Shown here: piece by piece, positions 1 through 64,000 of the stretch
Numbering within the stretch: position 1 is the stretch's first letter
How the letters are laid out: each line of letters starts with the position of its first letter
NCBI RefSeq assembly: GCF_019972115.1
Contig: NZ_BPFJ01000002.1
Span: 124,001 to 188,000 of the forward strand
Length of the DNA: 64,000 bases
Source: Sulfurovum sp. TSL6
GTDB lineage: Bacteria; Campylobacterota; Campylobacteria; Campylobacterales; Sulfurovaceae
Direction: 5' to 3'
Notes under the pieces: generated by a model
What the model was told of the DNA's origin: nothing
Database searches by the model: none
The model's input: only the letters and a program-made list of their open reading frames with translations
Position numbers and translations under genes: made by a program

Positions 1-646
1 GTATACGTTTTATATCCTTTGCTTTAATACTATTTGCAATTTCAAAAAGATTCTTTTTTAGAAGTTTTTTATGGATATATGCAGTTTGATCTTCTTTCGT
101 TGCATTTTTAAGTTCGATCACTTCCCATATACGAGATTGAAAATGTTCTTTAGCTATCAGATCTTCATCTTCTGTTTTATGTAAAGAAACCACAAATTTA
201 ACTGCACGGCTATCAGAAAGCAGCCGAATCTTTTCCATCATTTCAGGGCTATACATTTGCGCTTCATCCAGTAAAATAATGATCTCTCTTTTACCTCTAA
301 GGTTTTTACAGAAATCAACCAAGGCTGCAAAATTCACTTCCGTGTTGCTGGGCAGATCTTTTTTTGTTAAAACTTTGAATAATTTATGAAAAAACTCTTT
401 TTCATTGATCGCAGGAGTGTCAAAGTAGTGAATCTCTTTTTGGTGTTTCAGTTTTTCCTGGACACGAGTGAGTAAAATACTTTTCCCCGTACCAGGTCTT
501 CCAAAAAGTAAGATCATCTTCAGTGGCTTATTCATGCTATGCTGTAGTTGTTGAAAAGCCGTTACTGAAGAATCTAGATCAATGTAATCGTCAATATCTA
601 CCGAATCAACGAATACATTTTTAGCAGCTTCATATCTACTTTTCAT
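1..646 (-). CDS. ExeA/MshM-type AAA ATPase of the pilus operon (3' end outside window)
   Basis: Partial gene running off the left edge; the ATG at 646-644 overlaps the end of the secretin gene by 11 bases. A P-loop GRPGTGKS lies at residues 49-56 and a Walker B LLDEAQ with D127-E128, as in the GspA/ExeA/MshM family of AAA ATPases, which help secretins or pilus machines assemble at the envelope. Position directly after an MshL-like secretin favours MshM. The C-terminal part is missing because the window ends, not because the gene is broken. Family call firm; the exact MSHA role is inferred from context. Confidence 0.8.
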   Translation of the reverse strand, partial: MKSRYEAAKNVFVDSVDIDDYIDLDSSVTAFQQLQHSMNKPLKMILLFGRPGTGKSILLTRVQEKLKHQKEIHYFDTPAINEKEFFHKLFKVLTKKDLPSNTEVNFAALVDFCKNLRGKREIIILLDEAQMYSPEMMEKIRLLSDSRAVKFVVSLHKTEDEDLIAKEHFQSRIWEVIELKNATKEDQTAYIHKKLLKKNLFEIANSIKAKDIKRI

Positions 647-2216
647 TTAACTTTGAATATCCCAAATCTTTTAATGTAACAGACTTAGAATTTTTAACAA
701 TATGTGGTGTAATAATAAATACCAACTCTTCTACTGTATTAATTTTCTCTTGACGTTTAAACAAAGCACCTAGCCCTGGAATATCCCCTAACAATGGTAT
801 ATGATTATCTTTAAATCCTGTTTGACTCGATATGAGTCCTCCAAGTATAGCATGCTCTCCATCTTTGACCTTGATCACAGAAGCGATCTGTTGTTTAACT
901 AAATCCGGCGGGATTGTTCTTGCACCGGCACCTGTTGTAACTGTATCTACCGTATCTGAGATAGATGGGTTGATCTTTAGGGTGATCATGCCGTTACTAT
1001 CAATTTCAGGTGTAATATCCAGTAAAACTCCAGCAAAGACAGAATCAACAATCTCGCCTTCTGCTGCAACAGCTCCACCACCGCTGCTCGCTGTACTCGA
1101 AGACTTTATTTTATAGAAGAGCTCTTGACCCACGCTGATCAGTGCTGGCTGATTGTTGAGTGCCATCACACGAGGACTCGATACAGATTTAACATCTCCC
1201 TGTGTTGATAAGAATTTTACAACTTCACTTACATCCGTACTTCCTGTAAGACTTAAGATCTTTGAAGTACTTGGGGCAATCCCAAGTGCATCAGGCGTAA
1301 ATTCGGTGATACCGGTCTCCGTGTCCCACGTATAACCATTCACGTTTTTTTGCGCTGAGAGCAATGAGTTCACTGTAAGGTTCTGCAGACTGTAAAGTTG
1401 AGACCAGTCAACGCCTGTTGTGGTACTGTCATCAAAAGATACACTGAGAATACGTATATCGATCAACACTTGTGATTTGATCTGTTTTGTAAGTTCATGC
1501 ACATATCTGGCTACCCTGTTGATCTGTCTATCAGTACCTGTCACTGTCACCATCCCAGCTTCAGGATTCACTATAGGGGCTAGAGGGTTGTATTCCCATA
1601 CCTTACCATCCGGTCCTGTCCATGTCTTACCTGATCTTGTATAATGTGTACTTCCATCAGCTGCACCGATCAATATACGCTGTATCTCTGCTTCAACTGT
1701 CTTCCAAAACTGGAACTCATCCGTACTTTCTATCTCTATACCTGTTTTAGACGATGATTGATTATCACCTCCACCACCTGTACCACTGGTAGAATCTTCA
1801 GTACCAGCGATCGTTACATTAGAAGTACTGACTCCCTTTCTATGTCCGGAGATATAATGGATTCGGAATGTACGTGTGATCAAGTATGATATCGTAAGCT
1901 TGTTTCCTTTTAATGTATAGTTTAAATCATTATCTTTGAGGACCGTATTTAAAAAACCTTTTAAGGTACTGTTTTTTAACTTTACATAATAAAGGTTTTT
2001 ATTCATACGCAATTTTGCAGCATCATCTTTGACGACCACACTCAATCCACACGTATCGGCAAGATTATCGATCACATCCCCGATCGTCAATTTACTGTCA
2101 ATAGTCACACTAAATAACTTTGTAGAACAGCTTCCTGCTGAGAGATTATGTGTAAACCCTAACAGCATAGCAAATACTATAAGAAACTTAACCCCTGATG
2201 TTTGTACTTTTTTCAT
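636..2216 (-). CDS. mshL: MshL-like pilus secretin
   Basis: 526 residues with a cleavable N-terminal signal peptide (MKKVQTS then a hydrophobic run ending near SAGS). The N-terminal part resembles secretin N0/STN domains, a Ser/Gly-rich low-complexity linker lies near residues 140-155, and the C-terminal half is the secretin beta-barrel domain, including VSSPRVMALNNQPALISVG and a GGLI segment near the end. Secretins form the outer-membrane ring through which a pilus or pseudopilus passes. The order PilMN-PilO-PilP-secretin-ExeA ATPase matches MSHA-type type IV pilus loci. A type II secretion secretin is the alternative; the TRTF..HY segment near residue 115 favours MshL. Confidence 0.88.
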   Translation of the reverse strand: MKKVQTSGVKFLIVFAMLLGFTHNLSAGSCSTKLFSVTIDSKLTIGDVIDNLADTCGLSVVVKDDAAKLRMNKNLYYVKLKNSTLKGFLNTVLKDNDLNYTLKGNKLTISYLITRTFRIHYISGHRKGVSTSNVTIAGTEDSTSGTGGGGDNQSSSKTGIEIESTDEFQFWKTVEAEIQRILIGAADGSTHYTRSGKTWTGPDGKVWEYNPLAPIVNPEAGMVTVTGTDRQINRVARYVHELTKQIKSQVLIDIRILSVSFDDSTTTGVDWSQLYSLQNLTVNSLLSAQKNVNGYTWDTETGITEFTPDALGIAPSTSKILSLTGSTDVSEVVKFLSTQGDVKSVSSPRVMALNNQPALISVGQELFYKIKSSSTASSGGGAVAAEGEIVDSVFAGVLLDITPEIDSNGMITLKINPSISDTVDTVTTGAGARTIPPDLVKQQIASVIKVKDGEHAILGGLISSQTGFKDNHIPLLGDIPGLGALFKRQEKINTVEELVFIITPHIVKNSKSVTLKDLGYSKLNEK

Positions 2217-2221
2217 TTCTC

Positions 2222-2626
2222 TTACCTTTCTTCTAACTTAATGAAATTATCTCTCTTTTCATGTAGAAATAATTTCTTAATGTGATTTCCATTTCTAAGT
2301 ACCACACCGCTTTTACCTATAAATTTCAATGTATACCCCATGATAGTATCATTTAGATTGTACCATGAATCGTTAAGGTAAGCTTTTCCATTTACTATAG
2401 CATGTAGTGCTAACTTCTCTTCTTCTTTGACAGGTGTACTAAAGGTTGTACCATTACTCTCTGCTTCCAATCGTACAAAAGGACTTACAGTCGTATCAAG
2501 CGTTTCTAGTTCTACACCTTCTCTTTTTTCATGTATACTCATAACCATTTGTTGTATTTGTTCCACAGATAAATCTGCATTCAAAAATACTGTGAATGGT
2601 AATAGTAATAAAAGTATCTTTTTCAT
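2222..2626 (-). CDS. Small periplasmic pilus assembly protein (PilP/MshK-like)
   Basis: 134 residues from the chosen start. The ATG at 2626-2624 overlaps the upstream stop as TAATG, which argues for translational coupling and against a longer form beginning 18 bases earlier. It begins with a signal peptide (MKKILLLLLPFTVFLNA), and a small beta-rich region follows (NGKAYLNDSWYNLNDTI, then KFIGKSGVVLRNG). That pattern resembles MshK/PilP/GspC-HR proteins, which link the inner-membrane platform to the secretin. Identification rests on position, size and the pattern of a short SH3-like domain; sequence identity to named families cannot be confirmed by eye. Confidence 0.6.
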   Translation of the reverse strand: MKKILLLLLPFTVFLNADLSVEQIQQMVMSIHEKREGVELETLDTTVSPFVRLEAESNGTTFSTPVKEEEKLALHAIVNGKAYLNDSWYNLNDTIMGYTLKFIGKSGVVLRNGNHIKKLFLHEKRDNFIKLEER

Positions 2627-3282
2627 TAGTGATTTATCCCCCATACTGAGATTTGAATGTTCGCTATGACATTTGATGAATTAGTATCTGAAGTAAAGTC
2701 AGTTTGAAAGATATCTGTCACCAGAACATTTTGTTCAAGTTCATTCATGAACTTGACAATATTCTTATATTTACCTTTACATCCTAGACCTATCTCTAAC
2801 ACATGACCAAAATTCCCTTTGTGTTCATCTACATATTTATTGGTGATATATTGTAGGTCTACATTTTGTACTTCTGCTTTACTCGTAATAGAATTTAAGA
2901 AGTTCGACCAACTCTTTTTGTTAAATAGCATATCAGAAAGTTTTTCGAGATTTGAGTCTATGAATTTGATCTTGTTTGTAGTATTAACAATCTCTTTCTT
3001 CTTATCCACAATATCCTTATCAAACTTTTTAACATAATATTCTCGATCTCCTCCCACGGTAATGGAGTTGAGATAGATGTTATTATCCTTGATACTTTTT
3101 TGTATACTTTTTTTACTTCGTTCACTTTTTTTATACATATCTTCTGTATAAGGCAAGAGAAGTTCATAACCAAGGTATGCAATAACAGCTGCCAATCCTA
3201 AGATCAATACCCATTTTTCACTCTCTTTTTTAGGAGCAAAATAGATATCCAGTGCTTCTAATTTATCTTCTAAAAATTTCAT
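2626..3282 (-). CDS. PilO/MshJ-like inner-membrane pilus assembly protein
   Basis: 218 residues. A short cytoplasmic N-terminus is followed by one membrane segment (about residues 24-42, VLILGLAAVIAYLGYELLL), then a charged coiled-coil-prone stretch, then a periplasmic domain. This is the architecture of PilO/GspM/MshJ, which pair with PilN/GspL to form the alignment complex of type IV pili and type II secretion systems. It overlaps the upstream PilMN-like gene by 4 bases (ATGA) and the downstream gene by 1 base, so the operon is tightly coupled. Assigned by architecture and context. Confidence 0.7.
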   Translation of the reverse strand: MKFLEDKLEALDIYFAPKKESEKWVLILGLAAVIAYLGYELLLPYTEDMYKKSERSKKSIQKSIKDNNIYLNSITVGGDREYYVKKFDKDIVDKKKEIVNTTNKIKFIDSNLEKLSDMLFNKKSWSNFLNSITSKAEVQNVDLQYITNKYVDEHKGNFGHVLEIGLGCKGKYKNIVKFMNELEQNVLVTDIFQTDFTSDTNSSNVIANIQISVWGINH

Positions 3283-4811
3283 TTCAATTCCACCTTTAAC
3301 AGACCTTTATAGTAGCTACTCGCTGGGTCTTTTTGGATTCTTTCAATATCTATTCCGATAATTTCATCAAAATGTGTTTCTGACATATATTTGATCACTT
3401 CTGTAAACTTTCTGTCATCTGAACTCACCAAAGACAGCCACACGGTATCATTTTCACTTTTAAGCTGATCTACATTTACTTCAAACTGATCAAGTTCTTT
3501 AGCCAATGTATGGAACATACCAGACTTAAGCCGATAATTCACTTTTTTATCATAAATAGAAGTGAGTGTTTTAGTCTTTCCACTATAAGTATCAGTTAAT
3601 ACTTTGATCTTGTCATCCAATACTTTGATCTGGCTTTTCTTCTCACTCAGAATTTTTTTATACTTATTCGATTCAGCTGTGAGTTTATTATTTTCAATCG
3701 TTAATGCATATATTTTTGCATCGTTCACATAAGAGCCTACCAGGTACACCAAAGGATATGCCAGACTCAGAGTAATAGCAGCAGCGGTTGAAATAATGAA
3801 CTGACCACTTGCTCTGTTAACGAAGGATGGTGGCCTTGGGTATGTAGTTAAATTGACTAAAGAAGACTCGTCTTCCATATAATCAAATGAACTTAAAAGC
3901 ATCAAATATTGTAATTGATCCGTATACCACTCTTCACTTGTTACATTATAGTTGAAATTAAAATCTGATGAGTGCAAGCCTAAATAGTTCTGACTATAAT
4001 CATCTAACCCTATTATAGGACCTTTTTCACTTCCAATAAACATTTGATCAATACTGTCTAACTCAAATGCTCTCTTTACATAAATAATAATGTCATTTAT
4101 TGTGATAAAAACTTCAGCAAAAATTTTCATAAAGTTCTGTTGATAGTCACTATTTGTTGTCTTAAGACCTTCTGATTCTAGGACTGTATAAAACTCTTTT
4201 TCATCAACTTTTTCACCTATCGACTCACAGTATTTATCATAAATCTGCTCTAAAGAAAACTCTATTGATTTAGAATAAAGATATTGACCATTATTATAAA
4301 CTGTCACAAAAGCATCATTTTGCGTGAAGTAAACAAAACAATGTGCTTGATTATCTTGTAGTATTTCTTTTTTATAAAGTGATTTATAAAGCAATGGTGC
4401 AGGAACGATCAGGTCTATATATTTCGTTTCTTCTTTTAGAGGGAGATAAATCTCATCAAGAGACTCCGGTTCAGCAACAAAGATATGAAATTCTCTCTCT
4501 TCTCCTGAAGTTTCAACTTCAATTGAAGAGATAGTATAACTAGTAGCCTGATCCAGGCCTAATTCTTCATACGCTTTGATATCGAGAATATCACCAATAT
4601 CTTCTTCGGGAATATTTCTACTTATATGTACTGTTGTAGAAATGATATCTTTATTATTCACATAAGATGTAATAAAGTTTGAAGTATTGTAGGTGAGCTT
4701 ATCTAAAGGTTTAAATAAATCATTTTTAAATGCATAACTTTTGCCTGTGTATGCATTAAGCGTAACAATATTTTTTACAGGTGATTCTGACGAACTTTTT
4801 TTCAAAAACAT
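3279..4811 (-). CDS. PilM-PilN fused (GspL/MshI-like) pilus assembly protein
   Basis: 510 residues. The first ~330 look like the actin-like cytoplasmic PilM/GspL fold (start NIVTLNAYTGKSYAF, central IIIYVKRAFELDSIDQMFIGS). A single membrane span follows (FIISTAAAITLSLAYPLVYLVG, about 333-354), then a Lys/Glu-rich coiled coil and a small periplasmic ferredoxin-like domain as in PilN. PilM and PilN are usually separate in type IV pili, whereas GspL joins them; this protein has the joined form. It is the first gene of the operon, with a strong purine-rich Shine-Dalgarno (GGAAGGAAG) upstream. Expected role: recruiting the assembly ATPase to the inner-membrane platform. Confidence 0.68.
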   Translation of the reverse strand: MFLKKSSSESPVKNIVTLNAYTGKSYAFKNDLFKPLDKLTYNTSNFITSYVNNKDIISTTVHISRNIPEEDIGDILDIKAYEELGLDQATSYTISSIEVETSGEEREFHIFVAEPESLDEIYLPLKEETKYIDLIVPAPLLYKSLYKKEILQDNQAHCFVYFTQNDAFVTVYNNGQYLYSKSIEFSLEQIYDKYCESIGEKVDEKEFYTVLESEGLKTTNSDYQQNFMKIFAEVFITINDIIIYVKRAFELDSIDQMFIGSEKGPIIGLDDYSQNYLGLHSSDFNFNYNVTSEEWYTDQLQYLMLLSSFDYMEDESSLVNLTTYPRPPSFVNRASGQFIISTAAAITLSLAYPLVYLVGSYVNDAKIYALTIENNKLTAESNKYKKILSEKKSQIKVLDDKIKVLTDTYSGKTKTLTSIYDKKVNYRLKSGMFHTLAKELDQFEVNVDQLKSENDTVWLSLVSSDDRKFTEVIKYMSETHFDEIIGIDIERIQKDPASSYYKGLLKVELK

Positions 4812-4836
4812 TTTAAACTTCCTTCCTTGTTGAACA

Positions 4837-4842
4837 ATTATA
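4837..4842 (-). promoter_or_regulatory. -10 box of the pilus operon
   Basis: On the minus strand a TATAAT lies about 25 bases before the ATG of the PilMN-like gene, leaving room for its GGAAGG Shine-Dalgarno. No good -35 is visible, as is usual in this phylum. A short palindrome TTACA-AAA-TGTAA at 4866-4878 lies about 24 bases upstream of the box and could be an operator. Confidence 0.55.
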
Positions 4843-4996
4843 TATGTTATAATATTAAAACAATCTTACAAAATGTAAAACTTTCTAAAAATATAACTTT
4901 TTTTAATTACTGATCTTTACTTTAATAGAAAGTACCTGTGTATAGGCTATTTATACTGCTTGTAAAAATGATTCTTTCTCAAATTCACATTAGATT

Positions 4997-5905
4997 TTAA
5001 ATGATATAGCCAAACTCTTCTAAACCATCTTTATTTTTACTCCACCCTTTTTTAACAGATACATGAAGATCTAAAAATATTTTTTTACCAGAAAACAGTT
5101 CCATCTGTTCACGTGCAAGTTTTCCTACACGCTTGATCCCTACACCTTTTTGACCTACGATCATACCTTTTTGTGTCTCTTTTTCAACCACGATAGTTGC
5201 ATATACTTTATCCATTGTGTCACCCTCTTCTATCTTTTCTATAGTGACATCACTCTCATAAGGTATTTCATCACTTAGGTTCTCAAAAATAGACTCACGA
5301 ATAAGTTCTTTATAGATATCCCGTATATGTTCTGTAGTTAGGATCTCAGGGTCATATAGGAAAGGAGAGCTTGGTAAATGCTTACATATCTCATCAAGCA
5401 GTTGTTTTTTACCTACTTTCTTATTGACAGAAAAAGGAATGATCGCTTCAAAATATTCTTGATATTTCTGATACTCTCCCAACTTGGCCAAGATATCACC
5501 CTGCTTTACATGATCGATCTTAGTAAGAACAACCATGTGCTTTACACCTTTGGCTTGAGCAAGTTTTAAAAACTTTTCATATTCTGTAAGCTTGTCCGTA
5601 ACAGGTGCAAGGAAAATAATAAGATCACTGTCTCCCATAGCTTTAAGTGCTTCATCTAACATGAATTGATTCAATAGTCTTTCTTTTTCATGAATACCTG
5701 GTGTATCCACAAAAATGATCTGGGCATCCCCGTGCATGACAATAATATTCATACGTTTACGTGTTGCTTGTGCTTTCTTTGAAACCATGGCAAGCTTTTC
5801 ACCGACTATATGATTGAGTAATGTGCTTTTTCCTGCATTAGGTCTTCCCACTACTGCAACAAACCCCGCTTTTGTATCTACTTCTTCATTTTCATGATCA
5901 AACAT
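4997..5905 (-). CDS. era: GTPase Era
   Basis: 302 residues, normal for Era. G1 is GRPNAGKST near residue 21, G3 is DTPG, and G4 is TKID. A C-terminal KH domain contains the GQKGVGIKRVG loop. Era binds the 3' end of 16S rRNA and acts in 30S subunit assembly and cell-cycle control. It is the last gene of a co-directional rplI-hslV-hslU-era run, an order also known in Campylobacter (recalled). A 124-base gap separates it from hslU, so it may also have its own promoter. Confidence 0.97.
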   Translation of the reverse strand: MFDHENEEVDTKAGFVAVVGRPNAGKSTLLNHIVGEKLAMVSKKAQATRKRMNIIVMHGDAQIIFVDTPGIHEKERLLNQFMLDEALKAMGDSDLIIFLAPVTDKLTEYEKFLKLAQAKGVKHMVVLTKIDHVKQGDILAKLGEYQKYQEYFEAIIPFSVNKKVGKKQLLDEICKHLPSSPFLYDPEILTTEHIRDIYKELIRESIFENLSDEIPYESDVTIEKIEEGDTMDKVYATIVVEKETQKGMIVGQKGVGIKRVGKLAREQMELFSGKKIFLDLHVSVKKGWSKNKDGLEEFGYII

Positions 5906-6029
5906 TTCTTTTTCCTTTTAAGTGACCCGTTACTTACGCCTACTTCTAAAATCATCGCAGTAGAATGCTTAAGCAAGACATTGTGCCATCATCATAATTG
6001 GAGCTTTGCTCTAATTAAATCCTATTTAT

Positions 6030-7358
6030 CTATAATATATAACGGGTTGCATCTTCATCTTCAACCACTTTGCTTATCTTCTCTTCCACCAATACTTTAT
6101 CGACATGGATCGTTTCACCCTTGTGTTCATCTGCAGAGAAACTGATCTCTTCCAATATCTTTTCCATCACTGTATGTAAACGTCTAGCACCTATATCTTC
6201 AGTCTTTTCATTTGCAAGCAGTGAATAGTGTGCAATAGCTCTAAGTGCTTCCTCATCAAAGATCAATTCCACACCTTCAACCTTCATCAATGCTTCATAC
6301 TGTTTAATGAGTGCGTTTTTTGGTTCAGTCAGGATACGATATAAAGTCTCTTCATCTAAGCTGTTAAGTTCCACACGGAGAGGAAATCGTCCTTGAAGTT
6401 CTGGCATAAGATCACTGGGTTTACTCACATGAAATGCACCTGCAGCAATAAATAAAATATGGTCTGTATTGACCATACCCAACTTTGTATTCACAGCTGA
6501 ACCTTCCACAATAGGGAGCAGATCTCTTTGCACACCCTCTTTACTAGGGTCTTGTCTACTTTGCGAGTTGGAAGCTACAGCTACTTTATCTATCTCATCG
6601 AGAAATACAATACCGCCCTTTTCTACCTTTTCAAGTGCAAGAGATTTAAGATCCTCTTCATCAAGAAGTTTCTCACTTGCTTCAGACTCTAATATCTTCT
6701 TAGCATCTTTAACGCTAACCTCTTTCTCAGGACCTTTCTTACCCATACCGCCTAAGACTTTTACAATAGACTCTTGTACCTGTATCATCTGTGGGGGGAG
6801 TCCCTCTTCTGGCATTGCAGGCTTGTTTGGTACTTCAACCTTAATTTTTAGATGATCCAGTTCACCTTTGGCATATTTCTCCTGCATACGGGCAAAAGAG
6901 GCATCATACTCTGCTTTTTTTTGTTCACTGGCCCCTGCAGGAAGTGGAGGAAGCAGTTTTTCTATGATCTTATTTTCAATGTAATTTTCTATCTTCTCTT
7001 TATTTTTCTCATTTTCACTCTCACGTACCAGGCTCAAAGAGGTTGCTGCCAGATCACGTATCATCGACTCGACATCTCGTCCGACAAATCCTACTTCAGT
7101 ATATTTACTGGCTTCAACTTTGATGAATGGAAGGTTCATCATTTTTGCCAAACGTCTGGCGATCTCTGTTTTACCAACGCCTGTACTACCTATCATCAAT
7201 ATATTTTTTGGTGTGACATCCTGCTGCATCTCTGGACTGAGCTGCATACGTCTATAACGGTTTCTAAGTGCTACAGCAATCGTCTTTTTTGCTTCATTCT
7301 GTCCTATGACATATTTATCAAGGTAAGTGACTATTTCTTTAGGTGTTAAATTATCCAC
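6030..7358 (-). CDS. hslU: HslU, ATPase subunit of the HslUV protease
   Basis: 442 residues, the usual length. A P-loop GSTGVGKTEIARRLA lies near residue 57 and Walker B is VFLDEIDK; an intermediate domain and the AAA+ C-terminal part with GARRLHTVME follow, ending in the hydrophobic tail ATRYIL that docks into HslV. It unfolds substrates for the HslV peptidase in the cytoplasm. The start is a GTG preceded by AAGGA; only 9 bases separate it from the hslV stop, so the two are co-translated. Confidence 0.97.
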   Translation of the reverse strand: MDNLTPKEIVTYLDKYVIGQNEAKKTIAVALRNRYRRMQLSPEMQQDVTPKNILMIGSTGVGKTEIARRLAKMMNLPFIKVEASKYTEVGFVGRDVESMIRDLAATSLSLVRESENEKNKEKIENYIENKIIEKLLPPLPAGASEQKKAEYDASFARMQEKYAKGELDHLKIKVEVPNKPAMPEEGLPPQMIQVQESIVKVLGGMGKKGPEKEVSVKDAKKILESEASEKLLDEEDLKSLALEKVEKGGIVFLDEIDKVAVASNSQSRQDPSKEGVQRDLLPIVEGSAVNTKLGMVNTDHILFIAAGAFHVSKPSDLMPELQGRFPLRVELNSLDEETLYRILTEPKNALIKQYEALMKVEGVELIFDEEALRAIAHYSLLANEKTEDIGARRLHTVMEKILEEISFSADEHKGETIHVDKVLVEEKISKVVEDEDATRYIL

Positions 7359-7367
7359 TACACTTCC

Positions 7368-7898
7368 TTACAATTCTAATATTTTAATGTTTTTATTTGT
7401 ATAGATACAAAGTTCACCGGCAACTTCAAGTGACTCTTGTACCAATGCTCTTGGATCAAGATCTGTATGTTTGTCCAAAGCACGCGCTGCTGAGATGGCA
7501 TAATTACCACCAGATCCTATCGCTGCTATTTTTCCATCTTCTGGTTCTACAACATCCCCAGTACCAGAAAGTATAAAGATATGCTCCTGGTTCAGTACGA
7601 TCATCATCGCTTCAAGCTGACGCAAATGTTTATCTTTTCTCCACATTTTGGAAAAACCTATGACCGACTTAAAAAGATCGCCTCTCTTTTCAGCCAGTAT
7701 TCCTTCGAACATATCAAACAGGTTAAATGCATCTGCCGTACTTCCGGCAAATCCTGCCAATATTTTTCCTTCATGCAGTGTACGTATCTTTGTTGCATTT
7801 CCTTTGAGTACCGTATCCCCAAACGTCACTTGGCCATCACCGCCTATTACTGCCTTTCCGTCACGTTTATAACCCAGTATCGTAGTTGCATCAAACAT
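7368..7898 (-). CDS. hslV: HslV, proteasome-like peptidase subunit
   Basis: 176 residues, standard size. The N-terminus reads [11 protein letters not shown]; the catalytic N-terminal threonine is therefore at position 5 and must be exposed by removing MFDA rather than only the initiator Met. Family features GGDGQVTFG and IGSGGNYA are intact. It forms the double-ring threonine peptidase capped by HslU. The gene sits between rplI (2-base gap) and hslU. The four-residue leader is, from memory, also seen in Helicobacter HslV, so the start is believable. Confidence 0.96.
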
Positions 7899-7900
7899 GA

Positions 7901-8344
7901 CTATACACCTACTACTTCTACTTTAAGTGTCGCATGTATACCATGTCCCAGTTTAGCATCTACTTCGTGCATCCCTGTAGACTTAAGTGCTTTTTTAAGA
8001 TTGATCTGTTTTTTATCGAGTTCTATATTGTATTGTTTTTCTATGGCTTGGGATATATCTGCATTACCCACTGAACCTTTGATACCCACAGGTGCCAAAG
8101 GTTTTTCTACTTTAATGGTTGCGGCTTCAAGTGTTATCTTTTCAGCTTCAAGTCTAGCCAACTCATCTCTAAGGTTTCTTGCCATCTCTTCTTGTTCGGC
8201 TTTCCAATTTTCTACTACTTCAGGTGTAGCCAGTTTTGCCAAACCCTTTCCTATAAGAAAATTCTGTCCGTATCCATCTTTTACTTCTTTAATTTCACCT
8301 GCTTTACCAAGTGCCTTAACATCTTTGATCAATAATACTTTCAT
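7901..8344 (-). CDS. rplI: 50S ribosomal protein L9
   Basis: 147 residues with the classic bL9 N-terminus [21 protein letters not shown], the conserved GYGQNFLI segment, a long connecting helix and the C-terminal rRNA-binding domain. It is the first gene of the rplI-hslV-hslU-era run; its promoter should lie in the 158-base gap shared with the divergent mlaA gene. Nothing unusual in sequence or length. Confidence 0.97.
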
Positions 8345-8459
8345 TTACTTATTCCTTCTTATGCCATATGTACTTATAATTTTAACAAACTTTTACTAGA
8401 CATCTGTTAAAAGTAATATACATCTCATTCTTTAAAGTATAGCTTTAGTGTGATGATAG

Positions 8460-8465
8460 TATGAT
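8460..8465 (+). promoter_or_regulatory. -10 box of the mlaA operon
   Basis: TATGAT about 38 bases ahead of the chosen mlaA ATG, with the Shine-Dalgarno AAAGGGGGA at 8488-8496 in between. The region is shared with the divergent rplI gene. Confidence 0.45.
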
Positions 8466-8502
8466 ATATAGTATATAAAATATGTCAAAGGGGGATCTTC
8501 CG

Positions 8503-9369
8503 ATGAAGTTTTTCTACATCTTTCTCGCTATCATACTTTTTACATTTCAAGGATGTACGACAAAAGAAGCGAACCCAGAGTTCAATCACACACATATTAA
8601 AACTGATGCAATGACATCAGATCCTCTCACAATAAATACTACTGATGACCAAAAAAAAGAGAATCAAACAGAAGAATTTGAAGAAGAGTTTAATGAAGAA
8701 TTTGAAGAGGAGTTTTCAGAGCAGGAGACAAATACTGCCAGTGACCCATTAAGTGGTTATAATAGATGGATGACTTCTTTCAATGATACGTTTACACTCT
8801 ATGCATTGAACCCTATTTCTGAAGCCTATGCAACGATAGTGCCTCAACCTTTACGTTTAGGGCTATCCAATGCTGTGGATAACATACAATTTCCTATTCG
8901 TTTTGCCAACAACCTCTTGCAAGGAAAGTTCCAAAATTCTTCGGATGAACTGGGAAGATTTATTATAAACTCTACCGTGGGACTAGCCGGGCTTATCGAT
9001 GTTGCAACAAACCAGATGACAACACCGATACCTGCACATGATGAAGACTTCGGTCAAACCTTGGGGTACTATGGTATAGGATCTGGCTTCCATGTCGTTT
9101 TACCATTCATCGGACCATCCAATATAAGAGATATCGTGGGAATCACGGCAGATGCCTATCTCTCTCCACTTGTGAATGTAAGAGGATTAGAAAATTATAA
9201 AATACCTAACAATCTTGGTCAAACTATCGGTATTTATTCTGTTCATACGATCAACAAAACATCTCTACATTTAGGAGAATATGAAAATCTTAGAGAGGAT
9301 GCTGTGGATCTCTATCCATTTTTTAGAGATATCTATGAACAAAAAAGAAATGCTGATATAGCGGAATAA
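8503..9369 (+). CDS. mlaA: MlaA/VacJ outer-membrane lipoprotein
   Basis: 288 residues from the ATG at 8503, chosen because AAAGGGGGA sits just before it and because a lipoprotein signal (MKFFYIFLAIILFTFQGC) then starts at once; the ATG 21 bases earlier has no such signal. After the lipobox comes an acidic Glu-rich spacer (about residues 50-75), then the VacJ domain with DPLSGYNRWMTSFND and GQTLGYYGIGSGFHVVLP. MlaA removes misplaced phospholipid from the outer leaflet of the outer membrane and hands it to MlaC. The Glu-rich spacer is longer than in E. coli MlaA. First gene of a three-gene operon. Confidence 0.92.
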   Translation: MKFFYIFLAIILFTFQGCTTKEANPEFNHTHIKTDAMTSDPLTINTTDDQKKENQTEEFEEEFNEEFEEEFSEQETNTASDPLSGYNRWMTSFNDTFTLYALNPISEAYATIVPQPLRLGLSNAVDNIQFPIRFANNLLQGKFQNSSDELGRFIINSTVGLAGLIDVATNQMTTPIPAHDEDFGQTLGYYGIGSGFHVVLPFIGPSNIRDIVGITADAYLSPLVNVRGLENYKIPNNLGQTIGIYSVHTINKTSLHLGEYENLREDAVDLYPFFRDIYEQKRNADIAE

Positions 9370-9387
9370 ATCAAATAAGGTAAAAAT

Positions 9388-9951
9388 ATGTTAAAAAAAG
9401 TCATTATATTCTTGTTTCTGTCTGTCATCTCTCTTTATGCAGTAGAAGAGCGAAATATCCAAAAAGTGATGGATAGCAAAGTGAGACAGGTTTTAGATAT
9501 TTTAAAAAACAAGACATTGTCCCAAAAACAAAAAGATCAAAAAAATGTTCGTATTATAGACGATGTCTTTGACTACAGTATCATGTCACAAATAAGCTTG
9601 GGCAAAAGATGGAAAACCCTTACGAAAAATGAAAAAACACAATTTTCCAAAGCTTTTGAGCAAAAGATAAAACATTCATACCTAGATAAACTAAGACTGT
9701 ACAACAATGAAAAAGTGATCATTAAAAACTTGAAAAAAGTCAAAACAAATCGCATTACCTTGGAAACACTGGTTATAGGTCTTGACGATACCTATAAAGT
9801 TATCTATCTGTTTTACAAGAAAAAACAAAATAATCAGTGGTATATTTATGATGTGGAATTGGTTGGTGTGAGCATTATTCAAACCTATAGAAAACAGTTT
9901 TCAGAATTTTTGAAAACAAAAACGGTCAAACAGCTTATAGAATCACTCTAA
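9388..9951 (+). CDS. mlaC: MlaC-like periplasmic phospholipid-binding protein
   Basis: 187 residues with signal peptide MLKKVIIFLFLSVISLYA. The body matches the MlaC/Ttg2D fold: a repeated helical part with FDYSIMSQISLGKRWKTLTKNEKTQFSKAF, then the beta-sheet part ending in WYIYDVELVGVSIIQTYRKQF. MlaC shuttles lipid between MlaA and an inner-membrane transporter. It lies 18 bases after mlaA and 46 bases before a large RND protein, which fits a lipid-transfer operon. Older names are Ttg2D and toluene tolerance protein. Confidence 0.9.
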   Translation: MLKKVIIFLFLSVISLYAVEERNIQKVMDSKVRQVLDILKNKTLSQKQKDQKNVRIIDDVFDYSIMSQISLGKRWKTLTKNEKTQFSKAFEQKIKHSYLDKLRLYNNEKVIIKNLKKVKTNRITLETLVIGLDDTYKVIYLFYKKKQNNQWYIYDVELVGVSIIQTYRKQFSEFLKTKTVKQLIESL

Positions 9952-9997
9952 GTCATTCTGTAGACAAAGGCCTTTATATATGATAAAAAGATAATCG

Positions 9998-12487
9998 ATG
10001 CTAACTACACTTTATCAAAAACTGATACTTAAATATCCCTTATCGGTTTTGATCATCCTTATCAGCAGCATACTCATTTTTGGCATTAATGTCCTGAAAC
10101 TGGAGATAGATGCTTCTGCAGAAACGCTTCTTTTAAATGATGATAAAGACTTGGCATTTTCCAGAACTGTAGCAAAAAGATTTCAAACCAATGATCTCCT
10201 TATTATTGCCTATAAACCCAAACAGAATCTACTCTCTCCAGAAAGCCTGCAAACATTAACACGTATCTCTGAAGATCTAAAACAATTACCTAGTGTTGAA
10301 TCTGTGGATTCACTTATTAATGTACCTCTGTTTTTTTCACCTATCCGAGATATGGATGACCTGATCAATGAAACCAGGACCCTAAAGAGTCCTGACATCA
10401 ATCTATCCATGGTGAAACATGAGTTTTTGACCAGTCCTCTTTATAAAGACAGCCTTGTCAATAAAGATTTTACGATATCTTCGATCATCATCCATTTATA
10501 TCAGGATCCCGAATATTTCACACTTTTAGAAAAGAGAAACCGTTTACTTGATAAACAAAGGAACGCTTCTCTTACCAAGAAAGAGGAACAGACACTGGAT
10601 GAAGTCTCTATCGCATTTAAAGAACACAGGGATGAACAGCGTATTCTTGACAATCAGAATATTAAAGAAATTCGCTCTCTGATCTCAAAGTACCAAAATG
10701 ATGCCACATTTTTTTTAGGTGGTGTTCAAATGATCTCCAACGATATTGTTGGATTTATCAAAAATGATCTGCTTATTTATGGAAGTACCCTGATACTCCT
10801 TATTATCCTTGTTTTGGGTTTTGTTTTCAAAAGAGCAAGATGGGTGATGCTGCCTATTCTTATCTGTGCTCTGTCCGTCATTGCTATCACCAGCAGTCTG
10901 GGATATTTTGGATGGGAGATCACTGTTATCTCTTCAAACTTTATTGCCTTGCAGCTCATTATTACCATTTCTATCGTTTTACATCTTATTGTAAGGTATG
11001 AAGAACTGTTGACACTTTACCCTCATGCTTCATCCAAAAGACTTATTTTAGTTACGATGATTACAAAAGCCACACCTACTTTCTTTGCTATTATCACTAC
11101 GATCGCAGGGTTTTCTTCACTGCTCTATTCTCATATCTATCCTGTCATTAATCTGGGTTGGATGATGAGTGCAGGGATCTCCATGTCACTTTTTATTGCA
11201 TTTATTGTTTTTCCTGCTGTACTGATGTTACTAAAAAAAAGACCTCCTATCAAGCGTAAGAGATCTATGGCCTTTATACCCTCTCTTACTGCCAGAATTG
11301 TATTACATGATAAAAAAGCGATCTATATCATCACCTTCCTTTCTATTGTATTTAGTATCACAGGGGCTTCACAGCTTATTGTAGAAAACAGTTTTATCAA
11401 CTACTTCAAAAAAGATACGGATATCTATAAAGGTATGAAGATTATAGACCAGGAGCTAGGAGGGACCACTCCCTTAGATGTCATACTCACGCTATCGGAT
11501 GAGAACAGTACCTACTCACCTACCGATGCGACACAAGAAGATACGGATGAAGAGGCAGATTCCTTCGAAGATGAATTCAGTCTTGTAGAGAACCAAGACC
11601 AATACTGGTTCACGGATGAAAAGATCAAGATCATCAAAAAAGTCCATAACTATTTAACACAGCTAGAACAGGTAGGTGAGGTACAGTCTTTTGCCACACT
11701 TCTTGATACAGGAAAAGTACTCAATGAAAACAAAGATCTAGACAGTATAGATCTCGCTTTGATCTATAAAAAACTCCCTCAAAAATATAGAGATGTGATA
11801 CTGACCCCTTACGTCGATATTGAACATAACCAGCTAAGGTTTTCTACACGTATCGTAGATTCTAGTGAATCTTTACGAAGGGACGCATTACTGAAAAAGA
11901 TCAAAAGTGACCTCACACAAATCATAGATCCTGATGTCGCCACGGTACAGCTCTCAAATCTCATGGTTCTTTACAATAATATGCTGCAATCCCTGTTCCA
12001 TTCACAGATCACAATGATCGGTCTTGTATTGCTCATCGTTTTCCTCATGTTCCTTCTACTGTTCAGGTCCCTGAAACTCACATTTATTGCGTTGATCGTC
12101 AATATTGTTCCTATAGCTCTGGTCTTTGGATTTATGGGCTGGTTACACATTCCTCTGGATATTATGACGATTACCATCGCTGCCATAGCTATGGGTATAG
12201 GTATTGATGACACGATACATTATATTCACCGATTTAAAGTTGAATTTGAAAAAGACAATTTATACTATTTTACGATGCATCGAACAAGCAACAGCATTGG
12301 GAATGCTTTGTACTTTACCACACTTGTCATCGTGATAGGTTTTTCCATTCTGACATTGTCAAATTTGATCCCGACCATTTATTTTGGTCTGCTTACAATG
12401 GTGGTGATGGTCGCTGCACTCACGTCAGATATGATACTTTTACCAAAACTTTTACTTTTAATTAAGCCATTCAAAAAATCAAAATAA
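9998..12487 (+). CDS. RND/MMPL-family exporter linked to MlaA-MlaC
   Basis: 829 residues in two similar halves, each with one N-terminal membrane helix, a large periplasmic loop and a five-helix block, the layout of MMPL/HpnN-type RND proteins. The second half has the hallmark GIGIDDTIHYIHRF with its acidic pair in the membrane region. Such proteins use proton flow to move lipids or hydrophobic compounds. Co-transcription with mlaA and mlaC suggests lipid transport between the membranes; in Campylobacter the trio Cj1371-Cj1373 has the same order (recalled). An acidic segment of about 20 residues (near 510-530) sits in the second periplasmic loop. Substrate unknown. Confidence 0.85.
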   Translation: MLTTLYQKLILKYPLSVLIILISSILIFGINVLKLEIDASAETLLLNDDKDLAFSRTVAKRFQTNDLLIIAYKPKQNLLSPESLQTLTRISEDLKQLPSVESVDSLINVPLFFSPIRDMDDLINETRTLKSPDINLSMVKHEFLTSPLYKDSLVNKDFTISSIIIHLYQDPEYFTLLEKRNRLLDKQRNASLTKKEEQTLDEVSIAFKEHRDEQRILDNQNIKEIRSLISKYQNDATFFLGGVQMISNDIVGFIKNDLLIYGSTLILLIILVLGFVFKRARWVMLPILICALSVIAITSSLGYFGWEITVISSNFIALQLIITISIVLHLIVRYEELLTLYPHASSKRLILVTMITKATPTFFAIITTIAGFSSLLYSHIYPVINLGWMMSAGISMSLFIAFIVFPAVLMLLKKRPPIKRKRSMAFIPSLTARIVLHDKKAIYIITFLSIVFSITGASQLIVENSFINYFKKDTDIYKGMKIIDQELGGTTPLDVILTLSDENSTYSPTDATQEDTDEEADSFEDEFSLVENQDQYWFTDEKIKIIKKVHNYLTQLEQVGEVQSFATLLDTGKVLNENKDLDSIDLALIYKKLPQKYRDVILTPYVDIEHNQLRFSTRIVDSSESLRRDALLKKIKSDLTQIIDPDVATVQLSNLMVLYNNMLQSLFHSQITMIGLVLLIVFLMFLLLFRSLKLTFIALIVNIVPIALVFGFMGWLHIPLDIMTITIAAIAMGIGIDDTIHYIHRFKVEFEKDNLYYFTMHRTSNSIGNALYFTTLVIVIGFSILTLSNLIPTIYFGLLTMVVMVAALTSDMILLPKLLLLIKPFKKSK

Positions 12488-12539
12488 TACAATTTTCAAT
12501 CATCCCCTCAAAATTAATATCTCCTTTTATAAAATATGT

Positions 12540-12545
12540 TACAAT
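12540..12545 (+). promoter_or_regulatory. -10 box of the M3 oligopeptidase gene
   Basis: TACAAT about 30 bases before the preferred start of the peptidase gene. The predicted leader is short and no clear Shine-Dalgarno follows. Confidence 0.4.
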
Positions 12546-12575
12546 CGAAAAAATAAAATAATGGACCCATACCCT

Positions 12576-14525
12576 ATGTTTCAAGAATTCAAAATAAACA
12601 ATTTAGAACAATTTCCCAAAGATTTAGACACGCTTTTAAACCAGCAAAGAGAGAGTATCAAGGATATCACTGTAAATGCTGAGAGCAATTATGAAAAAGT
12701 CCTTAAACCCTTGCAGGACCTAGATGAAGAATTAGGGCTTTTCTTTACCCCGCTTGCTCATCTTAACTCAGTGATGAACTCAGAGGAAACACAAAAAGCC
12801 TATGAAGAGTCTATCCCTCTACTTTCTAAGTTCAGTTCTGAAATGGCACAAAATGAAGCCCTGTTTAAAAAGATTGAAACGATCAAAGCAGATTCCAAGG
12901 AAGCGCAAAAAGTTCTAGAACATGAAGTCAGAGGCTTTGTACTCTCTGGGGTCAATCTCCCCGAAGACAAGAAAAAACGTATGGAAGAGATCAACCTCAA
13001 ACTCTCTGAACTTTCTAACCAATTTTCACAAAACCTTCTTGATGCGACCAATGCCTATGAACTCATCATCGAAGATGAAAAAGATGTTGAGGGCATGCCT
13101 CAGTCTGATATCGATGCAGCCAAAGAGGAGATCGATGGAAAAACCGTTTATAAATTTACACTTCAGATTCCTAGTTATCTGGCCTACATGACTTACGGGC
13201 CTAACCGTACATATAGAAAAGAACTCTCTAAAGCCTATGCCACCAGAGCGCCTGAAAATGCAGAAGTGATAGACCAGATCCTGGCACTCAAACATGAAAA
13301 ATCACAACTGTTGGGCTTTAGCTCTTATGCGCAGTATGCCCTAGAGACACGTGATGCAAGTCATGAAGATGATGTCATCACATTCTTAAATGAATTGGCT
13401 GATGCTGCCTTGCCTCAAGCCAAAAATGAACTGGCTGAACTTAAAACATTTGCACGTAAAACAGATGGCATAGAAGACTTAGCAGGGTATGATGTAGGGT
13501 ACTATTCAGAAAAACTGAAAAAAGAAAAGTTTGACTTTGATGATACGATGACCAAACCTTACTTTGAACAAGAGAAGGTTTTAGAAGGACTATTGTACAT
13601 AGTCTCAGAACTGTTTGGGGTCACCTTTGAACCTGCAGACGTACCGACCTGGCACGCATGTGTGAAACCTTTTGACATCTTCGAAGAAGGCAAACTCTCC
13701 GGACGTATCTACTTTGATCTTGAAGCGCGTAAAGAAAAACGCGGAGGGGCATGGATGAATGACTGGGAGACACACTATGTGGATGCTAAAGGAGAATTAC
13801 ACCTTCCCTCAGCTTTCATCGTATGTAACTTCTCGCCAACGACACCCAAGACACCATCACTGCTAAGACATGACGATGTCGTAACCCTCTTTCATGAAAT
13901 GGGACATGCTATCCATCACCTCTTTGGAAAATGTAAAGAGCGTTCGGTCTCAGGTATTAACGGTGTGGCATGGGATGTGGTAGAGTTTCCTTCACAGTTT
14001 TTGGAGAACTTTGCTTATGAAGCAGCGATCTTAAAACGTTTTGGTTTTCACTATGAAACAGGTGAGCCTATCTCAGAGGAGCTGATGGCAAAAATAAAAG
14101 AGACCAAAAACTTCCAGGCAGCCCTTGGTATCCTGCGTCAGGTAGAATTTTCTCTGTTTGATTTTGTTCTGCATCAAGACCTTTACCAAGGTGAAGAAGT
14201 GCAGACATTGCTCGATGGCATCAGAGAAAAAACGTCTTTGCTTACACCGCCGAGTTATAACAAATTTCAACATGGATTTGCACATATCTTTGCCGGTGGC
14301 TATGCTGCAGGGTACTACAGTTATAAATGGGCTGAAGTACTCTCTGCAGATGCTTTTTTCTCTTGTTTGGATAATGAATCAGGATTTAACAAAGAACGTG
14401 CAAAAGGGTATAAAGAGTATATCCTTGCAAGCGGTGGTGCGATTGAAATGTCTGAGCTCTACGAAGAGTGGCTTGGACGAAAAGCAGATGTTCAGAGTCT
14501 GATCAAACTCTATGAAATAGTATAA
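12576..14525 (+). CDS. prlC: M3-family oligopeptidase (oligopeptidase A-like)
   Basis: 649 residues if started at MFQEFKI; an ATG 15 bases earlier (12561) is equally open and neither has a good Shine-Dalgarno, so the start is uncertain. The zinc site HEMGH falls at residues 440-444, with the second-half metal ligand region LENFAYE downstream. The protein has the full mostly helical M3A fold and normal length. Oligopeptidase A degrades short cytoplasmic peptides, including cleaved signal peptides. It stands alone after the mla operon. PepF or Dcp are less likely given the N-terminus and length. Confidence 0.9.
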   Translation: MFQEFKINNLEQFPKDLDTLLNQQRESIKDITVNAESNYEKVLKPLQDLDEELGLFFTPLAHLNSVMNSEETQKAYEESIPLLSKFSSEMAQNEALFKKIETIKADSKEAQKVLEHEVRGFVLSGVNLPEDKKKRMEEINLKLSELSNQFSQNLLDATNAYELIIEDEKDVEGMPQSDIDAAKEEIDGKTVYKFTLQIPSYLAYMTYGPNRTYRKELSKAYATRAPENAEVIDQILALKHEKSQLLGFSSYAQYALETRDASHEDDVITFLNELADAALPQAKNELAELKTFARKTDGIEDLAGYDVGYYSEKLKKEKFDFDDTMTKPYFEQEKVLEGLLYIVSELFGVTFEPADVPTWHACVKPFDIFEEGKLSGRIYFDLEARKEKRGGAWMNDWETHYVDAKGELHLPSAFIVCNFSPTTPKTPSLLRHDDVVTLFHEMGHAIHHLFGKCKERSVSGINGVAWDVVEFPSQFLENFAYEAAILKRFGFHYETGEPISEELMAKIKETKNFQAALGILRQVEFSLFDFVLHQDLYQGEEVQTLLDGIREKTSLLTPPSYNKFQHGFAHIFAGGYAAGYYSYKWAEVLSADAFFSCLDNESGFNKERAKGYKEYILASGGAIEMSELYEEWLGRKADVQSLIKLYEIV

Positions 14526-14534
14526 TGATCTTCT

Positions 14535-14566
14535 GTCACTCTAAGGATAGGTATCCTAAGAGTGAC
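14535..14566. repeat. 15-bp inverted repeat after the oligopeptidase gene
   Basis: Left arm GTCACTCTAAGGATA and right arm TATCCTAAGAGTGAC, one mismatch, 2-base spacer. It starts 10 bases after the peptidase stop. There is no T-run, so it is a weak case for an intrinsic terminator; it may stabilise the mRNA 3' end or be a protein site. Confidence 0.5.
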
Positions 14567-14586
14567 AAGGTAGAAAGGAGCCTTTC

Positions 14587-15102
14587 GTGAACGAATACCG
14601 TTCTCTTGTATTAACCGTGATTGCCATCTTTACAATTACTTTACTGGCTGCCTATTTTAGTCCCTCATTCGCGGAACAAAAAACATACTTAGAACTTTTT
14701 ATACTTTTTGGAAGCTTGCTTTTCATCTTTGCTGTGGTGGTGATCTTTGCAACACTGGGATTTCACTCTTTTGCACTCTTTTTGAGTCTCTTTCTTGCTG
14801 CAGTGATCGCCATGTATGGGGTATTGGGTGCTTTGCTTATAACGGCTGTCACCTATTTTCTGTGGGGTTCTATCTTCGCGATGGAAGTACTTTTGTTTTA
14901 TAATGGGAGTGAAAGTGCCAAAGCGTGGTTTGTATCCCGTTATGATTTTAAAACATTCAAGATGGAATATATTGCTTTTTATCCGCTGATGGGAATGCTC
15001 TATATTTTATTGGAGTTCATACCCTATCTCTTTTCTAAAGAGAAGTTGTTGAAGTTCACCCCTTCAAAAGTCTTGAAGGAGATGGAGGCATTATTGCAGT
15101 AA
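14587..15102 (+). CDS. Hypothetical integral membrane protein
   Basis: 171 residues starting at a GTG with AAGGAG seven bases upstream, which decides the start. Four membrane segments can be seen (about residues 8-24, 36-57, 60-80 and 85-105) and a fifth weaker one near 135-150; the C-terminus is basic and cytoplasmic-looking. I do not recognise a family. It follows the oligopeptidase in the same direction with a hairpin between them and converges on argG. No catalytic motif visible. Confidence 0.75.
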   Translation: MNEYRSLVLTVIAIFTITLLAAYFSPSFAEQKTYLELFILFGSLLFIFAVVVIFATLGFHSFALFLSLFLAAVIAMYGVLGALLITAVTYFLWGSIFAMEVLLFYNGSESAKAWFVSRYDFKTFKMEYIAFYPLMGMLYILLEFIPYLFSKEKLLKFTPSKVLKEMEALLQ

Positions 15103-15123
15103 AAAGCAACCAGTCAAACATGA

Positions 15124-16491
15124 CTAGTTCTTTTTAATATACTCTTCTTTTGATTCTTCTTTCTTACCAAATCCGAAAAATCTTTTGATTCTTTGACAGA
15201 TAGTAAATGAACCTGTCTCTATACGACACTCTTCTACTTCCTCTACTTCATCATTTTTTATCATTGAAGCGATACGCTCAGGCTGTTTTTTACCTTCAAT
15301 GATGAATCTAAGTGCATTCAGACGGATAAACCCTTCTGCATCTTTTTGGTTATATACTTCATCTTCTTCAAAGGTAGAGTGTTCTTCAGAATAGAGAGAG
15401 ATATCAGATCTTCTACCTACTACAGTCACATTTCCTTTGTAAAGTTTCAACTTTACATCCCCTTGAACATGTTCTTGTGTTGCATCAATAGCAGCCTGAA
15501 GCATCTTACGCTCCGCTGACCACCAGAAACCTTGGTAGATGAGTTTGGCATACTTAGGCATAAGCTCATCTTTCATATGTGCTTCTTCTCTGTCAAGTGT
15601 GATAGATTCGATAGCCCTGTGTGCTTTAAGCATGATAGTTCCACCCGGTGTCTCGTAACAACCACGTGCTTTCATACCTACATAACGGTTCTCTACGATA
15701 TCGATACGACCGATACCATGTTTATTACCATAGTCATTCAACGTTTTTAAAATGGTTGCAGGGCTCATCTCTTCACGGTTGATCGCTACAGGGTCACCAT
15801 TTTTATAGCTGATCGTGATATATTCTGGTTCATCTGGTGCTTTTTCCGGACTCACAGACCATAACCACATATCCTCTTCAGGTTCAGCATATGGATTTTC
15901 CAAATGTTCACCCTCATAAGAGATGTGAAGCAAGTTCGCATCCATAGAGTAAGGTTTTGGCTTTCCTTTTCCATCTATATCAATACCATGATCTGCTGCA
16001 TACTTCAAAAGCTTCGTACGTGAGTTCAAGTCCCACTCTCTCCATGGTGCGATAACTGCGATATCTGGGTCAAGTGCAAGGTAACCAAGTTCAAAACGTA
16101 CCTGGTCATTTCCCTTACCTGTTGCACCGTGACTTACTGCGTCCGCACCTGTTTTATGTGCGATCTCTATCTGCTTTTTAGAGATGAGTGGACGTGCAAT
16201 AGACGTCCCTAAAAGATACTCCCCCTCATAAATAGCATTGGCTCTGAACATAGGAAAAACAAAGTCTTTTACAAACTCTTCTCTCAGATCCAAGATGAAA
16301 ATATTTTCTTCTTTGATCCCCATATCCAATGCTTTCTGACGTGCAGGTTCTACCTCTTCACCCTGCCCAAGGTCAGCCGTGAAAGTAACCACTTCACACT
16401 CATACTCGTCTTGAAGCCATTTTAAAATAATACTTGTATCAAGCCCACCAGAGTAAGCCAGTACCGCTTTTTTAATCTTTCTTTTTGCCAT
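15124..16491 (-). CDS. argG: Argininosuccinate synthase with C-terminal extension
   Basis: The start is placed at [20 protein letters not shown], ten codons inside the longest frame. The PP-loop SGGLDTS, the [13 protein letters not shown] motif and [14 protein letters not shown] are intact, so it should join citrulline and aspartate using ATP in arginine synthesis. It is 455 residues; the short-type enzymes of Bacillus and Campylobacter are near 400-410. The extra ~50 residues at the end hold an acidic patch (DEVEEVEE), a Cys-containing stretch and a basic aromatic segment ([11 protein letters not shown]). In Campylobacter argG lies next to rplI (recalled); here other genes separate them. Confidence 0.95.
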
Positions 16492-16577
16492 GCTATAAGC
16501 CTTTAAATAATATTGTTGCAATTTTAGCGTAAATTTAGTTACGGATGGTTTTATATTTACTATTATTTTAACACATT

Positions 16578-17144
16578 CTATTCAGATACATAGGCTCCTC
16601 TTGCACCACTCACAACATTTTTAGACTTTTCTTTTTTACTTTTTTCAGCAATTTTTAAATTCACTTCATGCTCTTTAGCAATTAAATAGTTGCCATATGT
16701 TTCAAATTCATCCTCGCCTTTTGCATTTAACTGTTTTTCAAGAAGTCTAAGTTTTTGCTTTAATTTATCACTTAAAGTAATGATCTCTTGGTAATGTACG
16801 GCAGATATTTGAATGGCACCATCACTTAATGGTTTCTTTCTGCCAAATAGACTGCTTTTATTCTTTGATACGCATACTTCATAAATCTGCATAAAATTAT
16901 TATGTATGCTTTTCCATAATGCTTCAATTTCATATAAAGTATCAACACATGTGTTATCTCTAAATAGCATTGCCTCTTGCTCCAGCCACTTTCCGAAATC
17001 AATGTCGGACATATTTAATTCAATGTCTTCTTGTTTATGTGTATCCAATAACCCAGCCGATAATAATTTTATCATACCTACCCATCTGGTATGTTCTACT
17101 CTTGCTTGATGTAAATGATGAAGATATGTCTCTTTATGTGTCAT
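16578..17144 (-). CDS. CZB-domain-like cytoplasmic protein
   Basis: 188 residues from an ATG (17144) preceded by AAGGA; in-frame starts further upstream lack a Shine-Dalgarno. The first ~110 residues resemble the chemoreceptor zinc-binding (CZB) fold: [11 protein letters not shown], then [13 protein letters not shown], then [14 protein letters not shown]. In typical CZB the second block carries a zinc-binding Cys two residues before the Gly of GKW; here that position is Ile, and the last His pair is incomplete, so metal binding may be lost. A charged C-terminal tail follows. No signalling domain is attached. Possible role in redox, zinc or hypochlorite sensing is a guess. Confidence 0.55.
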
Positions 17145-17280
17145 TTCGTATTCCTTGTCCATATGATTGCTATGACTGATTTTCATTAGCTTATTAAAAA
17201 CTATTTTATCCCAAAGGAATACTTATATTTTTTATAAGATGATTAATTTTTAACCATCGTATAACACTAAATGCTTTTTT

Positions 17281-17622
17281 TTAATCATCAAACCCATATT
17301 TCTTCAAAATGATCTTCAAGACCGCTTTCTTATAGGCTCCAGTATGACGAAACACTTCTTTCCCGGACGCATCAAAAAATATCTGTGTGGGCATCTCTTT
17401 GAGTTTATAAATATCACGACTGACTATACGTTCTTTTTGACCGTCTATGGAATAAATTTGAAACTCCGGATGCACCTCTAATACTTCAGCAAAAATTTTG
17501 GACATCGCCAAACAGCTATAACAGTGTGACATACCAAAAGCTAAAATGGTAGGCTTACCATTGCCAATATTATGTTTTATGTATCTATATTCGTTCACAG
17601 GTAATGGCTTCTTTTCTGACAT
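17281..17622 (-). CDS. Thioredoxin-fold protein
   Basis: 113 residues; the ATG at 17622 is chosen because GGAG lies seven bases upstream, while the earlier in-frame ATG has none. The thioredoxin fold shows a redox motif CYSC in GMSHCYSCLAMSKIF and a later cis-proline region (KEMPTQIFFDASGKEV). No signal peptide, so it should act in the cytoplasm. Probably a thiol-disulphide reductase or thioredoxin-like helper; specific partner unknown. It reads away from pdxJ, and both promoters lie in the 93-base gap between them. Confidence 0.8.
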   Translation of the reverse strand: MSEKKPLPVNEYRYIKHNIGNGKPTILAFGMSHCYSCLAMSKIFAEVLEVHPEFQIYSIDGQKERIVSRDIYKLKEMPTQIFFDASGKEVFRHTGAYKKAVLKIILKKYGFDD

Positions 17623-17680
17623 TTTTGCTCCAAGCGTCTTATTAGGATGATTATACAAATCCTATCTTAAAAACTTTTGC

Positions 17681-17686
17681 TATAAT
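17681..17686 (+). promoter_or_regulatory. -10 box of the pdxJ operon
   Basis: TATAAT preceded by a T-rich stretch ending TTTTGC, about 30 bases ahead of the pdxJ ATG, which has its own AAGGAA Shine-Dalgarno. Confidence 0.65.
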
Positions 17687-17715
17687 CAAACTCATATTAT
17701 TCAAGGAAATTAAAC

Positions 17716-18498
17716 ATGTTATTGGGCGTAAATATTGACCATATTGCAGTACTAAGAGAAGCAAGAAAAGTAGCTGATCCTGATCCGATCGATGCACTGA
17801 GCATCTGTAAACGTGCAGGAGCCGACCAGATCACGATCCATCTTCGTGAAGACCGAAGACACATGCAAGATATGGATGCTAAAAATATTATAGCACTCTC
17901 TTCACTGCCCGTTAACCTAGAGTGTGCTATCTCTTCTGAAATGATAGATATCGCTTGTAACCTTAGACCCCATCGTGTAACCCTCGTACCTGAAAAACGT
18001 GAAGAGGTTACGACTGAGGGTGGTCTTGCTGTCACAGGAGACCAACCTAAACTCAAAGAAGCAATAAAAAGACTACAAAAGGAAGAGATAGAGGTCTCAC
18101 TGTTCATTGATCCTACTTTAGATGCTGTGAATGCATCACTTGACCTAGGTGTCGAGTGGATAGAGTTTCATACAGGAAAATATGCGAACATTTACGCGAT
18201 GCTCTATACAAACCTCTCGAAAACCCACCACAGCATACCAGAGCTTGAACTTTCACGTAAGATACTCAAACAAATGCTCAAGGATGAACTCTGCAACCTC
18301 CGTCTGCTCTCTTGTGATGCAATGGAGCTGGGATTACATGTGGCAGCAGGACATGGCCTTAATATGCAAAATGTCAAAGACATCGCCGAGATAGAAACCA
18401 TAGAAGAGCTGAATATCGGACAAAGCATTATCGCTCGTTCTGTCTATACCGGGCTCGAACAGGCTATCATAGATATGAAATCTATGCTGATAAGATAA
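17716..18498 (+). CDS. pdxJ: Pyridoxine 5'-phosphate synthase
   Basis: 260 residues with the PdxJ signature LLGVNIDHIAVLREARK at the start, the DQITIHLREDRRHM segment and GHGLNMQNV near the end. It condenses 3-amino-1-hydroxyacetone phosphate with deoxyxylulose 5-phosphate to make pyridoxine 5'-phosphate. pdxA follows after a single base, so the last two steps of the DXP-dependent vitamin B6 pathway are co-transcribed, as in other epsilonproteobacteria. First gene of a four-gene run ending in a bactofilin. Confidence 0.97.
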   Translation: MLLGVNIDHIAVLREARKVADPDPIDALSICKRAGADQITIHLREDRRHMQDMDAKNIIALSSLPVNLECAISSEMIDIACNLRPHRVTLVPEKREEVTTEGGLAVTGDQPKLKEAIKRLQKEEIEVSLFIDPTLDAVNASLDLGVEWIEFHTGKYANIYAMLYTNLSKTHHSIPELELSRKILKQMLKDELCNLRLLSCDAMELGLHVAAGHGLNMQNVKDIAEIETIEELNIGQSIIARSVYTGLEQAIIDMKSMLIR

Positions 18499-18499
18499 C

Positions 18500-19429
18500 A
18501 TGTCAAGAAAAAAAGTAGCCATATCTGTCGGTGATCTCAACGGTATTGGGATCCAACTTATCCTTGAGAATCATGACATCATCTCTAAAGAGGTAGAAAC
18601 TGTTTACTGCATAGACAGAAGCATGCTGGAACAAGCAGCCCAAAAATTAAACCTACCCATACCTACGGATTTAAACACCATAGAAAATATAGCATCAGAC
18701 TTTGAAATAGACGCTGGAGTAGTCAGTAAAGAGAGTGGAGGCTATGCTTATGCTTCATTTCTCAAGGCAGTTGAACTCGCACGCAATAAAAAGGTCGATG
18801 CTATCACTACCCTGCCCATTCACAAAAAGGCATGGGAGTTAGCGGGTGTAGCGTATAAAGGTCATACCGATGCTTTGAGAGATTTTTTCGATGCAGAAGC
18901 TATAATGATGTTAGGCTCACCTAAAATGTATATCGCTCTTTTCACCGAACATATACCACTGAAAGAAGTAGCTGGAAGTATCAACGAAAAAGACTTGACA
19001 AGGTTTCTCATAGACTTTTACCAGACAGCCAAACCTGACACACAGGTAGCAGTTCTAGGATTGAATCCTCATGCCGGAGATGATGGGGTACTGGGTAATG
19101 AAGAGTACATCATACAAAAAGCTATAGACAATGCCCACAGAGAAATAGGCTCTAAGATATTCAGCGCTCCACTGGTGCCGGATGTTGCATTTACACCCAG
19201 AGTACGTGCGAACTATACACACTACATAGCCATGTACCATGACCAGGGCTTAGCCCCTCTCAAAGCACTGTATTTTGATGAAGGGATCAATGTATCGTTA
19301 AACTTACCCATACTGAGAACCTCCGTAGATCACGGGACTGCTTTTGATATCGCTTATAAAGGTGTGAGACTTAACGCCCTAAGCTATATTAATGCAATCA
19401 AATATATTAAGGAAAGAGATGAAAAATAG
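18500..19429 (+). CDS. pdxA: 4-hydroxythreonine-4-phosphate dehydrogenase
   Basis: 309 residues. PdxA features are present: GDLNGIG at the N-terminus, the metal-binding histidines in YKGHTDAL, in GLNPHAGDDG and in YHDQGLAPLKAL, and the last DHGTAFDIA. It oxidises 4-phosphohydroxythreonine to the amino-ketone used by PdxJ. It begins one base after pdxJ and its last 11 bases overlap the start of the M23 peptidase gene. Confidence 0.96.
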   Translation: MSRKKVAISVGDLNGIGIQLILENHDIISKEVETVYCIDRSMLEQAAQKLNLPIPTDLNTIENIASDFEIDAGVVSKESGGYAYASFLKAVELARNKKVDAITTLPIHKKAWELAGVAYKGHTDALRDFFDAEAIMMLGSPKMYIALFTEHIPLKEVAGSINEKDLTRFLIDFYQTAKPDTQVAVLGLNPHAGDDGVLGNEEYIIQKAIDNAHREIGSKIFSAPLVPDVAFTPRVRANYTHYIAMYHDQGLAPLKALYFDEGINVSLNLPILRTSVDHGTAFDIAYKGVRLNALSYINAIKYIKERDEK

Positions 19430-20393
19430 GCTTATCATAACGATCAGTGATGTTCATGCATCAAAACAGTACAGTGTCCATGAAATCATCAAAAAGGTTA
19501 TAGCTGGAGCGATTCTTCTTCTGATCAGCATTGCGTTTGCCACATATCTTTATATCCATTTTCTTAACAACCGAGTCTCTCAACTCAATAAGCAAAAACT
19601 CGCATTTCAAAATGAAATTGTAAAACTTGAAGAGACAAGTGAAACCTATAAACACAAAAATGATATTCTCGAAAAACAGAATGTGCGACTGACACATCAG
19701 ATCCAGGAGAATAGCGACAAACTCGTCTCAGTCAATGAAAAACTGGAAGAGGTCGAAGAGATGATCGGGTATGGACCGGATCTGAATGCCAGTTTTCAAG
19801 ACAGAGTGGAAAATGCACGTGAAAAGGTTGTTCAGGCAATCAAAGAAGAGGTTGAACAAGAACATATATCATCCATCCAGGAGGCTCTCATACTTAACAG
19901 TATCCCTAACGGAAAGCCTGTAAGCTATGCCCGTATCTCAAGTAAATACGGATACCGTACCCATCCTGTCACAAAAAAACAGTCTTTTCACCCTGCACTT
20001 GACTTGAAAGCAAAGAAAGGTACTCCCGTCTATGCACCTGCCAGCGGTGTGGTTATCTTAGCTAAACGTAAAGGTGCCTATGGGAACCTCTTGCTCCTTG
20101 ACCACTCTTTCGGGTTCAAAACTGCATATGGACATCTTAGTAAATTTGCCGTCAAGAGCGGCGATTTTGTCAGTAAAGGAGATCTTATTGCCTATGTAGG
20201 GAGTACGGGTCGAAGTACCGGCCCCCATCTACACTATGAAATCCGATATTTGGATAAATGGCTCAATCCAAAGAGCTTTATACAATGGAATTTAGAGAAT
20301 ATTAACGACATAAGCGATAAAATAGTTCAAGTTGACTGGAAAAGCATCCAGAAGCAGACCCAAGATATCATAACACTTTCTACACAACAATAA
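19419..20393 (+). CDS. M23 family murein endopeptidase (cell-shape Csd-like)
   Basis: 324 residues from the ATG at 19419, supported by AAGGAAAG before it. One N-terminal membrane helix (about residues 23-45), a coiled coil (50-110), then a complete LytM/M23 domain: H191 and D195 in HPALD, H239 in AYGHL, H270 and H272 in HLHYE. All zinc and catalytic residues are present, so it should cut peptidoglycan crosslinks in the periplasm. The next gene is a bactofilin; the same pairing (Csd endopeptidases with CcmA) sets helical shape in Helicobacter. It overlaps pdxA by 11 bases. Confidence 0.9.
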   Translation: MKNRLIITISDVHASKQYSVHEIIKKVIAGAILLLISIAFATYLYIHFLNNRVSQLNKQKLAFQNEIVKLEETSETYKHKNDILEKQNVRLTHQIQENSDKLVSVNEKLEEVEEMIGYGPDLNASFQDRVENAREKVVQAIKEEVEQEHISSIQEALILNSIPNGKPVSYARISSKYGYRTHPVTKKQSFHPALDLKAKKGTPVYAPASGVVILAKRKGAYGNLLLLDHSFGFKTAYGHLSKFAVKSGDFVSKGDLIAYVGSTGRSTGPHLHYEIRYLDKWLNPKSFIQWNLENINDISDKIVQVDWKSIQKQTQDIITLSTQQ

Positions 20394-20402
20394 AGGAATA
20401 GT

Positions 20403-21017
20403 ATGGCATTGCTCAAAAGCAAAAAGAATCCAAAAACACATGACAAGATCACTTCAGCAACCATTATCACTTCCTGTATGGAAGTCACAGGAAATTTACA
20501 TGGCAGTGATACGGTACATATAGATGGTAAAGTGGTGGGAGACATCATTGTGAGTAACACACTTGTGATCGGAACATCTGGTATTGTACAGGGAGAAGTG
20601 AAAGCAAAAAATGCGATCATTAACGGTAAACTTGAAGGCAGTATCATCTGTGAAACACTTGAAGTCATGGAAACAGGTGAAATTTCCAAACAAATTCAAG
20701 CAGATACCATGATACTTGATGGCACCGTTACGGGTCATGTCATTGGACTCAAATCGATTGAAATCCAGTCAAATGCTAAACTCACAGTTGAAAAACTTGA
20801 AAGCAAAAAAATTACTGTTAGCGGATCAGTGAAAGGGAATGTTGTCGCATCAGAACTGCTAGAGATAAACCGTACGGGTTCAGTAGAGGGCGAAGTCTCA
20901 GTCAAAACGATCAAAACAGCTGAAGGTAGCAAAATGGTCGGTACTATGTCTACTTATGAAGAAAAAACAGAGGAAGCTCAAGAAAAGATACAAGAAGGAA
21001 AGGCACAGATAGCCTAG
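20403..21017 (+). CDS. ccmA: Bactofilin (CcmA-like)
   Basis: 204 residues, started at the ATG after AAAGGAA. The central region is a regular series of short beta-strands rich in Gly, Val and Ile with turns such as IDGKVVGDI, GTSGIVQGEV and INGKLEGSI, the right-handed beta-helix of bactofilins; tails at both ends are unordered and polar. Bactofilins polymerise without nucleotide and recruit peptidoglycan enzymes. The M23 peptidase nine bases upstream is the likely partner. The C-terminal Glu/Lys-rich tail is longer than in minimal bactofilins. Confidence 0.92.
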   Translation: MALLKSKKNPKTHDKITSATIITSCMEVTGNLHGSDTVHIDGKVVGDIIVSNTLVIGTSGIVQGEVKAKNAIINGKLEGSIICETLEVMETGEISKQIQADTMILDGTVTGHVIGLKSIEIQSNAKLTVEKLESKKITVSGSVKGNVVASELLEINRTGSVEGEVSVKTIKTAEGSKMVGTMSTYEEKTEEAQEKIQEGKAQIA

Positions 21018-21024
21018 TCTTATT

Positions 21025-21249
21025 TTACCCAAAGAGTCCTGCTGACTCTTCTTCGACAATCTCACACTCATCATTCATTTTTTCACAGAGCTCTTCTTGA
21101 CATCGTTGACACAAATAACGATAGTTCTGCATATCATAATGGATCATATCACCCTCTTTAATATCATCATAACACTCCGCACATACATTGGTTACCCGTA
21201 AAAGTATCTCTTCTGTTGCTTCCTGTGTTACAAAACATGGACTACTCAT
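21025..21249 (-). CDS. Small zinc-ribbon-like protein of unknown function
   Basis: 74 residues from the ATG at 21249 (GGGAG five bases upstream); a GTG two codons earlier is the alternative. It carries two CxxC pairs, CAEC near residue 23 and CQRC near residue 47, spaced like a treble-clef or zinc-ribbon fold, plus one more Cys near the start, and ends in an acidic tail. It overlaps the preceding TPR gene by 8 bases and is likely translated with it. No named family recognised. A hairpin (AAGAGTC/GACTCTT, 21032-21050) lies inside its last codons. Confidence 0.7.
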   Translation of the reverse strand: MSSPCFVTQEATEEILLRVTNVCAECYDDIKEGDMIHYDMQNYRYLCQRCQEELCEKMNDECEIVEEESAGLFG

Positions 21250-21886
21250 TATCACTCCCTAGTTCTTTCATCATTTTTTCCGCTTCTTCCAATGTATTAT
21301 CTAACTCATATGCTTTGGTATAGCCAAGAAGTGCTTCTTTTTTTCGTCCCAGGTCATATAAAGTGTTTGCATAGTTAAAGTGGTGAGGTGCATACTCAGG
21401 GTCCAATGCAATAGCACGTTCATGGTGTTTTTCTGCACCCTCTTCATCCCCAAGTTTATGTAGCACATTGGCAAGTGACACATGTGCCATGTCATCTGAC
21501 TCATCGAGCAATAAAAGTTTTTCAAAACTCTCTTTTGCTTCTTCATATTCACCTGTCTGCATACAGACATAACCCATTTTCTGAAGGACTTCAGTATGAT
21601 TTTCATCAATGATCAGTGCCGAACCCAATGCTTTTTTTGCCTCTTCGAAATCATCTTGTGCCACTGCTTCATCTGTCATTTTTAACAGTTGTTCCATACG
21701 TGTAGGCTGTACTTCAGGTGTAGAAAATGTTTTATCGGGACGGTTGATACCACCTATTTGATCATCTGCTACTTTCGCTTCAAAATCCACCCCTCTTTTG
21801 GGATGATTTCCTGAAAAAAGTTGTTTAAAAAAAAGATAAAATACTCCTCCAGCGACAATAAGAAGTAATAGTTGAAATGTTGTCAT
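21242..21886 (-). CDS. Membrane-anchored TPR-repeat protein
   Basis: 214 residues. An N-terminal membrane helix (residues 4-20, FQLLLLIVAGGVFYLFF) is followed by a linker and four TPR-like repeats (about 65-205), with helix pairs such as GEYEEAKESFEKLLLLDE and GDEEGAEKHHERAIALDP. TPR arrays bind other proteins; the anchor suggests the repeats face the cytoplasm or periplasm at the inner membrane. It is followed by the small CxxC protein with an 8-base overlap. No specific partner can be named. Confidence 0.82.
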   Translation of the reverse strand: MTTFQLLLLIVAGGVFYLFFKQLFSGNHPKRGVDFEAKVADDQIGGINRPDKTFSTPEVQPTRMEQLLKMTDEAVAQDDFEEAKKALGSALIIDENHTEVLQKMGYVCMQTGEYEEAKESFEKLLLLDESDDMAHVSLANVLHKLGDEEGAEKHHERAIALDPEYAPHHFNYANTLYDLGRKKEALLGYTKAYELDNTLEEAEKMMKELGSDNE

Positions 21887-21948
21887 AGATTCTCCAATAT
21901 AGTTATCGAATGATAAGATAATCTAACTTAAAGCCAAAGAAAATCTGC

Positions 21949-21954
21949 TATGAT
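21949..21954 (+). promoter_or_regulatory. -10 box of msrB
   Basis: TATGAT 25 bases ahead of the msrB ATG at 21980, with AAAGGA as Shine-Dalgarno between them. Confidence 0.5.
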
Positions 21955-21979
21955 AGTAAAAAATTACCAAAGGATTATT

Positions 21980-22378
21980 ATGGCTTATAGAATAGAATTA
22001 GATAAAGATAAATTACAAAAAGAGTTAACACCGTTAGAATATAATGTATGCTTAAACCACGGTACAGAAGCACCCTTCCAAAACGAATTTTGGGACTCAA
22101 AAAAAGAAGGTATTTACACCTGTAAATGCTGTGGGACACCACTCTTTTCTTCAGAAGCAAAATTTGATTCAGGTACAGGCTGGCCAAGTTACTTTCAACC
22201 CATTAACGAAGACGATATAGAAGAGATTGAAGATGCCAGTCACGGTATGGTTCGTGTAGAAGTACGCTGTGGTGCATGCGGTTGTCATTTGGGACATGTA
22301 TTCCCTGATGGTCCGGCACCTACCTATAAGCGGTACTGTATCAATTCTGCATCGTTGAATTTTAAAGAAAAAGAATAA
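21980..22378 (+). CDS. msrB: Peptide methionine (R)-S-oxide reductase
   Basis: 132 residues from MAYRIELD, supported by AAAGGA upstream. Two CxxC pairs for structural zinc (CKCC and CGAC), the GTGWPSYFQP motif and the catalytic Cys in RYCINSASL are all present. MsrB repairs methionine-R-sulfoxide in oxidised proteins using thioredoxin. No signal peptide, so cytoplasmic. It converges on a small minus-strand gene with a one-base gap. Confidence 0.96.
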   Translation: MAYRIELDKDKLQKELTPLEYNVCLNHGTEAPFQNEFWDSKKEGIYTCKCCGTPLFSSEAKFDSGTGWPSYFQPINEDDIEEIEDASHGMVRVEVRCGACGCHLGHVFPDGPAPTYKRYCINSASLNFKEKE

Positions 22379-22379
22379 G

Positions 22380-22649
22380 CTATGATGTCTGTAGCTGTGC
22401 GGCGATACGCCCGGCAGCTTCATCCATCTCTTCTTTTGTATCAAAAATAAAAGAATGTTTTTCCTCTTCTCCGAGATTGACAAAAATACCAAATCCTACG
22501 ACTTCGACCTTACCTTTTGCCTCAATATCCAACCATTCAAGACTCACTTGTGTTGTTTCATCTTCATGTCCTGTCTTTACGACTGCTGCAGGGTAAAGTT
22601 GCGTGATCTTGGCTGTGTCGAATTGTTTATCTTCTATTGTGATTATCAT
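22380..22649 (-). CDS. Conserved hypothetical protein, probably leaderless
   Basis: 89 residues, acidic, without signal peptide or membrane segment. The pattern of alternating strands and a final helix (EEMDEAAGRIAAQL) suggests a small alpha/beta protein; I recognise no family. Its ATG lies only six bases after a perfect TATAAT (22661-22656), and there is no Shine-Dalgarno, so the transcript probably begins at or next to the start codon. It is divergent from yqeY. Confidence 0.7.
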   Translation of the reverse strand: MIITIEDKQFDTAKITQLYPAAVVKTGHEDETTQVSLEWLDIEAKGKVEVVGFGIFVNLGEEEKHSFIFDTKEEMDEAAGRIAAQLQTS

Positions 22650-22655
22650 AGAGGG

Positions 22656-22668
22656 ATTATAGTATAAT
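22656..22668. promoter_or_regulatory. Back-to-back divergent -10 boxes
   Basis: ATTATA-G-TATAAT: a minus-strand TATAAT (22661-22656) for the 89-residue protein and a plus-strand TATAAT (22663-22668) for yqeY are separated by one base. The two promoters must compete for RNA polymerase. Confidence 0.65.
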
Positions 22669-22696
22669 CACTTTAAATCTAGAACGAAGGACACTT

Positions 22697-23140
22697 ATGA
22701 GTTTAAATGCACAAATAAAAAATGATATCAAGGACGCAATGCGCGCAAAAGAGATAGTCAAAAGAGATACACTTAGAAATATACAGGCATCTATTAAACA
22801 GATAGAAGTAGATGAACGTAGAGAGGTGACAGATGCTGATGTTGAAACTGTTTTAATGAAGTATTTAAAACAAAGAGAAGATGCCAAAGCGCAATTTGCA
22901 GAGGCGGGACGTAATGACCTTGTAGAAAAAGAAGATGCAGAGATAGCCATAGTCAAAGCCTATCTTCCAGAACCGATGGACGATGCAGAGTTGGAGTCTG
23001 TACTTAAAGAAGTGATTGCTTCTGTAGGTGCCGAAAGTATGAAAGATATGGGTAAAGTCATGGGTGGCGCCAAAGCTGCCATAGGAAGCCGAGCAGACGG
23101 CGGACGTATCAACCAAGTAGTAAAAAAACTACTAAGCTAA
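22697..23140 (+). CDS. yqeY: YqeY/GatB-related tRNA amidotransferase-tail protein
   Basis: 147 residues with the full YqeY domain: LRNIQASIKQIEVDERREVTD in the first half and KDMGKVMGGAKAAIGSRADGGRINQVVKKLL at the end. The C-terminal part is shared with the tail of GatB, which touches tRNA during amidation. The stand-alone protein is widespread but its function is not settled. A GAAGGA Shine-Dalgarno precedes the ATG and a TATAAT lies 28 bases before that. Confidence 0.92.
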   Translation: MSLNAQIKNDIKDAMRAKEIVKRDTLRNIQASIKQIEVDERREVTDADVETVLMKYLKQREDAKAQFAEAGRNDLVEKEDAEIAIVKAYLPEPMDDAELESVLKEVIASVGAESMKDMGKVMGGAKAAIGSRADGGRINQVVKKLLS

Positions 23141-23166
23141 TAAAACACATTTATATATTCAATAAT

Positions 23167-23212
23167 GTCGACCTGAACGCCCTTGAAAGCAAAGCGATTC
23201 GAGAAGGTCGAC
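23167..23212. repeat. Dispersed hairpin repeat, copy 1
   Basis: An 8-bp perfect stem (GTCGACCT at 23167-23174 with AGGTCGAC at 23205-23212) encloses a 30-base loop. The loop matches the reverse complement of the loops at 31258-31301 and 37152-37195 (shared core AAGCGATTCGAGA), while the stem differs. A block GCTTTTTTGCTTCG then TTTTTTCTAAAAAAATGA follows and is shared with copy 2. Confidence 0.7.
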
Positions 23213-23303
23213 GCTTTTTTGCTTCGTTTTTTCTAAAAAAATGAAGAGAAGAACAACATCTTAATTCAAAGTATTAGGTAATTAGGGAGAATACTTTAAA
23301 AAA

Positions 23304-24098
23304 TCAATTTCCATACTTCAAAGCTTTAATAGCTGCAGTAATATCATCCTGTCTCATAAAATGTTCACCTACCAAAAATGCATCTGCACCTATCTTGGAA
23401 AGTTCTACCACTGTCTCATGGTCATTGATACCTGATTCAGCCACAATGATCTTACCATTTGGAATAAGCGGTATAAGTTTTTCACTCAAACTCATGTCCA
23501 TCTCAAATGTCTCAAGGTTACGGTGATTAATGCCGATGATATCTGCTCCAGCGAAAATAGCTTTTACCAGATCTGTTTTGTTATGTACTTCTACCAGTAC
23601 ATCCAGACCTAAATGCCGTGCATAATCATGCAACTCTTTTAGCTCTTTACGACTTAGTGCCATAGCGATAAGCAAAATATAATCTGCACCAAATGCCAAT
23701 GCTTCAAGTACCTGATATTTATCCACAATAAAATCTTTTCTAAGGAGCGGTATATTTACATAACGACGTACCATCCCTAAATACTCTTTGTCCCCTTTAA
23801 AAAAGTGTGGTTCAGTCAGTATAGAAAGTGAATCTGCCCCACCTTTTTCATAGGCTTGCGCTATTTCTACAGGGTCAAAGTCTTCACGTATGATCCCTTT
23901 ACTGGGACTCGCTTTCTTCACTTCTGCAATGATTCGGTAAGGATTTTCTTCAGTTGAACGTAAAGCGCTCTGTACATCTTTAGGGATAAATGGGTTAAAT
24001 GATAGAGAACGTCCTAACCACTCCAGAGGGTAATCTACTTTTCTTTTTTCTAGATCTGATTTTGTTTTTTTAATGATTTCATCTAATATCTGAGCCAT
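23304..24098 (-). CDS. trpC: Indole-3-glycerol phosphate synthase
   Basis: 264 residues. TrpC motifs: [49 protein letters not shown] and AFLVGEHFM. It closes the indole ring from carboxyphenylaminodeoxyribulose phosphate in tryptophan synthesis. It stands alone, away from other trp genes. Its promoter is TATAATACGCGAAA on the minus strand, about 27 bases of leader. Stand-alone trpC is common in this phylum. Confidence 0.97.
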
Positions 24099-24131
24099 AT
24101 ATCACTTTCCATATTTCTATAAATTTCGCGT

Positions 24132-24137
24132 ATTATA
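24132..24137 (-). promoter_or_regulatory. -10 box of trpC with CGCG discriminator
   Basis: Minus-strand TATAAT followed by A-CGCGAAATTT, about 33 bases before the trpC ATG. One of four promoters in the window with CGCGA just after the -10. Confidence 0.6.
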
Positions 24138-24155
24138 TCTAAAAGAAGCCCGAAA

Positions 24156-25409
24156 TTATTTACACTGTCTGATAGTATCCCAATGTTCTATAATTTCTTC
24201 TTCTTCCAATCCCTCTTCATCGACTACTCTTTTCATCAATTTATAGGCTTTATCACACTTACGCTGTTTATAGTATCCCCATGCCAAAGAGTCTAAATAA
24301 TAGATATTATCAGGTTGCTGGATCAATGCATTCTCTATCACACTGATACCTTTTTTAACATTGACCTCTTTATCTATCAGTGTATAGCCATAATAATTGA
24401 GGTAAATACTGTCATCATTTCCTAATGCAATAGCTTTTTCAAAATGAGAGATCACATCTTGTATCATTTTTTTGTCATTTTTATCTTCTGAGTTTTCAAA
24501 AAGGAGTACAGCCTTCTCTGCTATCCATTTTGAATTTTTATCTTCCTCATAGAGTTTATCGACAAGAGCCAATGCTTTAGAAAAATATTTTTTTGCCTTA
24601 TAGAGTTCATAGAGTATATCATTTCGACTTTGATCTGCTTCTAAGAAAACAATCGCACCGTCAAGATCTCTTTTGTACATATAGGCATCTATGATCTTTG
24701 TCAAATACTGTGGGTCATTGTCTTGCTGATACAATGCTTTATAGGTCTCTAAAATACCGTTAATATCTTTTTCTTTTTGGTAAAGCAAAAGCAATTTCGC
24801 ATAGACATCGTGGCTCACTATATTCATACGACGATGCGTTTCAAGTAACTGTATAGCCTTTTTACGTTCACCGGTAAACTCATCCATAATATCAGTCATA
24901 CGAAGTAATATCTCTTCTCTAGGTACGGTTTCATATACCCTGCTTAGAAGGTCTAATGCTCTTTTAAATTTTCCGGCATATAAAAATGAATTTGATGCCA
25001 GATCCAAATCCATAGGTTCTGTTGACTGTTCAAGCAAGTGTTCTGCTTCAATAGTGGCATTTTTCACTTGTCTGATAGTGAGATAAAGAGGAATGAGAAG
25101 ACGTCTCACTTCAATTCTGTCCGGATTTACCTTGTCCCATCTTTTTAAACGTGTGATACTCTCTAATATGTGATTTCTGCTCATCAATGCGGAACTGGCT
25201 TCTTTAAAGAGATAGATCTCTGCTCCAGTATCATCATATAGTCTTTTATAGACTTGATAACTGTTTTCATAAGCTTTATATTCATCATATAAAAGTCCTC
25301 TCATGATGAGTTCATCTTCACTTATCTTCATGATCTCTTTGGCAGAGCTCATCACAGTGCTAAAGATAAATACCATCAATAAGGATAATGCTATACGATA
25401 CCAGGACAC
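24156..25409 (-). CDS. Exported TPR/SEL-like repeat protein
   Basis: 417 residues starting at a GTG that overlaps the upstream gene by 19 bases; this start gives a good signal peptide (SWYRIALSLLMVFIFSTVMSSA), while the next in-frame ATG would destroy it. The rest is helical and built from degenerate TPR units (EAYENSYQVYKRLYDD, GAIVFLEADQSRND, NYYGYTLIDKEVNVKKGISVIENALIQQP). It probably works in the periplasm as a protein-binding scaffold. The operon partner is a YkgJ-type Cys-rich protein; no specific pathway can be assigned. Confidence 0.82.
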   Translation of the reverse strand: MSWYRIALSLLMVFIFSTVMSSAKEIMKISEDELIMRGLLYDEYKAYENSYQVYKRLYDDTGAEIYLFKEASSALMSRNHILESITRLKRWDKVNPDRIEVRRLLIPLYLTIRQVKNATIEAEHLLEQSTEPMDLDLASNSFLYAGKFKRALDLLSRVYETVPREEILLRMTDIMDEFTGERKKAIQLLETHRRMNIVSHDVYAKLLLLYQKEKDINGILETYKALYQQDNDPQYLTKIIDAYMYKRDLDGAIVFLEADQSRNDILYELYKAKKYFSKALALVDKLYEEDKNSKWIAEKAVLLFENSEDKNDKKMIQDVISHFEKAIALGNDDSIYLNYYGYTLIDKEVNVKKGISVIENALIQQPDNIYYLDSLAWGYYKQRKCDKAYKLMKRVVDEEGLEEEEIIEHWDTIRQCK

Positions 25410-25765
25410 TCTTTACGTACCTCTTCTTCATCATTTTTAAACTGTTCCCAAAATGGGAATGTACGACATTGTAAAGGCCGTACAGGGTAAATGGAACAAC
25501 GTTTCATCGATTCATCAAAAAATACACAGGCATAGTTATCTGCTGCAAGTTTCTTCTCTATCAAAGAATAGCGATGCTTCACTTTTCTTAAATACATTGT
25601 AGCAAAATCTTCTATGCTAAGGTTAACGAACTCTGCCATTTTCTCTATTTCAGTATATTTAGCCCAGATATAACCGCTCTCTCCCGTACAACAGTGCCCG
25701 CCACAGGCTTCACATGCATTAGGGTCAAATTTAAAATTGTACTGTTCGTGTGTCATGAATTCCAT
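25391..25765 (-). CDS. YkgJ-family cysteine-cluster protein
   Basis: About 124 residues. The YkgJ/UPF0153 pattern is clear: CEACGGHCC near the N-terminus, then CVFFDESMKRCSIYPVRPLQCRTFPFW. These conserved cysteines are thought to hold a zinc or Fe-S centre; biochemical role unknown. The start is the ATG at 25765, two bases after the upstream stop; a second ATG at 25756 also has a weak Shine-Dalgarno. It lies between the methyltransferase and the TPR gene in a coupled operon. Confidence 0.85.
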   Translation of the reverse strand: MEFMTHEQYNFKFDPNACEACGGHCCTGESGYIWAKYTEIEKMAEFVNLSIEDFATMYLRKVKHRYSLIEKKLAADNYACVFFDESMKRCSIYPVRPLQCRTFPFWEQFKNDEEEVRKECPGIV

Positions 25766-25767
25766 GA

Positions 25768-26463
25768 TCAAAAATCACCTTTTATACTATTGGTATTTGC
25801 ACGTTCAAATGCTTTCATCGCTTGTTCTCTATAGACACTCTTCTCATCAAAGACGACAAATGGAGGAAGTATCTTGGTCATGGATTTTGATCCCATACGC
25901 GCTGCGATCATCACCAGTTTGGACTCCCTATCTATTTTAGAGTGTACAAACTGCATTGTTTCAACAGTTATACCATAGGAAGTTAAATGATACAATAACA
26001 GGTCCACCTGCTTCGCATCATAACAGAAGATAAAATACCCTCTGGGCTTCAACAGTTTTTTGACTTTAGCTATAAAATCCTCTATAGGTAAATGATGTGC
26101 ATATCTTGCAATGTTCAAATGCGTGTTTTCACTTTGTTGAACATTTGAGTCATAAAAAGGCGGGTTTGAGATGATATAGTCAAACTTCTCATCTGTCGTC
26201 CATTCGGTAAAATCTCCCAGGTGACTTTGCGCTTCAAGGTTATTGAGTGCATAATTGTGTTTTGCATAGTCAAGCATCTTTTCCTGTTTGTCTATAATGC
26301 TCGTCTGTATGTTAAAATCCCGGGTCAATAAAAGTGAGATGATCCCTACACCGCACCCTACATCCAATAGTTTACCTTTGGGCTTAAACGAAGAGATAAA
26401 GTCATACAAAAAGATTGAATCACTGTTATAACAGTAGCCACTTGTAGGTTGATAAAGAAACAA
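25768..26463 (-). CDS. TrmN6-like tRNA/rRNA adenine-N6 methyltransferase
   Basis: 231 residues. A class I SAM-binding motif (LLDVGCGVGIISLLL, about 35-49) and the N6-adenine signature NPPFYDS near residue 100 mark the YfiC/TrmN6 family, which methylates A37 of tRNA-Val in E. coli. The only start in frame after the preceding stop is a TTG at 26463, with AGG six bases upstream; an out-of-frame ATG lies nearby. RNA substrate in this organism not certain. It diverges from bpt across a 50-base gap. Confidence 0.82.
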   Translation of the reverse strand: MFLYQPTSGYCYNSDSIFLYDFISSFKPKGKLLDVGCGVGIISLLLTRDFNIQTSIIDKQEKMLDYAKHNYALNNLEAQSHLGDFTEWTTDEKFDYIISNPPFYDSNVQQSENTHLNIARYAHHLPIEDFIAKVKKLLKPRGYFIFCYDAKQVDLLLYHLTSYGITVETMQFVHSKIDRESKLVMIAARMGSKSMTKILPPFVVFDEKSVYREQAMKAFERANTNSIKGDF

Positions 26464-26500
26464 ATCATGCCTTTTTTTGTGAATTTTACAATATTTTCAG

Positions 26501-26506
26501 TATAAT
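26501..26506 (+). promoter_or_regulatory. -10 box of bpt (leaderless)
   Basis: TATAAT followed by CGCGATT and then the ATG of bpt at 26514. The start codon is seven bases after the box, where transcription should begin, so the mRNA has almost no leader. Confidence 0.7.
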
Positions 26507-26513
26507 CGCGATT

Positions 26514-27269
26514 ATGAATGAAGAACTAGATCTACTCAACCCGCCATCAACAGATTTTTCAATGCTGGACTACGATTGTGCATACATCCCTGGAAATAAG
26601 GTACGTATGAACTATAAGTATGTTTCTCATGCAAGTAAAAAATTTGCAACTGCAGTCATAGCCAGAGGATGGAGACGTTTTGGAAAGTACTTCTTCCACC
26701 CTATCTGTAATGGCTGTAATGAGTGTAAAAGTGTACGTATTGATGTCAATAACTATCACTACACAAAATCACAAAAAAAAGCTATTAAACGGAATGCTGA
26801 CACACAGATCATTATACAAAAGCCTAGTCTTACCGACGCACATATTCATCTTTACAATAAATACCACTCTTTTAAGCATGAAAAAGATCAGTGGCAGCAC
26901 CGTAATATTTCACATCGGGAGTACCATGAGAATTTTGTAGATGGTGCACATGATTATGGGAAAGAAGTACTCTATATCAAAGATGGTAAACTCATCGGTG
27001 TAGACCTCATCGATATACTTGATGACGGTATCAGTTCTATATACTTTTACTATGACCCTGATTATGCCAAACTGTCACTAGGAACCTATTCACTGCTCTA
27101 CCAGATACAATTGGCCCATATACTTGAACTGCCTTGGATCTACTTAGGCTACTGGGTAGACGGATGTAAAGCTTTTGCCTATAAACCAAAGTTCCAACCC
27201 CAGGAGTTATTAGATGGATTTCCTCATGTTTCAGAAGAACCTGATTGGGAAGAGTGGGGTTTAACGTAA
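26514..27269 (+). CDS. bpt: Aspartate/glutamate leucyltransferase (Bpt/Ate)
   Basis: 251 residues. The N-terminal half has the conserved YIPGNKVRMNYKY, ARGWRRFG and CNGCNECKSVRI blocks; the C-terminal half is the GNAT-like domain with SIYFYYDPDYAKLSLGTYS and LGYWVDGCKAFAYK. These enzymes add Leu (or Arg) to proteins with N-terminal Asp or Glu, marking them for ClpS/ClpAP. No Shine-Dalgarno, and the -10 box is seven bases from the ATG. The end overlaps the convergent FAD oxidoreductase by 9 bases. Arg versus Leu specificity cannot be read directly. Confidence 0.93.
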   Translation: MNEELDLLNPPSTDFSMLDYDCAYIPGNKVRMNYKYVSHASKKFATAVIARGWRRFGKYFFHPICNGCNECKSVRIDVNNYHYTKSQKKAIKRNADTQIIIQKPSLTDAHIHLYNKYHSFKHEKDQWQHRNISHREYHENFVDGAHDYGKEVLYIKDGKLIGVDLIDILDDGISSIYFYYDPDYAKLSLGTYSLLYQIQLAHILELPWIYLGYWVDGCKAFAYKPKFQPQELLDGFPHVSEEPDWEEWGLT

Positions 27270-28385
27270 AGCATCTAACTCCGGACTCTTACGGCACCAT
27301 TTCAAAAAAAGTCTGTCAGGATCTACTCTGACATCTACCTCTTTCTCTTCAACGATACATTCAGATAAAATCTTTGCCATAAGCGGTGCAAAAACAAACC
27401 CTCTTCCCCCTAGACCATTACACACAAATAAGTTATCTATATACTTCATCTCAGGCTTGGCACCACGTATCACAGCAGGATAGGTTTCTAACATAAAAGG
27501 CACATCTATTACCTTCCCTACCAAAGGAAAGTAGTCTTTAGACCCTGCTCTCATACCGCAAAATACTTCTTTGAGTTCCAGGTCTGAAGTATCGATGAGA
27601 GAAGAAGCTTTTTCTTTGAGAAGTAAGGCTTGTCCTTTTTGGCAAGGGACAGGTTCTTTCACCTCTTTTTCATGTGTAGCACCCAGTTTGATAATCCCAT
27701 CTACGTTGGCACCCACAGACATAGACTGGTGCATACTGACATCTAATGAGAGTTGGGAAGCAAAGTCTCCTCTAGTACCCCATGTACCTTTGATGCCCAT
27801 GTAACGCAAGTCAGCTAGGTCACTCTCATATCCTGTTGCTAATACAAGGCTTTCTGCACTGTACTCACCTATACACCATAATCCATCTTTTTGTGTTATC
27901 TGTTTTGCTTCATACTTTACGACTTCAATATTTGATAGTAAATCTTCACAGATCTCTTTTGCATCACAAACCCCTGCTTCAGGAAAGAAAAAACTGTCAA
28001 ACTCAACAGCTATACCTTGTGCTTGAAGTTGTTCAGTTTTATATTTTGCATACCTGTTCTCATTAAAAGGTTCATACTCTGTAAACTTTTTAGCGTCCGC
28101 TTCATCTTTGGGGATTCGTATTACGCCAGTTTGATGAAAAAGTGAAGGACAAGTAGAGAGATAAAAGTCTTTGGCAAAAGAAAAAGAGGTATTGGTAAGT
28201 GTTTGAAGAGGTGACCCTTTACCTATCTTGGGAGAAACAAAGGCACCTGCTGCCCCAGAGCCGCCAGAAGCAATGCCATTTTTGTCTAACACTAAGACAT
28301 CTTGACCTTTTTGTGTCAATGCATACGCTGTAGAAGCGCCTGCGACACCTGCACCGATGATGATACAATCATAGGCTTTAGACAT
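27261..28385 (-). CDS. FAD-dependent oxidoreductase, MnmC C-domain-like
   Basis: 374 residues of the DAO family. Dinucleotide-binding motif IIGAGVAGASTAYAL at residues 9-23, FAD-contact GGSGAAGAFVSPKIGKGSPL, and CNGLGGRGFVFAP near the end. The latter two resemble the oxidase half of MnmC, which makes mnm5s2U34 in tRNA. The methyltransferase half is absent, so this is a stand-alone MnmC2-like protein, or another amine oxidase. It lies directly after glyS (5-base gap). Function by similarity only. Confidence 0.75.
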   Translation of the reverse strand: MSKAYDCIIIGAGVAGASTAYALTQKGQDVLVLDKNGIASGGSGAAGAFVSPKIGKGSPLQTLTNTSFSFAKDFYLSTCPSLFHQTGVIRIPKDEADAKKFTEYEPFNENRYAKYKTEQLQAQGIAVEFDSFFFPEAGVCDAKEICEDLLSNIEVVKYEAKQITQKDGLWCIGEYSAESLVLATGYESDLADLRYMGIKGTWGTRGDFASQLSLDVSMHQSMSVGANVDGIIKLGATHEKEVKEPVPCQKGQALLLKEKASSLIDTSDLELKEVFCGMRAGSKDYFPLVGKVIDVPFMLETYPAVIRGAKPEMKYIDNLFVCNGLGGRGFVFAPLMAKILSECIVEEKEVDVRVDPDRLFLKWCRKSPELDALR

Positions 28386-28390
28386 ACTAT

Positions 28391-30439
28391 CTAAACCGAT
28401 ATCTCTTTAATATCCGCAATATTTCTAAACGTTTTATAGACAGACCCTATCGTATGAAGTCTATTTATTTTTACTGCTTCATCTTCAGTGTTTACCAGAA
28501 CATCATCAAAATAAGCATCAAGTTCACGTTTGAGCCCAAAAAGTGCTTCAAGTTCTTCTTTATAGTCACTGTATGTAGCGTTGACCACTTTTTCATACGC
28601 ATTATAGAGTGTGACTTCAGCATCTTCTTTAAACAATGAGATATCTATCTTCATACTTGACTCAAGATCTACATCTTTAGAGATATTTGCTACACGTTTG
28701 AAGGTAGTGAATTGTTCTTTAAATGCATCACTGCTTACGATCTCATTCAGTGCAGCTACCTTTTTAGCTATCTCATTGATATCTCTTTCACCTGAAGCAA
28801 GTACAGAAGCTATAACAGATGGATTGGCATCAAGTGACTTATTGATACGTTCTATCATGAATTCACTTAAGAGATTTGTATCGAACTCATCGTAATTACC
28901 TTTTAGCAACGCGATAATATCATCAATATTGAAAGTCAGATCATACGCTGTCACAATACGTGCGATACCGTTGACTGCACGACGTAACGCGAAAGGATCT
29001 TTAGAACCTGTAGGAATTTTCCCCACACTAAAGAGTCCAAAGAGTGTATCGAGTTTAATACTCATCGCTACAATAGAGGAGAATACAGAACTTGGAAGTT
29101 CAGCACCTTCACCTACTGGCATATATTGCTCTTTGATAGCATTATAAACAAGCTCTTCTTCGCCCAGTGCCTTGGCATAATAATATCCCATAAGTCCCTG
29201 TAGTTCTGTAAACTCGTACACCATCTCACTCATAAGATCTGCTTTAGCAAGGTTTATTGCTTTATCCATTGCTTTTTCAAGTACTGCAGAACTTTGTCCA
29301 GTGCTTGATTCTACTCTGTCCATATAAAGGGCAAGCAGTCTGATGGCGATATTGTTTTCTCTTTTGATCTTGTCTGAAAGTGTCCCCAGACCATCGATGA
29401 ACTGCACTTTTTCAAGACCATCTGTACTCAGTCCATTTTTAAGGTCATTTTTGTAGAAGAAGAGTCCATCAGCCAAACGTGGTTTAAGTACACGTTCATT
29501 TCCTGCGATCACTTTACTGTAATCATCTGTATAGGCATTGGAAACGACCACAAATTTATTTGCGATTTTCCCATGTTCAAATACAGGGAAATAACGCTGA
29601 TGTTCTTTCATCGAAGTGATGATCACTTCAGGCGGGAGTTCCAAGAAAAGTTCATCAAAAGAGCCTACCAGTGCTTTAGGGTTCTCTGTGATCGCTACAA
29701 CTTCAGCCAGAAGTGCTCTGTCTCTTTCGATGATGATATTGTGCGTCGACTCCAAAGCATCAAATTCAGCTAAGATCTTCGCTTCTCTCTCTTCAGGGTG
29801 TAACATCACGGCACACTCATCCAAGATACCTTCATAGGCATCTATAGTAGGCACTTCAACCGCATCATAGGTCACCATACGATGGACATAGGTTTTTGTG
29901 TCTGAAGCCACACCAAAAAGTTCTACAGGTACAGAAGCATCACCCATTCTTACCTGTAACCAGCGTATAGGTCTGATATATTCATCTGTTCTTGAGCCCC
30001 AACGCATCATCTTTCCAAATGACATAGAAGCTATCCATTTTTCAAGCATCTCTTGAAGAAGAGAAACCGTTTCAGATCCTTTTTCTTCTTTTTTGAAATA
30101 GAGTACCTCTTTACCGTTCTTTTCTGCACGACCAAGTGCATCAAAGCTAACACCACATTTACGGGCGAATCCTTGGGCTGCTTGCGTAGGCTCACCATCT
30201 TTGATCGCTGCTTGCATAGGAGGACCAAAGAGTTCTACAGTACTGTCTGCCTGTTTTACAGCTATATCTGCATGTTTTAGCACAAGTCTTCTAGGCGTAT
30301 AGACAAATTCAAAGTCACAAGAAAGCTTATACTCTTCAAGTATATTTTTCCAAGATTTCTCTATGTTAGATACAATTTTCAGTAGTGGTATAGCAGGAAG
30401 TTCTTCTACACCGATTTCGATAAGTAATGCTTGTGTCAT
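28391..30439 (-). CDS. glyS: Glycine-tRNA ligase beta subunit
   Basis: 682 residues, normal for bacterial GlyS. It starts ALLIEIGVEELPAIPL, then has YTPRRLVL, FGPPMQAAI, KMMRWGS, and PLVG-type core segments such as SMKEHQRYFPVF and TGSKDPFALRRAVNGIARI, with a C-terminal anticodon-binding helical domain. With GlyQ (not in this window) it charges tRNA-Gly. It is followed by the oxidoreductase and preceded by a 213-base region that contains a small membrane protein gene. Confidence 0.97.
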   Translation of the reverse strand: MTQALLIEIGVEELPAIPLLKIVSNIEKSWKNILEEYKLSCDFEFVYTPRRLVLKHADIAVKQADSTVELFGPPMQAAIKDGEPTQAAQGFARKCGVSFDALGRAEKNGKEVLYFKKEEKGSETVSLLQEMLEKWIASMSFGKMMRWGSRTDEYIRPIRWLQVRMGDASVPVELFGVASDTKTYVHRMVTYDAVEVPTIDAYEGILDECAVMLHPEEREAKILAEFDALESTHNIIIERDRALLAEVVAITENPKALVGSFDELFLELPPEVIITSMKEHQRYFPVFEHGKIANKFVVVSNAYTDDYSKVIAGNERVLKPRLADGLFFYKNDLKNGLSTDGLEKVQFIDGLGTLSDKIKRENNIAIRLLALYMDRVESSTGQSSAVLEKAMDKAINLAKADLMSEMVYEFTELQGLMGYYYAKALGEEELVYNAIKEQYMPVGEGAELPSSVFSSIVAMSIKLDTLFGLFSVGKIPTGSKDPFALRRAVNGIARIVTAYDLTFNIDDIIALLKGNYDEFDTNLLSEFMIERINKSLDANPSVIASVLASGERDINEIAKKVAALNEIVSSDAFKEQFTTFKRVANISKDVDLESSMKIDISLFKEDAEVTLYNAYEKVVNATYSDYKEELEALFGLKRELDAYFDDVLVNTEDEAVKINRLHTIGSVYKTFRNIADIKEISV

Positions 30440-30510
30440 TTAGGGTTTCCTAGTGAAATAATAATGGCTATTATTTTACCTAAGTGTTGGTAAAGAGGGG
30501 GTTAGTAGTC

Positions 30511-30651
30511 CTACTCTTCCTCTTTATCTTGCATGTCTATACGTCTTCCTTCATCATCAAATTTACTCTTATAATAATTTTTCACGATCCCAAACGTGAT
30601 AAATACAAATAAAAACATAGCGATAATGTAAAGGATATCTCCAAACGACAT
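30511..30651 (-). CDS. 46-residue single-pass membrane protein
   Basis: Short frame between trmL and glyS, one base after the trmL stop (TAACATG). It begins MSFGDILYIIAMFLFVF, has one hydrophobic helix over residues 6-23, a basic stretch KNYYKSKF and an acidic polar tail ending DKEEE. The positive-inside pattern predicts N-out, C-in. Position and clean composition support a real gene co-expressed with trmL, though its Shine-Dalgarno would lie inside the trmL end. No family recognised. Confidence 0.6.
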   Translation of the reverse strand: MSFGDILYIIAMFLFVFITFGIVKNYYKSKFDDEGRRIDMQDKEEE

Positions 30652-30652
30652 G

Positions 30653-31144
30653 TTATTTCTCCAGGGTATTGGCTATGGTGATCTTTTCAAACCCTTCATA
30701 ATTTTGACGCAATGCATCATAGATGACCACCCCTACACTTACACCAAGATTGAGGCTTCTACCCTTACCGCCCATTGGTATAGTAATACACTGTTCAGGG
30801 TTTTCAAGAAGTACTTTTTCATCTATCCCTCTGGTCTCCGGACCAAAAAGGATATGATCACCTTTTTTAAAAGGTGCGTTGAAGTAAAGTTTATCCGTTT
30901 TGGTTGTAGCCATATAGCTGTTTTGGGTGATAGGATGCACTTTAAGATACTCCTCAAAACTCTCCCAAACCACTAAGTCAAGATGCTGCCAATAGTCAAG
31001 CCCAGCACGTTTCACCGCTTTATCATCGATATCGAACCCAAGGGGTTTTATGAGATGCAGTGTTGCACCCAAATTGACACAAAGACGGCCTATTGTCCCT
31101 GTATTCTGAGGAATTTCTGGTTCTACCAGTACGATATTAAACAT
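30653..31144 (-). CDS. trmL: tRNA (cytidine(34)-2'-O)-methyltransferase
   Basis: 163 residues of the SPOUT superfamily: FNIVLVEPEIPQNTGTIGRLC at the N-terminus, ILFGPETRGI in the middle, and IPMGGKGRSLNLGVSVGVVIYDAL forming the knotted SAM site. TrmL methylates the ribose of the wobble base of tRNA-Leu. Length is typical. The 189-base gap upstream holds a copy of a dispersed repeat. Confidence 0.93.
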   Translation of the reverse strand: MFNIVLVEPEIPQNTGTIGRLCVNLGATLHLIKPLGFDIDDKAVKRAGLDYWQHLDLVVWESFEEYLKVHPITQNSYMATTKTDKLYFNAPFKKGDHILFGPETRGIDEKVLLENPEQCITIPMGGKGRSLNLGVSVGVVIYDALRQNYEGFEKITIANTLEK

Positions 31145-31222
31145 ACATCATCCTTATACAATCTCATAGGCATTGGTTTTATTCAATTACCTTCCATTTA
31201 AATCGAGGCGTTGTTTCTCTCG

Positions 31223-31301
31223 TCATTTTTTTAGAAAAAAACGAAGCAAAAAAAACATCACTGTTCTCGAATCGCTGCGCTTACAAAGTCGTTCACAGTG
31301 A
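31223..31301. repeat. Dispersed hairpin repeat, copy 2, with A/T-rich flank
   Basis: The hairpin core 31258-31301 has stem TCACTGT/ACAGTGA and a 30-base loop almost identical to the loop of the copy at 37152. The flank 31223-31257 is the reverse complement of the block beside copy 1 (CATTTTTTTAG, then AAAAAAACGAAGCAAAAA). It lies between purU and trmL. Confidence 0.7.
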
Positions 31302-31333
31302 CAAAACGCACTTTGTGTAATTAAAAAAGAGCC

Positions 31334-32170
31334 CTAAAAGACAACCGTTTTATTGCCATTTACAAATACTCTGTCATGTAGTACCAATGACAAAGCACGT
31401 GACAGAACGATCTTTTCCCCATCACTTCCCGCTCTTTGCATATCTCGCCAGGAAAGACGATGATTAACCGGGATCACATCTTGTGCGATGATAGGACCTT
31501 CATCGAGATCATCAGTTACAAAATGTGCTGTGGCCCCGATAATCTTTACCCCTCTTTCAAATGCCTGCTTATAAGGATTAGCACCTATAAACGCAGGAAG
31601 GAAAGAGTGATGAATGTTAATGATTTTTTCTGGATAGGCTTTGACAAAATCAGGAGTAAGTATACGCATATATTTTGCAAGCACAATATAATCAAACTCA
31701 AACTCACCTATCAATTTCATCACATGTCCTTCATGTTCTTCCCTGCTCATATTGTCTGCTGGAACATGAAAGAAAGGGATGTCAAATCTGCGTACGAATG
31801 TCTCAAGTGTATCATGGTTCGCGATGACACACTCTATCTGTGCATCAAGTTCACCATTTGCATGACGTACAAGAATGTCACCAAGGGCATGGGACTCCTT
31901 TGTTGCCATAAGGATAATTTTCTTATCTTTAGGCTCTATGACCCTAATATGGGCATCATCAGGTGCTACCGTTTTGAGTTCTTGAAGTAATTCCTGAATA
32001 TCGAACATTCCGGAAACGACTGTACGCATAAAAAATCGTCCACGTTCTTTGTCAACAAATTCACGGTTATTATCAATATTTAAATCTCTGTCATAAAAGA
32101 CTTTAGCGATCTGATACACTAAACCTTTTGCATCTTCACAGTCAATTAAAACTCTTGCTCTTTTTTCCAT
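31334..32170 (-). CDS. purU: Formyltetrahydrofolate deformylase
   Basis: 278 residues from the ATG at 32170, which has GGGTGA just upstream; an in-frame GTG two codons earlier overlaps that site. An N-terminal ACT domain (ARVLIDCEDAKGLVYQIAKVFYDRDLNI) is followed by the formyltransferase-type domain with VLAKYMRILTPDFV, INIHHSFLPAFIGANPYKQAFERGVKIIGATAHFV and the catalytic Asp region DLDEGPIIAQD. It hydrolyses 10-formyl-THF to formate and THF, balancing one-carbon pools. The ACT domain is the likely Met/Gly sensor. Confidence 0.95.
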   Translation of the reverse strand: MEKRARVLIDCEDAKGLVYQIAKVFYDRDLNIDNNREFVDKERGRFFMRTVVSGMFDIQELLQELKTVAPDDAHIRVIEPKDKKIILMATKESHALGDILVRHANGELDAQIECVIANHDTLETFVRRFDIPFFHVPADNMSREEHEGHVMKLIGEFEFDYIVLAKYMRILTPDFVKAYPEKIINIHHSFLPAFIGANPYKQAFERGVKIIGATAHFVTDDLDEGPIIAQDVIPVNHRLSWRDMQRAGSDGEKIVLSRALSLVLHDRVFVNGNKTVVF

Positions 32171-32206
32171 ATTCACCCTAGTTACTATTGAATTGTAAAA
32201 TTATAC

Positions 32207-33370
32207 CTATTTTTCTTTCAAACTCTTTAGAGAGATGTCCTTTATCTTCTCTTCAGTTCGTCGCTGAAGTTCATCACCTAAAGCTTTACCTGAAAAACCT
32301 TCAGCCATCAACTCTGAAGGTGTTACCCCTCTGTCAAAAGGTTTGTCCCATACATTCAATTTTTTTGCCATAGTGATCACATCTCTATGATAGTTACCTA
32401 CATACTCTATAATGCCTTCTTTCAGTGATAGGTTTGCTATGAAAGATATAGTAACATTGTTAGGTGCTGGTGATTCTGCTACTTTTTTATAGTAACTCTT
32501 AGGTGCCCTTAGTCTGTCTAACAGCTCTTTGATATCTATGGAAAAGTGCTCTTTACAAATAAAAATAAAATAATACGGTCTTAGTTTCTCTACAAAATTC
32601 TTTTGACTTTTTTGTAATACCCTGCTTAACATGATAAATGTATTTTTTTCTATCTGCACATCAAAAAGTTGCTGTCCTATACCAAGACCAAATAGATAAT
32701 AAAGACCGTAGTGCAAATATTTACTCATAAACATTTTTTCGAACTCTCTAAATACCCGTTCTTTCGGTAGATCATCTAGAGAGATACTCTGACACAATCT
32801 ACAACTCTTCTCTTCCACTTTAAAGCCAAATCGTGCAGCAAACTGCATGGCACGTAATACACGTAAACTGTCTTCTACAAATGATTTTTCATCTACCACA
32901 CGCAGCATTTTATTTTTCAGATCTTTCAACCCATCCCAAAAGTCAAGTATGTGTTCATCTTGAATATCATACATCAATGCATTGATCGTAAAATCCCTTC
33001 TTCTCGATGCTTCTTTTTCTTCTGTAGCCAAAGAGACTTCAAAACCGCGATGTCCTTTGGAAACTTTTTGCTCAGTACGAGGCAATGAAATGTCTAAATC
33101 ATGGTATTTATAGACAAAAAAACTTTTACCCACACCCTGTGCACCCAAATGATCCATTGCAGTTTCAAAATCATCTATAGTAATACCAAAACACTCAATA
33201 TCATAGTCTTTACATTCATATCCTAAAAGACGATCACGTACAGCACCACCGACAATATAACATTTGGCATGATACTTTTGTGTCAAATAATCTGTCACTG
33301 TTTTGATATTTTGAAGTATTTGAGGGTTGGTTTGTGAGAAAAAGTTTGGAAAAGATTTGATAGTGGGCAT
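32207..33370 (-). CDS. cca: CCA-adding/poly(A) polymerase-family nucleotidyltransferase
   Basis: 387 residues. Class II nucleotidyltransferase signature GGAVRDRLLGYECKDYDIECFG carries the DxE metal pair, followed by RRDFTINALMYD and a head region RVLRAMQFAARFGF. It could be the tRNA CCA-adding enzyme or the A-adding half of a split system; the HD domain of the E. coli type is missing. Epsilonproteobacteria normally encode this short form. Stands between purU and leuB on the same strand, each with its own small gap. Confidence 0.85.
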   Translation of the reverse strand: MPTIKSFPNFFSQTNPQILQNIKTVTDYLTQKYHAKCYIVGGAVRDRLLGYECKDYDIECFGITIDDFETAMDHLGAQGVGKSFFVYKYHDLDISLPRTEQKVSKGHRGFEVSLATEEKEASRRRDFTINALMYDIQDEHILDFWDGLKDLKNKMLRVVDEKSFVEDSLRVLRAMQFAARFGFKVEEKSCRLCQSISLDDLPKERVFREFEKMFMSKYLHYGLYYLFGLGIGQQLFDVQIEKNTFIMLSRVLQKSQKNFVEKLRPYYFIFICKEHFSIDIKELLDRLRAPKSYYKKVAESPAPNNVTISFIANLSLKEGIIEYVGNYHRDVITMAKKLNVWDKPFDRGVTPSELMAEGFSGKALGDELQRRTEEKIKDISLKSLKEK

Positions 33371-33446
33371 GGTATCCCTTTCGAAATCATTTGGAAGTTA
33401 TCTAAGAGCCAACCGTAAAAGTTGACTCTATATCAGCGTTTAAGTC

Positions 33447-34517
33447 CTATTTGGATGCATAGTCAGCGATAATATCACCCATCTCACTACAAGTACAGAT
33501 CTCTTTTGCATCATAATCACCAATGTCACCTGTACGATACCCTTCACTCAATGCTTTTTTGATCGCAGTATCTATTTTGTCTGCTGCTTCGTTTTCACCT
33601 AAGGCATAACGAAGCATCATACTTGCAGATGAAATAGTTGCCAACGGATTAGCGATACCTTGTCCAGCGATATCCGGCGCAGAACCATGAATAGGTTCAA
33701 ACAACCCTACACCCTTACCTGTACTGGCACTTGGAAGAAGTCCGATAGATCCACTTAACATACTCGCAGCATCTGAAAGGATATCACCAAAGATATTTCC
33801 GGTCAAGATCACATCAAACTGTCTAGGATCACGGATAAGTTGCATTGCAGCGTTATCTACATACATATGAGAAAGTTCAACTTCCGGATAATCTTTAGAG
33901 ACTTCTTCTACGATCTCTCTCCAGAATTGGCTGACCTCAAGTACATTTGCTTTATCTACTGAACAGATACGTTTTTTACGTTTCATAGCGATATCAAATG
34001 CCACAATAGCGATACGTTTGACCTCTTCTCTTGTATAGATCATGGTATTGAATGCATTATCATCATGAAGTTCTCTTGGCTGACCAAAATAGATACCACC
34101 AGTCAGTTCACGTACGACCATGATATCTACACCCTTGATGATCTTCGGTTTAAGACTTGAGGCATTTACTAACTCGTCATAGACCATCGCTGGTCTTAGG
34201 TTTGCAAATGTTCCCATCTCTTTACGAAGACCTAAAAGCCCTGTTTCAGGACGTAAATGTCTCTCAAGTGTGTCCCATTTTGGTCCACCTATCGCACCAA
34301 ATAGAACAGCATCACATTTTTTTACACCTTGAATCGTTTCTTCTGGCAATGGAACACCTGTTTCATCTATCGCAGCACCGCCAAGAAGCATCTCTTCATA
34401 CTTAAGATTAAATCCTTGTGTAACAGAAACTGCATCCAATACTTTTATCGCTTCATCGATGATTTCGGGACCGATCCCATCACCTTTAATTACACCGATT
34501 CTATAACTTTTACTCAT
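33447..34517 (-). CDS. leuB: 3-isopropylmalate dehydrogenase
   Basis: 356 residues from [19 protein letters not shown], the real start; the longer open frame runs back into leuD. Key segments: [34 protein letters not shown], and the metal site [21 protein letters not shown] with [11 protein letters not shown]. It oxidises and decarboxylates 3-isopropylmalate in leucine synthesis. leuD ends four bases upstream. leuA and leuC are not in the window. Confidence 0.97.
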
Positions 34518-34521
34518 ATGA

Positions 34522-35025
34522 TTATGCCTTCGCTTCTTGTTTATTTTCAATCTCTTTTTTCGCAAATGCTATCAATCCGCCTGCATCTACCAACTCTTGC
34601 ATGAATTCAGGAATAGGAGAAAACTTATAGGTTTTAGCCTGTGTGACATTGATCACTTCTCCTGCATCCATATCAATTCTCACTACGTCACCTTCACTGA
34701 TCTCAGAAGCTTCTTTAAGTTCAAAGATAGGCAGTCCCATATTAAATGCATTTCTGTAAAAAATACGTGCAAATGTAGGTGCGATCACAGCACTTACACC
34801 GGCTGCCTTTAATGCGATAGGTGCATGCTCACGACTAGAACCACAACCAAAGTTTTCACCAGCAACGATGATGTCACCCTCAGTCATTTTCGAAACAAAC
34901 TCAGGATCTGCATCTTCCATTACATATTTTGCCAATTCTGATGGCTCACTTGTATTAAGATATCTTGCTGCGATGATCAAATCAGTATCGATATTGTCAC
35001 CAAATTTCCAAACTTTACCTTGCAA
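34522..35025 (-). CDS. leuD: 3-isopropylmalate dehydratase small subunit
   Basis: 167 residues. The LeuD/aconitase swivel domain shows [17 protein letters not shown] and [18 protein letters not shown]. With LeuC it isomerises isopropylmalate. The start is a TTG with AAGGA seven bases upstream; no ATG is available in frame nearby. A promoter at 35144-35139 leaves a leader of about 107 bases, long enough for a leader peptide or attenuator, but I see no clear Leu-rich short frame. Confidence 0.95.
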
Positions 35026-35138
35026 AGTATTATCCTTTTTTATGCTATCTCCTTACAAAATAAACCAATGTCTATTTGTAATTCCTCTCACTAAAACACT
35101 TTAATATTTTAGATATTGATACGATAAAAATTTTCGCG

Positions 35139-35144
35139 ATTATA
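35139..35144 (-). promoter_or_regulatory. -10 box of leuDB with CGCG discriminator
   Basis: Minus-strand TATAAT followed directly by CGCGAAAATTT, about 114 bases before the leuD TTG. Confidence 0.6.
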
Positions 35145-35197
35145 GCTAAAAAAAGGAAAATTAACAAATTCAATGCTAAAAACTAATAAAATTTCGG

Positions 35198-35203
35198 TAT
35201 AAT
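35198..35203 (+). promoter_or_regulatory. -10 box of rpoD
   Basis: TATAAT in the context TTTCGG-TATAAT-CC, 50 bases ahead of the rpoD ATG, with CCAGAGGG downstream. Divergent from the leuD promoter 54 bases away. Confidence 0.6.
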
Positions 35204-35253
35204 CCATTTTAATATCTCCAGAGGGTTTTCGCCTCACACATCAAAGGTTTTCA

Positions 35254-37107
35254 ATGGCAACAAAAGACAGTATGAAAAATATAGAAACATTAATTCAGTC
35301 TAAGAAAAAAGGTGATGTGGTTACATTAGAGAACATCGCAAAAGAATTTACCAAGCAACCGACTGCAGCACAAGCTAAAAAGATCCATAAACTTAGCTCA
35401 GATGCCAAAGTAGAAATCGTTTCTGCCTCAGAATATGCAAAGTTCATCACAACAAAAGAAAAGAAGCGAAGAGAAGATGCAAGAAAAAAACTTGCAGATG
35501 GCAGTACAGAAGATGAGTTTGATCTTCATAAGGAAAAAGAACTTCTTGAGTGGAGCCGTTCAGACAGCCCTGTCAGAATGTACTTACGTGAAATGGGGAA
35601 GATCCCTCTACTGACCAAAGAAGAGGAGGTTGATCTCTCCAAGCGTATTGAAGAGGGAGAAGATATCATCATCGATGCTATCTGTTCTGTTCCTTACCTT
35701 ATAGGCTATATCATCAACTATAAAGAACCTTTACTTAACCGTGAAAGACGTGTAAAAGAACTTTTCAAAAGCTTTGAAGATGACAAATCAGATAAAGATG
35801 ACTCTGACGATTCTGATGATTCTGATAATGAAACAGAAACAAATGCACCTAAAGATGACAAAAGAGTAAAACAAGTTGTTGAGAGCTTTAAGCGACTTGA
35901 AAAAGCAAAAAAAGAGTGGATGAAGGCACGTGAAGATCTAGATACATTTTTGGAAACAGAAGATGATGAAGTTAAGATCCTTCATGAACGTCTTAAAATT
36001 GCATTTAAGAAAGAAGCACTTAAAGCTGCACTTTTAAATCTCGGACCAACCTCTAAACTGATCAATGAACTCGTTAAAGCCATGGAAACTGCACTTAAAA
36101 GCGATGATAGTTTTGAGAAAGAGCTTAAACGTTTAGAGTATAAACTTCCACTTTTCAATGATACACTCAAAGCCAATCATAAAAAACTGCTTGACAATAT
36201 CATTAAGATGGATAAAGATGATATCATTGATGCCGTACCGGAGACGACTATGGTAAGCACGTATGTTGAGATCAAAAAACTTTTTGAGACCAGAGAAGCG
36301 AGTAAAGGAGGATTTGATCTTTCTGAAGAGAAACTCCAAGAGATTTTAGGACAGATCCGTCAAGGTAAAGCAAAAAGTGAAGTAGCGAAAACACGTATGG
36401 CAAAGTCTAACCTTAGATTGGTTGTTTCTATCGCTAAGCGTTATACAAACAGAGGACTTCCATTCCTTGACCTTATTCAAGAAGGGAACATCGGTCTTAT
36501 GAAAGCTGTTGATAAATTTGAATATGAAAAAGGATACAAATTTTCTACCTATGCAACATGGTGGATACGTCAGGCTATCTCTAGAGCCATTGCAGATCAG
36601 GCAAGAACCATTCGTATCCCTATTCACATGATAGAGACGATTAACCGTATCAATAAGATCATCAGAAAACACCTTCAGGAAACAGGAAAAGAGCCAGATC
36701 TTGATACAATCGCTGAAGAAGTAGGACTCTCTGTAGATAAAGTGAAGAATGTCATTAAAATCACTAAAGAGCCTGTGAGCCTTGAAACACCGGTAGGTGA
36801 TGAAGATGATGGTAGATTTGGTGATTTCATTGAAGATAAAACGACACTGAGCCCAACAGATGTAGTACTCAAAGATGACCTGAACAACCAGATAGATGAC
36901 GTACTTGATCAGCTTAACGAAAGAGAAAAAGCTGTTATCCGTATGCGTTTTGGTCTTCTTGAAGATGAAAGTGACAGAACACTTGAAGAAATAGGAAAAG
37001 AGCTAAGTGTGACACGTGAAAGAGTAAGACAGATAGAATCTTCTGCGATCAAAAAACTCAAACACCCTAAAGTAGGTCGTAAACTTAAAAACTATATCGA
37101 AGAATAA
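35254..37107 (+). CDS. rpoD: RNA polymerase primary sigma factor
   Basis: 617 residues. Region 1.1 occupies the start ([15 protein letters not shown]), region 1.2 includes [23 protein letters not shown], then a variable region, then regions 2.1-2.4 ([39 protein letters not shown]), region 3 and region 4.2 with [20 protein letters not shown]. It directs RNA polymerase to housekeeping promoters. The variable region carries an Asp/Ser-rich low-complexity insert around residues 174-196. Single gene, its own promoter. Confidence 0.97.
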
Positions 37108-37121
37108 TACTTATTCTTTAT

Positions 37122-37195
37122 CTACTTTTCTAGAAAAGTAGGTAAAAGTCATCACTGCTCTCGAATCGCTTCGCTTACAAAGGCGTTCGCAGTGA
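37122..37195. repeat. Dispersed hairpin repeat, copy 3, with 20-bp palindrome
   Basis: The hairpin core 37152-37195 has stem TCACTGC/GCAGTGA and a 30-base loop shared with copy 2. A perfect 20-base palindrome (CTACTTTTCT then AGAAAAGTAG, 37122-37141) occupies the position of the A/T-rich flank in the other copies. It follows rpoD by 14 bases and may act as its 3' end. Confidence 0.7.
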
Positions 37196-37220
37196 CATAA
37201 TTTATAAAAGAGAGAATATC

Positions 37221-37979
37221 GTGTCTGAACCTAGATTTTTTGCCCTGATTATAGGTACAGAGATCCTTAACCGTCGAAGGGCTGATAAGCACTTTGACTT
37301 TGTTACCAGAGCTTTAGCACAAAAAGGCCACACTCTTACCGGATCATTAATTATCGAAGATGATCCTGCACTTATTGTTCAAACGATCAAATTCATTGCC
37401 TCACAGGAAAATGCTGTACTCTTCTCTTTTGGCGGTATAGGTTCTACACCCGATGACCATACCAGAAAATGTGCAGCCATGGCACTGAGAGACGGAACCC
37501 TTTATATACATGAAGAAGCCAAAGAGATCATTGTCAACAAACTTGGTGAAAAAGCCTATCCCTACTCTGTCCGTATGGCAGAACTCCCTGAAGGTGCAAC
37601 ACTTTTAGAGAATCCTGTCAATCAAATGCCTGCATTTGCATTGGATGAGCGCTACTATTTTATGCCTGGATTTCCGGAAATGAGTCATCCTATGGTAGAG
37701 AAGATACTTGCAAAACTGCTGCCGAACAAAAGAGAGTATCATCGTCACACCCTTACCGCACTGTGCAAAGAGAATATATTTATAGAAGTCATGGAAAACA
37801 TGCCAAAAGAGGTGGAGTTTTCTTCCTTGCCCAAGTTATATTCTGACGGGTGGAGGGTTTCCATCTCTGTGGCATCCACCGATGCAAAACTGGCATTGAA
37901 GTCTTTTAATAAATATATAGAAATACTTGAAAACAAGAAGATAGTCTATAGTCTGCATGACACACACAATGAAGAGTAA
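37221..37979 (+). CDS. CinA/MoaB-like molybdopterin-binding domain protein
   Basis: 252 residues from a GTG with AGAGAG upstream. The N-terminal MoCF domain is clear: ALIIGTEILNRRRADKHF, then SFGGIGSTPDDHTRKCAA, and YFMPGFPEMSHPM. This matches the COG1058 part of CinA without the C-terminal nicotinamide-nucleotide amidohydrolase domain; the last ~90 residues form a small separate domain. Likely acts on nucleotide metabolites or molybdopterin; the exact reaction is unknown. It follows rpoD and leads into an MFS gene. Confidence 0.85.
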   Translation: MSEPRFFALIIGTEILNRRRADKHFDFVTRALAQKGHTLTGSLIIEDDPALIVQTIKFIASQENAVLFSFGGIGSTPDDHTRKCAAMALRDGTLYIHEEAKEIIVNKLGEKAYPYSVRMAELPEGATLLENPVNQMPAFALDERYYFMPGFPEMSHPMVEKILAKLLPNKREYHRHTLTALCKENIFIEVMENMPKEVEFSSLPKLYSDGWRVSISVASTDAKLALKSFNKYIEILENKKIVYSLHDTHNEE

Positions 37980-37990
37980 TTAAAAAATAG

Positions 37991-39190
37991 ATGACGTATA
38001 TAGAAACACTTAAACACCCTGTTATTGCACGACTTTCCCTCATACAACTCATCTCCTATTTTGGTACATGGTTTTCACAAGTAGCCATTTTTTCGATGAT
38101 CGTTGCCTACGGTGCAAGTGAAGTCACTGTAGCCCTTACTGCCGCTATGGCAATGTTCCCCGCTGTTATCCTTGCTCCCCTCATAGGTATCATCATAGAC
38201 CGCATAGACTTTAAAAAACTCATGCTGATACTTCTACTCATTGAAATAGTGATGACCCTCGGGTTTATTTTTATCAATTCACTCGAATATATATGGGTTT
38301 TAATGCTACTCATATTTTTACGCTCATCGGCTGCTTCGATGCTATTCTCTGCCGAGATGACACTTTTTCCTAAACTCGTACAAGGGAAAATGCTGAAAAA
38401 CACCAATGAGATACACTCAATCATCTGGTCATTCTGTTATGCATCAGGTATGGCAGCAGGAGGCTTGGCGACACATTTTATGGGCTTTGATACGGCATTT
38501 ATGATAGATGCACTCTTATATGGTATCGCGGTACTGCTCCTGCTTGGTCTAAAACTCTCTCTTGAAAAAGTAACTCATATTGACTCAAGTTGGAAAATGT
38601 TCAAAGATGGATTTAGCTATCTCATAGCCAATAAAAAGATCCTTCACCTCATCTTACTGCATGCTGCCATAGGACTTACCAGTTTTGATGCCCTTATCAC
38701 GCTGCTCGCAGATTTTAAGTATAAAGAATTTATCGCTGTCCCGCTTGCCATAGGTTGGATGAACGCTACTAGAGCCATAGGATTGATGATAGGGCCTTTT
38801 ATCATCAGTAGAATCATTTCAAAAGAGAATTTACACTACTTTTTCGTGATGCAGGGGCTTGCGATCATACTCTGGTCCATGCTGGAATACAATTTCTATC
38901 TGGCACTTATGGCACTTTTTATCATGGGTCTATTCATTACAACACTTTGGTCATACACATACCTCCTTATCCAGGAAGAGACAGATGCACATTATATGGG
39001 AAGGGTCATTTCTTACAATGATATGTTCTTCATGCTTTCCAATGTCGCCACAGCTATGTTTATAGGATATGCATCCAAGTGGGGCTTATCACTTGAAGGC
39101 ATCACTTTTACTTTAGGTTTTGGATTTATAGTGGTTGCAGTGTATTATATTTGGTTCAAAAAACGGTATCTTGATGAAGAAAACAAATAG
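37991..39190 (+). CDS. MFS transporter
   Basis: 399 residues with about 12 predicted membrane helices in two halves. The loop after helix 2 reads PLIGIIIDRIDFKKLM, close to the MFS GxxxDRxxRR pattern. The family resembles MFS_3/enterobactin-exporter-like permeases (TsgA/EntS type). Substrate cannot be told; an efflux role is the usual guess for this subfamily. It starts 11 bases after the CinA-like gene and its last 17 bases overlap the DTW gene. Confidence 0.85.
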   Translation: MTYIETLKHPVIARLSLIQLISYFGTWFSQVAIFSMIVAYGASEVTVALTAAMAMFPAVILAPLIGIIIDRIDFKKLMLILLLIEIVMTLGFIFINSLEYIWVLMLLIFLRSSAASMLFSAEMTLFPKLVQGKMLKNTNEIHSIIWSFCYASGMAAGGLATHFMGFDTAFMIDALLYGIAVLLLLGLKLSLEKVTHIDSSWKMFKDGFSYLIANKKILHLILLHAAIGLTSFDALITLLADFKYKEFIAVPLAIGWMNATRAIGLMIGPFIISRIISKENLHYFFVMQGLAIILWSMLEYNFYLALMALFIMGLFITTLWSYTYLLIQEETDAHYMGRVISYNDMFFMLSNVATAMFIGYASKWGLSLEGITFTLGFGFIVVAVYYIWFKKRYLDEENK

Positions 39191-39782
39191 AAACGTCTGC
39201 TACAATTGCTACCGGCCTCAAACCTCATGTATGTGCAAATACATTACGCCTATAGAAACCAATACACGATTTGTCATCTTGATGCATCCAAAAGAGTTTA
39301 AAAAAACCAAAAATGGTACAGGTCACTTTACAAACCTCTCTTTAGAAAATTGTGAAATCCATGTAGGCATTGATTTTACAGAACATAAAGCCATCAACCA
39401 TATCATAAACGATCCGTCCAATACCTGTTACATTCTCTACCCGCATGAAAGAAGTATCAATCTCAATGAAGCATCCATCGCTGAGAAACAAAAGAACACA
39501 GTCATTTTTCTTATAGACTCTACCTGGCCCTGCTCGAGGGCCATTCTCACTGCCAGTCCCAATATTGACATGTTGCCAAAAGTCAGTTTTACCCATACAG
39601 AAGTCTCAAAATTCACATTTAAAGAACAACCAAAGGAGTACTGCCTCAGTACCATGGAGTCGACTTTATGTGTCTTAAAACTTTTAAACACGCATCAAAT
39701 GGAAGAGATAGAAAATAAAAAGTTAGATCAATTTTTACTTCCCTTTGAAAAGATGGTGGAATACCAACTCTCTTGTGTGTGA
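39174..39782 (+). CDS. DTW-domain tRNA-uridine aminocarboxypropyltransferase
   Basis: 202 residues from MKKTNRNVCYNCYRPQTSCMC, inside the end of the MFS gene. The N-terminal Cys cluster (CYNCYRPQTSCMC) and the DSTW motif (IDSTWPCSRAI) are those of DTW proteins such as TapT, which add an aminocarboxypropyl group from SAM to tRNA uridine (acp3U). The later STMESTLCVLKLL block is also conserved. A start codon 39 bases upstream is in frame but lies deeper in the MFS gene and would add an unrelated leader. Confidence 0.88.
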   Translation: MKKTNRNVCYNCYRPQTSCMCKYITPIETNTRFVILMHPKEFKKTKNGTGHFTNLSLENCEIHVGIDFTEHKAINHIINDPSNTCYILYPHERSINLNEASIAEKQKNTVIFLIDSTWPCSRAILTASPNIDMLPKVSFTHTEVSKFTFKEQPKEYCLSTMESTLCVLKLLNTHQMEEIENKKLDQFLLPFEKMVEYQLSCV

Positions 39783-39796
39783 AGGGATTGTTAAAT

Positions 39797-40693
39797 CTAT
39801 AGGAGTTTAAATAAGACTGCTGTAGTAAAAAAAGAGAGCAGTATCCCATAACCGACGATAGCGGAACTGAGTCTTGGAGCCAGTCCTGACAAAGAAGCCA
39901 TCGCTCCTGCTGTGACCATCGGTGCCATGCCTGCTTCCATTACAGATACACTTGCTGCCAGATTGGTCCATCCTGCCATAGCCACCAGTGCCAGTGCGAT
40001 CATAGGGGCGATCAACAATTTTATGAACAGTGCCATAGCAAAAGGTCGTATTTCGTGTCCAGGAAGTTTGAGTTGTAGTTGCAGTCCCACTGCGACCAAA
40101 GCAATGGGTACGATCGTATTGGCGAACATGACTAAGACTTTTGAGATCGCATCAGGGAAAGGTGTACCTATCAACAACAATGCAATGATCAATGAAATAA
40201 ATGGTGGAAATGTCAGGATCTTTACGGCCATGATCTGTACATTGATCTCACTTTTATTTGAGTAATACGCTGCGACAAATATACCATAAGTTGCCAGAGC
40301 TAAAAAAGTACCCAGTTGGTCATACACCAAGATAAAAGGCAATGCTTCATCACCCAAATAGGCATTGATGATCGGTATCCCTAAAAAAGAGGAGTTCGTA
40401 AGCACAGCCACAAGCATGAGTGCACCTGTAATTTCTTTACTAAAATGAATTTTCTTGGAAATCAACAGTGTGAGGATCGCTGTCACAGTCATAACGACCC
40501 AAGCAATGATCACAGGAATTAAAATATCCATAGAAAGCGTTAGTTTAGGTATTTGCAGGAGAATCATGGCCGGGAGAGAAATAAAGATCACAAATTTATT
40601 TAATATCGCTGCGGCTTCTTCAGGAAAGATCCCTAGTCTCTTGAATCCATACCCGATGGTAAGCGCCAAAACGATCAGTATAAAATTTTCCAT
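39797..40693 (-). CDS. AEC-family auxin-efflux-carrier-like permease
   Basis: 298 residues with about ten membrane helices in two five-helix repeats. Typical AEC segments: GYGFKRLGIFPEEAAAILNKFVIFISLPAMILL at the start, NSSFLGIPIINAYLGDEALPF, and a C-terminal SVSVMEAGMAPMVTAGAMA block. Bacterial members export or import dicarboxylates such as malate or malonate; the substrate here is not clear. It lies downstream of acs on the same strand after a hairpin, and converges on the DTW gene. Confidence 0.88.
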   Translation of the reverse strand: MENFILIVLALTIGYGFKRLGIFPEEAAAILNKFVIFISLPAMILLQIPKLTLSMDILIPVIIAWVVMTVTAILTLLISKKIHFSKEITGALMLVAVLTNSSFLGIPIINAYLGDEALPFILVYDQLGTFLALATYGIFVAAYYSNKSEINVQIMAVKILTFPPFISLIIALLLIGTPFPDAISKVLVMFANTIVPIALVAVGLQLQLKLPGHEIRPFAMALFIKLLIAPMIALALVAMAGWTNLAASVSVMEAGMAPMVTAGAMASLSGLAPRLSSAIVGYGILLSFFTTAVLFKLL

Positions 40694-40724
40694 ATATTTG
40701 TCTTAAATCATCTTTCTTTTGTAT

Positions 40725-40767
40725 GCTTACCCTCACACTCTTTAAGCAGAGAGGATAAGCGGTAAGC
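40725..40767 (-). terminator. Hairpin just after acs
   Basis: On the minus strand, right after the acs stop, arms GCTTACC and GGTAAGC (7 bp perfect) enclose a second small stem (CTCT/AGAG). No clear T-run follows, so the terminator call is tentative. Confidence 0.45.
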
Positions 40768-40768
40768 C

Positions 40769-42733
40769 TTATGCGTTAACAAGGGCCTCTATCTGACCTA
40801 CAACAGTTGGATCTTCAAGTGTAGAAGTATCTTGAGTGATCTTTTCACCTTTTGCCAGTGCTCTGAGTATCCTTCTCATGATCTTTCCTGATCTGGTTTT
40901 TGGGAGGTCTGGAACAAAGACCATATCATCACATAGTGCGATGTTTCCGATCTCAGTTTTAATGATCGCGTTGATCTCTTTCATCGTCTCCAGTTCATTT
41001 GCTGCATCATCTTTATGCTCTGCAGGTACAGATTTGAGTACGATATAGGCAAAAATTCCTTCTCCCTTAAGCTCATGCGGCTTACCTACAACTGCTACCG
41101 CAGCTACATTCTCATGCTTTTTGATCGCGGCTTCTACTTCAGCTGTACCCATACGGTGTCCAGATACATTGATCACATCATCTGTACGACCAGTGATCGT
41201 AATATAACCGTTTTCACCATAGATTGCACCGTCACCTGTAAAGTATACCGGCTTACCCTCTTTTGTCACATCACCGAAGTATGACTTTTTGAACCTTTCA
41301 TCATCACCCCATACACCACGGATCTGTGACGGCCAAGGGCGTGTAACACACATATATCCGCTTTCACCTTCACCTACTTTTTCACCCGTTTCAGGGTCAA
41401 GTATCTCAGCCATGATTCCCGGTAACGGAAGTGTTGCACATGCAGGCTTGATAGGTGTCGCACCAGGAAGCGGAGAAACGATGTGTCCGCCAGTCTCCGT
41501 TTGCCAGTATGTATCTACGATCGCACACTTACTTTGACCTACTTCTTCATAATACCATTTCCATGCAGGAGGATCGATAGGCTCTCCTACCGTTCCAAGT
41601 ACTTTGAGACTTGAGAGATCATATTTAGCCGGTTCTTCTTCTCCCATTTTATGCAATACACGTATCGCTGTTGGTGCTGTATAGAACTGGTTGACTTTAT
41701 GTTCTTCTACCATTTTCCAAGGACGGCCTGCATCAGGGAAGGTAATCACACCTTCAAACATGATTGTGGTCGCTCCCATTGCAAGCGGTCCATAGACGAT
41801 GTAGGTATGCCCTGTGATCCAGCCGATATCTGCCGTACACCAGTAGGTATCATTTTGTTTTACATCAAAGACCCATTCCATCGTCATTTGTGCCCAAAGA
41901 ATATATCCGGCTGTATTGTGTTGTACCCCTTTTGGTTTTCCCGTACTACCAGAAGTATAGAGCAAGAAGAGAGGATCTTCACTCTCCATAGGTTCTGCAT
42001 CACATTGAGCAGTTTTGCTTTGTATAAGTTCATTGTACGAATAGTCACGTCCTTCTACCCATGTCACATCTTCATGGTTTCTCTCCACAACCAACACTTT
42101 TTCAACCGGTGTTTTACCTGTCAGTGCTTCATCTACCACAGGTTTTAGCATATAAGGTTTTGTTTTTCTATAAGCACCGTCAGCCGTGATCACCACTTTC
42201 GCCTCTGCATCTTCTATCCTGTCACGCAGTGCTTCTGAAGAGAACCCGCCAAATACGATAGAGTGGATCGCACCGATACGTGCACAGGCAAGCATTGCAT
42301 AAGCAGCCTCAGGGATCATCGGCATATAGATCACGACTCTATCACCTTTTTGTACACCGAAATCTTCTTTAAGCAGATTGGCAAATTTATTTACTTCTTC
42401 ATAGAGATCAAGATAAGTGATCACTTGCTTGTCACCTCTGTCACCTTCAAAAATGATCGCTGCTTTATTTTTCTGTGTCTCTAGATGTCGGTCGATACAT
42501 TGGTGTGTAACATTGAGTTTTCCACCATCGAACCATTTGACGAACGGTGCATTGGACTCATCCAATACCGTAGTGTACGGTTCGAACCAATCGATCTTCT
42601 CATCTGCAAATTCTTTCCAGAAACCTTCATAATCATCCGTCGCCTTTTTTACCAAAGCATGGTATGCATCCATATTTTTTATTCTTGCATCTTTTGCAAA
42701 TTCAGGGTTTGGTTGATAGAGTTCTTTTAACAT
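40769..42733 (-). CDS. acs: Acetyl-CoA synthetase
   Basis: 654 residues, standard. ATP-binding [11 protein letters not shown], the [11 protein letters not shown] core, [28 protein letters not shown] hinge, and C-terminal [11 protein letters not shown] whose Lys is the acetylation-controlled catalytic residue. It converts acetate, ATP and CoA to acetyl-CoA. It is the last gene of a co-directional run that includes the acetate symporter ActP, so imported acetate is activated at once. No unusual feature in the sequence. Confidence 0.97.
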
Positions 42734-42752
42734 TGTTTCTCCTATATAATCA

Positions 42753-43367
42753 TTATTTTAATTTCGTTGTATTTTTTAATTTAAGATAGATCAAAGCCGT
42801 CATAATGGCATCATCTAATGCATCATGGGCTTGAAGTTTTGGTAGATCCAAATCTTCCAAGATCGTATTGAACCGCAGATCTATATTTCCTTGTGGTATA
42901 GCAGGGATCTTTTTATCATAATAGATCGCTGATACCTCTTCTTGTGTATTGGGTATGGTAATACCATACATCGGCTTGATATATTTATTGACCATAGCCA
43001 CATCAAACTCCAGGTAGTAACCTACCAAAGGTCTGTTCCCGATATAATAAAGAAACTTCTCTATTGCCTCTTGAAGAGGGATCGCCCCGTAAAGATCACA
43101 ATTCCTTATCTGATGGATCGTGATACTTTTAGGATCGATCTCTTTATCCTGATCGATATAGATATGTATCGCTTCATCCGTAAGAATTCTATTACCTTTT
43201 ATCTTGACTGCTCCGATCGAAATAATGTCATCCGTTTTGGGATCAAGACCCGTGGTCTCACAGTCAAAAACGACCATCTCATCGGTAGGCACGTCATCAA
43301 ATAAAAAGGTAAAGCGTTCATCCTTAAGATGTTTGAAGTTCCACTTCTTTTTTAATGATGTAAACAT
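42753..43367 (-). CDS. DnaQ-like 3'-5' exonuclease
   Basis: 204 residues. Exo I motif [23 protein letters not shown] near residue 34, Exo II around [14 protein letters not shown], Exo III near [18 protein letters not shown]: all metal-binding acids (D, E, D, D) and the His of the DEDDh type are present. The ATG follows the stop of the DUF294 gene without a gap (TAAATG). The same exonuclease-DUF294 pairing is seen in other proteobacteria and is thought to be a signalling unit; its substrate is unknown. Confidence 0.85.
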
Positions 43368-45194
43368 TTAACCTACTATAGAAAGATGAAAGTGATAACT
43401 TACTATCTTTTTAAACTTATTCACTGTTTTGAGTGCCTCTTTTAAAAGGTCACGTTCAAGCTTTCCTATGTTGACCACAGAGATATAGTTATCTATCTTC
43501 TCCCCTTTTGCCAGCTGCGAAAGTTGAGAATGGAGTCTCAGTGTAGTGAATACTTCCAGTGCTTCCATCAACTCTGTCGCATCCTCTTTACTCAAAAAAC
43601 CACTATTATTCAGCGCTTTGATACGCAGGGTTGTATTGGTCGCTCTGATCTGATGTTCCAAAGCCAATGCACGTACCCCATGGATCAATGCAAAAAGAGC
43701 ACCTTTTTTGATATCTATCTCATTCTTATGTGCTTTATCATGCACAAATTGAGAAAACAGTCCCAGTGGAGACTCAAACGTTTCGATCGCTCTTGCAAAA
43801 TGCATGAGGATCGACGGGGTTTGTTCCACTTTATGAAAGAGATAATCGATCAATTCCGTATGCAGTGACAGTTTTCCGGCAACAGGGGTAGAGTCAAAGA
43901 AAATAGCCATATCCATAAATTTCTCATACGTTGGTGCTTCCATCCAGTCATAGATATCTTCTTTGTATGCTTCGATCGGTTTGCACCACTTTGGATTGAT
44001 CATCATGATCTCACCTTCACAGCGCGGAAAACCTATCTCGTCAAGGACTTCGATAAATCTCTGTGTCACAGATGCTGCATCCTGAGGCATAAAACCTTTC
44101 TCAAAGACAAGTGCATTATCCTGGTCTGTTCTTAGGATCTGTGAAGCACGCCCTTCACTTCCCAGGAGGATGAGGGTACATTTATCATGCCATGTATGAG
44201 GGATGATCATTTTAAAGAGTTTCATATACATTTTTCTGTTGATCTCAGAGACCAACTTGGCAATATAGCGGCTTTTTACCCCTTTTGCATGCAGTGCACC
44301 TATCATCACATTCAAACGTTTGGCGGCGGCAACCACATTCTCAAGCTTTTGTGCTCTCTCCATTTGAACCGTAATAAGATGGGACTGATTGGAAAAGAAG
44401 CTCAAAAGATCAACAAGTTCAAGTATGCCTAGAACATTGTTGTCATCATCCAACACAGGAAGGTGTTTGATACTGTGTTCTGTCATCAAGAGTAAAATGT
44501 TAAAAAGAAGTTCTCCATTTTTAACGGAAATGGCAGGATAGCTTTGTATCTGAGAGATATTTTCTAAACTTTTTTCCTCTTTTTGGAGAATATAGTATCT
44601 GAAATCTGCATCGGTCACAATGCCATACCCTTCATCATTTTGAACCAGTAAACAGCTTGCACCCTCTTCATCCATACGCTTCAGTGAATCAACGATAGAA
44701 ACATTGGACGCAATGACACATGCTTTATGCAAAATAGATTCATCCAGCCTTGCTATCATCAAGTCGCTCATAGAAGCATATTCTTTCTTCTCTTTAAGCA
44801 ACTCGATACGTTCTACGATACTTGAAAAGAAATAATGTTTAAAATCCTTATTGCTTTCACAAATATCCAGGAATGATGCCTTTGGAATCTCAAAACATAT
44901 CAATTCTTCTGTCACTTTGTAACTATACTCGGAAGGTTGATCTTCAATGATCTCAATACCACCAAAAATATCATGGGTATGATACATATCAATATGTTCT
45001 TCATTCTCATCAAATACTTCAACGATACCTTTTATCACAACAAAAAGGTTTTCAGGCGTTTTATCTTTACCTATGAGCACTGTGTCATTAGGATAATAGA
45101 CGATCTGTGCATCGTTTTTGATATGATCAAATTCTTTTTTAGTTAAGAGTGTAAATGGTAGATGTGTCTTTATATTTTCGAATAATGTTATCAC
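43368..45194 (-). CDS. cNMP-binding/CBS/DUF294 nucleotidyltransferase-like regulator
   Basis: 608 residues with four parts: an N-terminal cyclic-nucleotide-binding-like domain (1-130, NTVLIGKDKTPENLFVVIKGIVEVFDE), a CBS pair (about 150-275), the DUF294 nucleotidyltransferase-like domain (ILLGSEGRASQILRTDQDNALVF near residue 345, with the DxD-like DQD), and a C-terminal helical DUF294_C domain. The architecture suggests a sensor coupled to protein or nucleotide modification (GlnD-like uridylyltransferase relatives). Set between actP and acs, it probably tunes acetate metabolism. Cytoplasmic. Confidence 0.88.
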   Translation of the reverse strand: MITLFENIKTHLPFTLLTKKEFDHIKNDAQIVYYPNDTVLIGKDKTPENLFVVIKGIVEVFDENEEHIDMYHTHDIFGGIEIIEDQPSEYSYKVTEELICFEIPKASFLDICESNKDFKHYFFSSIVERIELLKEKKEYASMSDLMIARLDESILHKACVIASNVSIVDSLKRMDEEGASCLLVQNDEGYGIVTDADFRYYILQKEEKSLENISQIQSYPAISVKNGELLFNILLLMTEHSIKHLPVLDDDNNVLGILELVDLLSFFSNQSHLITVQMERAQKLENVVAAAKRLNVMIGALHAKGVKSRYIAKLVSEINRKMYMKLFKMIIPHTWHDKCTLILLGSEGRASQILRTDQDNALVFEKGFMPQDAASVTQRFIEVLDEIGFPRCEGEIMMINPKWCKPIEAYKEDIYDWMEAPTYEKFMDMAIFFDSTPVAGKLSLHTELIDYLFHKVEQTPSILMHFARAIETFESPLGLFSQFVHDKAHKNEIDIKKGALFALIHGVRALALEHQIRATNTTLRIKALNNSGFLSKEDATELMEALEVFTTLRLHSQLSQLAKGEKIDNYISVVNIGKLERDLLKEALKTVNKFKKIVSYHFHLSIVG

Positions 45195-45213
45195 TTCACC
45201 TTCCTATCTATGA

Positions 45214-45232
45214 CCAAGGCCAAAGGCCTTGG
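45214..45232. repeat. Hairpin between actP and the DUF294 gene
   Basis: Perfect 8-bp stem CCAAGGCC/GGCCTTGG with an AAA loop, starting about 10 bases after the actP stop on the minus strand. No T-run, so rather an mRNA-stability or partial-attenuation hairpin than a full terminator. Confidence 0.6.
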
Positions 45233-45242
45233 TAAATGTTCA

Positions 45243-46910
45243 TTAGTGAGCTACTGCTCCATTAGATCCGATACCCGTTTGACATCTAATGTCCTGAGCA
45301 TCAAATTCATCGATACATCTTTGTGCATCATCAGATTTATCTGTGATCGAGAAGAACCAGATCGCTATAAATGCCACTGGCACTGAGAAGACTGCCGGGA
45401 ATTTGTAAGGTACAATTGCTGTCTCATTACCCAGGATCTGTGTCCAAACAACCGGACCAAGAATAACAAGTACGAGCGCTGAGATCAAACCAATATACCC
45501 ACCAATGACCGCACCTCTTGTTGTAAGCTTCTTCCAGAATATCGACATAAACAGCACTGGGAAGTTAGCAGACGCTGCGATCGTAAATGCCAGCGCCACA
45601 ACAAATGCGATATTTTGCTTTTCAAAGGCAATACCAAAGAAGATAGCAGCAATACCAATGGCAATAGTGGCCATTTTAGAAACTTGCATCTCCTTTTTCT
45701 CATCGACTTTACCTGTTGCAAATGCATTCGCATAAAGGTCATGAGAGATCGCTGACGCACCAGCGAGTGTAAGACCGGAAACAACCGCAAGAATAGTAGC
45801 AAATGCAACAGCTGAGATAAATCCAAGGAAATAATCTCCACCCACTGCATGTGCCAGCCATACCGCTGCCATGTTGTTCATCCCTTTAAGTGTTGCACCA
45901 TCAGCAGCCAGATAAGAACCTGCAGGATCCCCAAGTACGAGTACGATCGCACCGAATCCCATGATGAATGTAAGTACATAGAAATACCCGATCAAACCTG
46001 TTGCAACAAATACAGACTTTCTAGCCTCTTTTGCATCTGCAACCGTAAAGAATCTCATAAGGATATGTGGGAGACCCGCTGTACCGAACATCAAGGCAAT
46101 ACCAAGTGAAATAGCTGAAATAGGATCAGAAACTAGACCACCTGGGCTCATGATCTCTACACCTTTAGCGTGGATCTGCGTTGCTTGTGTAAAGAGTGCA
46201 TCAAAACTAAATCCAAACTTTGCCATAACCATGATTGACATAAATGTAGTCCCCGCAAGTAATAATACCGCTTTAATGATCTGTACCCATGTAGTTGCAA
46301 GCATACCGCCAAATGCAACATATAGAATCATAAGAATACCGACAAGTACAACGGCAAACTCATAATCCAATCCAAATAAGATTTCTATCAATTTACCTGC
46401 ACCCACCATTTGAGCAATAAGATAAAGAATCACAACAGAAATTGAACCCAATGCTGCCAGGATCCTTACCGGTTTTTGCTTTAATCTATAGGCAGTCACA
46501 TCGGCAAATGTATATTTACCCAAGTTTCTAAGTTGCTCAGAGATCATAAAAAGAATAATTGGCCAACCTACCAAGAAACCGATAGAGAAGATAAGACCAT
46601 CATACCCTTTCAGGTAAACCATACCCGTAATACCCAGGAAAGATGCCGCTGACATGTAGTCACCTGCAATGGCTGTACCGTTTTGTGTACCTGTGATCCC
46701 ACCACCTGCTGTATAGAAGTCACTAGCAGACTTTGTTCTTTTTGAAGCCCAGTAAGTAATACCCAGTGTTGCTGCAACAAAAATAAAGAACATCACAATA
46801 GCAGGCACATTCAGCTCTTCAGCTTTTGTACCTTCACCCAAATCAGCTCCCGCTGCAAATGCAACTGTCATGGAAGCCATCATAAATAGAGATAAAATTC
46901 TACCTAACAT
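45243..46910 (-). CDS. actP: Cation/acetate symporter
   Basis: 555 residues with about 13 membrane helices and an N-terminal signal-like segment ([21 protein letters not shown]), typical of ActP in the sodium:solute symporter family. Landmarks: [45 protein letters not shown] and [16 protein letters not shown]. It imports acetate with a cation. It overlaps the DUF485 gene by one base (TAATG), so the two are translationally coupled, as with yjcH-actP in E. coli. Confidence 0.95.
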
Positions 46911-47230
46911 TAATTCATCTCCTTTTCAATATCATTTTTTAGATCGTTTAAAAGACCATCAAATTCACCGTTGGCTCTTCTTACATAAAGTCCTGTCATT
47001 GCAAATGCAAAAATGATAATAGCTAGACCGACAGGTATACCCCATGTCGCCATACCTTCTGGGCTTATTTTAGTTCCCAATGTTTCTGGGCTGAATGCAA
47101 TAAATAAAATAAATGCATAATAGACCACTAACATGATAATAGTCAATGTCCAGGCAAACTTACTTCTTGTACCTACAAGTTTTTGGTACTTAGGATTGTT
47201 TTTAATCTGTTGCACTTGTTCTTGTGTCAT
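46910..47230 (-). CDS. DUF485 (YjcH-like) small membrane protein
   Basis: 106 residues with two membrane helices (about 28-49 and 64-85) joined by a short loop. [33 protein letters not shown] is the DUF485 signature. Members always sit before ActP-type symporters and are thought to assist or regulate them. Start ATG with AAGGAG seven bases upstream; 61 bases after the porin gene. Confidence 0.93.
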
Positions 47231-47291
47231 TTTTTCTCCTTGTTATTATGATATGGTATATTTATTCACATACCATAATGTTTAAACTTTA

Positions 47292-48680
47292 TTAAAAGTT
47301 ATAGTTTATAATCAGTCTATACTCATCCCAGTCTAAACCATTTTTGAAATCTCTTGGATAGTTTGCTCTGGCTCTTAAGTTAAGACCCTCAACCGAAGCG
47401 ACATTGTATTGAATATCCCAACCAGATTCTGATGCTGTCCAAGCTGTACCATAATCGTAGCTGTTGGTTGCACCAATATCAAATTCTGTATAAAATACAG
47501 AAGCTTTAATATCTTCACCAAGTAGCTCATTCAACTTATAGGTTCCAGCTACTTTCCAACTGTCCGTGTCAGAGAAGAATTGATGTCTTGTGACCATACC
47601 TTGTGTAAATGCTGGCATTCCACCCCATGGAGTAATAATACCACTAGTTGGACTGGTTGGTGTAATATCACTTGTATCTGTTTGAGAATACGCTGCATAT
47701 GCACTGAATGCACCTAGACTTGCACCTAGTTTCACACCCCAGTAGTTACTGTCAACTTTACCTGCAAGTGCATCTCCTACATCACTTTGACCAATGTATT
47801 GTGCTGAAGCGTTCATTTTTACATTTTCATTCAAAAGACATTTCCATCCATAATCAGCCTGAAGGTACACAGCATTGAGGATATCATGTGCATAGTAGTC
47901 CCATGCCGTTAAAGTAACGCCATCAAACCCTTTATAGGTAGCTGCTACTGCAGTGACACCATCAGTTTTATTATCTATACTGCCATCGCCATTAAAATCA
48001 TTATCACCTAATGCTACCCTACCCATATTTACAAAATCACCACTTTGTGCCAAGGTTGTACCTGCACCGTAACCACTTGCAAAACCTAATCCGTAAGCAT
48101 CATCATAAATATTACTGAATGTACCAGTCGTCTCTCTGGTAATATGTGCTAAGGTTAAAGTAGTATCTTCAAGATCAGTGTTTGTCACTACTGCTGCTTC
48201 AAAAAGGTTTGGAATCATTCTTGCATCATCAGCTCCTGCCAATGGTGTATCAAGTCTTTGACGACCCACTTTGATGTTTGTATTGTTAAATTTATAGTTA
48301 AGGTATGCTTGTCCTATAAATGCATAATTATCTCCGTCACGACCCATCAATGCAGGATCATAACTGGCAGTGTCACCACTGTCACTATCTACCTCATGAA
48401 TATTAAATCCATAAACACCATAAGCTGCCACAGCTGCTGTCAATCCATTAAAATCTGGTGACCTATATCCTATATAACCACCTGTTGCAAGTGAATTACG
48501 GTTATTATTAACTAGACCGGAATACGTTCTGTCAATATAGAATGTTCTGAATTGACCAAACAACTCACCGTAATCTACTTCAGCCGCTTCCGTTGCTACA
48601 ACCGGTTCAAATGGTGCAATATCTCCTCCTGCCATCAGCAGTGTTGATGCTGCGACAGAGATTGCTAAATATGTTCTCAT
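47292..48680 (-). CDS. Outer-membrane porin (OprD/Opr-like)
   Basis: 462 residues. Signal peptide MRTYLAISVAASTLLMAGG, then FGQFRTFYIDRTYSG and many amphipathic strands, with KVGRQRLDTPLAGADDARMIPNLFEAAVV and a C-terminal strand ending INYNF, the terminal Phe expected for BAM-inserted barrels. The family is that of epsilonproteobacterial Opr porins. Placed upstream of the acetate symporter genes, it may admit small organic acids, but selectivity is unknown. The gap upstream holds three 11-bp direct repeats. Confidence 0.88.
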   Translation of the reverse strand: MRTYLAISVAASTLLMAGGDIAPFEPVVATEAAEVDYGELFGQFRTFYIDRTYSGLVNNNRNSLATGGYIGYRSPDFNGLTAAVAAYGVYGFNIHEVDSDSGDTASYDPALMGRDGDNYAFIGQAYLNYKFNNTNIKVGRQRLDTPLAGADDARMIPNLFEAAVVTNTDLEDTTLTLAHITRETTGTFSNIYDDAYGLGFASGYGAGTTLAQSGDFVNMGRVALGDNDFNGDGSIDNKTDGVTAVAATYKGFDGVTLTAWDYYAHDILNAVYLQADYGWKCLLNENVKMNASAQYIGQSDVGDALAGKVDSNYWGVKLGASLGAFSAYAAYSQTDTSDITPTSPTSGIITPWGGMPAFTQGMVTRHQFFSDTDSWKVAGTYKLNELLGEDIKASVFYTEFDIGATNSYDYGTAWTASESGWDIQYNVASVEGLNLRARANYPRDFKNGLDWDEYRLIINYNF

Positions 48681-48694
48681 TGTATCTCCTAATT

Positions 48695-48780
48695 TTTATA
48701 CGTTTGAAGTATGTAGGCTTAACGTAGCATTAACATAGCATTAACAAAAGAAAGGAAAATGTGTATAAAAAAAAATTATA
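48695..48780 (-). promoter_or_regulatory. Porin promoter region with two possible -10 boxes
   Basis: On the minus strand a strong TATAAT lies at 48780-48775 and a TATAAA at 48700-48695, closer to the ATG. If the distal box is used, the direct repeats lie in the 5' leader; if the proximal one, they cover the -35 region. The Shine-Dalgarno AGGAG is at 48690-48686; with the proximal box transcription would start within it, which favours the distal box. Confidence 0.5.
48713..48745 (-). promoter_or_regulatory. Three tandem 11-bp direct repeats, likely response-regulator site
   Basis: Reading toward the porin: GTTAATGCTAT, GTTAATGCTAC, GTTAAGCCTAC, exactly contiguous. Period 11 in the same orientation is the pattern bound by OmpR/PhoB-family regulators. 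The gene for such a regulator lies immediately upstream on the same strand. Confidence 0.7.
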
Positions 48781-48827
48781 TGTGTGTATATTGGTTACAA
48801 TAAGGAGAGATAAATGTATCAAAAAAG

Positions 48828-49490
48828 TTACATTTGTTTAGAAAGTGTATATCCCACACCCTTCAGTGTTGTGATGAGATCTTCTTTTAGCACTTGACGG
48901 AGCCTGTGTATCTCTGCTCTGATGATCGCATTATCTACAGGACTGTCATCCCAAGCATAGTGTCTGAGCATTTCAAAGTCAACCACCTTATTTATATTTT
49001 TTGCGAACAGATCCATGATCTGTAATTGTTTTTGTGTAAGTAACTGCTCTTCCCCATCAAACAACAAAGATTGATTTTCTGCATCATAGCTGTACATCTT
49101 TGATATCTTTATAAAGCTTTTTGCCCTTATATCTGCCATTTTTAACAATCTTTCAATGTGCAAACTTAACTCTTTGAGATGAAAAGGCTTTTTCAAATAG
49201 TCATAACAACCTAATGCATAGGCCTGGCTTATCTGCTCTATCTCTGTAATAGCAGAGATAAAGATCGTAGGAACATAGATCTTTTCTTTTTGCAGTGTGT
49301 CAAGTAAAGAGAGTCCATCCATACTTGGAGTGTTGATATCGAAGATAAAAAGATCATAGCTGTTCGAAGATATATTCTCATAGGCTTCCTGTCCATCTTC
49401 AAATGCTGTCACTTCAAACCCGGTGTCAGACAAATATTCTTTTATAGCGCCCTGGAGCATTAATTCATCTTCAAGTAATAATACTTTCAT
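48828..49490 (-). CDS. OmpR/PhoB-family response regulator
   Basis: 220 residues. Receiver domain with acidic pair E7-D8, phospho-acceptor D51 (FDINTPSMDG), Thr/Ser region FISAIT and the KKPF lysine; then a winged-helix output domain ending DNAIIRAEIHRLRQVLKEDLITTLKGVGYTL. It overlaps the upstream kinase gene by 20 bases, so they form one pair. It should bind direct repeats such as those upstream of the porin. Confidence 0.95.
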   Translation of the reverse strand: MKVLLLEDELMLQGAIKEYLSDTGFEVTAFEDGQEAYENISSNSYDLFIFDINTPSMDGLSLLDTLQKEKIYVPTIFISAITEIEQISQAYALGCYDYLKKPFHLKELSLHIERLLKMADIRAKSFIKISKMYSYDAENQSLLFDGEEQLLTQKQLQIMDLFAKNINKVVDFEMLRHYAWDDSPVDNAIIRAEIHRLRQVLKEDLITTLKGVGYTLSKQM

Positions 49491-51120
49491 CCTGCTCCTC
49501 CTTTTTAAATCTATAACTGAATACTGTCATTTTATCATCAGATTGTACTTCTATTTTAACATGTTCTTTTTGACATATCGTGTGGACTATTTCCAGTCCC
49601 AATCCAAATCCACCCCGAACATCGTTCTCACGTTCGAATGACTTAAAGATCCGTTCCGTATCATCTATTTTAGGAGAATGCCCTACAAACTCTAACACAA
49701 TCTCTTCTTTTTCTTCTTTCAGTACAACCTTTACATCGGTGCCTCGGTCGGCATATTTGATAGCGTTCGATAGATTGTTATCTACAATTCTTTGTAGTTC
49801 TTCCGGACTAAAAAAGATCCAAATATCATTTTGGATCTCAGAAATAATTTGATGTTTATTCCCCAACGCTATTTCAGAGAAAAAGTCCACTCGTTCCTCA
49901 AGAAAAGCAGACATGTTCAAATGTTTTTTTCTATAGGTCACACGGTTTTTTTTCACCATATAACTCAAGTCATCATAGATATTAGAGATGATCTTACTTG
50001 CCGCTTCTATTTTAGTAAGATATTTGTTTTCCCCTTCTTTCATTTTAAACAGATCAATATGGGTCATGATCACTGCCAAAGGCGTATTGATCTCATGAAT
50101 AGAGTGTTTGATAAAACTGTCTTGTGCCTTCACTAATGAAGCATTGAAATCTTTCTCCTGCTCCAGTAAGATATTTTTTTCACTCAGATCTTTTGTTTTT
50201 TGTTCAACTTTTGATTCGAGTGTAAGGTTCAACTCTTTGAGTTTCTGGTTTCTTTGTTGAATAACACGGATCATTCTATTAATATAATGTACCATTTTTT
50301 TAAACTCAGAGAGTCGTATATTTTCTTCATCTATCCTTTCATAGGTTGATGCAGCTTTTTCGAAATAACGGTTAAATAATGATATCTCTTTGTTAAGTAT
50401 ATGATTTGTAAGGATAATGCCTATCATCCCTACTATAAATAGAATCACCAATAGCAACGCCATTTTGAGGGAATATTGGTCAAGTCTGTTTTTGAGTATT
50501 TCCCTTTGCATTTGAATATGTTTTTCTACTTCATCAAGATAAACACCCGTTCCTACCATCCAACCCCAGGGTTCAAATGATTTCGCATAAGAGATTTTCG
50601 GACTTAATAGACCTGTCGTAGGCTTTAACCATTGATACTCAACAAACCCACCCTCTTTAGTCCGTGAAATATCTATAAGATCTTTGATCACCAGCACACC
50701 ATTGGTATCTTGAGTGTCATAAAGATTTTTACCTATATTCTGTCTTTGGATGGGATCAGAAAGAACAATGCCGTTAAAATCATAGACAAAAATGTACCCT
50801 GTACCATCTTGACGTCCGTAAAGTTCTTCTATGGCATGAAGTATTTGTTTTTTGACTGTTTCTTCATCTTGTACTTTATCTTTAGAGGCATAGGCATCCT
50901 TGATAAAATTGAGCACCCGTGTGGTATCAAAAACAATCGTATCTTTTTGTTTTTGAATAAATTCAGAGTGCATACTTTCAGCTTCAATTTCAAAATTTCG
51001 ATACTCTTTATAGGCAACAATCGCTGCAAACACTATGATGACCATAAGCATCATAAGCATACCAACTACATGAATACTTGCAATCGTTTTATTTTTTAAA
51101 AAATTGATACTACTCTCCAT
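49471..51120 (-). CDS. Cache-domain sensor histidine kinase
   Basis: 549 residues. Membrane helix near 15-35, then a periplasmic single-Cache (sCache_2) domain: YIFVYDFNGIVLSDP, GGFVEYQWLKP, AKSFEPWGWMVGTGVYLDEVEKHI. A second helix (about 217-237), a coiled linker, the dimerisation helix with phospho-acceptor H342 in HEINTPL, and an ATPase domain with N-box NNLSNAIKYAD and GGFGLGLEIV. sCache domains commonly bind small carboxylates. Its place upstream of acetate genes suggests acetate or a related acid as ligand, but this is inferred. Confidence 0.93.
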   Translation of the reverse strand: MESSINFLKNKTIASIHVVGMLMMLMVIIVFAAIVAYKEYRNFEIEAESMHSEFIQKQKDTIVFDTTRVLNFIKDAYASKDKVQDEETVKKQILHAIEELYGRQDGTGYIFVYDFNGIVLSDPIQRQNIGKNLYDTQDTNGVLVIKDLIDISRTKEGGFVEYQWLKPTTGLLSPKISYAKSFEPWGWMVGTGVYLDEVEKHIQMQREILKNRLDQYSLKMALLLVILFIVGMIGIILTNHILNKEISLFNRYFEKAASTYERIDEENIRLSEFKKMVHYINRMIRVIQQRNQKLKELNLTLESKVEQKTKDLSEKNILLEQEKDFNASLVKAQDSFIKHSIHEINTPLAVIMTHIDLFKMKEGENKYLTKIEAASKIISNIYDDLSYMVKKNRVTYRKKHLNMSAFLEERVDFFSEIALGNKHQIISEIQNDIWIFFSPEELQRIVDNNLSNAIKYADRGTDVKVVLKEEKEEIVLEFVGHSPKIDDTERIFKSFERENDVRGGFGLGLEIVHTICQKEHVKIEVQSDDKMTVFSYRFKKEEQDESIIT

Positions 51121-51173
51121 CTGCAGTGGAAGTATGAGTCAATCTCCCCAACTTCACTGCCATCTGCTTTAAA

Positions 51174-51234
51174 ATCATAACAAGAATCGAAACGTATTTT
51201 TTACATATGATGCTGTCTATTAAACTTTATTATA
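51174..51234 (-). promoter_or_regulatory. Candidate promoters of the sensor kinase operon
   Basis: Two -10-like boxes on the minus strand: TATAAT at 51234-51229 and TATGAT at 51179-51174. The 196-base gap is shared with the divergent ppa gene. Which is used cannot be told. Confidence 0.35.
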
Positions 51235-51280
51235 TGTAAGATAATACCATGATTTGATAAACTATTTATGATATTTATGA

Positions 51281-51286
51281 TAGAAT
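51281..51286 (+). promoter_or_regulatory. -10 box of ppa
   Basis: TAGAAT about 30 bases ahead of the ppa ATG, followed by a GGAGA Shine-Dalgarno. Confidence 0.45.
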
Positions 51287-51316
51287 CTCCAAAATTTAAC
51301 CTATGGAGATGTTCAA

Positions 51317-51835
51317 ATGGATATTACTAAAATCGGATCTGGCGAAAACCCAGATGCTGTAAAAGCAATTATCGAAGTACCACTTAACTCAGCTATCAAA
51401 TACGAAATAGATAAAGATTCGGGTGCTGTTGAAGTAGATAGAGTACTTTACTCTGCTATGCACTACCCTGCAAACTATGGTTTTGTTGCTAATACATTGT
51501 CAGATGATGGTGATCCGGCTGATATCCTTGTACTGTGTGATTATCCGCTGCAAGCTGGTTCGTACATCAAATGTAGACTTGTAGGTGTACTCATGACAGA
51601 AGATGAAAGTGGTGGAGATGAAAAACTTATCGCTGTTCCTACAGAAAAAATAGACCCAACCTATAAAAATATTCAAGACTTAGGTGATGTGCCAGAGCAT
51701 ACACTGAACCGTATCAAAAACTTCTTTGAAACATACAAAATGCTTGAGCCTAACAAATGGGTAAAAGTATCTGGTTTTCAAGACAAGGCAGCTGCAACAG
51801 CTATCTTGGACAAAGCCATTAAAAACTACAAATAA
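51317..51835 (+). CDS. ppa: Inorganic pyrophosphatase, family I
   Basis: 172 residues. Family I active-site blocks: IEVPLNSAIKYEIDKDSGAVEVDR, MHYPANYGFVANTLSDDGDPADILVL (with the DxDPxD metal site) and EHTLNRIKNFFETYK. It hydrolyses pyrophosphate to drive biosynthesis, including the acetyl-CoA synthetase step. Single gene with its own promoter and a hairpin after it. Confidence 0.97.
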   Translation: MDITKIGSGENPDAVKAIIEVPLNSAIKYEIDKDSGAVEVDRVLYSAMHYPANYGFVANTLSDDGDPADILVLCDYPLQAGSYIKCRLVGVLMTEDESGGDEKLIAVPTEKIDPTYKNIQDLGDVPEHTLNRIKNFFETYKMLEPNKWVKVSGFQDKAAATAILDKAIKNYK

Positions 51836-51837
51836 TG

Positions 51838-51876
51838 TAGTGTGTCATTCTCGGGACTTCTCCCGGGAATTCACTA
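51838..51876. repeat. Hairpin after ppa (REP-like)
   Basis: ATTCTCGGGA - CTTC - TCCCGGGAAT, one G-T wobble, flanked by an outer pair TAGTG/CACTA. It starts at the ppa stop. The CATTCTCGGGACTT wording resembles common bacterial intergenic palindromes. No T-run follows. Confidence 0.55.
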
Positions 51877-51889
51877 TTATCCCATCAAT

Positions 51890-52660
51890 CTAAAATCCAA
51901 TTTCTCTTTTTCTATTATCCAAATATCTATTTACCCCTTCAACAATCCCCTCGGCGATCTCTTCTTGATAGTCTGATGTAAAAAGCCTTTCACGTTCTTT
52001 AGGATTTGTCATGTATCCGACTTCTACAAGTATAGAAGGTCTGCTGGCTCCAACAAGTACATAAAATGGCGCGGGTCTTACTCCACCGTTTTTTACATCA
52101 TCATAGTCGCTGTTTAAATGCTTCATAATATGATTTTGAACATCTATGGCCAGCTTATGAGACTGTATGATCTTAGGTCCGTTCAATACAGCATCAATAA
52201 TAACCTCTTGACTTAACCTATCCGTACCTTTTAAGACGGATGCATTTTCTCTCGCAGCGATTCGTTGTGACTTTTCATCTCTGGTTTTTTGTAAAAAGTA
52301 AGTCTCAATACCTTCAACTTCATCATAACGACTTTTATCGCTAATGGCATTGGCATGTATCGAGATAAAAACCTTCGCATCTTTCCTGTCTGCAATTTTC
52401 GTACGTTGCCCAAGTGTTAAAAATCTATCTCTGTTTCGTGTAAGATAGACTCTGTAACCTTCACTTTTAAATTCTCTTTTAAGTTTTTTTGTAATTTGAA
52501 GAACTAGATCTTTCTCTTTCTTATTATCACAAGATGCCCCACAATCATGTCCACCGTGTCCTGCATCTATGACAACAAGACTGTCTGACCTGTCAACATT
52601 GGGACCACCACAGCCTAACAATAAAAGTAGTGTACTCAATCCAACTATAAGTTTTGTCAT
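51890..52660 (-). CDS. Lipoprotein N-acetylmuramoyl-L-alanine amidase
   Basis: 256 residues. A lipoprotein signal (MTKLIVGLSTLLLLLGC) is followed almost at once by an Amidase_3 domain: VVIDAGHGGHD with zinc His, FISIHANA with the second, and SILVEVGYMTN with the catalytic Glu. It cleaves the amide bond between MurNAc and stem peptide. No AMIN domain is present. The protein is closely similar over the catalytic domain to the next gene, so the pair arose by duplication. It has an extra Cys pair (GHDCGASC) beside the zinc site. Confidence 0.92.
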   Translation of the reverse strand: MTKLIVGLSTLLLLLGCGGPNVDRSDSLVVIDAGHGGHDCGASCDNKKEKDLVLQITKKLKREFKSEGYRVYLTRNRDRFLTLGQRTKIADRKDAKVFISIHANAISDKSRYDEVEGIETYFLQKTRDEKSQRIAARENASVLKGTDRLSQEVIIDAVLNGPKIIQSHKLAIDVQNHIMKHLNSDYDDVKNGGVRPAPFYVLVGASRPSILVEVGYMTNPKERERLFTSDYQEEIAEGIVEGVNRYLDNRKREIGF

Positions 52661-52692
52661 TTGTTATCCTCTTTTAAAAAGCATATCATTCA

Positions 52693-53862
52693 TCACAAGT
52701 CAATTTCTTTTTTTCTATTATGTAAATAGATATCTACTCCCTCAGCGATACCTTTTGCGATCAGTTCCTGATAACGTGGAGTAAAAAGTCTTTTACGCTC
52801 TGTAGGGTGTGAAATATACCCAACTTCTACCAGTATGGAAGGTCTACTGGCTCCCACAAGTACCCAGAAGGGTGCATGTCTCACTCCACCATCCCTCACA
52901 CCTTTATATCTTGTATGCAAATTGGTCATGATCCTTCGCTGTACGTCAATTGCCAGCTTATTGGATTCAACAATTTTTGGTCCGGAAAGTACCGAATCAA
53001 TGACCACATTACGACTTAGTTTGTTCATACCTTTCAGTACGGCTTTATTCTCCCGTTGTGCAATACGCTGAGATTTTGCATCTCTTGTTTTTTGTAAGAA
53101 AAACGTTTCAACTCCCTGTATCTTATTGCGTTTTCTTTTAGGTACTGAGTTCGCATGGATAGAAATGAACACGGCCGCATGATTCTTGTCTGCAATTTTT
53201 GTACGCTGTGGAAGTTTTAAAAAGCGATCCTTCTTGCGTGTCATATGTACAGAGTAACCCTCTTTTTTCAATTGTCTCTCGAGTCTTCTTGATATTTGAA
53301 GCACAAGATCTTTTTCTCTTTTTCCTCCCCCTATCGCACCTGTATCATGTCCACCATGTCCTGCATCTATCACAATAAGTTTATCTCTATTCGATCGAAT
53401 CAATGTAGACTTTTTTGTCACTTTCTTAAACTTACCATTCGGTTTTTTATAGCGTTTGGCAGGTAATACACTGCTATCTTTAGGTAATGATATATGATAA
53501 CTGTTATTTGAAAAAAATGGTTGATAAGCTATAGGTTTTGAAGATCGATAACCTGTGATCACCACACGTACGGTATTGGTCTTATTTTGAGCCAAGCGGA
53601 CATGCGGTCCCAGTCCCAGGGGCACACGACTATGAGCAAGACGTGTATTTTTAAAGTCGTAAATTTCTCTATGAGGATTGCCAAGTGTAAAGTGTTTGAC
53701 ACTCTTTTTATTAAAAGGTTTAGAAAAAAAGAGACGCAGTTCATCTTTTTTGACAATAGCCTTCTGTAACTTGATCACGCTGGGGAACAGTAGTGTATTC
53801 AATAACAGCAGTAAAAGAAAAACCCTACTTATCTTAGGCATAATTTTACTTATCTTCTCCAT
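52693..53862 (-). CDS. amiA: AMIN-domain N-acetylmuramoyl-L-alanine amidase
   Basis: 389 residues. N-terminal signal/anchor, then an AMIN-like beta domain (about 35-125, LRLFFSKPFNKKSVKHFTLGNPHREIYDF), a Lys-rich linker and an Amidase_3 domain with IDAGHGGHDTGA, FISIHANSV and ILVEVGYISH. AMIN domains take the enzyme to the division site. It corresponds to H. pylori amiA next to HP0773 and tyrS (recalled). It overlaps fabX by 17 bases. No autoinhibitory helix is obvious by eye. Confidence 0.93.
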   Translation of the reverse strand: MEKISKIMPKISRVFLLLLLLNTLLFPSVIKLQKAIVKKDELRLFFSKPFNKKSVKHFTLGNPHREIYDFKNTRLAHSRVPLGLGPHVRLAQNKTNTVRVVITGYRSSKPIAYQPFFSNNSYHISLPKDSSVLPAKRYKKPNGKFKKVTKKSTLIRSNRDKLIVIDAGHGGHDTGAIGGGKREKDLVLQISRRLERQLKKEGYSVHMTRKKDRFLKLPQRTKIADKNHAAVFISIHANSVPKRKRNKIQGVETFFLQKTRDAKSQRIAQRENKAVLKGMNKLSRNVVIDSVLSGPKIVESNKLAIDVQRRIMTNLHTRYKGVRDGGVRHAPFWVLVGASRPSILVEVGYISHPTERKRLFTPRYQELIAKGIAEGVDIYLHNRKKEIDL

Positions 53863-54955
53863 TCATCAATTTATCCATCAGTTCTTTCACTGTGATGATC
53901 TCTGTAAGACGATACCCATTGGCACCCGTAAAAAAAAGTCCAGTCTCTTTGATCCCGTCATACGCATCCGTCAGTCTATCTGCAATACAATACCCTACAA
54001 TCTTCGCCTCTTCACCACGATGACATGGTGCAACACAGTTTGAGATACATGCTACTTTTGGTGCTGTTCCCTTTTCTATATCTTCATGAAGCTGTGTTCT
54101 TACACCACGGGCAGGGTACCCTACTGGCGATTTAAAGAGTTTGATATCCTCTTCTTTTGCATTAATAATAATATCTTTCATGACTTGACTTGCATCACAT
54201 TCCACTGTACCTATGAAACGTGTACCCATTTGTACGCCATCTGCACCCAGTTCCATCATTTTGACAATGTCATCATGATCCCATACACCACCAGCAGCGA
54301 TAATAGGCATAGAACCCCAGTTTTTAGCTTCCTCAACCACAGGAGGCAAGATCTTTTCTAACTGATTTTCAGGCATAAAGCACTCTTCATACTTAAAGCC
54401 CTGGTGTCCACCGCTAAGCGGTCCCTCAACAATGACAGCATCAGGAAGTCTATCATGTGTTTTTTTCCAACGACGACATAAAATACGCAATGCTTTGGCA
54501 GTAGAGACAATGGGGACCAAGGCTACATCAGGATAGTTCTTCGTTGCTTCAGGCATCGTGAGTGGCAAACCTGCACCAGTGATGATAATATTTGCCCCAG
54601 CCTTACATGCATCTTCTACCACACGGTTGTATTCACTTTGTGCATAGAGTACATTCGCGGCTAAAGGTTTATCCCCACAAATTTTTCTTGCATTTTCAAA
54701 TATTTTTTTAAGTGCTGGATAAGAGTAAAAGTTGATCGCATCAAGGGGTCTGTGCTCTTTACCTACCATCTCTTTATCATGAAGGAATTTTCTCTTTTTA
54801 TAAACACCCGTTCCTACAGCAGAGATGACACCCAGGCCACCCTCTTTTGAAACAGTACCGGCCAATTGATCCCATGATATACCAACACCCATACCACCTT
54901 GCACAATAGGTTTTTCAATGGTATATTTTCCAATTTTCAAAGATTTAAATGCCAC
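53846..54955 (-). CDS. fabX: FabX-type FMN/Fe-S decanoyl-ACP dehydrogenase-isomerase
   Basis: 369 residues, GTG start overlapping the tyrS stop (TAGTG). TIM-barrel of the nitronate monooxygenase/FabK group: IVQGGMGVGISWDQLAGTVSKEGGLGVISAVG, ANIIITGAGLPLTMPE, GPLSGGHQGF, and PIIAAGGVWDHDDIVKMMELGADGVQMGTRFIG. Unlike ordinary nitronate monooxygenases it has a Cys cluster, CISNCVAPCHRGEE then YC, fitting a [4Fe-4S] site. H. pylori HP0773 (FabX), which makes unsaturated fatty acids, has this combination and the same neighbours amiA and tyrS (recalled). The function is inferred from that match. Confidence 0.82.
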   Translation of the reverse strand: MAFKSLKIGKYTIEKPIVQGGMGVGISWDQLAGTVSKEGGLGVISAVGTGVYKKRKFLHDKEMVGKEHRPLDAINFYSYPALKKIFENARKICGDKPLAANVLYAQSEYNRVVEDACKAGANIIITGAGLPLTMPEATKNYPDVALVPIVSTAKALRILCRRWKKTHDRLPDAVIVEGPLSGGHQGFKYEECFMPENQLEKILPPVVEEAKNWGSMPIIAAGGVWDHDDIVKMMELGADGVQMGTRFIGTVECDASQVMKDIIINAKEEDIKLFKSPVGYPARGVRTQLHEDIEKGTAPKVACISNCVAPCHRGEEAKIVGYCIADRLTDAYDGIKETGLFFTGANGYRLTEIITVKELMDKLMNGEDK

Positions 54956-56154
54956 TATTTTACCTTCACTTTTGCAAATTTTCTTTTTCCTACTTGCAAG
55001 ATATACTCTCCTGCTGTAAGATTTAACTTCTCATCAGAGATTTTTTTCTGATCAATGCTCACTGCATTTTGCTTAATATCTCTTCTTGCTTGAGAAGTAG
55101 AAGGTTCAATACCTGCATCGACTAATGCCTTACATATCCAGATACCCTCTTCAACTTCTACTTCATTCATATCGGTTGGGAGTTGGTTCGATTTAAATAC
55201 ATTATCAAACTCTCCTTTGGCTAGTGTAGCTAACTCTTCATTATAAAACCTTGTAACCAGTTCAAGTGCCAGGTTTTCCTTCACTATTTTAGGGTGAAGT
55301 GTGCCCTTTTGAACATCCTCTTTCATGGTAGCGATATCATCAAGTGATTTTTCACTTAAAAGCTCATAATAACGCCACATTAATTCATCAGAAACTGAAA
55401 GTGTTTTGCCATAAATATCTTTAGGTTCTTCCGTGATACCTATGTAGTTGTTCAAAGACTTACTCATCTTCTGTACACCGTCCAATCCTTCCAAAATAGG
55501 CATCATCAGAACCGCTTGTTCTTTTCCTACATTGTATACACGCTGAAGATGTCTTCCCATCAAAAGATTGAATTTCTGATCTGTTCCGCCGATCTCAATA
55601 TCACTTTTGAGCTCCACAGAATCATAACCCTGAAGTAACGGGTATAAAAATTCTGAAATAGAAATACTCTGCTCGCTTTTAAAACGTTTTGTAAAATCAT
55701 CACGCTCAAGCATACGTGCTACACTAAAAGTGGTGGTTAAGGCAACCATCCCGGCAGCACCCAGGGCATTGAGCCAAGTGGAGTTGAACACCACTTCTGT
55801 CTTACTCTCATCAAGAATATTAAACACTTGTTCCTGATACGTTTTTGCATTTGCCATAATGGTATCGTTATCAAGTACTTTTCTTGTTTCACTCTTACCG
55901 GTAGGATCACCTATCGTTGCAGTAAAGTCACCGATAAGAAGTTGTACCCTTCCACCGTGGTTTTGAAATACCCTAAGCTTTTGAAGAAGTACAGTGTGCC
56001 CCAGGTGCAGATCTGCACCTGTTGGATCAAATCCTGCCTTTACTGTATACGTACTGCCATCATCATAATATTTTGAAACCAATTTCTCAATACGTTCCAT
56101 ATCTATAACTTCTGCAGTACCTCTACTGATCTCTTCTAATGCTTTTTGTACCAT
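54955..56154 (-). CDS. tyrS: Tyrosine-tRNA ligase
   Basis: 399 residues, the TyrRS group with a C-terminal S4 domain. Class I motifs: ADLHLGHTVLL (HIGH-type) and KMSKS in GVQKMSKSLNNYIG; FDPTGADLHLG contacts the substrate. S4 domain: SQARRDIKQNAVSID. Charges tRNA-Tyr. Sits between spoT and fabX on the same strand, 17 bases from spoT. Confidence 0.97.
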   Translation of the reverse strand: MVQKALEEISRGTAEVIDMERIEKLVSKYYDDGSTYTVKAGFDPTGADLHLGHTVLLQKLRVFQNHGGRVQLLIGDFTATIGDPTGKSETRKVLDNDTIMANAKTYQEQVFNILDESKTEVVFNSTWLNALGAAGMVALTTTFSVARMLERDDFTKRFKSEQSISISEFLYPLLQGYDSVELKSDIEIGGTDQKFNLLMGRHLQRVYNVGKEQAVLMMPILEGLDGVQKMSKSLNNYIGITEEPKDIYGKTLSVSDELMWRYYELLSEKSLDDIATMKEDVQKGTLHPKIVKENLALELVTRFYNEELATLAKGEFDNVFKSNQLPTDMNEVEVEEGIWICKALVDAGIEPSTSQARRDIKQNAVSIDQKKISDEKLNLTAGEYILQVGKRKFAKVKVK

Positions 56155-56171
56155 TTTTACTTACCCTCTGT

Positions 56172-58325
56172 TTATTTATTATATGCGTCATCTAAACTAA
56201 TGATCTCTATCAGTTTAAATTGTTGCGAAATTTTTTCTGCAAGAATCTGCCTTTTAGGCTCATTGCTCTCAACTTCTATCTGACAGAATTCTGCCTGTTC
56301 TGAATTTCTAATGCCTAACTCTATACTCAAAATATTGAGATTCAGATCAGAAAGTTTTGACAGTAGATCTGCCAAAATACCTTTTCTGTTTTGAAGACTT
56401 ATAGTAAGTCTGTATCTAGAGAGTTTGGAACCACTCCAACTCACATAGACCATCTCTTGCCCCTCTAAGATTTTTTCGTAGGCTTTCTTGCATAATTTGT
56501 GGTGTATAATAGCTTTACTACCCTTATAAAATGCAACGATCTGGTCTCCAACTTTAGGATGGCAGCAATAATCAAACTCTACACCGTCTATAGGCTTGTT
56601 CGTAAAGAATCTAAAGTGATCTAACTCTTTGATATATGGTTTTTTATACCCTTTTTTAAGCAATTCCCAAAAGCGCACTACTTTGGTACCCATGTAATCC
56701 GCTACTTTATGTATGGTCTCTTTATAATAATCAAGTTGAACCGGTAATTTATAGATCGAATCATTATGGTCTATACTTTCTAAAAGGTCTTTCATGGCAC
56801 TACTTTCTTGGGAAAACAAGGTTCCCAAAATATTGTATGCACTTAAGGTATCTGACTCTTTTATTCTGGCCCTGCATGAGCTTCTTATCCCCTCTTTTGC
56901 TCTGGATGTTTTTACCGTGTCCAGCCATGAACAGTGAAGATGCGGTTTATTATCTTTAAGGATCTTCACAATGTCCCCATTTTTTAAAATGGTCAAAAGT
57001 GATGCCTTCTGTTTGTTCACCAAAGCTTCTGAAGCGTTTGCACCGACTTCAGAGTGAACTGCATAGGCAAAATCCAGTGCGACTGAACCCTTAGGTAACG
57101 TAAAATAATCTCCTATAGGTGAGAACACGGTAATATCTTCGGAGAAAAGATCTTGCTTTGCCAACTCATAGAACTCTTCTATGGATTCATTTTGATAATG
57201 TAAACTCTCCAACCATGCCAGATTTACATTACTGTCTCCATCTTTATATTTCCAGTGTGCAGCGACACCATACTCTGCAAGTCTATGCATCTCTAAAGTC
57301 CGTATCTGCGCTTCCACGATCCCTTCTTCAGAAAACAATGTGGTGTGAATGGTCTTATATCCATTTTCTTTCGGTACAGCTATATAATCTTTAAACCTGG
57401 ATATAAGAGGCGTAAAATTCAAATGTACAAGTCCTAGGACCTTGTAACAGTCTATCGGTTCTTTCACAATAATACGGACCGCCAGTAGATCAAGTACTTC
57501 TTCTATACTCACACCTTTACGGTGCATCTTTAAATAGATAGAATAATAATGTTTGACCCTTCCGATAATCTCAAAATCATCTTCATCAAACCCGTCTTTT
57601 ACCATCGTATCTTTCACATTTTGAATAAAGGCATTGAGTTTAAACTTCAAATTTTGTGCATTAGACCTCATATACGTATCTATGCTTTTATAATCTTCAG
57701 GGTAGATATAACGGAAACTCAAATCTTCCAAATGATTTTTAAGTCTGGAGATACCCAGTCTATGCGCAATAGGTGCATAAACTACGAGCGTTTCTTCAGC
57801 AATACGTTTTTGTTTTTCAACGCTCAATGCATCCAGTGTGAGCATGTTATGCAATCTGTCACAAAGCTTAATGACAAGGACACGTACATCTTTGATAGAA
57901 GCGACAAGCATTTTTCTGAAACTAAGTGCAGAGTTGATCAGTCTTTCATCAGAGCCTGAAGGGATCAACTCTTCATCACGAATTTCAACGATCTTAGTGA
58001 GTCCCTCAACCATATGTGCCACATCATACCCAAATTCACGTTCTAACTCTTCAATCGTAGCACTTGTATCTTCTACTACATCGTGTAAAAGAGCAGCCTG
58101 TACCATCATTTCATCATTAGATATCTTCGCAGTGATCGCTGCGACTAAGATAGGATGAACGATATAAGGCTCTCCGCTTTTACGTATTTGTCCTTTATGT
58201 GCTTCGTGTGAAAGTTCGAGTGCTTTAGTGGTTGCAGGTAGGGGGGATGGGAGCTGTTCCCAAAGAAGGGCACTTGCCCCTTCTATAGTATCTATATTTT
58301 TAGCTTTATCTAGAAAAGCATCCAA
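56172..58325 (-). CDS. spoT: Bifunctional (p)ppGpp synthetase/hydrolase
   Basis: 717 residues. N-terminal HD hydrolase (GQIRKSGEPYIVHP, LLHDVVEDT), synthetase domain with RFKDYIAVPKENGYKTIHTT (RFKD is the bifunctional type), TGS domain (DITVFSPIGDYFTLPKGSVALDFAYAVH) and a C-terminal ACT domain. It both makes and destroys the alarmone that drives the stringent response. The only start after the rpoZ stop is a TTG at 58325 (Shine-Dalgarno inside the rpoZ end), so translation is probably coupled to rpoZ and weak. Probably the sole long RSH enzyme, as in related species. Confidence 0.96.
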   Translation of the reverse strand: MDAFLDKAKNIDTIEGASALLWEQLPSPLPATTKALELSHEAHKGQIRKSGEPYIVHPILVAAITAKISNDEMMVQAALLHDVVEDTSATIEELEREFGYDVAHMVEGLTKIVEIRDEELIPSGSDERLINSALSFRKMLVASIKDVRVLVIKLCDRLHNMLTLDALSVEKQKRIAEETLVVYAPIAHRLGISRLKNHLEDLSFRYIYPEDYKSIDTYMRSNAQNLKFKLNAFIQNVKDTMVKDGFDEDDFEIIGRVKHYYSIYLKMHRKGVSIEEVLDLLAVRIIVKEPIDCYKVLGLVHLNFTPLISRFKDYIAVPKENGYKTIHTTLFSEEGIVEAQIRTLEMHRLAEYGVAAHWKYKDGDSNVNLAWLESLHYQNESIEEFYELAKQDLFSEDITVFSPIGDYFTLPKGSVALDFAYAVHSEVGANASEALVNKQKASLLTILKNGDIVKILKDNKPHLHCSWLDTVKTSRAKEGIRSSCRARIKESDTLSAYNILGTLFSQESSAMKDLLESIDHNDSIYKLPVQLDYYKETIHKVADYMGTKVVRFWELLKKGYKKPYIKELDHFRFFTNKPIDGVEFDYCCHPKVGDQIVAFYKGSKAIIHHKLCKKAYEKILEGQEMVYVSWSGSKLSRYRLTISLQNRKGILADLLSKLSDLNLNILSIELGIRNSEQAEFCQIEVESNEPKRQILAEKISQQFKLIEIISLDDAYNK

Positions 58326-58331
58326 AGGAGT

Positions 58332-58538
58332 TTAACCTTCTAGGCTTACAGTGATTTTACCTTCAGCTATTTCTTGAAGTGCAATATCTGCATATTTCAT
58401 GCTTGATGTATCGATATCTAAGAGTACTTCAGCACCGTTAGCGATAGCTTCTGCTCTTTTTCCCACTGCATTTGCAAGAAGGTATTTATCAAAATCGACC
58501 TTTTCAAGTGCTTTTGCTGTTAATTGTTCTGTTCTCAT
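58332..58538 (-). CDS. rpoZ: RNA polymerase omega subunit
   Basis: 68 residues, the usual small size. [37 protein letters not shown] matches the conserved omega core. It stabilises RNA polymerase and forms part of a ppGpp site. It precedes spoT by six bases, the widely conserved rpoZ-spoT pair. Confidence 0.94.
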
Positions 58539-58563
58539 ATTATTTCCTTTATTATTTCATTCT

Positions 58564-59325
<762 letters not shown>

Positions 59326-59341
59326 TTAAACTCTCCAATGC

Positions 59342-60712
59342 CTATATGGTTATCAGCCTCAAGGGGTTTATATGCTTAGAGTCTTTTGTTGCTTGAAAAA
59401 TGAGTTTTTCATTGACTTTTCCTACCACATATCCTTTTTGTATCTTTGCACCGACATGTATGGTAGGCGCAATTTTAGAAAGTCCTGCATAGACTGTATG
59501 TATCTTACTGCTATGAGAAACAACCACGACATTGCCCAGCATGCTGCTTTTCCCGGCAAACACCACTTTCCCGTTCAATATATTTTTGACTTTTGAGTTT
59601 GGTACAGGCGACTTGAGCGTGATAGACTCATTAAAGATCTTGATCTTGTAAATAGGATCTACATAAGTACCAAACTTTTTGATAAGCCTTGCTCCTGCTG
59701 GTAATGGAGATATGGTTTTTCCACCTCTGTAGGCATAGGTTTTAGACTTTTGATAAGAAGAGTTGACCTGTCGTACTTTTTCACTCTCTTTATACACTTT
59801 TTGTTTCGCTTTCTTCGCTTCAGATGCAGCTAAACGTGCTTTTTTTCTCTCTAGTTCTGTTTTTGCTTCTCTTAACTCTTCTTGTGCCTTTCTTTCCTTT
59901 GCACGCGCCAATGCTTTTGCTTCACGTATCTCTCTTTGTCTCTCTTTTTCAAGACGCATCGCTTCTTTCTCAGCTTCAGCTCTCTTACGTGCTTCATTGA
60001 CTTCTTTTGTATGTAGGATATTTAGTTTTGCCAGTGTAGACCGAAGAGAGTTCTGTTTGTCCACTATCTTTGCAAGTTTTGTATTGTATTTTTCCTCATC
60101 CGAAGCAAGCTTTTTACGTAACTTTTCTTTTGCTGCCTTTTTTTGCGCATACTCCTCCCTTTTTTCAACAATACGCCCGATCTCATTTTTTGTTTTATTG
60201 CGTAAATAGACTTTGTCCTCTTTCTGCTTTTTAAGCTTTTCTATATCGGTCTTGAGGGCAGCTAACATTTTGGCATTATGGTTTTTATATGCAATATATA
60301 CTTCATGTGAAAGTATAGATTTTTGCGTGGGTTCATGTGATTTTTCCATAGCAAAAACGATAGAAAATTGTTCAGAAAGCAAAGAGATGAACGCTTGATG
60401 TTTTTCTTCTAATGCCTGACTTGTACTCGCTAACTCTTTTTCTGATTTAATGAGTTCGGTTTTTAACACTGCATACTTTTTTTCTGATTTTTTTTGATCT
60501 ATCTCAAGTTCACCTATTTTCTTTTCAAGATCGACAATATCTTTTTCTGCAGCTTGTATCTCCTTAGCAATTTTGTTGATCTGTCTGCTTGTCTTTTTTT
60601 TAGCAGCCGATGTTGCAGAGAGTTTTTCTTTAGACTTTGCGATCTTCGTAGTCGTTGATGCACTATAAAGCAATCCTATAGCTACAAAACAGATCAGAAT
60701 CAAGGATCTCAC
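59342..60712 (-). CDS. EnvC-like protein with degenerate M23/LytM domain
   Basis: 456 residues. Signal peptide MRSLILICFVAIGLLYSAS, then long Lys/Glu/Ala-rich coiled coils (about 25-320), then a LytM-like domain (350-456). In that domain the zinc residues are gone: the usual HxxxD position reads FNESI, and the HxH motif is replaced by LIFQAT. Like E. coli EnvC it should not cut peptidoglycan but activate amidases. The gene overlaps ftsX by four bases (ATGA), matching the FtsEX-EnvC system. Periplasmic. Confidence 0.87.
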   Translation of the reverse strand: MRSLILICFVAIGLLYSASTTTKIAKSKEKLSATSAAKKKTSRQINKIAKEIQAAEKDIVDLEKKIGELEIDQKKSEKKYAVLKTELIKSEKELASTSQALEEKHQAFISLLSEQFSIVFAMEKSHEPTQKSILSHEVYIAYKNHNAKMLAALKTDIEKLKKQKEDKVYLRNKTKNEIGRIVEKREEYAQKKAAKEKLRKKLASDEEKYNTKLAKIVDKQNSLRSTLAKLNILHTKEVNEARKRAEAEKEAMRLEKERQREIREAKALARAKERKAQEELREAKTELERKKARLAASEAKKAKQKVYKESEKVRQVNSSYQKSKTYAYRGGKTISPLPAGARLIKKFGTYVDPIYKIKIFNESITLKSPVPNSKVKNILNGKVVFAGKSSMLGNVVVVSHSSKIHTVYAGLSKIAPTIHVGAKIQKGYVVGKVNEKLIFQATKDSKHINPLRLITI

Positions 60713-61524
60713 TCCTGTACTCCCTTACTGCTAAATACAACCGTATACACAGCAATAATAACGATCAATATGGAAGAACCTAACAAAATACCGATATCAC
60801 TAACCTTAAAAAGTGCTTCCTGGTTTTGCACCATGATGTCTATACCGCTTTGCACAGCCCAGTAAAACTTGGTATAAAAGAAGATCCCGGAGACCAATAG
60901 GGTCGAAAATATTGCATCTATGAAAGCCACTTTGAAAAGTATACCCGAACGAAGCATCAAAGGTGCACCAAATATCTCCATGACCTGCATACGCTCTTTA
61001 TGTGCATATTTCCAGATCTCCATCTGTTTGATAATCAAAAACAGGCTCACCACAGCCATAAAAGCAATAAATACTTTCAATATAAACTTAATAAATGAGA
61101 AAAGTCTATAATTGGACTGATAACTGCTGCCAAATGTCTCAATTTGTTTAATATTAGCATCCGCTTCAAGATCTTTTTTGATCTTTTCCAAGCCTGAAGT
61201 ATGAAGATACGAATCTAAACCAAGATTATAAAAATAAGGAAGCGCGGCCAATATCTCTTTGCTGCTACTTTGACTGATCCCTTTTGCCACTTCGGAAACG
61301 ATGCTCTCACGTTTGATCTTTTCTGCTGTGCTGATATGATCATTCAATGATTGAAAAGCAGAGAGCTCCATAGGCTTTTTTGTCACAGCAAGCATAAAAT
61401 AGCCCTCTTTGAGCCCTTTTTCATACGTGTCTGTTGTACGTTCAAATACCAGATAAAACTCAATACCCAATAAAATTGCCATAAGCGGTAAAATAAACAT
61501 AAGATGGTTTTTAATGAACTTCAT
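60709..61524 (-). CDS. ftsX: Cell-division permease FtsX
   Basis: 271 residues from the ATG at 61524 (AAGGG upstream; a GTG two codons earlier sits on that site). Four membrane helices: one near the N-terminus (MFILPLMAILLGIEFYLVF), a periplasmic domain of about 110 residues, then three C-terminal helices, as in FtsX. With FtsE it forms an ABC-type machine that controls periplasmic peptidoglycan hydrolases. It overlaps ftsE by 14 bases and EnvC-like by four. Confidence 0.92.
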   Translation of the reverse strand: MKFIKNHLMFILPLMAILLGIEFYLVFERTTDTYEKGLKEGYFMLAVTKKPMELSAFQSLNDHISTAEKIKRESIVSEVAKGISQSSSKEILAALPYFYNLGLDSYLHTSGLEKIKKDLEADANIKQIETFGSSYQSNYRLFSFIKFILKVFIAFMAVVSLFLIIKQMEIWKYAHKERMQVMEIFGAPLMLRSGILFKVAFIDAIFSTLLVSGIFFYTKFYWAVQSGIDIMVQNQEALFKVSDIGILLGSSILIVIIAVYTVVFSSKGVQE

Positions 61525-62185
61525 ACACACCCTTGCTCTCTATAATAAAATGTCTGTAAGGTAAAGAGAAGATCGTTGGAATTTTGTGTGTTACGACCAA
61601 CACTGTTGTATCGAGTTGCTGGCATGCATTTTCCATCAAATCCCAGATCACATTGGATGAATAATCATCAAGGTTACCCGTAGGTTCATCTGCCAATATC
61701 ACCACTGGATTTTTAGCCAATGCTCTTGCAACACCCACACGCTGCTGTTCTCCACCACTTAATTCCAAGGGATACTTGTCTGCATGCTCCGGGAGTTTTA
61801 CATGTTTAAGAAGTCTTCGTGCCTGAGTATCCTGTATCTCGCTATCGTATCCTGCTATCATTAACGGTAAAACAACATTTTTTTTCACCGTCCATTCATT
61901 CACAAGTTTATAATCCTGGAAAATGATACCCATATGGGTTCTAAGTTCTTGAAGTTTACGTTGACTTACATGTGCCAGATCAAGTCCACCCACAACAAGG
62001 TTGCCTTCACTCGGTCTTAACTTTCCGTACAATGCTTTAAGCAGTGTAGATTTACCTGAACCACTCGGTCCGGTAATAAAGACAAACTCACCCTTTTTAA
62101 TGCTGAAATTGGCATCTTTAATGACTTCTTTCCCTGCATTACCATAGGTAAGGGTAAGATGTGAAGCGTGGATCACATTAGACAT
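61511..62185 (-). CDS. ftsE: Cell-division ATP-binding protein FtsE
   Basis: 224 residues. P-loop [11 protein letters not shown]-loop FQDYKLV, signature [15 protein letters not shown], Walker [13 protein letters not shown] and H-loop VVTHK. Powers FtsX at the inner membrane. It begins three bases after trmB and is coupled to ftsX; the FtsE-FtsX-EnvC order is complete here. Confidence 0.96.
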
Positions 62186-62188
62186 GTT

Positions 62189-63373
62189 CTACTCCCCTTT
62201 ACCGAGCATCATCTGCTCAGCTAGTTTTTGATGTGCTTGAAAGTTGACTGTCGTCTTCACAGGCGGAGAGACAAAATATCTACAACTCTCTTTTTCTAAT
62301 AAAATATATTTATGTTCCGGTCTATCAAAACTTCCAAAAGCACATTTTATAAGTATGCTCTCTTCAGATATTTTATACACCCGTTCAAAGTGTATAAAAT
62401 ACCCTTCAAAAACCAATGCTTTTTTCGGTAAACGCTCTTCTATGCGTGGTGTATATTTTACATCATTAAAATTAAAATCTACAGTCAATAATCTAGGTGC
62501 AGATTCCTGCGTACATTTGACATACACATCATAGATATCTTTTTCCTGTCTAAGCCATCTTGCTTCATACTTACTTGTTACATCCAAGGCTTCATTTTTA
62601 CGTACTTCTACTTCAACCTTAGGTACAGAAAAGAAAGTTTCCAACGCATACCAAAAGTATTTGTCACTGTCTGTACGAAGCTCCAAACGTCCGCCTTTTC
62701 TTAAGACTCTCATAGACTCATCTAAAAAACTGGGGCTGATCACCCTTCTGTGAGGTTTCTTGTCCCAAGGTACAGGGAAATGCACAAAGATCTGTTCACA
62801 GACATTTGAAGGTAACATTTCCAAGAAGAGTCTTGCATCGTAATTCACGACCCAGATATTGTCAAGCTCTTGAAGTTCTATCTGCTTGAGGACCTGTTGT
62901 GCAGAAGGTGTATGGATCTCTAACCCTATAAAAAGCGTATCAGGGTTCTTTTTTGCCTGATGAAGCAAATGTCTTCCACTCCCAAATCCTACCTCAACAG
63001 AGATCTTCTCTTTAGGATAGGTGATATGTTCAAAATCTTCTATCTTTTTAAAGTGTTCTGATGAGAGTGGACTTTTTGTATTTGATATAGCGATATTTGA
63101 AGAGAGTACCTCCAGGTTCAACTCTTTTGAAACACTCTCCAATGCTACTTTAAGCAGATTCACTTTAAGAGGTCTGGTCACTTTGTCATATTTGAGTAAG
63201 TAAGCATTTTCATCCGGTTTAAGTTGAAGTAAAAATTCTTCTCCTTCATGTTCAATACCAATGAGCATATCATTACGGTTCATTGCAGCGGCGCAAAAAG
63301 TCATCATAGGACTTCTTTTGATCTGTTGTTCTATTATGGACGTATCAAAGGGGGTAACTTTTAAGTGTGGCAT
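62189..63373 (-). CDS. trmB: tRNA (guanine-N7)-methyltransferase, long form
   Basis: 394 residues, against about 240 in E. coli. The Trm8/TrmB methyltransferase core lies near 125-290: VEVGFGSGRHLL, IGLEIHTPSAQQVL, FVHFPVPWDKKPHRRV and RLELRTDSDKYF. An N-terminal domain of about 120 residues and a C-terminal domain of about 100 flank it, as in Campylobacter TrmB (recalled). It makes m7G46 in tRNA. It lies between the flpA-like gene and ftsE, the same order as in C. jejuni. Confidence 0.93.
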   Translation of the reverse strand: MPHLKVTPFDTSIIEQQIKRSPMMTFCAAAMNRNDMLIGIEHEGEEFLLQLKPDENAYLLKYDKVTRPLKVNLLKVALESVSKELNLEVLSSNIAISNTKSPLSSEHFKKIEDFEHITYPKEKISVEVGFGSGRHLLHQAKKNPDTLFIGLEIHTPSAQQVLKQIELQELDNIWVVNYDARLFLEMLPSNVCEQIFVHFPVPWDKKPHRRVISPSFLDESMRVLRKGGRLELRTDSDKYFWYALETFFSVPKVEVEVRKNEALDVTSKYEARWLRQEKDIYDVYVKCTQESAPRLLTVDFNFNDVKYTPRIEERLPKKALVFEGYFIHFERVYKISEESILIKCAFGSFDRPEHKYILLEKESCRYFVSPPVKTTVNFQAHQKLAEQMMLGKGE

Positions 63374-63382
63374 TGTTCCTGC

Positions 63383-64000
63383 TTATAATGTAATTTTTGT
63401 TGCGTGGCTGGGATAAGCACGTATTTTGTCATAACTTTGTGCAATGATCCGATAGCTGTATGTATGTCCGATTCTTATGAATGTATCAATGTATTCAGCC
63501 ATCAATTGGCCTTGTACCTGTGAGATAAACTCCCATTCAGAACCATCTACTGATCGTTCTACGATATAGGTACTGATACTTGGATCTGCATGCGGTTTCC
63601 ACAGAAGTTTCACCACAGATGGTGCCACCCTATAGGCTTTCACGAACGAGACTGCCGAAAATGGAGGCAATGTGTTTACTTCTATCGGCTCACTGCGTCT
63701 AGACTCTTTCCCAAAAGAAAAGGTACTGAATGTATAACGATAGGTACTGTCTGCATTGACATGCGTGTCCACAAAGTGTGTTGCATAACGGTTCCCTACA
63801 GTACCTATACGTCTAAAACCTTGTGTTTCTTGCGAAGCATCACTTCTGTAAATATTGACACCATGTATACGATGGTCATTTATCTTTTCCCACTCAAATC
63901 CTACGGAATTCATCCTAGGTAAAACATGTACTTGTTCGATAGTATCTAATGAAGAGTCTGTACCGTAGGTCATCAATCCTTTAACAGCACCGCACCCGTT
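63383..64000 (-). CDS. FlpA-like fibronectin type III lipoprotein (5' end outside window)
   Basis: Partial gene entering from the right edge. The frame is open to the last base: the extra codons read NGC-GAVKGLM before TYGTDSS, so the window starts at what looks like a lipobox, and the true start lies beyond it. Two fibronectin type III domains follow (EQVHVLPRMNSVGFEWEKINDHRIHG... and PPFSAVSFVKAYRVAPSVVKLLWKPHADPSI). In C. jejuni FlpA at this position, next to trmB, is a surface adhesin (recalled). The role in a free-living relative is unknown. It ends 10 bases before trmB. Confidence 0.8.
   Translation of the reverse strand, partial: NGCGAVKGLMTYGTDSSLDTIEQVHVLPRMNSVGFEWEKINDHRIHGVNIYRSDASQETQGFRRIGTVGNRYATHFVDTHVNADSTYRYTFSTFSFGKESRRSEPIEVNTLPPFSAVSFVKAYRVAPSVVKLLWKPHADPSISTYIVERSVDGSEWEFISQVQGQLMAEYIDTFIRIGHTYSYRIIAQSYDKIRAYPSHATKITL

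Follow-up and report, generated by a model that had tools for sequence, protein, structure and literature searches.

A conserved PhoB-style candidate activator site at the porin-ActP promoters of a Campylobacterales two-component system

PhoB binds the pho box as a head-to-tail dimer that replaces the −35 element and contacts RNA polymerase, and in the E. coli phoA promoter, where we confirmed the arrangement upstream of phoA, the site and −10 box read TGTCAT-N5-TGTCAC-N10-TATAGT. Two-component control of the genes by which acetate is taken up and activated (actP, acs) is known from the CrbS/CrbR acetate switch, in which CrbR is a LuxR/NarL-type protein and CrbS has a symporter-like domain. 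The Campylobacterales, an order with gut species among its members, are major chemolithotrophs in vents and aquifers; the open-access literature that we searched holds no description of how acetate or small-acid uptake is controlled in this order. Two C. jejuni two-component systems in the same order, RacRS and BumSR, control carboxylate-related genes (PMC5293742, PMC11796366); the sensory part of BumS is a PAS domain (PMC11796366), and RacR has its ggt site ~80 bp ahead of the start (PMC4456614). We rejected both as known equivalents of the system described below, RacR because its ggt site is set apart by position and does not abut a −10 box, unlike the site here, and BumR in a comparison made without a BumR site, which is absent from that paper.

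The locus studied here lies in a 64-kb stretch of DNA (the window), and its kinase, regulator, repeats, porin, DUF485, ActP and DUF294 genes are all on the minus strand. A sensor histidine kinase with an sCache_2/dCache_2 sensor (49471–51120) is followed by an OmpR/PhoB-family response regulator (48828–49490), the proposed binder of the site, whose two domains are Pfam Response_reg (PF00072, 85 bits) and Trans_reg_C (PF00486, 48.5 bits). Beyond the repeats come an OprD-family porin (47292–48680), the first gene of the putatively controlled operon, a DUF485 protein (46910–47230), the cation/acetate symporter ActP (45243–46910) and a cNMP-binding/CBS/DUF294 protein (43368–45194) that is the usual last gene of the cluster. 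The ActP assignment is by NCBIfam NF006903 (896.6 bits against a cut-off of 750); the narrower equivalog TIGR02711 was missed (849.7 against 1099). An Rfam search of 47000–51500 matched no RNA family, and no intrinsic terminator was found between the regulator and porin genes. In contrast to CrbS/CrbR, this locus pairs an OmpR-type regulator with a Cache-domain sensor. It is an OmpR-family winged-helix regulator like PhoB, but it scores 83.2 bits against the NCBIfam PhoB model TIGR02154 and does not reach the cut-off of 296.2. PmrA/BasR-type regulators (8jo2, 4s04) are among its nearest full-length sequence matches with solved structures, and they differ from it in recognition-helix signature, box sequence and function.

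The first-pass annotation of this DNA had reported three contiguous, same-strand 11-bp repeats at 48713–48745, directly downstream of the regulator gene (49490–48828), and both the sequence and the gene order are exactly as it claimed: read on the minus strand from 48745 to 48713, the contiguous 33 bp are GTTAATGCTAT GTTAATGCTAC GTTAAGCCTAC. The pairwise agreement of the three 11-mers, summed over the three comparisons, is 27 of 33 positions. When every 33-bp stretch of the window was scored as a three-copy 11-bp tandem, this stretch gave the top score, which was reached in none of 60 shuffles of the window and in none of 3000 shuffles of the 147-bp intergenic region. A pattern search found GTTAA-N6-GTTAA-N6-GTTAA a single time in the 2.25-Mb genome, and the unmatched score together with this uniqueness confirms that the repeat is real. 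The intergenic DNA is AT-rich, as would suit a chance or low-complexity tandem that has no function, but an origin of that sort is hardly credible, since shuffled sequence never attains the score and conservation at fixed spacing over many families (below) contradicts it.

The element that relatives conserve is TGCTAY-N5-TGCTAY, at 48740–48724, with a −10 box exactly 10 nt further on. The first hexamer, TGCTAT (48735–48740, about −39 to −34), is invariant as TGCTAY at orthologous promoters; the second, TGCTAC (48724–48729, about −28 to −23), is also conserved there and is followed by a conserved GTT; and the inferred −10 box, CATACT (48708–48713), falls in conserved columns. The consensus of 62 aligned sites is TGCTAY-GTT-M-A-TGCTAY-KTT-N5-TT-YATAAT. 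These sites were picked solely by their hexamers and the gene behind them, so that the −10 columns were not selected for, and −10 columns +28 (A) and +32 (T) are nevertheless 100% conserved. Column +39 is G in 65% of the 62 sites (0.9 bit), and this conserved G, 7 nt past the −10 box, makes 48701 the likely transcription start.

The 33-bp repeat holds this two-copy site, and its third copy is the spacer that leads to the −10 box. The count of three copies and the GTTAA consensus in the original description do not survive the comparison: GTTAA is in the wrong phase relative to the invariant core, TGCTAY, the functional copies number two, and conservation of the third fails already in the nearest relative (L002), which carries GTTCACCCTTC in its place. 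A three-copy array with a GTTAA core was rejected on these grounds. It is conceivable that three copies matter in this strain, the degenerate GTTAAGCCTAC being bound as a third site with a local tuning effect on the promoter, as it matches the other copies at GTTAA and CTAC and its GTTAA is kept in L003 and L009 also. We consider this unlikely, however, given its absence from L002; moreover, it has no TGCTAY, and protein bound there would cover the −10 box, whose first base is the final base of the third copy.

The first pass had also left the choice of −10 box ambiguous between a proximal TATAAA (48700–48695) and a distal TATAAT (48780–48775), with a roadblock as the outcome if the distal one were used. 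Both strings are present as named, but the conserved −10 is neither of them (it is CATACT at 48713–48708). The columns of the distal TATAAT hold little information in the 62 aligned sites; it was rejected as a promoter because it is not conserved, and for that reason the roadblock is unsupported. No TTGACA-like −35 was found at the conserved −10, which makes the promoter look activator-dependent. The same regulator might act at the same site as a repressor that keeps polymerase from the distal TATAAT or the proximal TATAAA; one regulator can repress and activate at different promoters, and the strings that such a reading calls for do exist. Repression nonetheless seems distinctly improbable when the distal TATAAT is not conserved, the −10 that is invariant in the 62 sites is the one with pho-box spacing, and that −10 has the look of one that needs an activator.

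Activation accords better with the comparison to phoA. The pho box there has the same 11-bp period, the same orientation and the same 10 nt to the −10, and differs in its core (TGTCAY, against TGCTAY here) and in what it controls, since PhoB serves phosphate and the genes here serve carboxylate uptake. Because the spacing is identical, activation fits and a roadblock does not. Two regulator protomers would bind head to tail on TGCTAY-N5-TGCTAY; the hexamer pair reaches into the region where a −35 would lie and stops 10 bp before the −10, and from this pho-box geometry we infer that the phosphorylated regulator would act as a class II activator, bringing in RNA polymerase and turning on porin-DUF485-ActP(-DUF294). 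Class II activation by the adjacent regulator is the most economical reading of that geometry. It is, on sequence grounds, very probable that the repeats contain an activator site of the adjacent regulator that controls the porin-DUF485-ActP(-DUF294) genes.

Conservation was measured first over 80 loci with related regulators, among which the closest relatives are Sulfurovum genomes. In almost every Sulfurovum-type locus TGCTAY-N5-TGCTAY follows the regulator gene, and in all 51 of the 51 loci that have a porin ORF a site that agrees at 11 or more of its 12 bases stands shortly before that ORF; loss of the repeat from orthologous porins, which the first pass had named as evidence against its proposal, is thus not what is seen. 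At twelve loci where the regulator gene is not adjacent or is distant, the site remains at the porin promoter, and since it stays with the porin when the regulator is elsewhere it is a promoter element and not part of the regulator gene's 3′ end. Seven loci without a porin have it before a DUF4212 + VC2705-type symporter pair, and at L016, L039 and L046, where the regulator is present, no site was found in the fetched DNA. With a position weight matrix (PWM) of the site, orthologous promoters score ~21–43, some regulator-adjacent sites of another family (L163, L164, L166, L167) only 7–16, and 13 ActP loci from genomes that have no close regulator at most 0.7 (one of these loci begins near a contig end). 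This genome contains one exact copy of TGCTAY-N5-TGCTAY, so the system here looks dedicated to one operon. A search for further targets in it gave 32 one-mismatch matches, that is, 33 matches in total against 48 for a reversed-pattern control, and the PWM found no second good site among 29 fetched one-mismatch loci or in the window.

The regulator itself has the phosphorylation residues D8, D51 and K101, which are invariant in 123 aligned regulators, and the signature IRAExxR at the position of the OmpR-family recognition helix, with R-A-E-x-x-R showing few exceptions in the same 123 sequences. We examined co-occurrence in 219 genomes of the order. The strict pattern (hexamers plus −10) is present in 85 of them, and 84 have a close regulator (E ≤ 1e-56); the site occurs in 78 of the 84 genomes with a close regulator and in 7 of the 135 without (Fisher 3e-43, phylogeny being ignored and the 1e-56 cut having been chosen after the table was viewed), and at a preset cut of 1e-40 the corresponding values are 81 of 140 and 4 of 79. 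Six genomes have the regulator and no strict match; four of these (L168, L169, L170, L173) have an 11/12 site, and no site was found in the fetched region of the other two (L171, L172). The original suggestion, that the repeats form a direct-repeat site of the PhoB/OmpR type linked with the regulator gene upstream, is upheld. There are 14 OmpR-type matches in this genome, and paralogous regulators adjoin similar boxes in other genomes, so a different OmpR-family paralogue might be the main binder, with the adjacent regulator a mere neighbour. This is very improbable: the site tracks the close orthologue and not distant paralogues (only 3 of the 56 genomes with weaker relatives alone have it), IRAExxR was found in none of the other 13 OmpR-type matches in this genome, and the next closest of them is ~40% identical to the regulator.

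A second element, TGTAAC-N6-ACACA (48783–48799, minus strand), lies 59 bp upstream of the first hexamer and is conserved at a fixed position. Counted from the first hexamer, GTWAC occurs between −72 and −45 in 60 of the 62 sites, and at −57 to −59 in 55 of them, where shuffling leads one to expect 4%. The element is retained at promoters that stand well away from the regulator gene, and TGTWAC-N6-ACACA is common to the porin/ActP promoters of the Sulfurovum and Sulfurimonas types; it is not evident at the acs or pta-ackA boxes described below. The HP1021/Cj1509 box is TGTTWCW (PMC6052347). The TGTTACT of Sulfurimonas-type promoters fits it, and the TGTAACC of the window, on the other strand, has one mismatch, a resemblance that may serve as a lead only.

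The gene content makes a small carboxylate the best guess for the inducer. The kinase has a Cache sensor region related to those of MctS, a sensor kinase for monocarboxylate transport, and of sCache carboxylate receptors such as PscD, and this region resembles PDB entries 2qhk, 4exo, 4k08 and 5g4y; the similarity to MctS is weak, the kinase scoring 118 bits against the MctS equivalog, far below the cut-off of 700. In PscD (5g4y/5g4z) the residues Tyr90, His103, Tyr143 and Lys156 hold the ligand, which may be acetate, glycolate, propionate or pyruvate (PMC5062169). In an alignment three of these four carboxylate-bonding residues are retained in the kinase, as Y109, Y162 and K175, and the position of His103 is occupied by D122; Asp at this position is common to Sulfurovum-type kinases. 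What the Cache domain detects is probably a small carboxylate, with acetate or another C2/C3 acid related to it as the likeliest candidate; since D122 replaces His103, the ligand may differ from acetate. H. pylori TlpB also aligns with Asp at the PscD His103 position. Pfam finds no Cache domain in the kinases of Sulfurimonas-type and some other relatives, five loci having a kinase without a detectable Cache domain beside an orthologous regulator, and at L165 a paralogous kinase carries FIST domains. With Cache-less kinases and a FIST-domain paralogue the inputs differ while the regulator and box are kept, and the sensor seems to have been exchanged between families.

Other families of the order have the box before DUF485-ActP and a subsequent acetyl-CoA synthetase gene, before acs (acetyl-CoA synthetase) alone, before pta-ackA (phosphate acetyltransferase and acetate kinase) and before DUF4212-VC2705 symporters. 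At one pta-ackA locus in another family (L166, 3833–3844, minus strand) two overlapping boxes, that is, three hexamers in an 11-bp register, form a genuine triple array. In L156 the box and the kinase-regulator pair are immediately followed by a Cache chemoreceptor gene (8583–10780, minus strand), an arrangement which suggests that chemotaxis and uptake are co-regulated there. The box is also found before genes for an aldehyde dehydrogenase, a TAXI-type TRAP transporter, a carboxylase subunit and an aldehyde oxidoreductase, and several of these targets adjoin paralogous kinase-regulator pairs (six loci, L165 among them, combine such a pair with a box of the same type in front of genes for aldehyde dehydrogenase, TAXI-TRAP or aldehyde oxidoreductase). 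The regulators beside the aldehyde dehydrogenase/TRAP operons with similar boxes are related (46–50% identical), so that in some genomes acetate genes are not alone in having the box; given the mixed targets, it is best ascribed to a subfamily of regulators that deals most often with acetate and related carboxylates.

The box is most likely a PhoB-style switch for the uptake of acetate-type carboxylates, present in nearly every relative with the same regulator. We take it for a conserved activator site in a two-component system for carboxylate, probably acetate; things of this kind are already known, and the TGCTAY box and its regulon have no description in the open-access literature searched (most subscription journals lie outside that scope). 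We regard as rather probable, taken as a whole, a wider reading in which TGCTAY-N5-TGCTAY marks an undescribed, order-wide carboxylate (acetate) regulon of the Campylobacterales: one IRAExxR regulator lineage would drive porin-ActP, DUF4212-VC2705, acs, pta-ackA and the chemoreceptor, the sensor domain would be swapped between families with the regulator and box fixed, and a second factor, possibly HP1021-type, would act at the porin/ActP promoters ~59 bp upstream. The box predicts target promoters by sequence and is tied to a regulator with one helix signature, which makes the regulon directly testable, and transporter specificity could be inferred from the promoter box. Differing sensors in combination with a constant regulator and box would illustrate cleanly how two-component systems can exchange their input.
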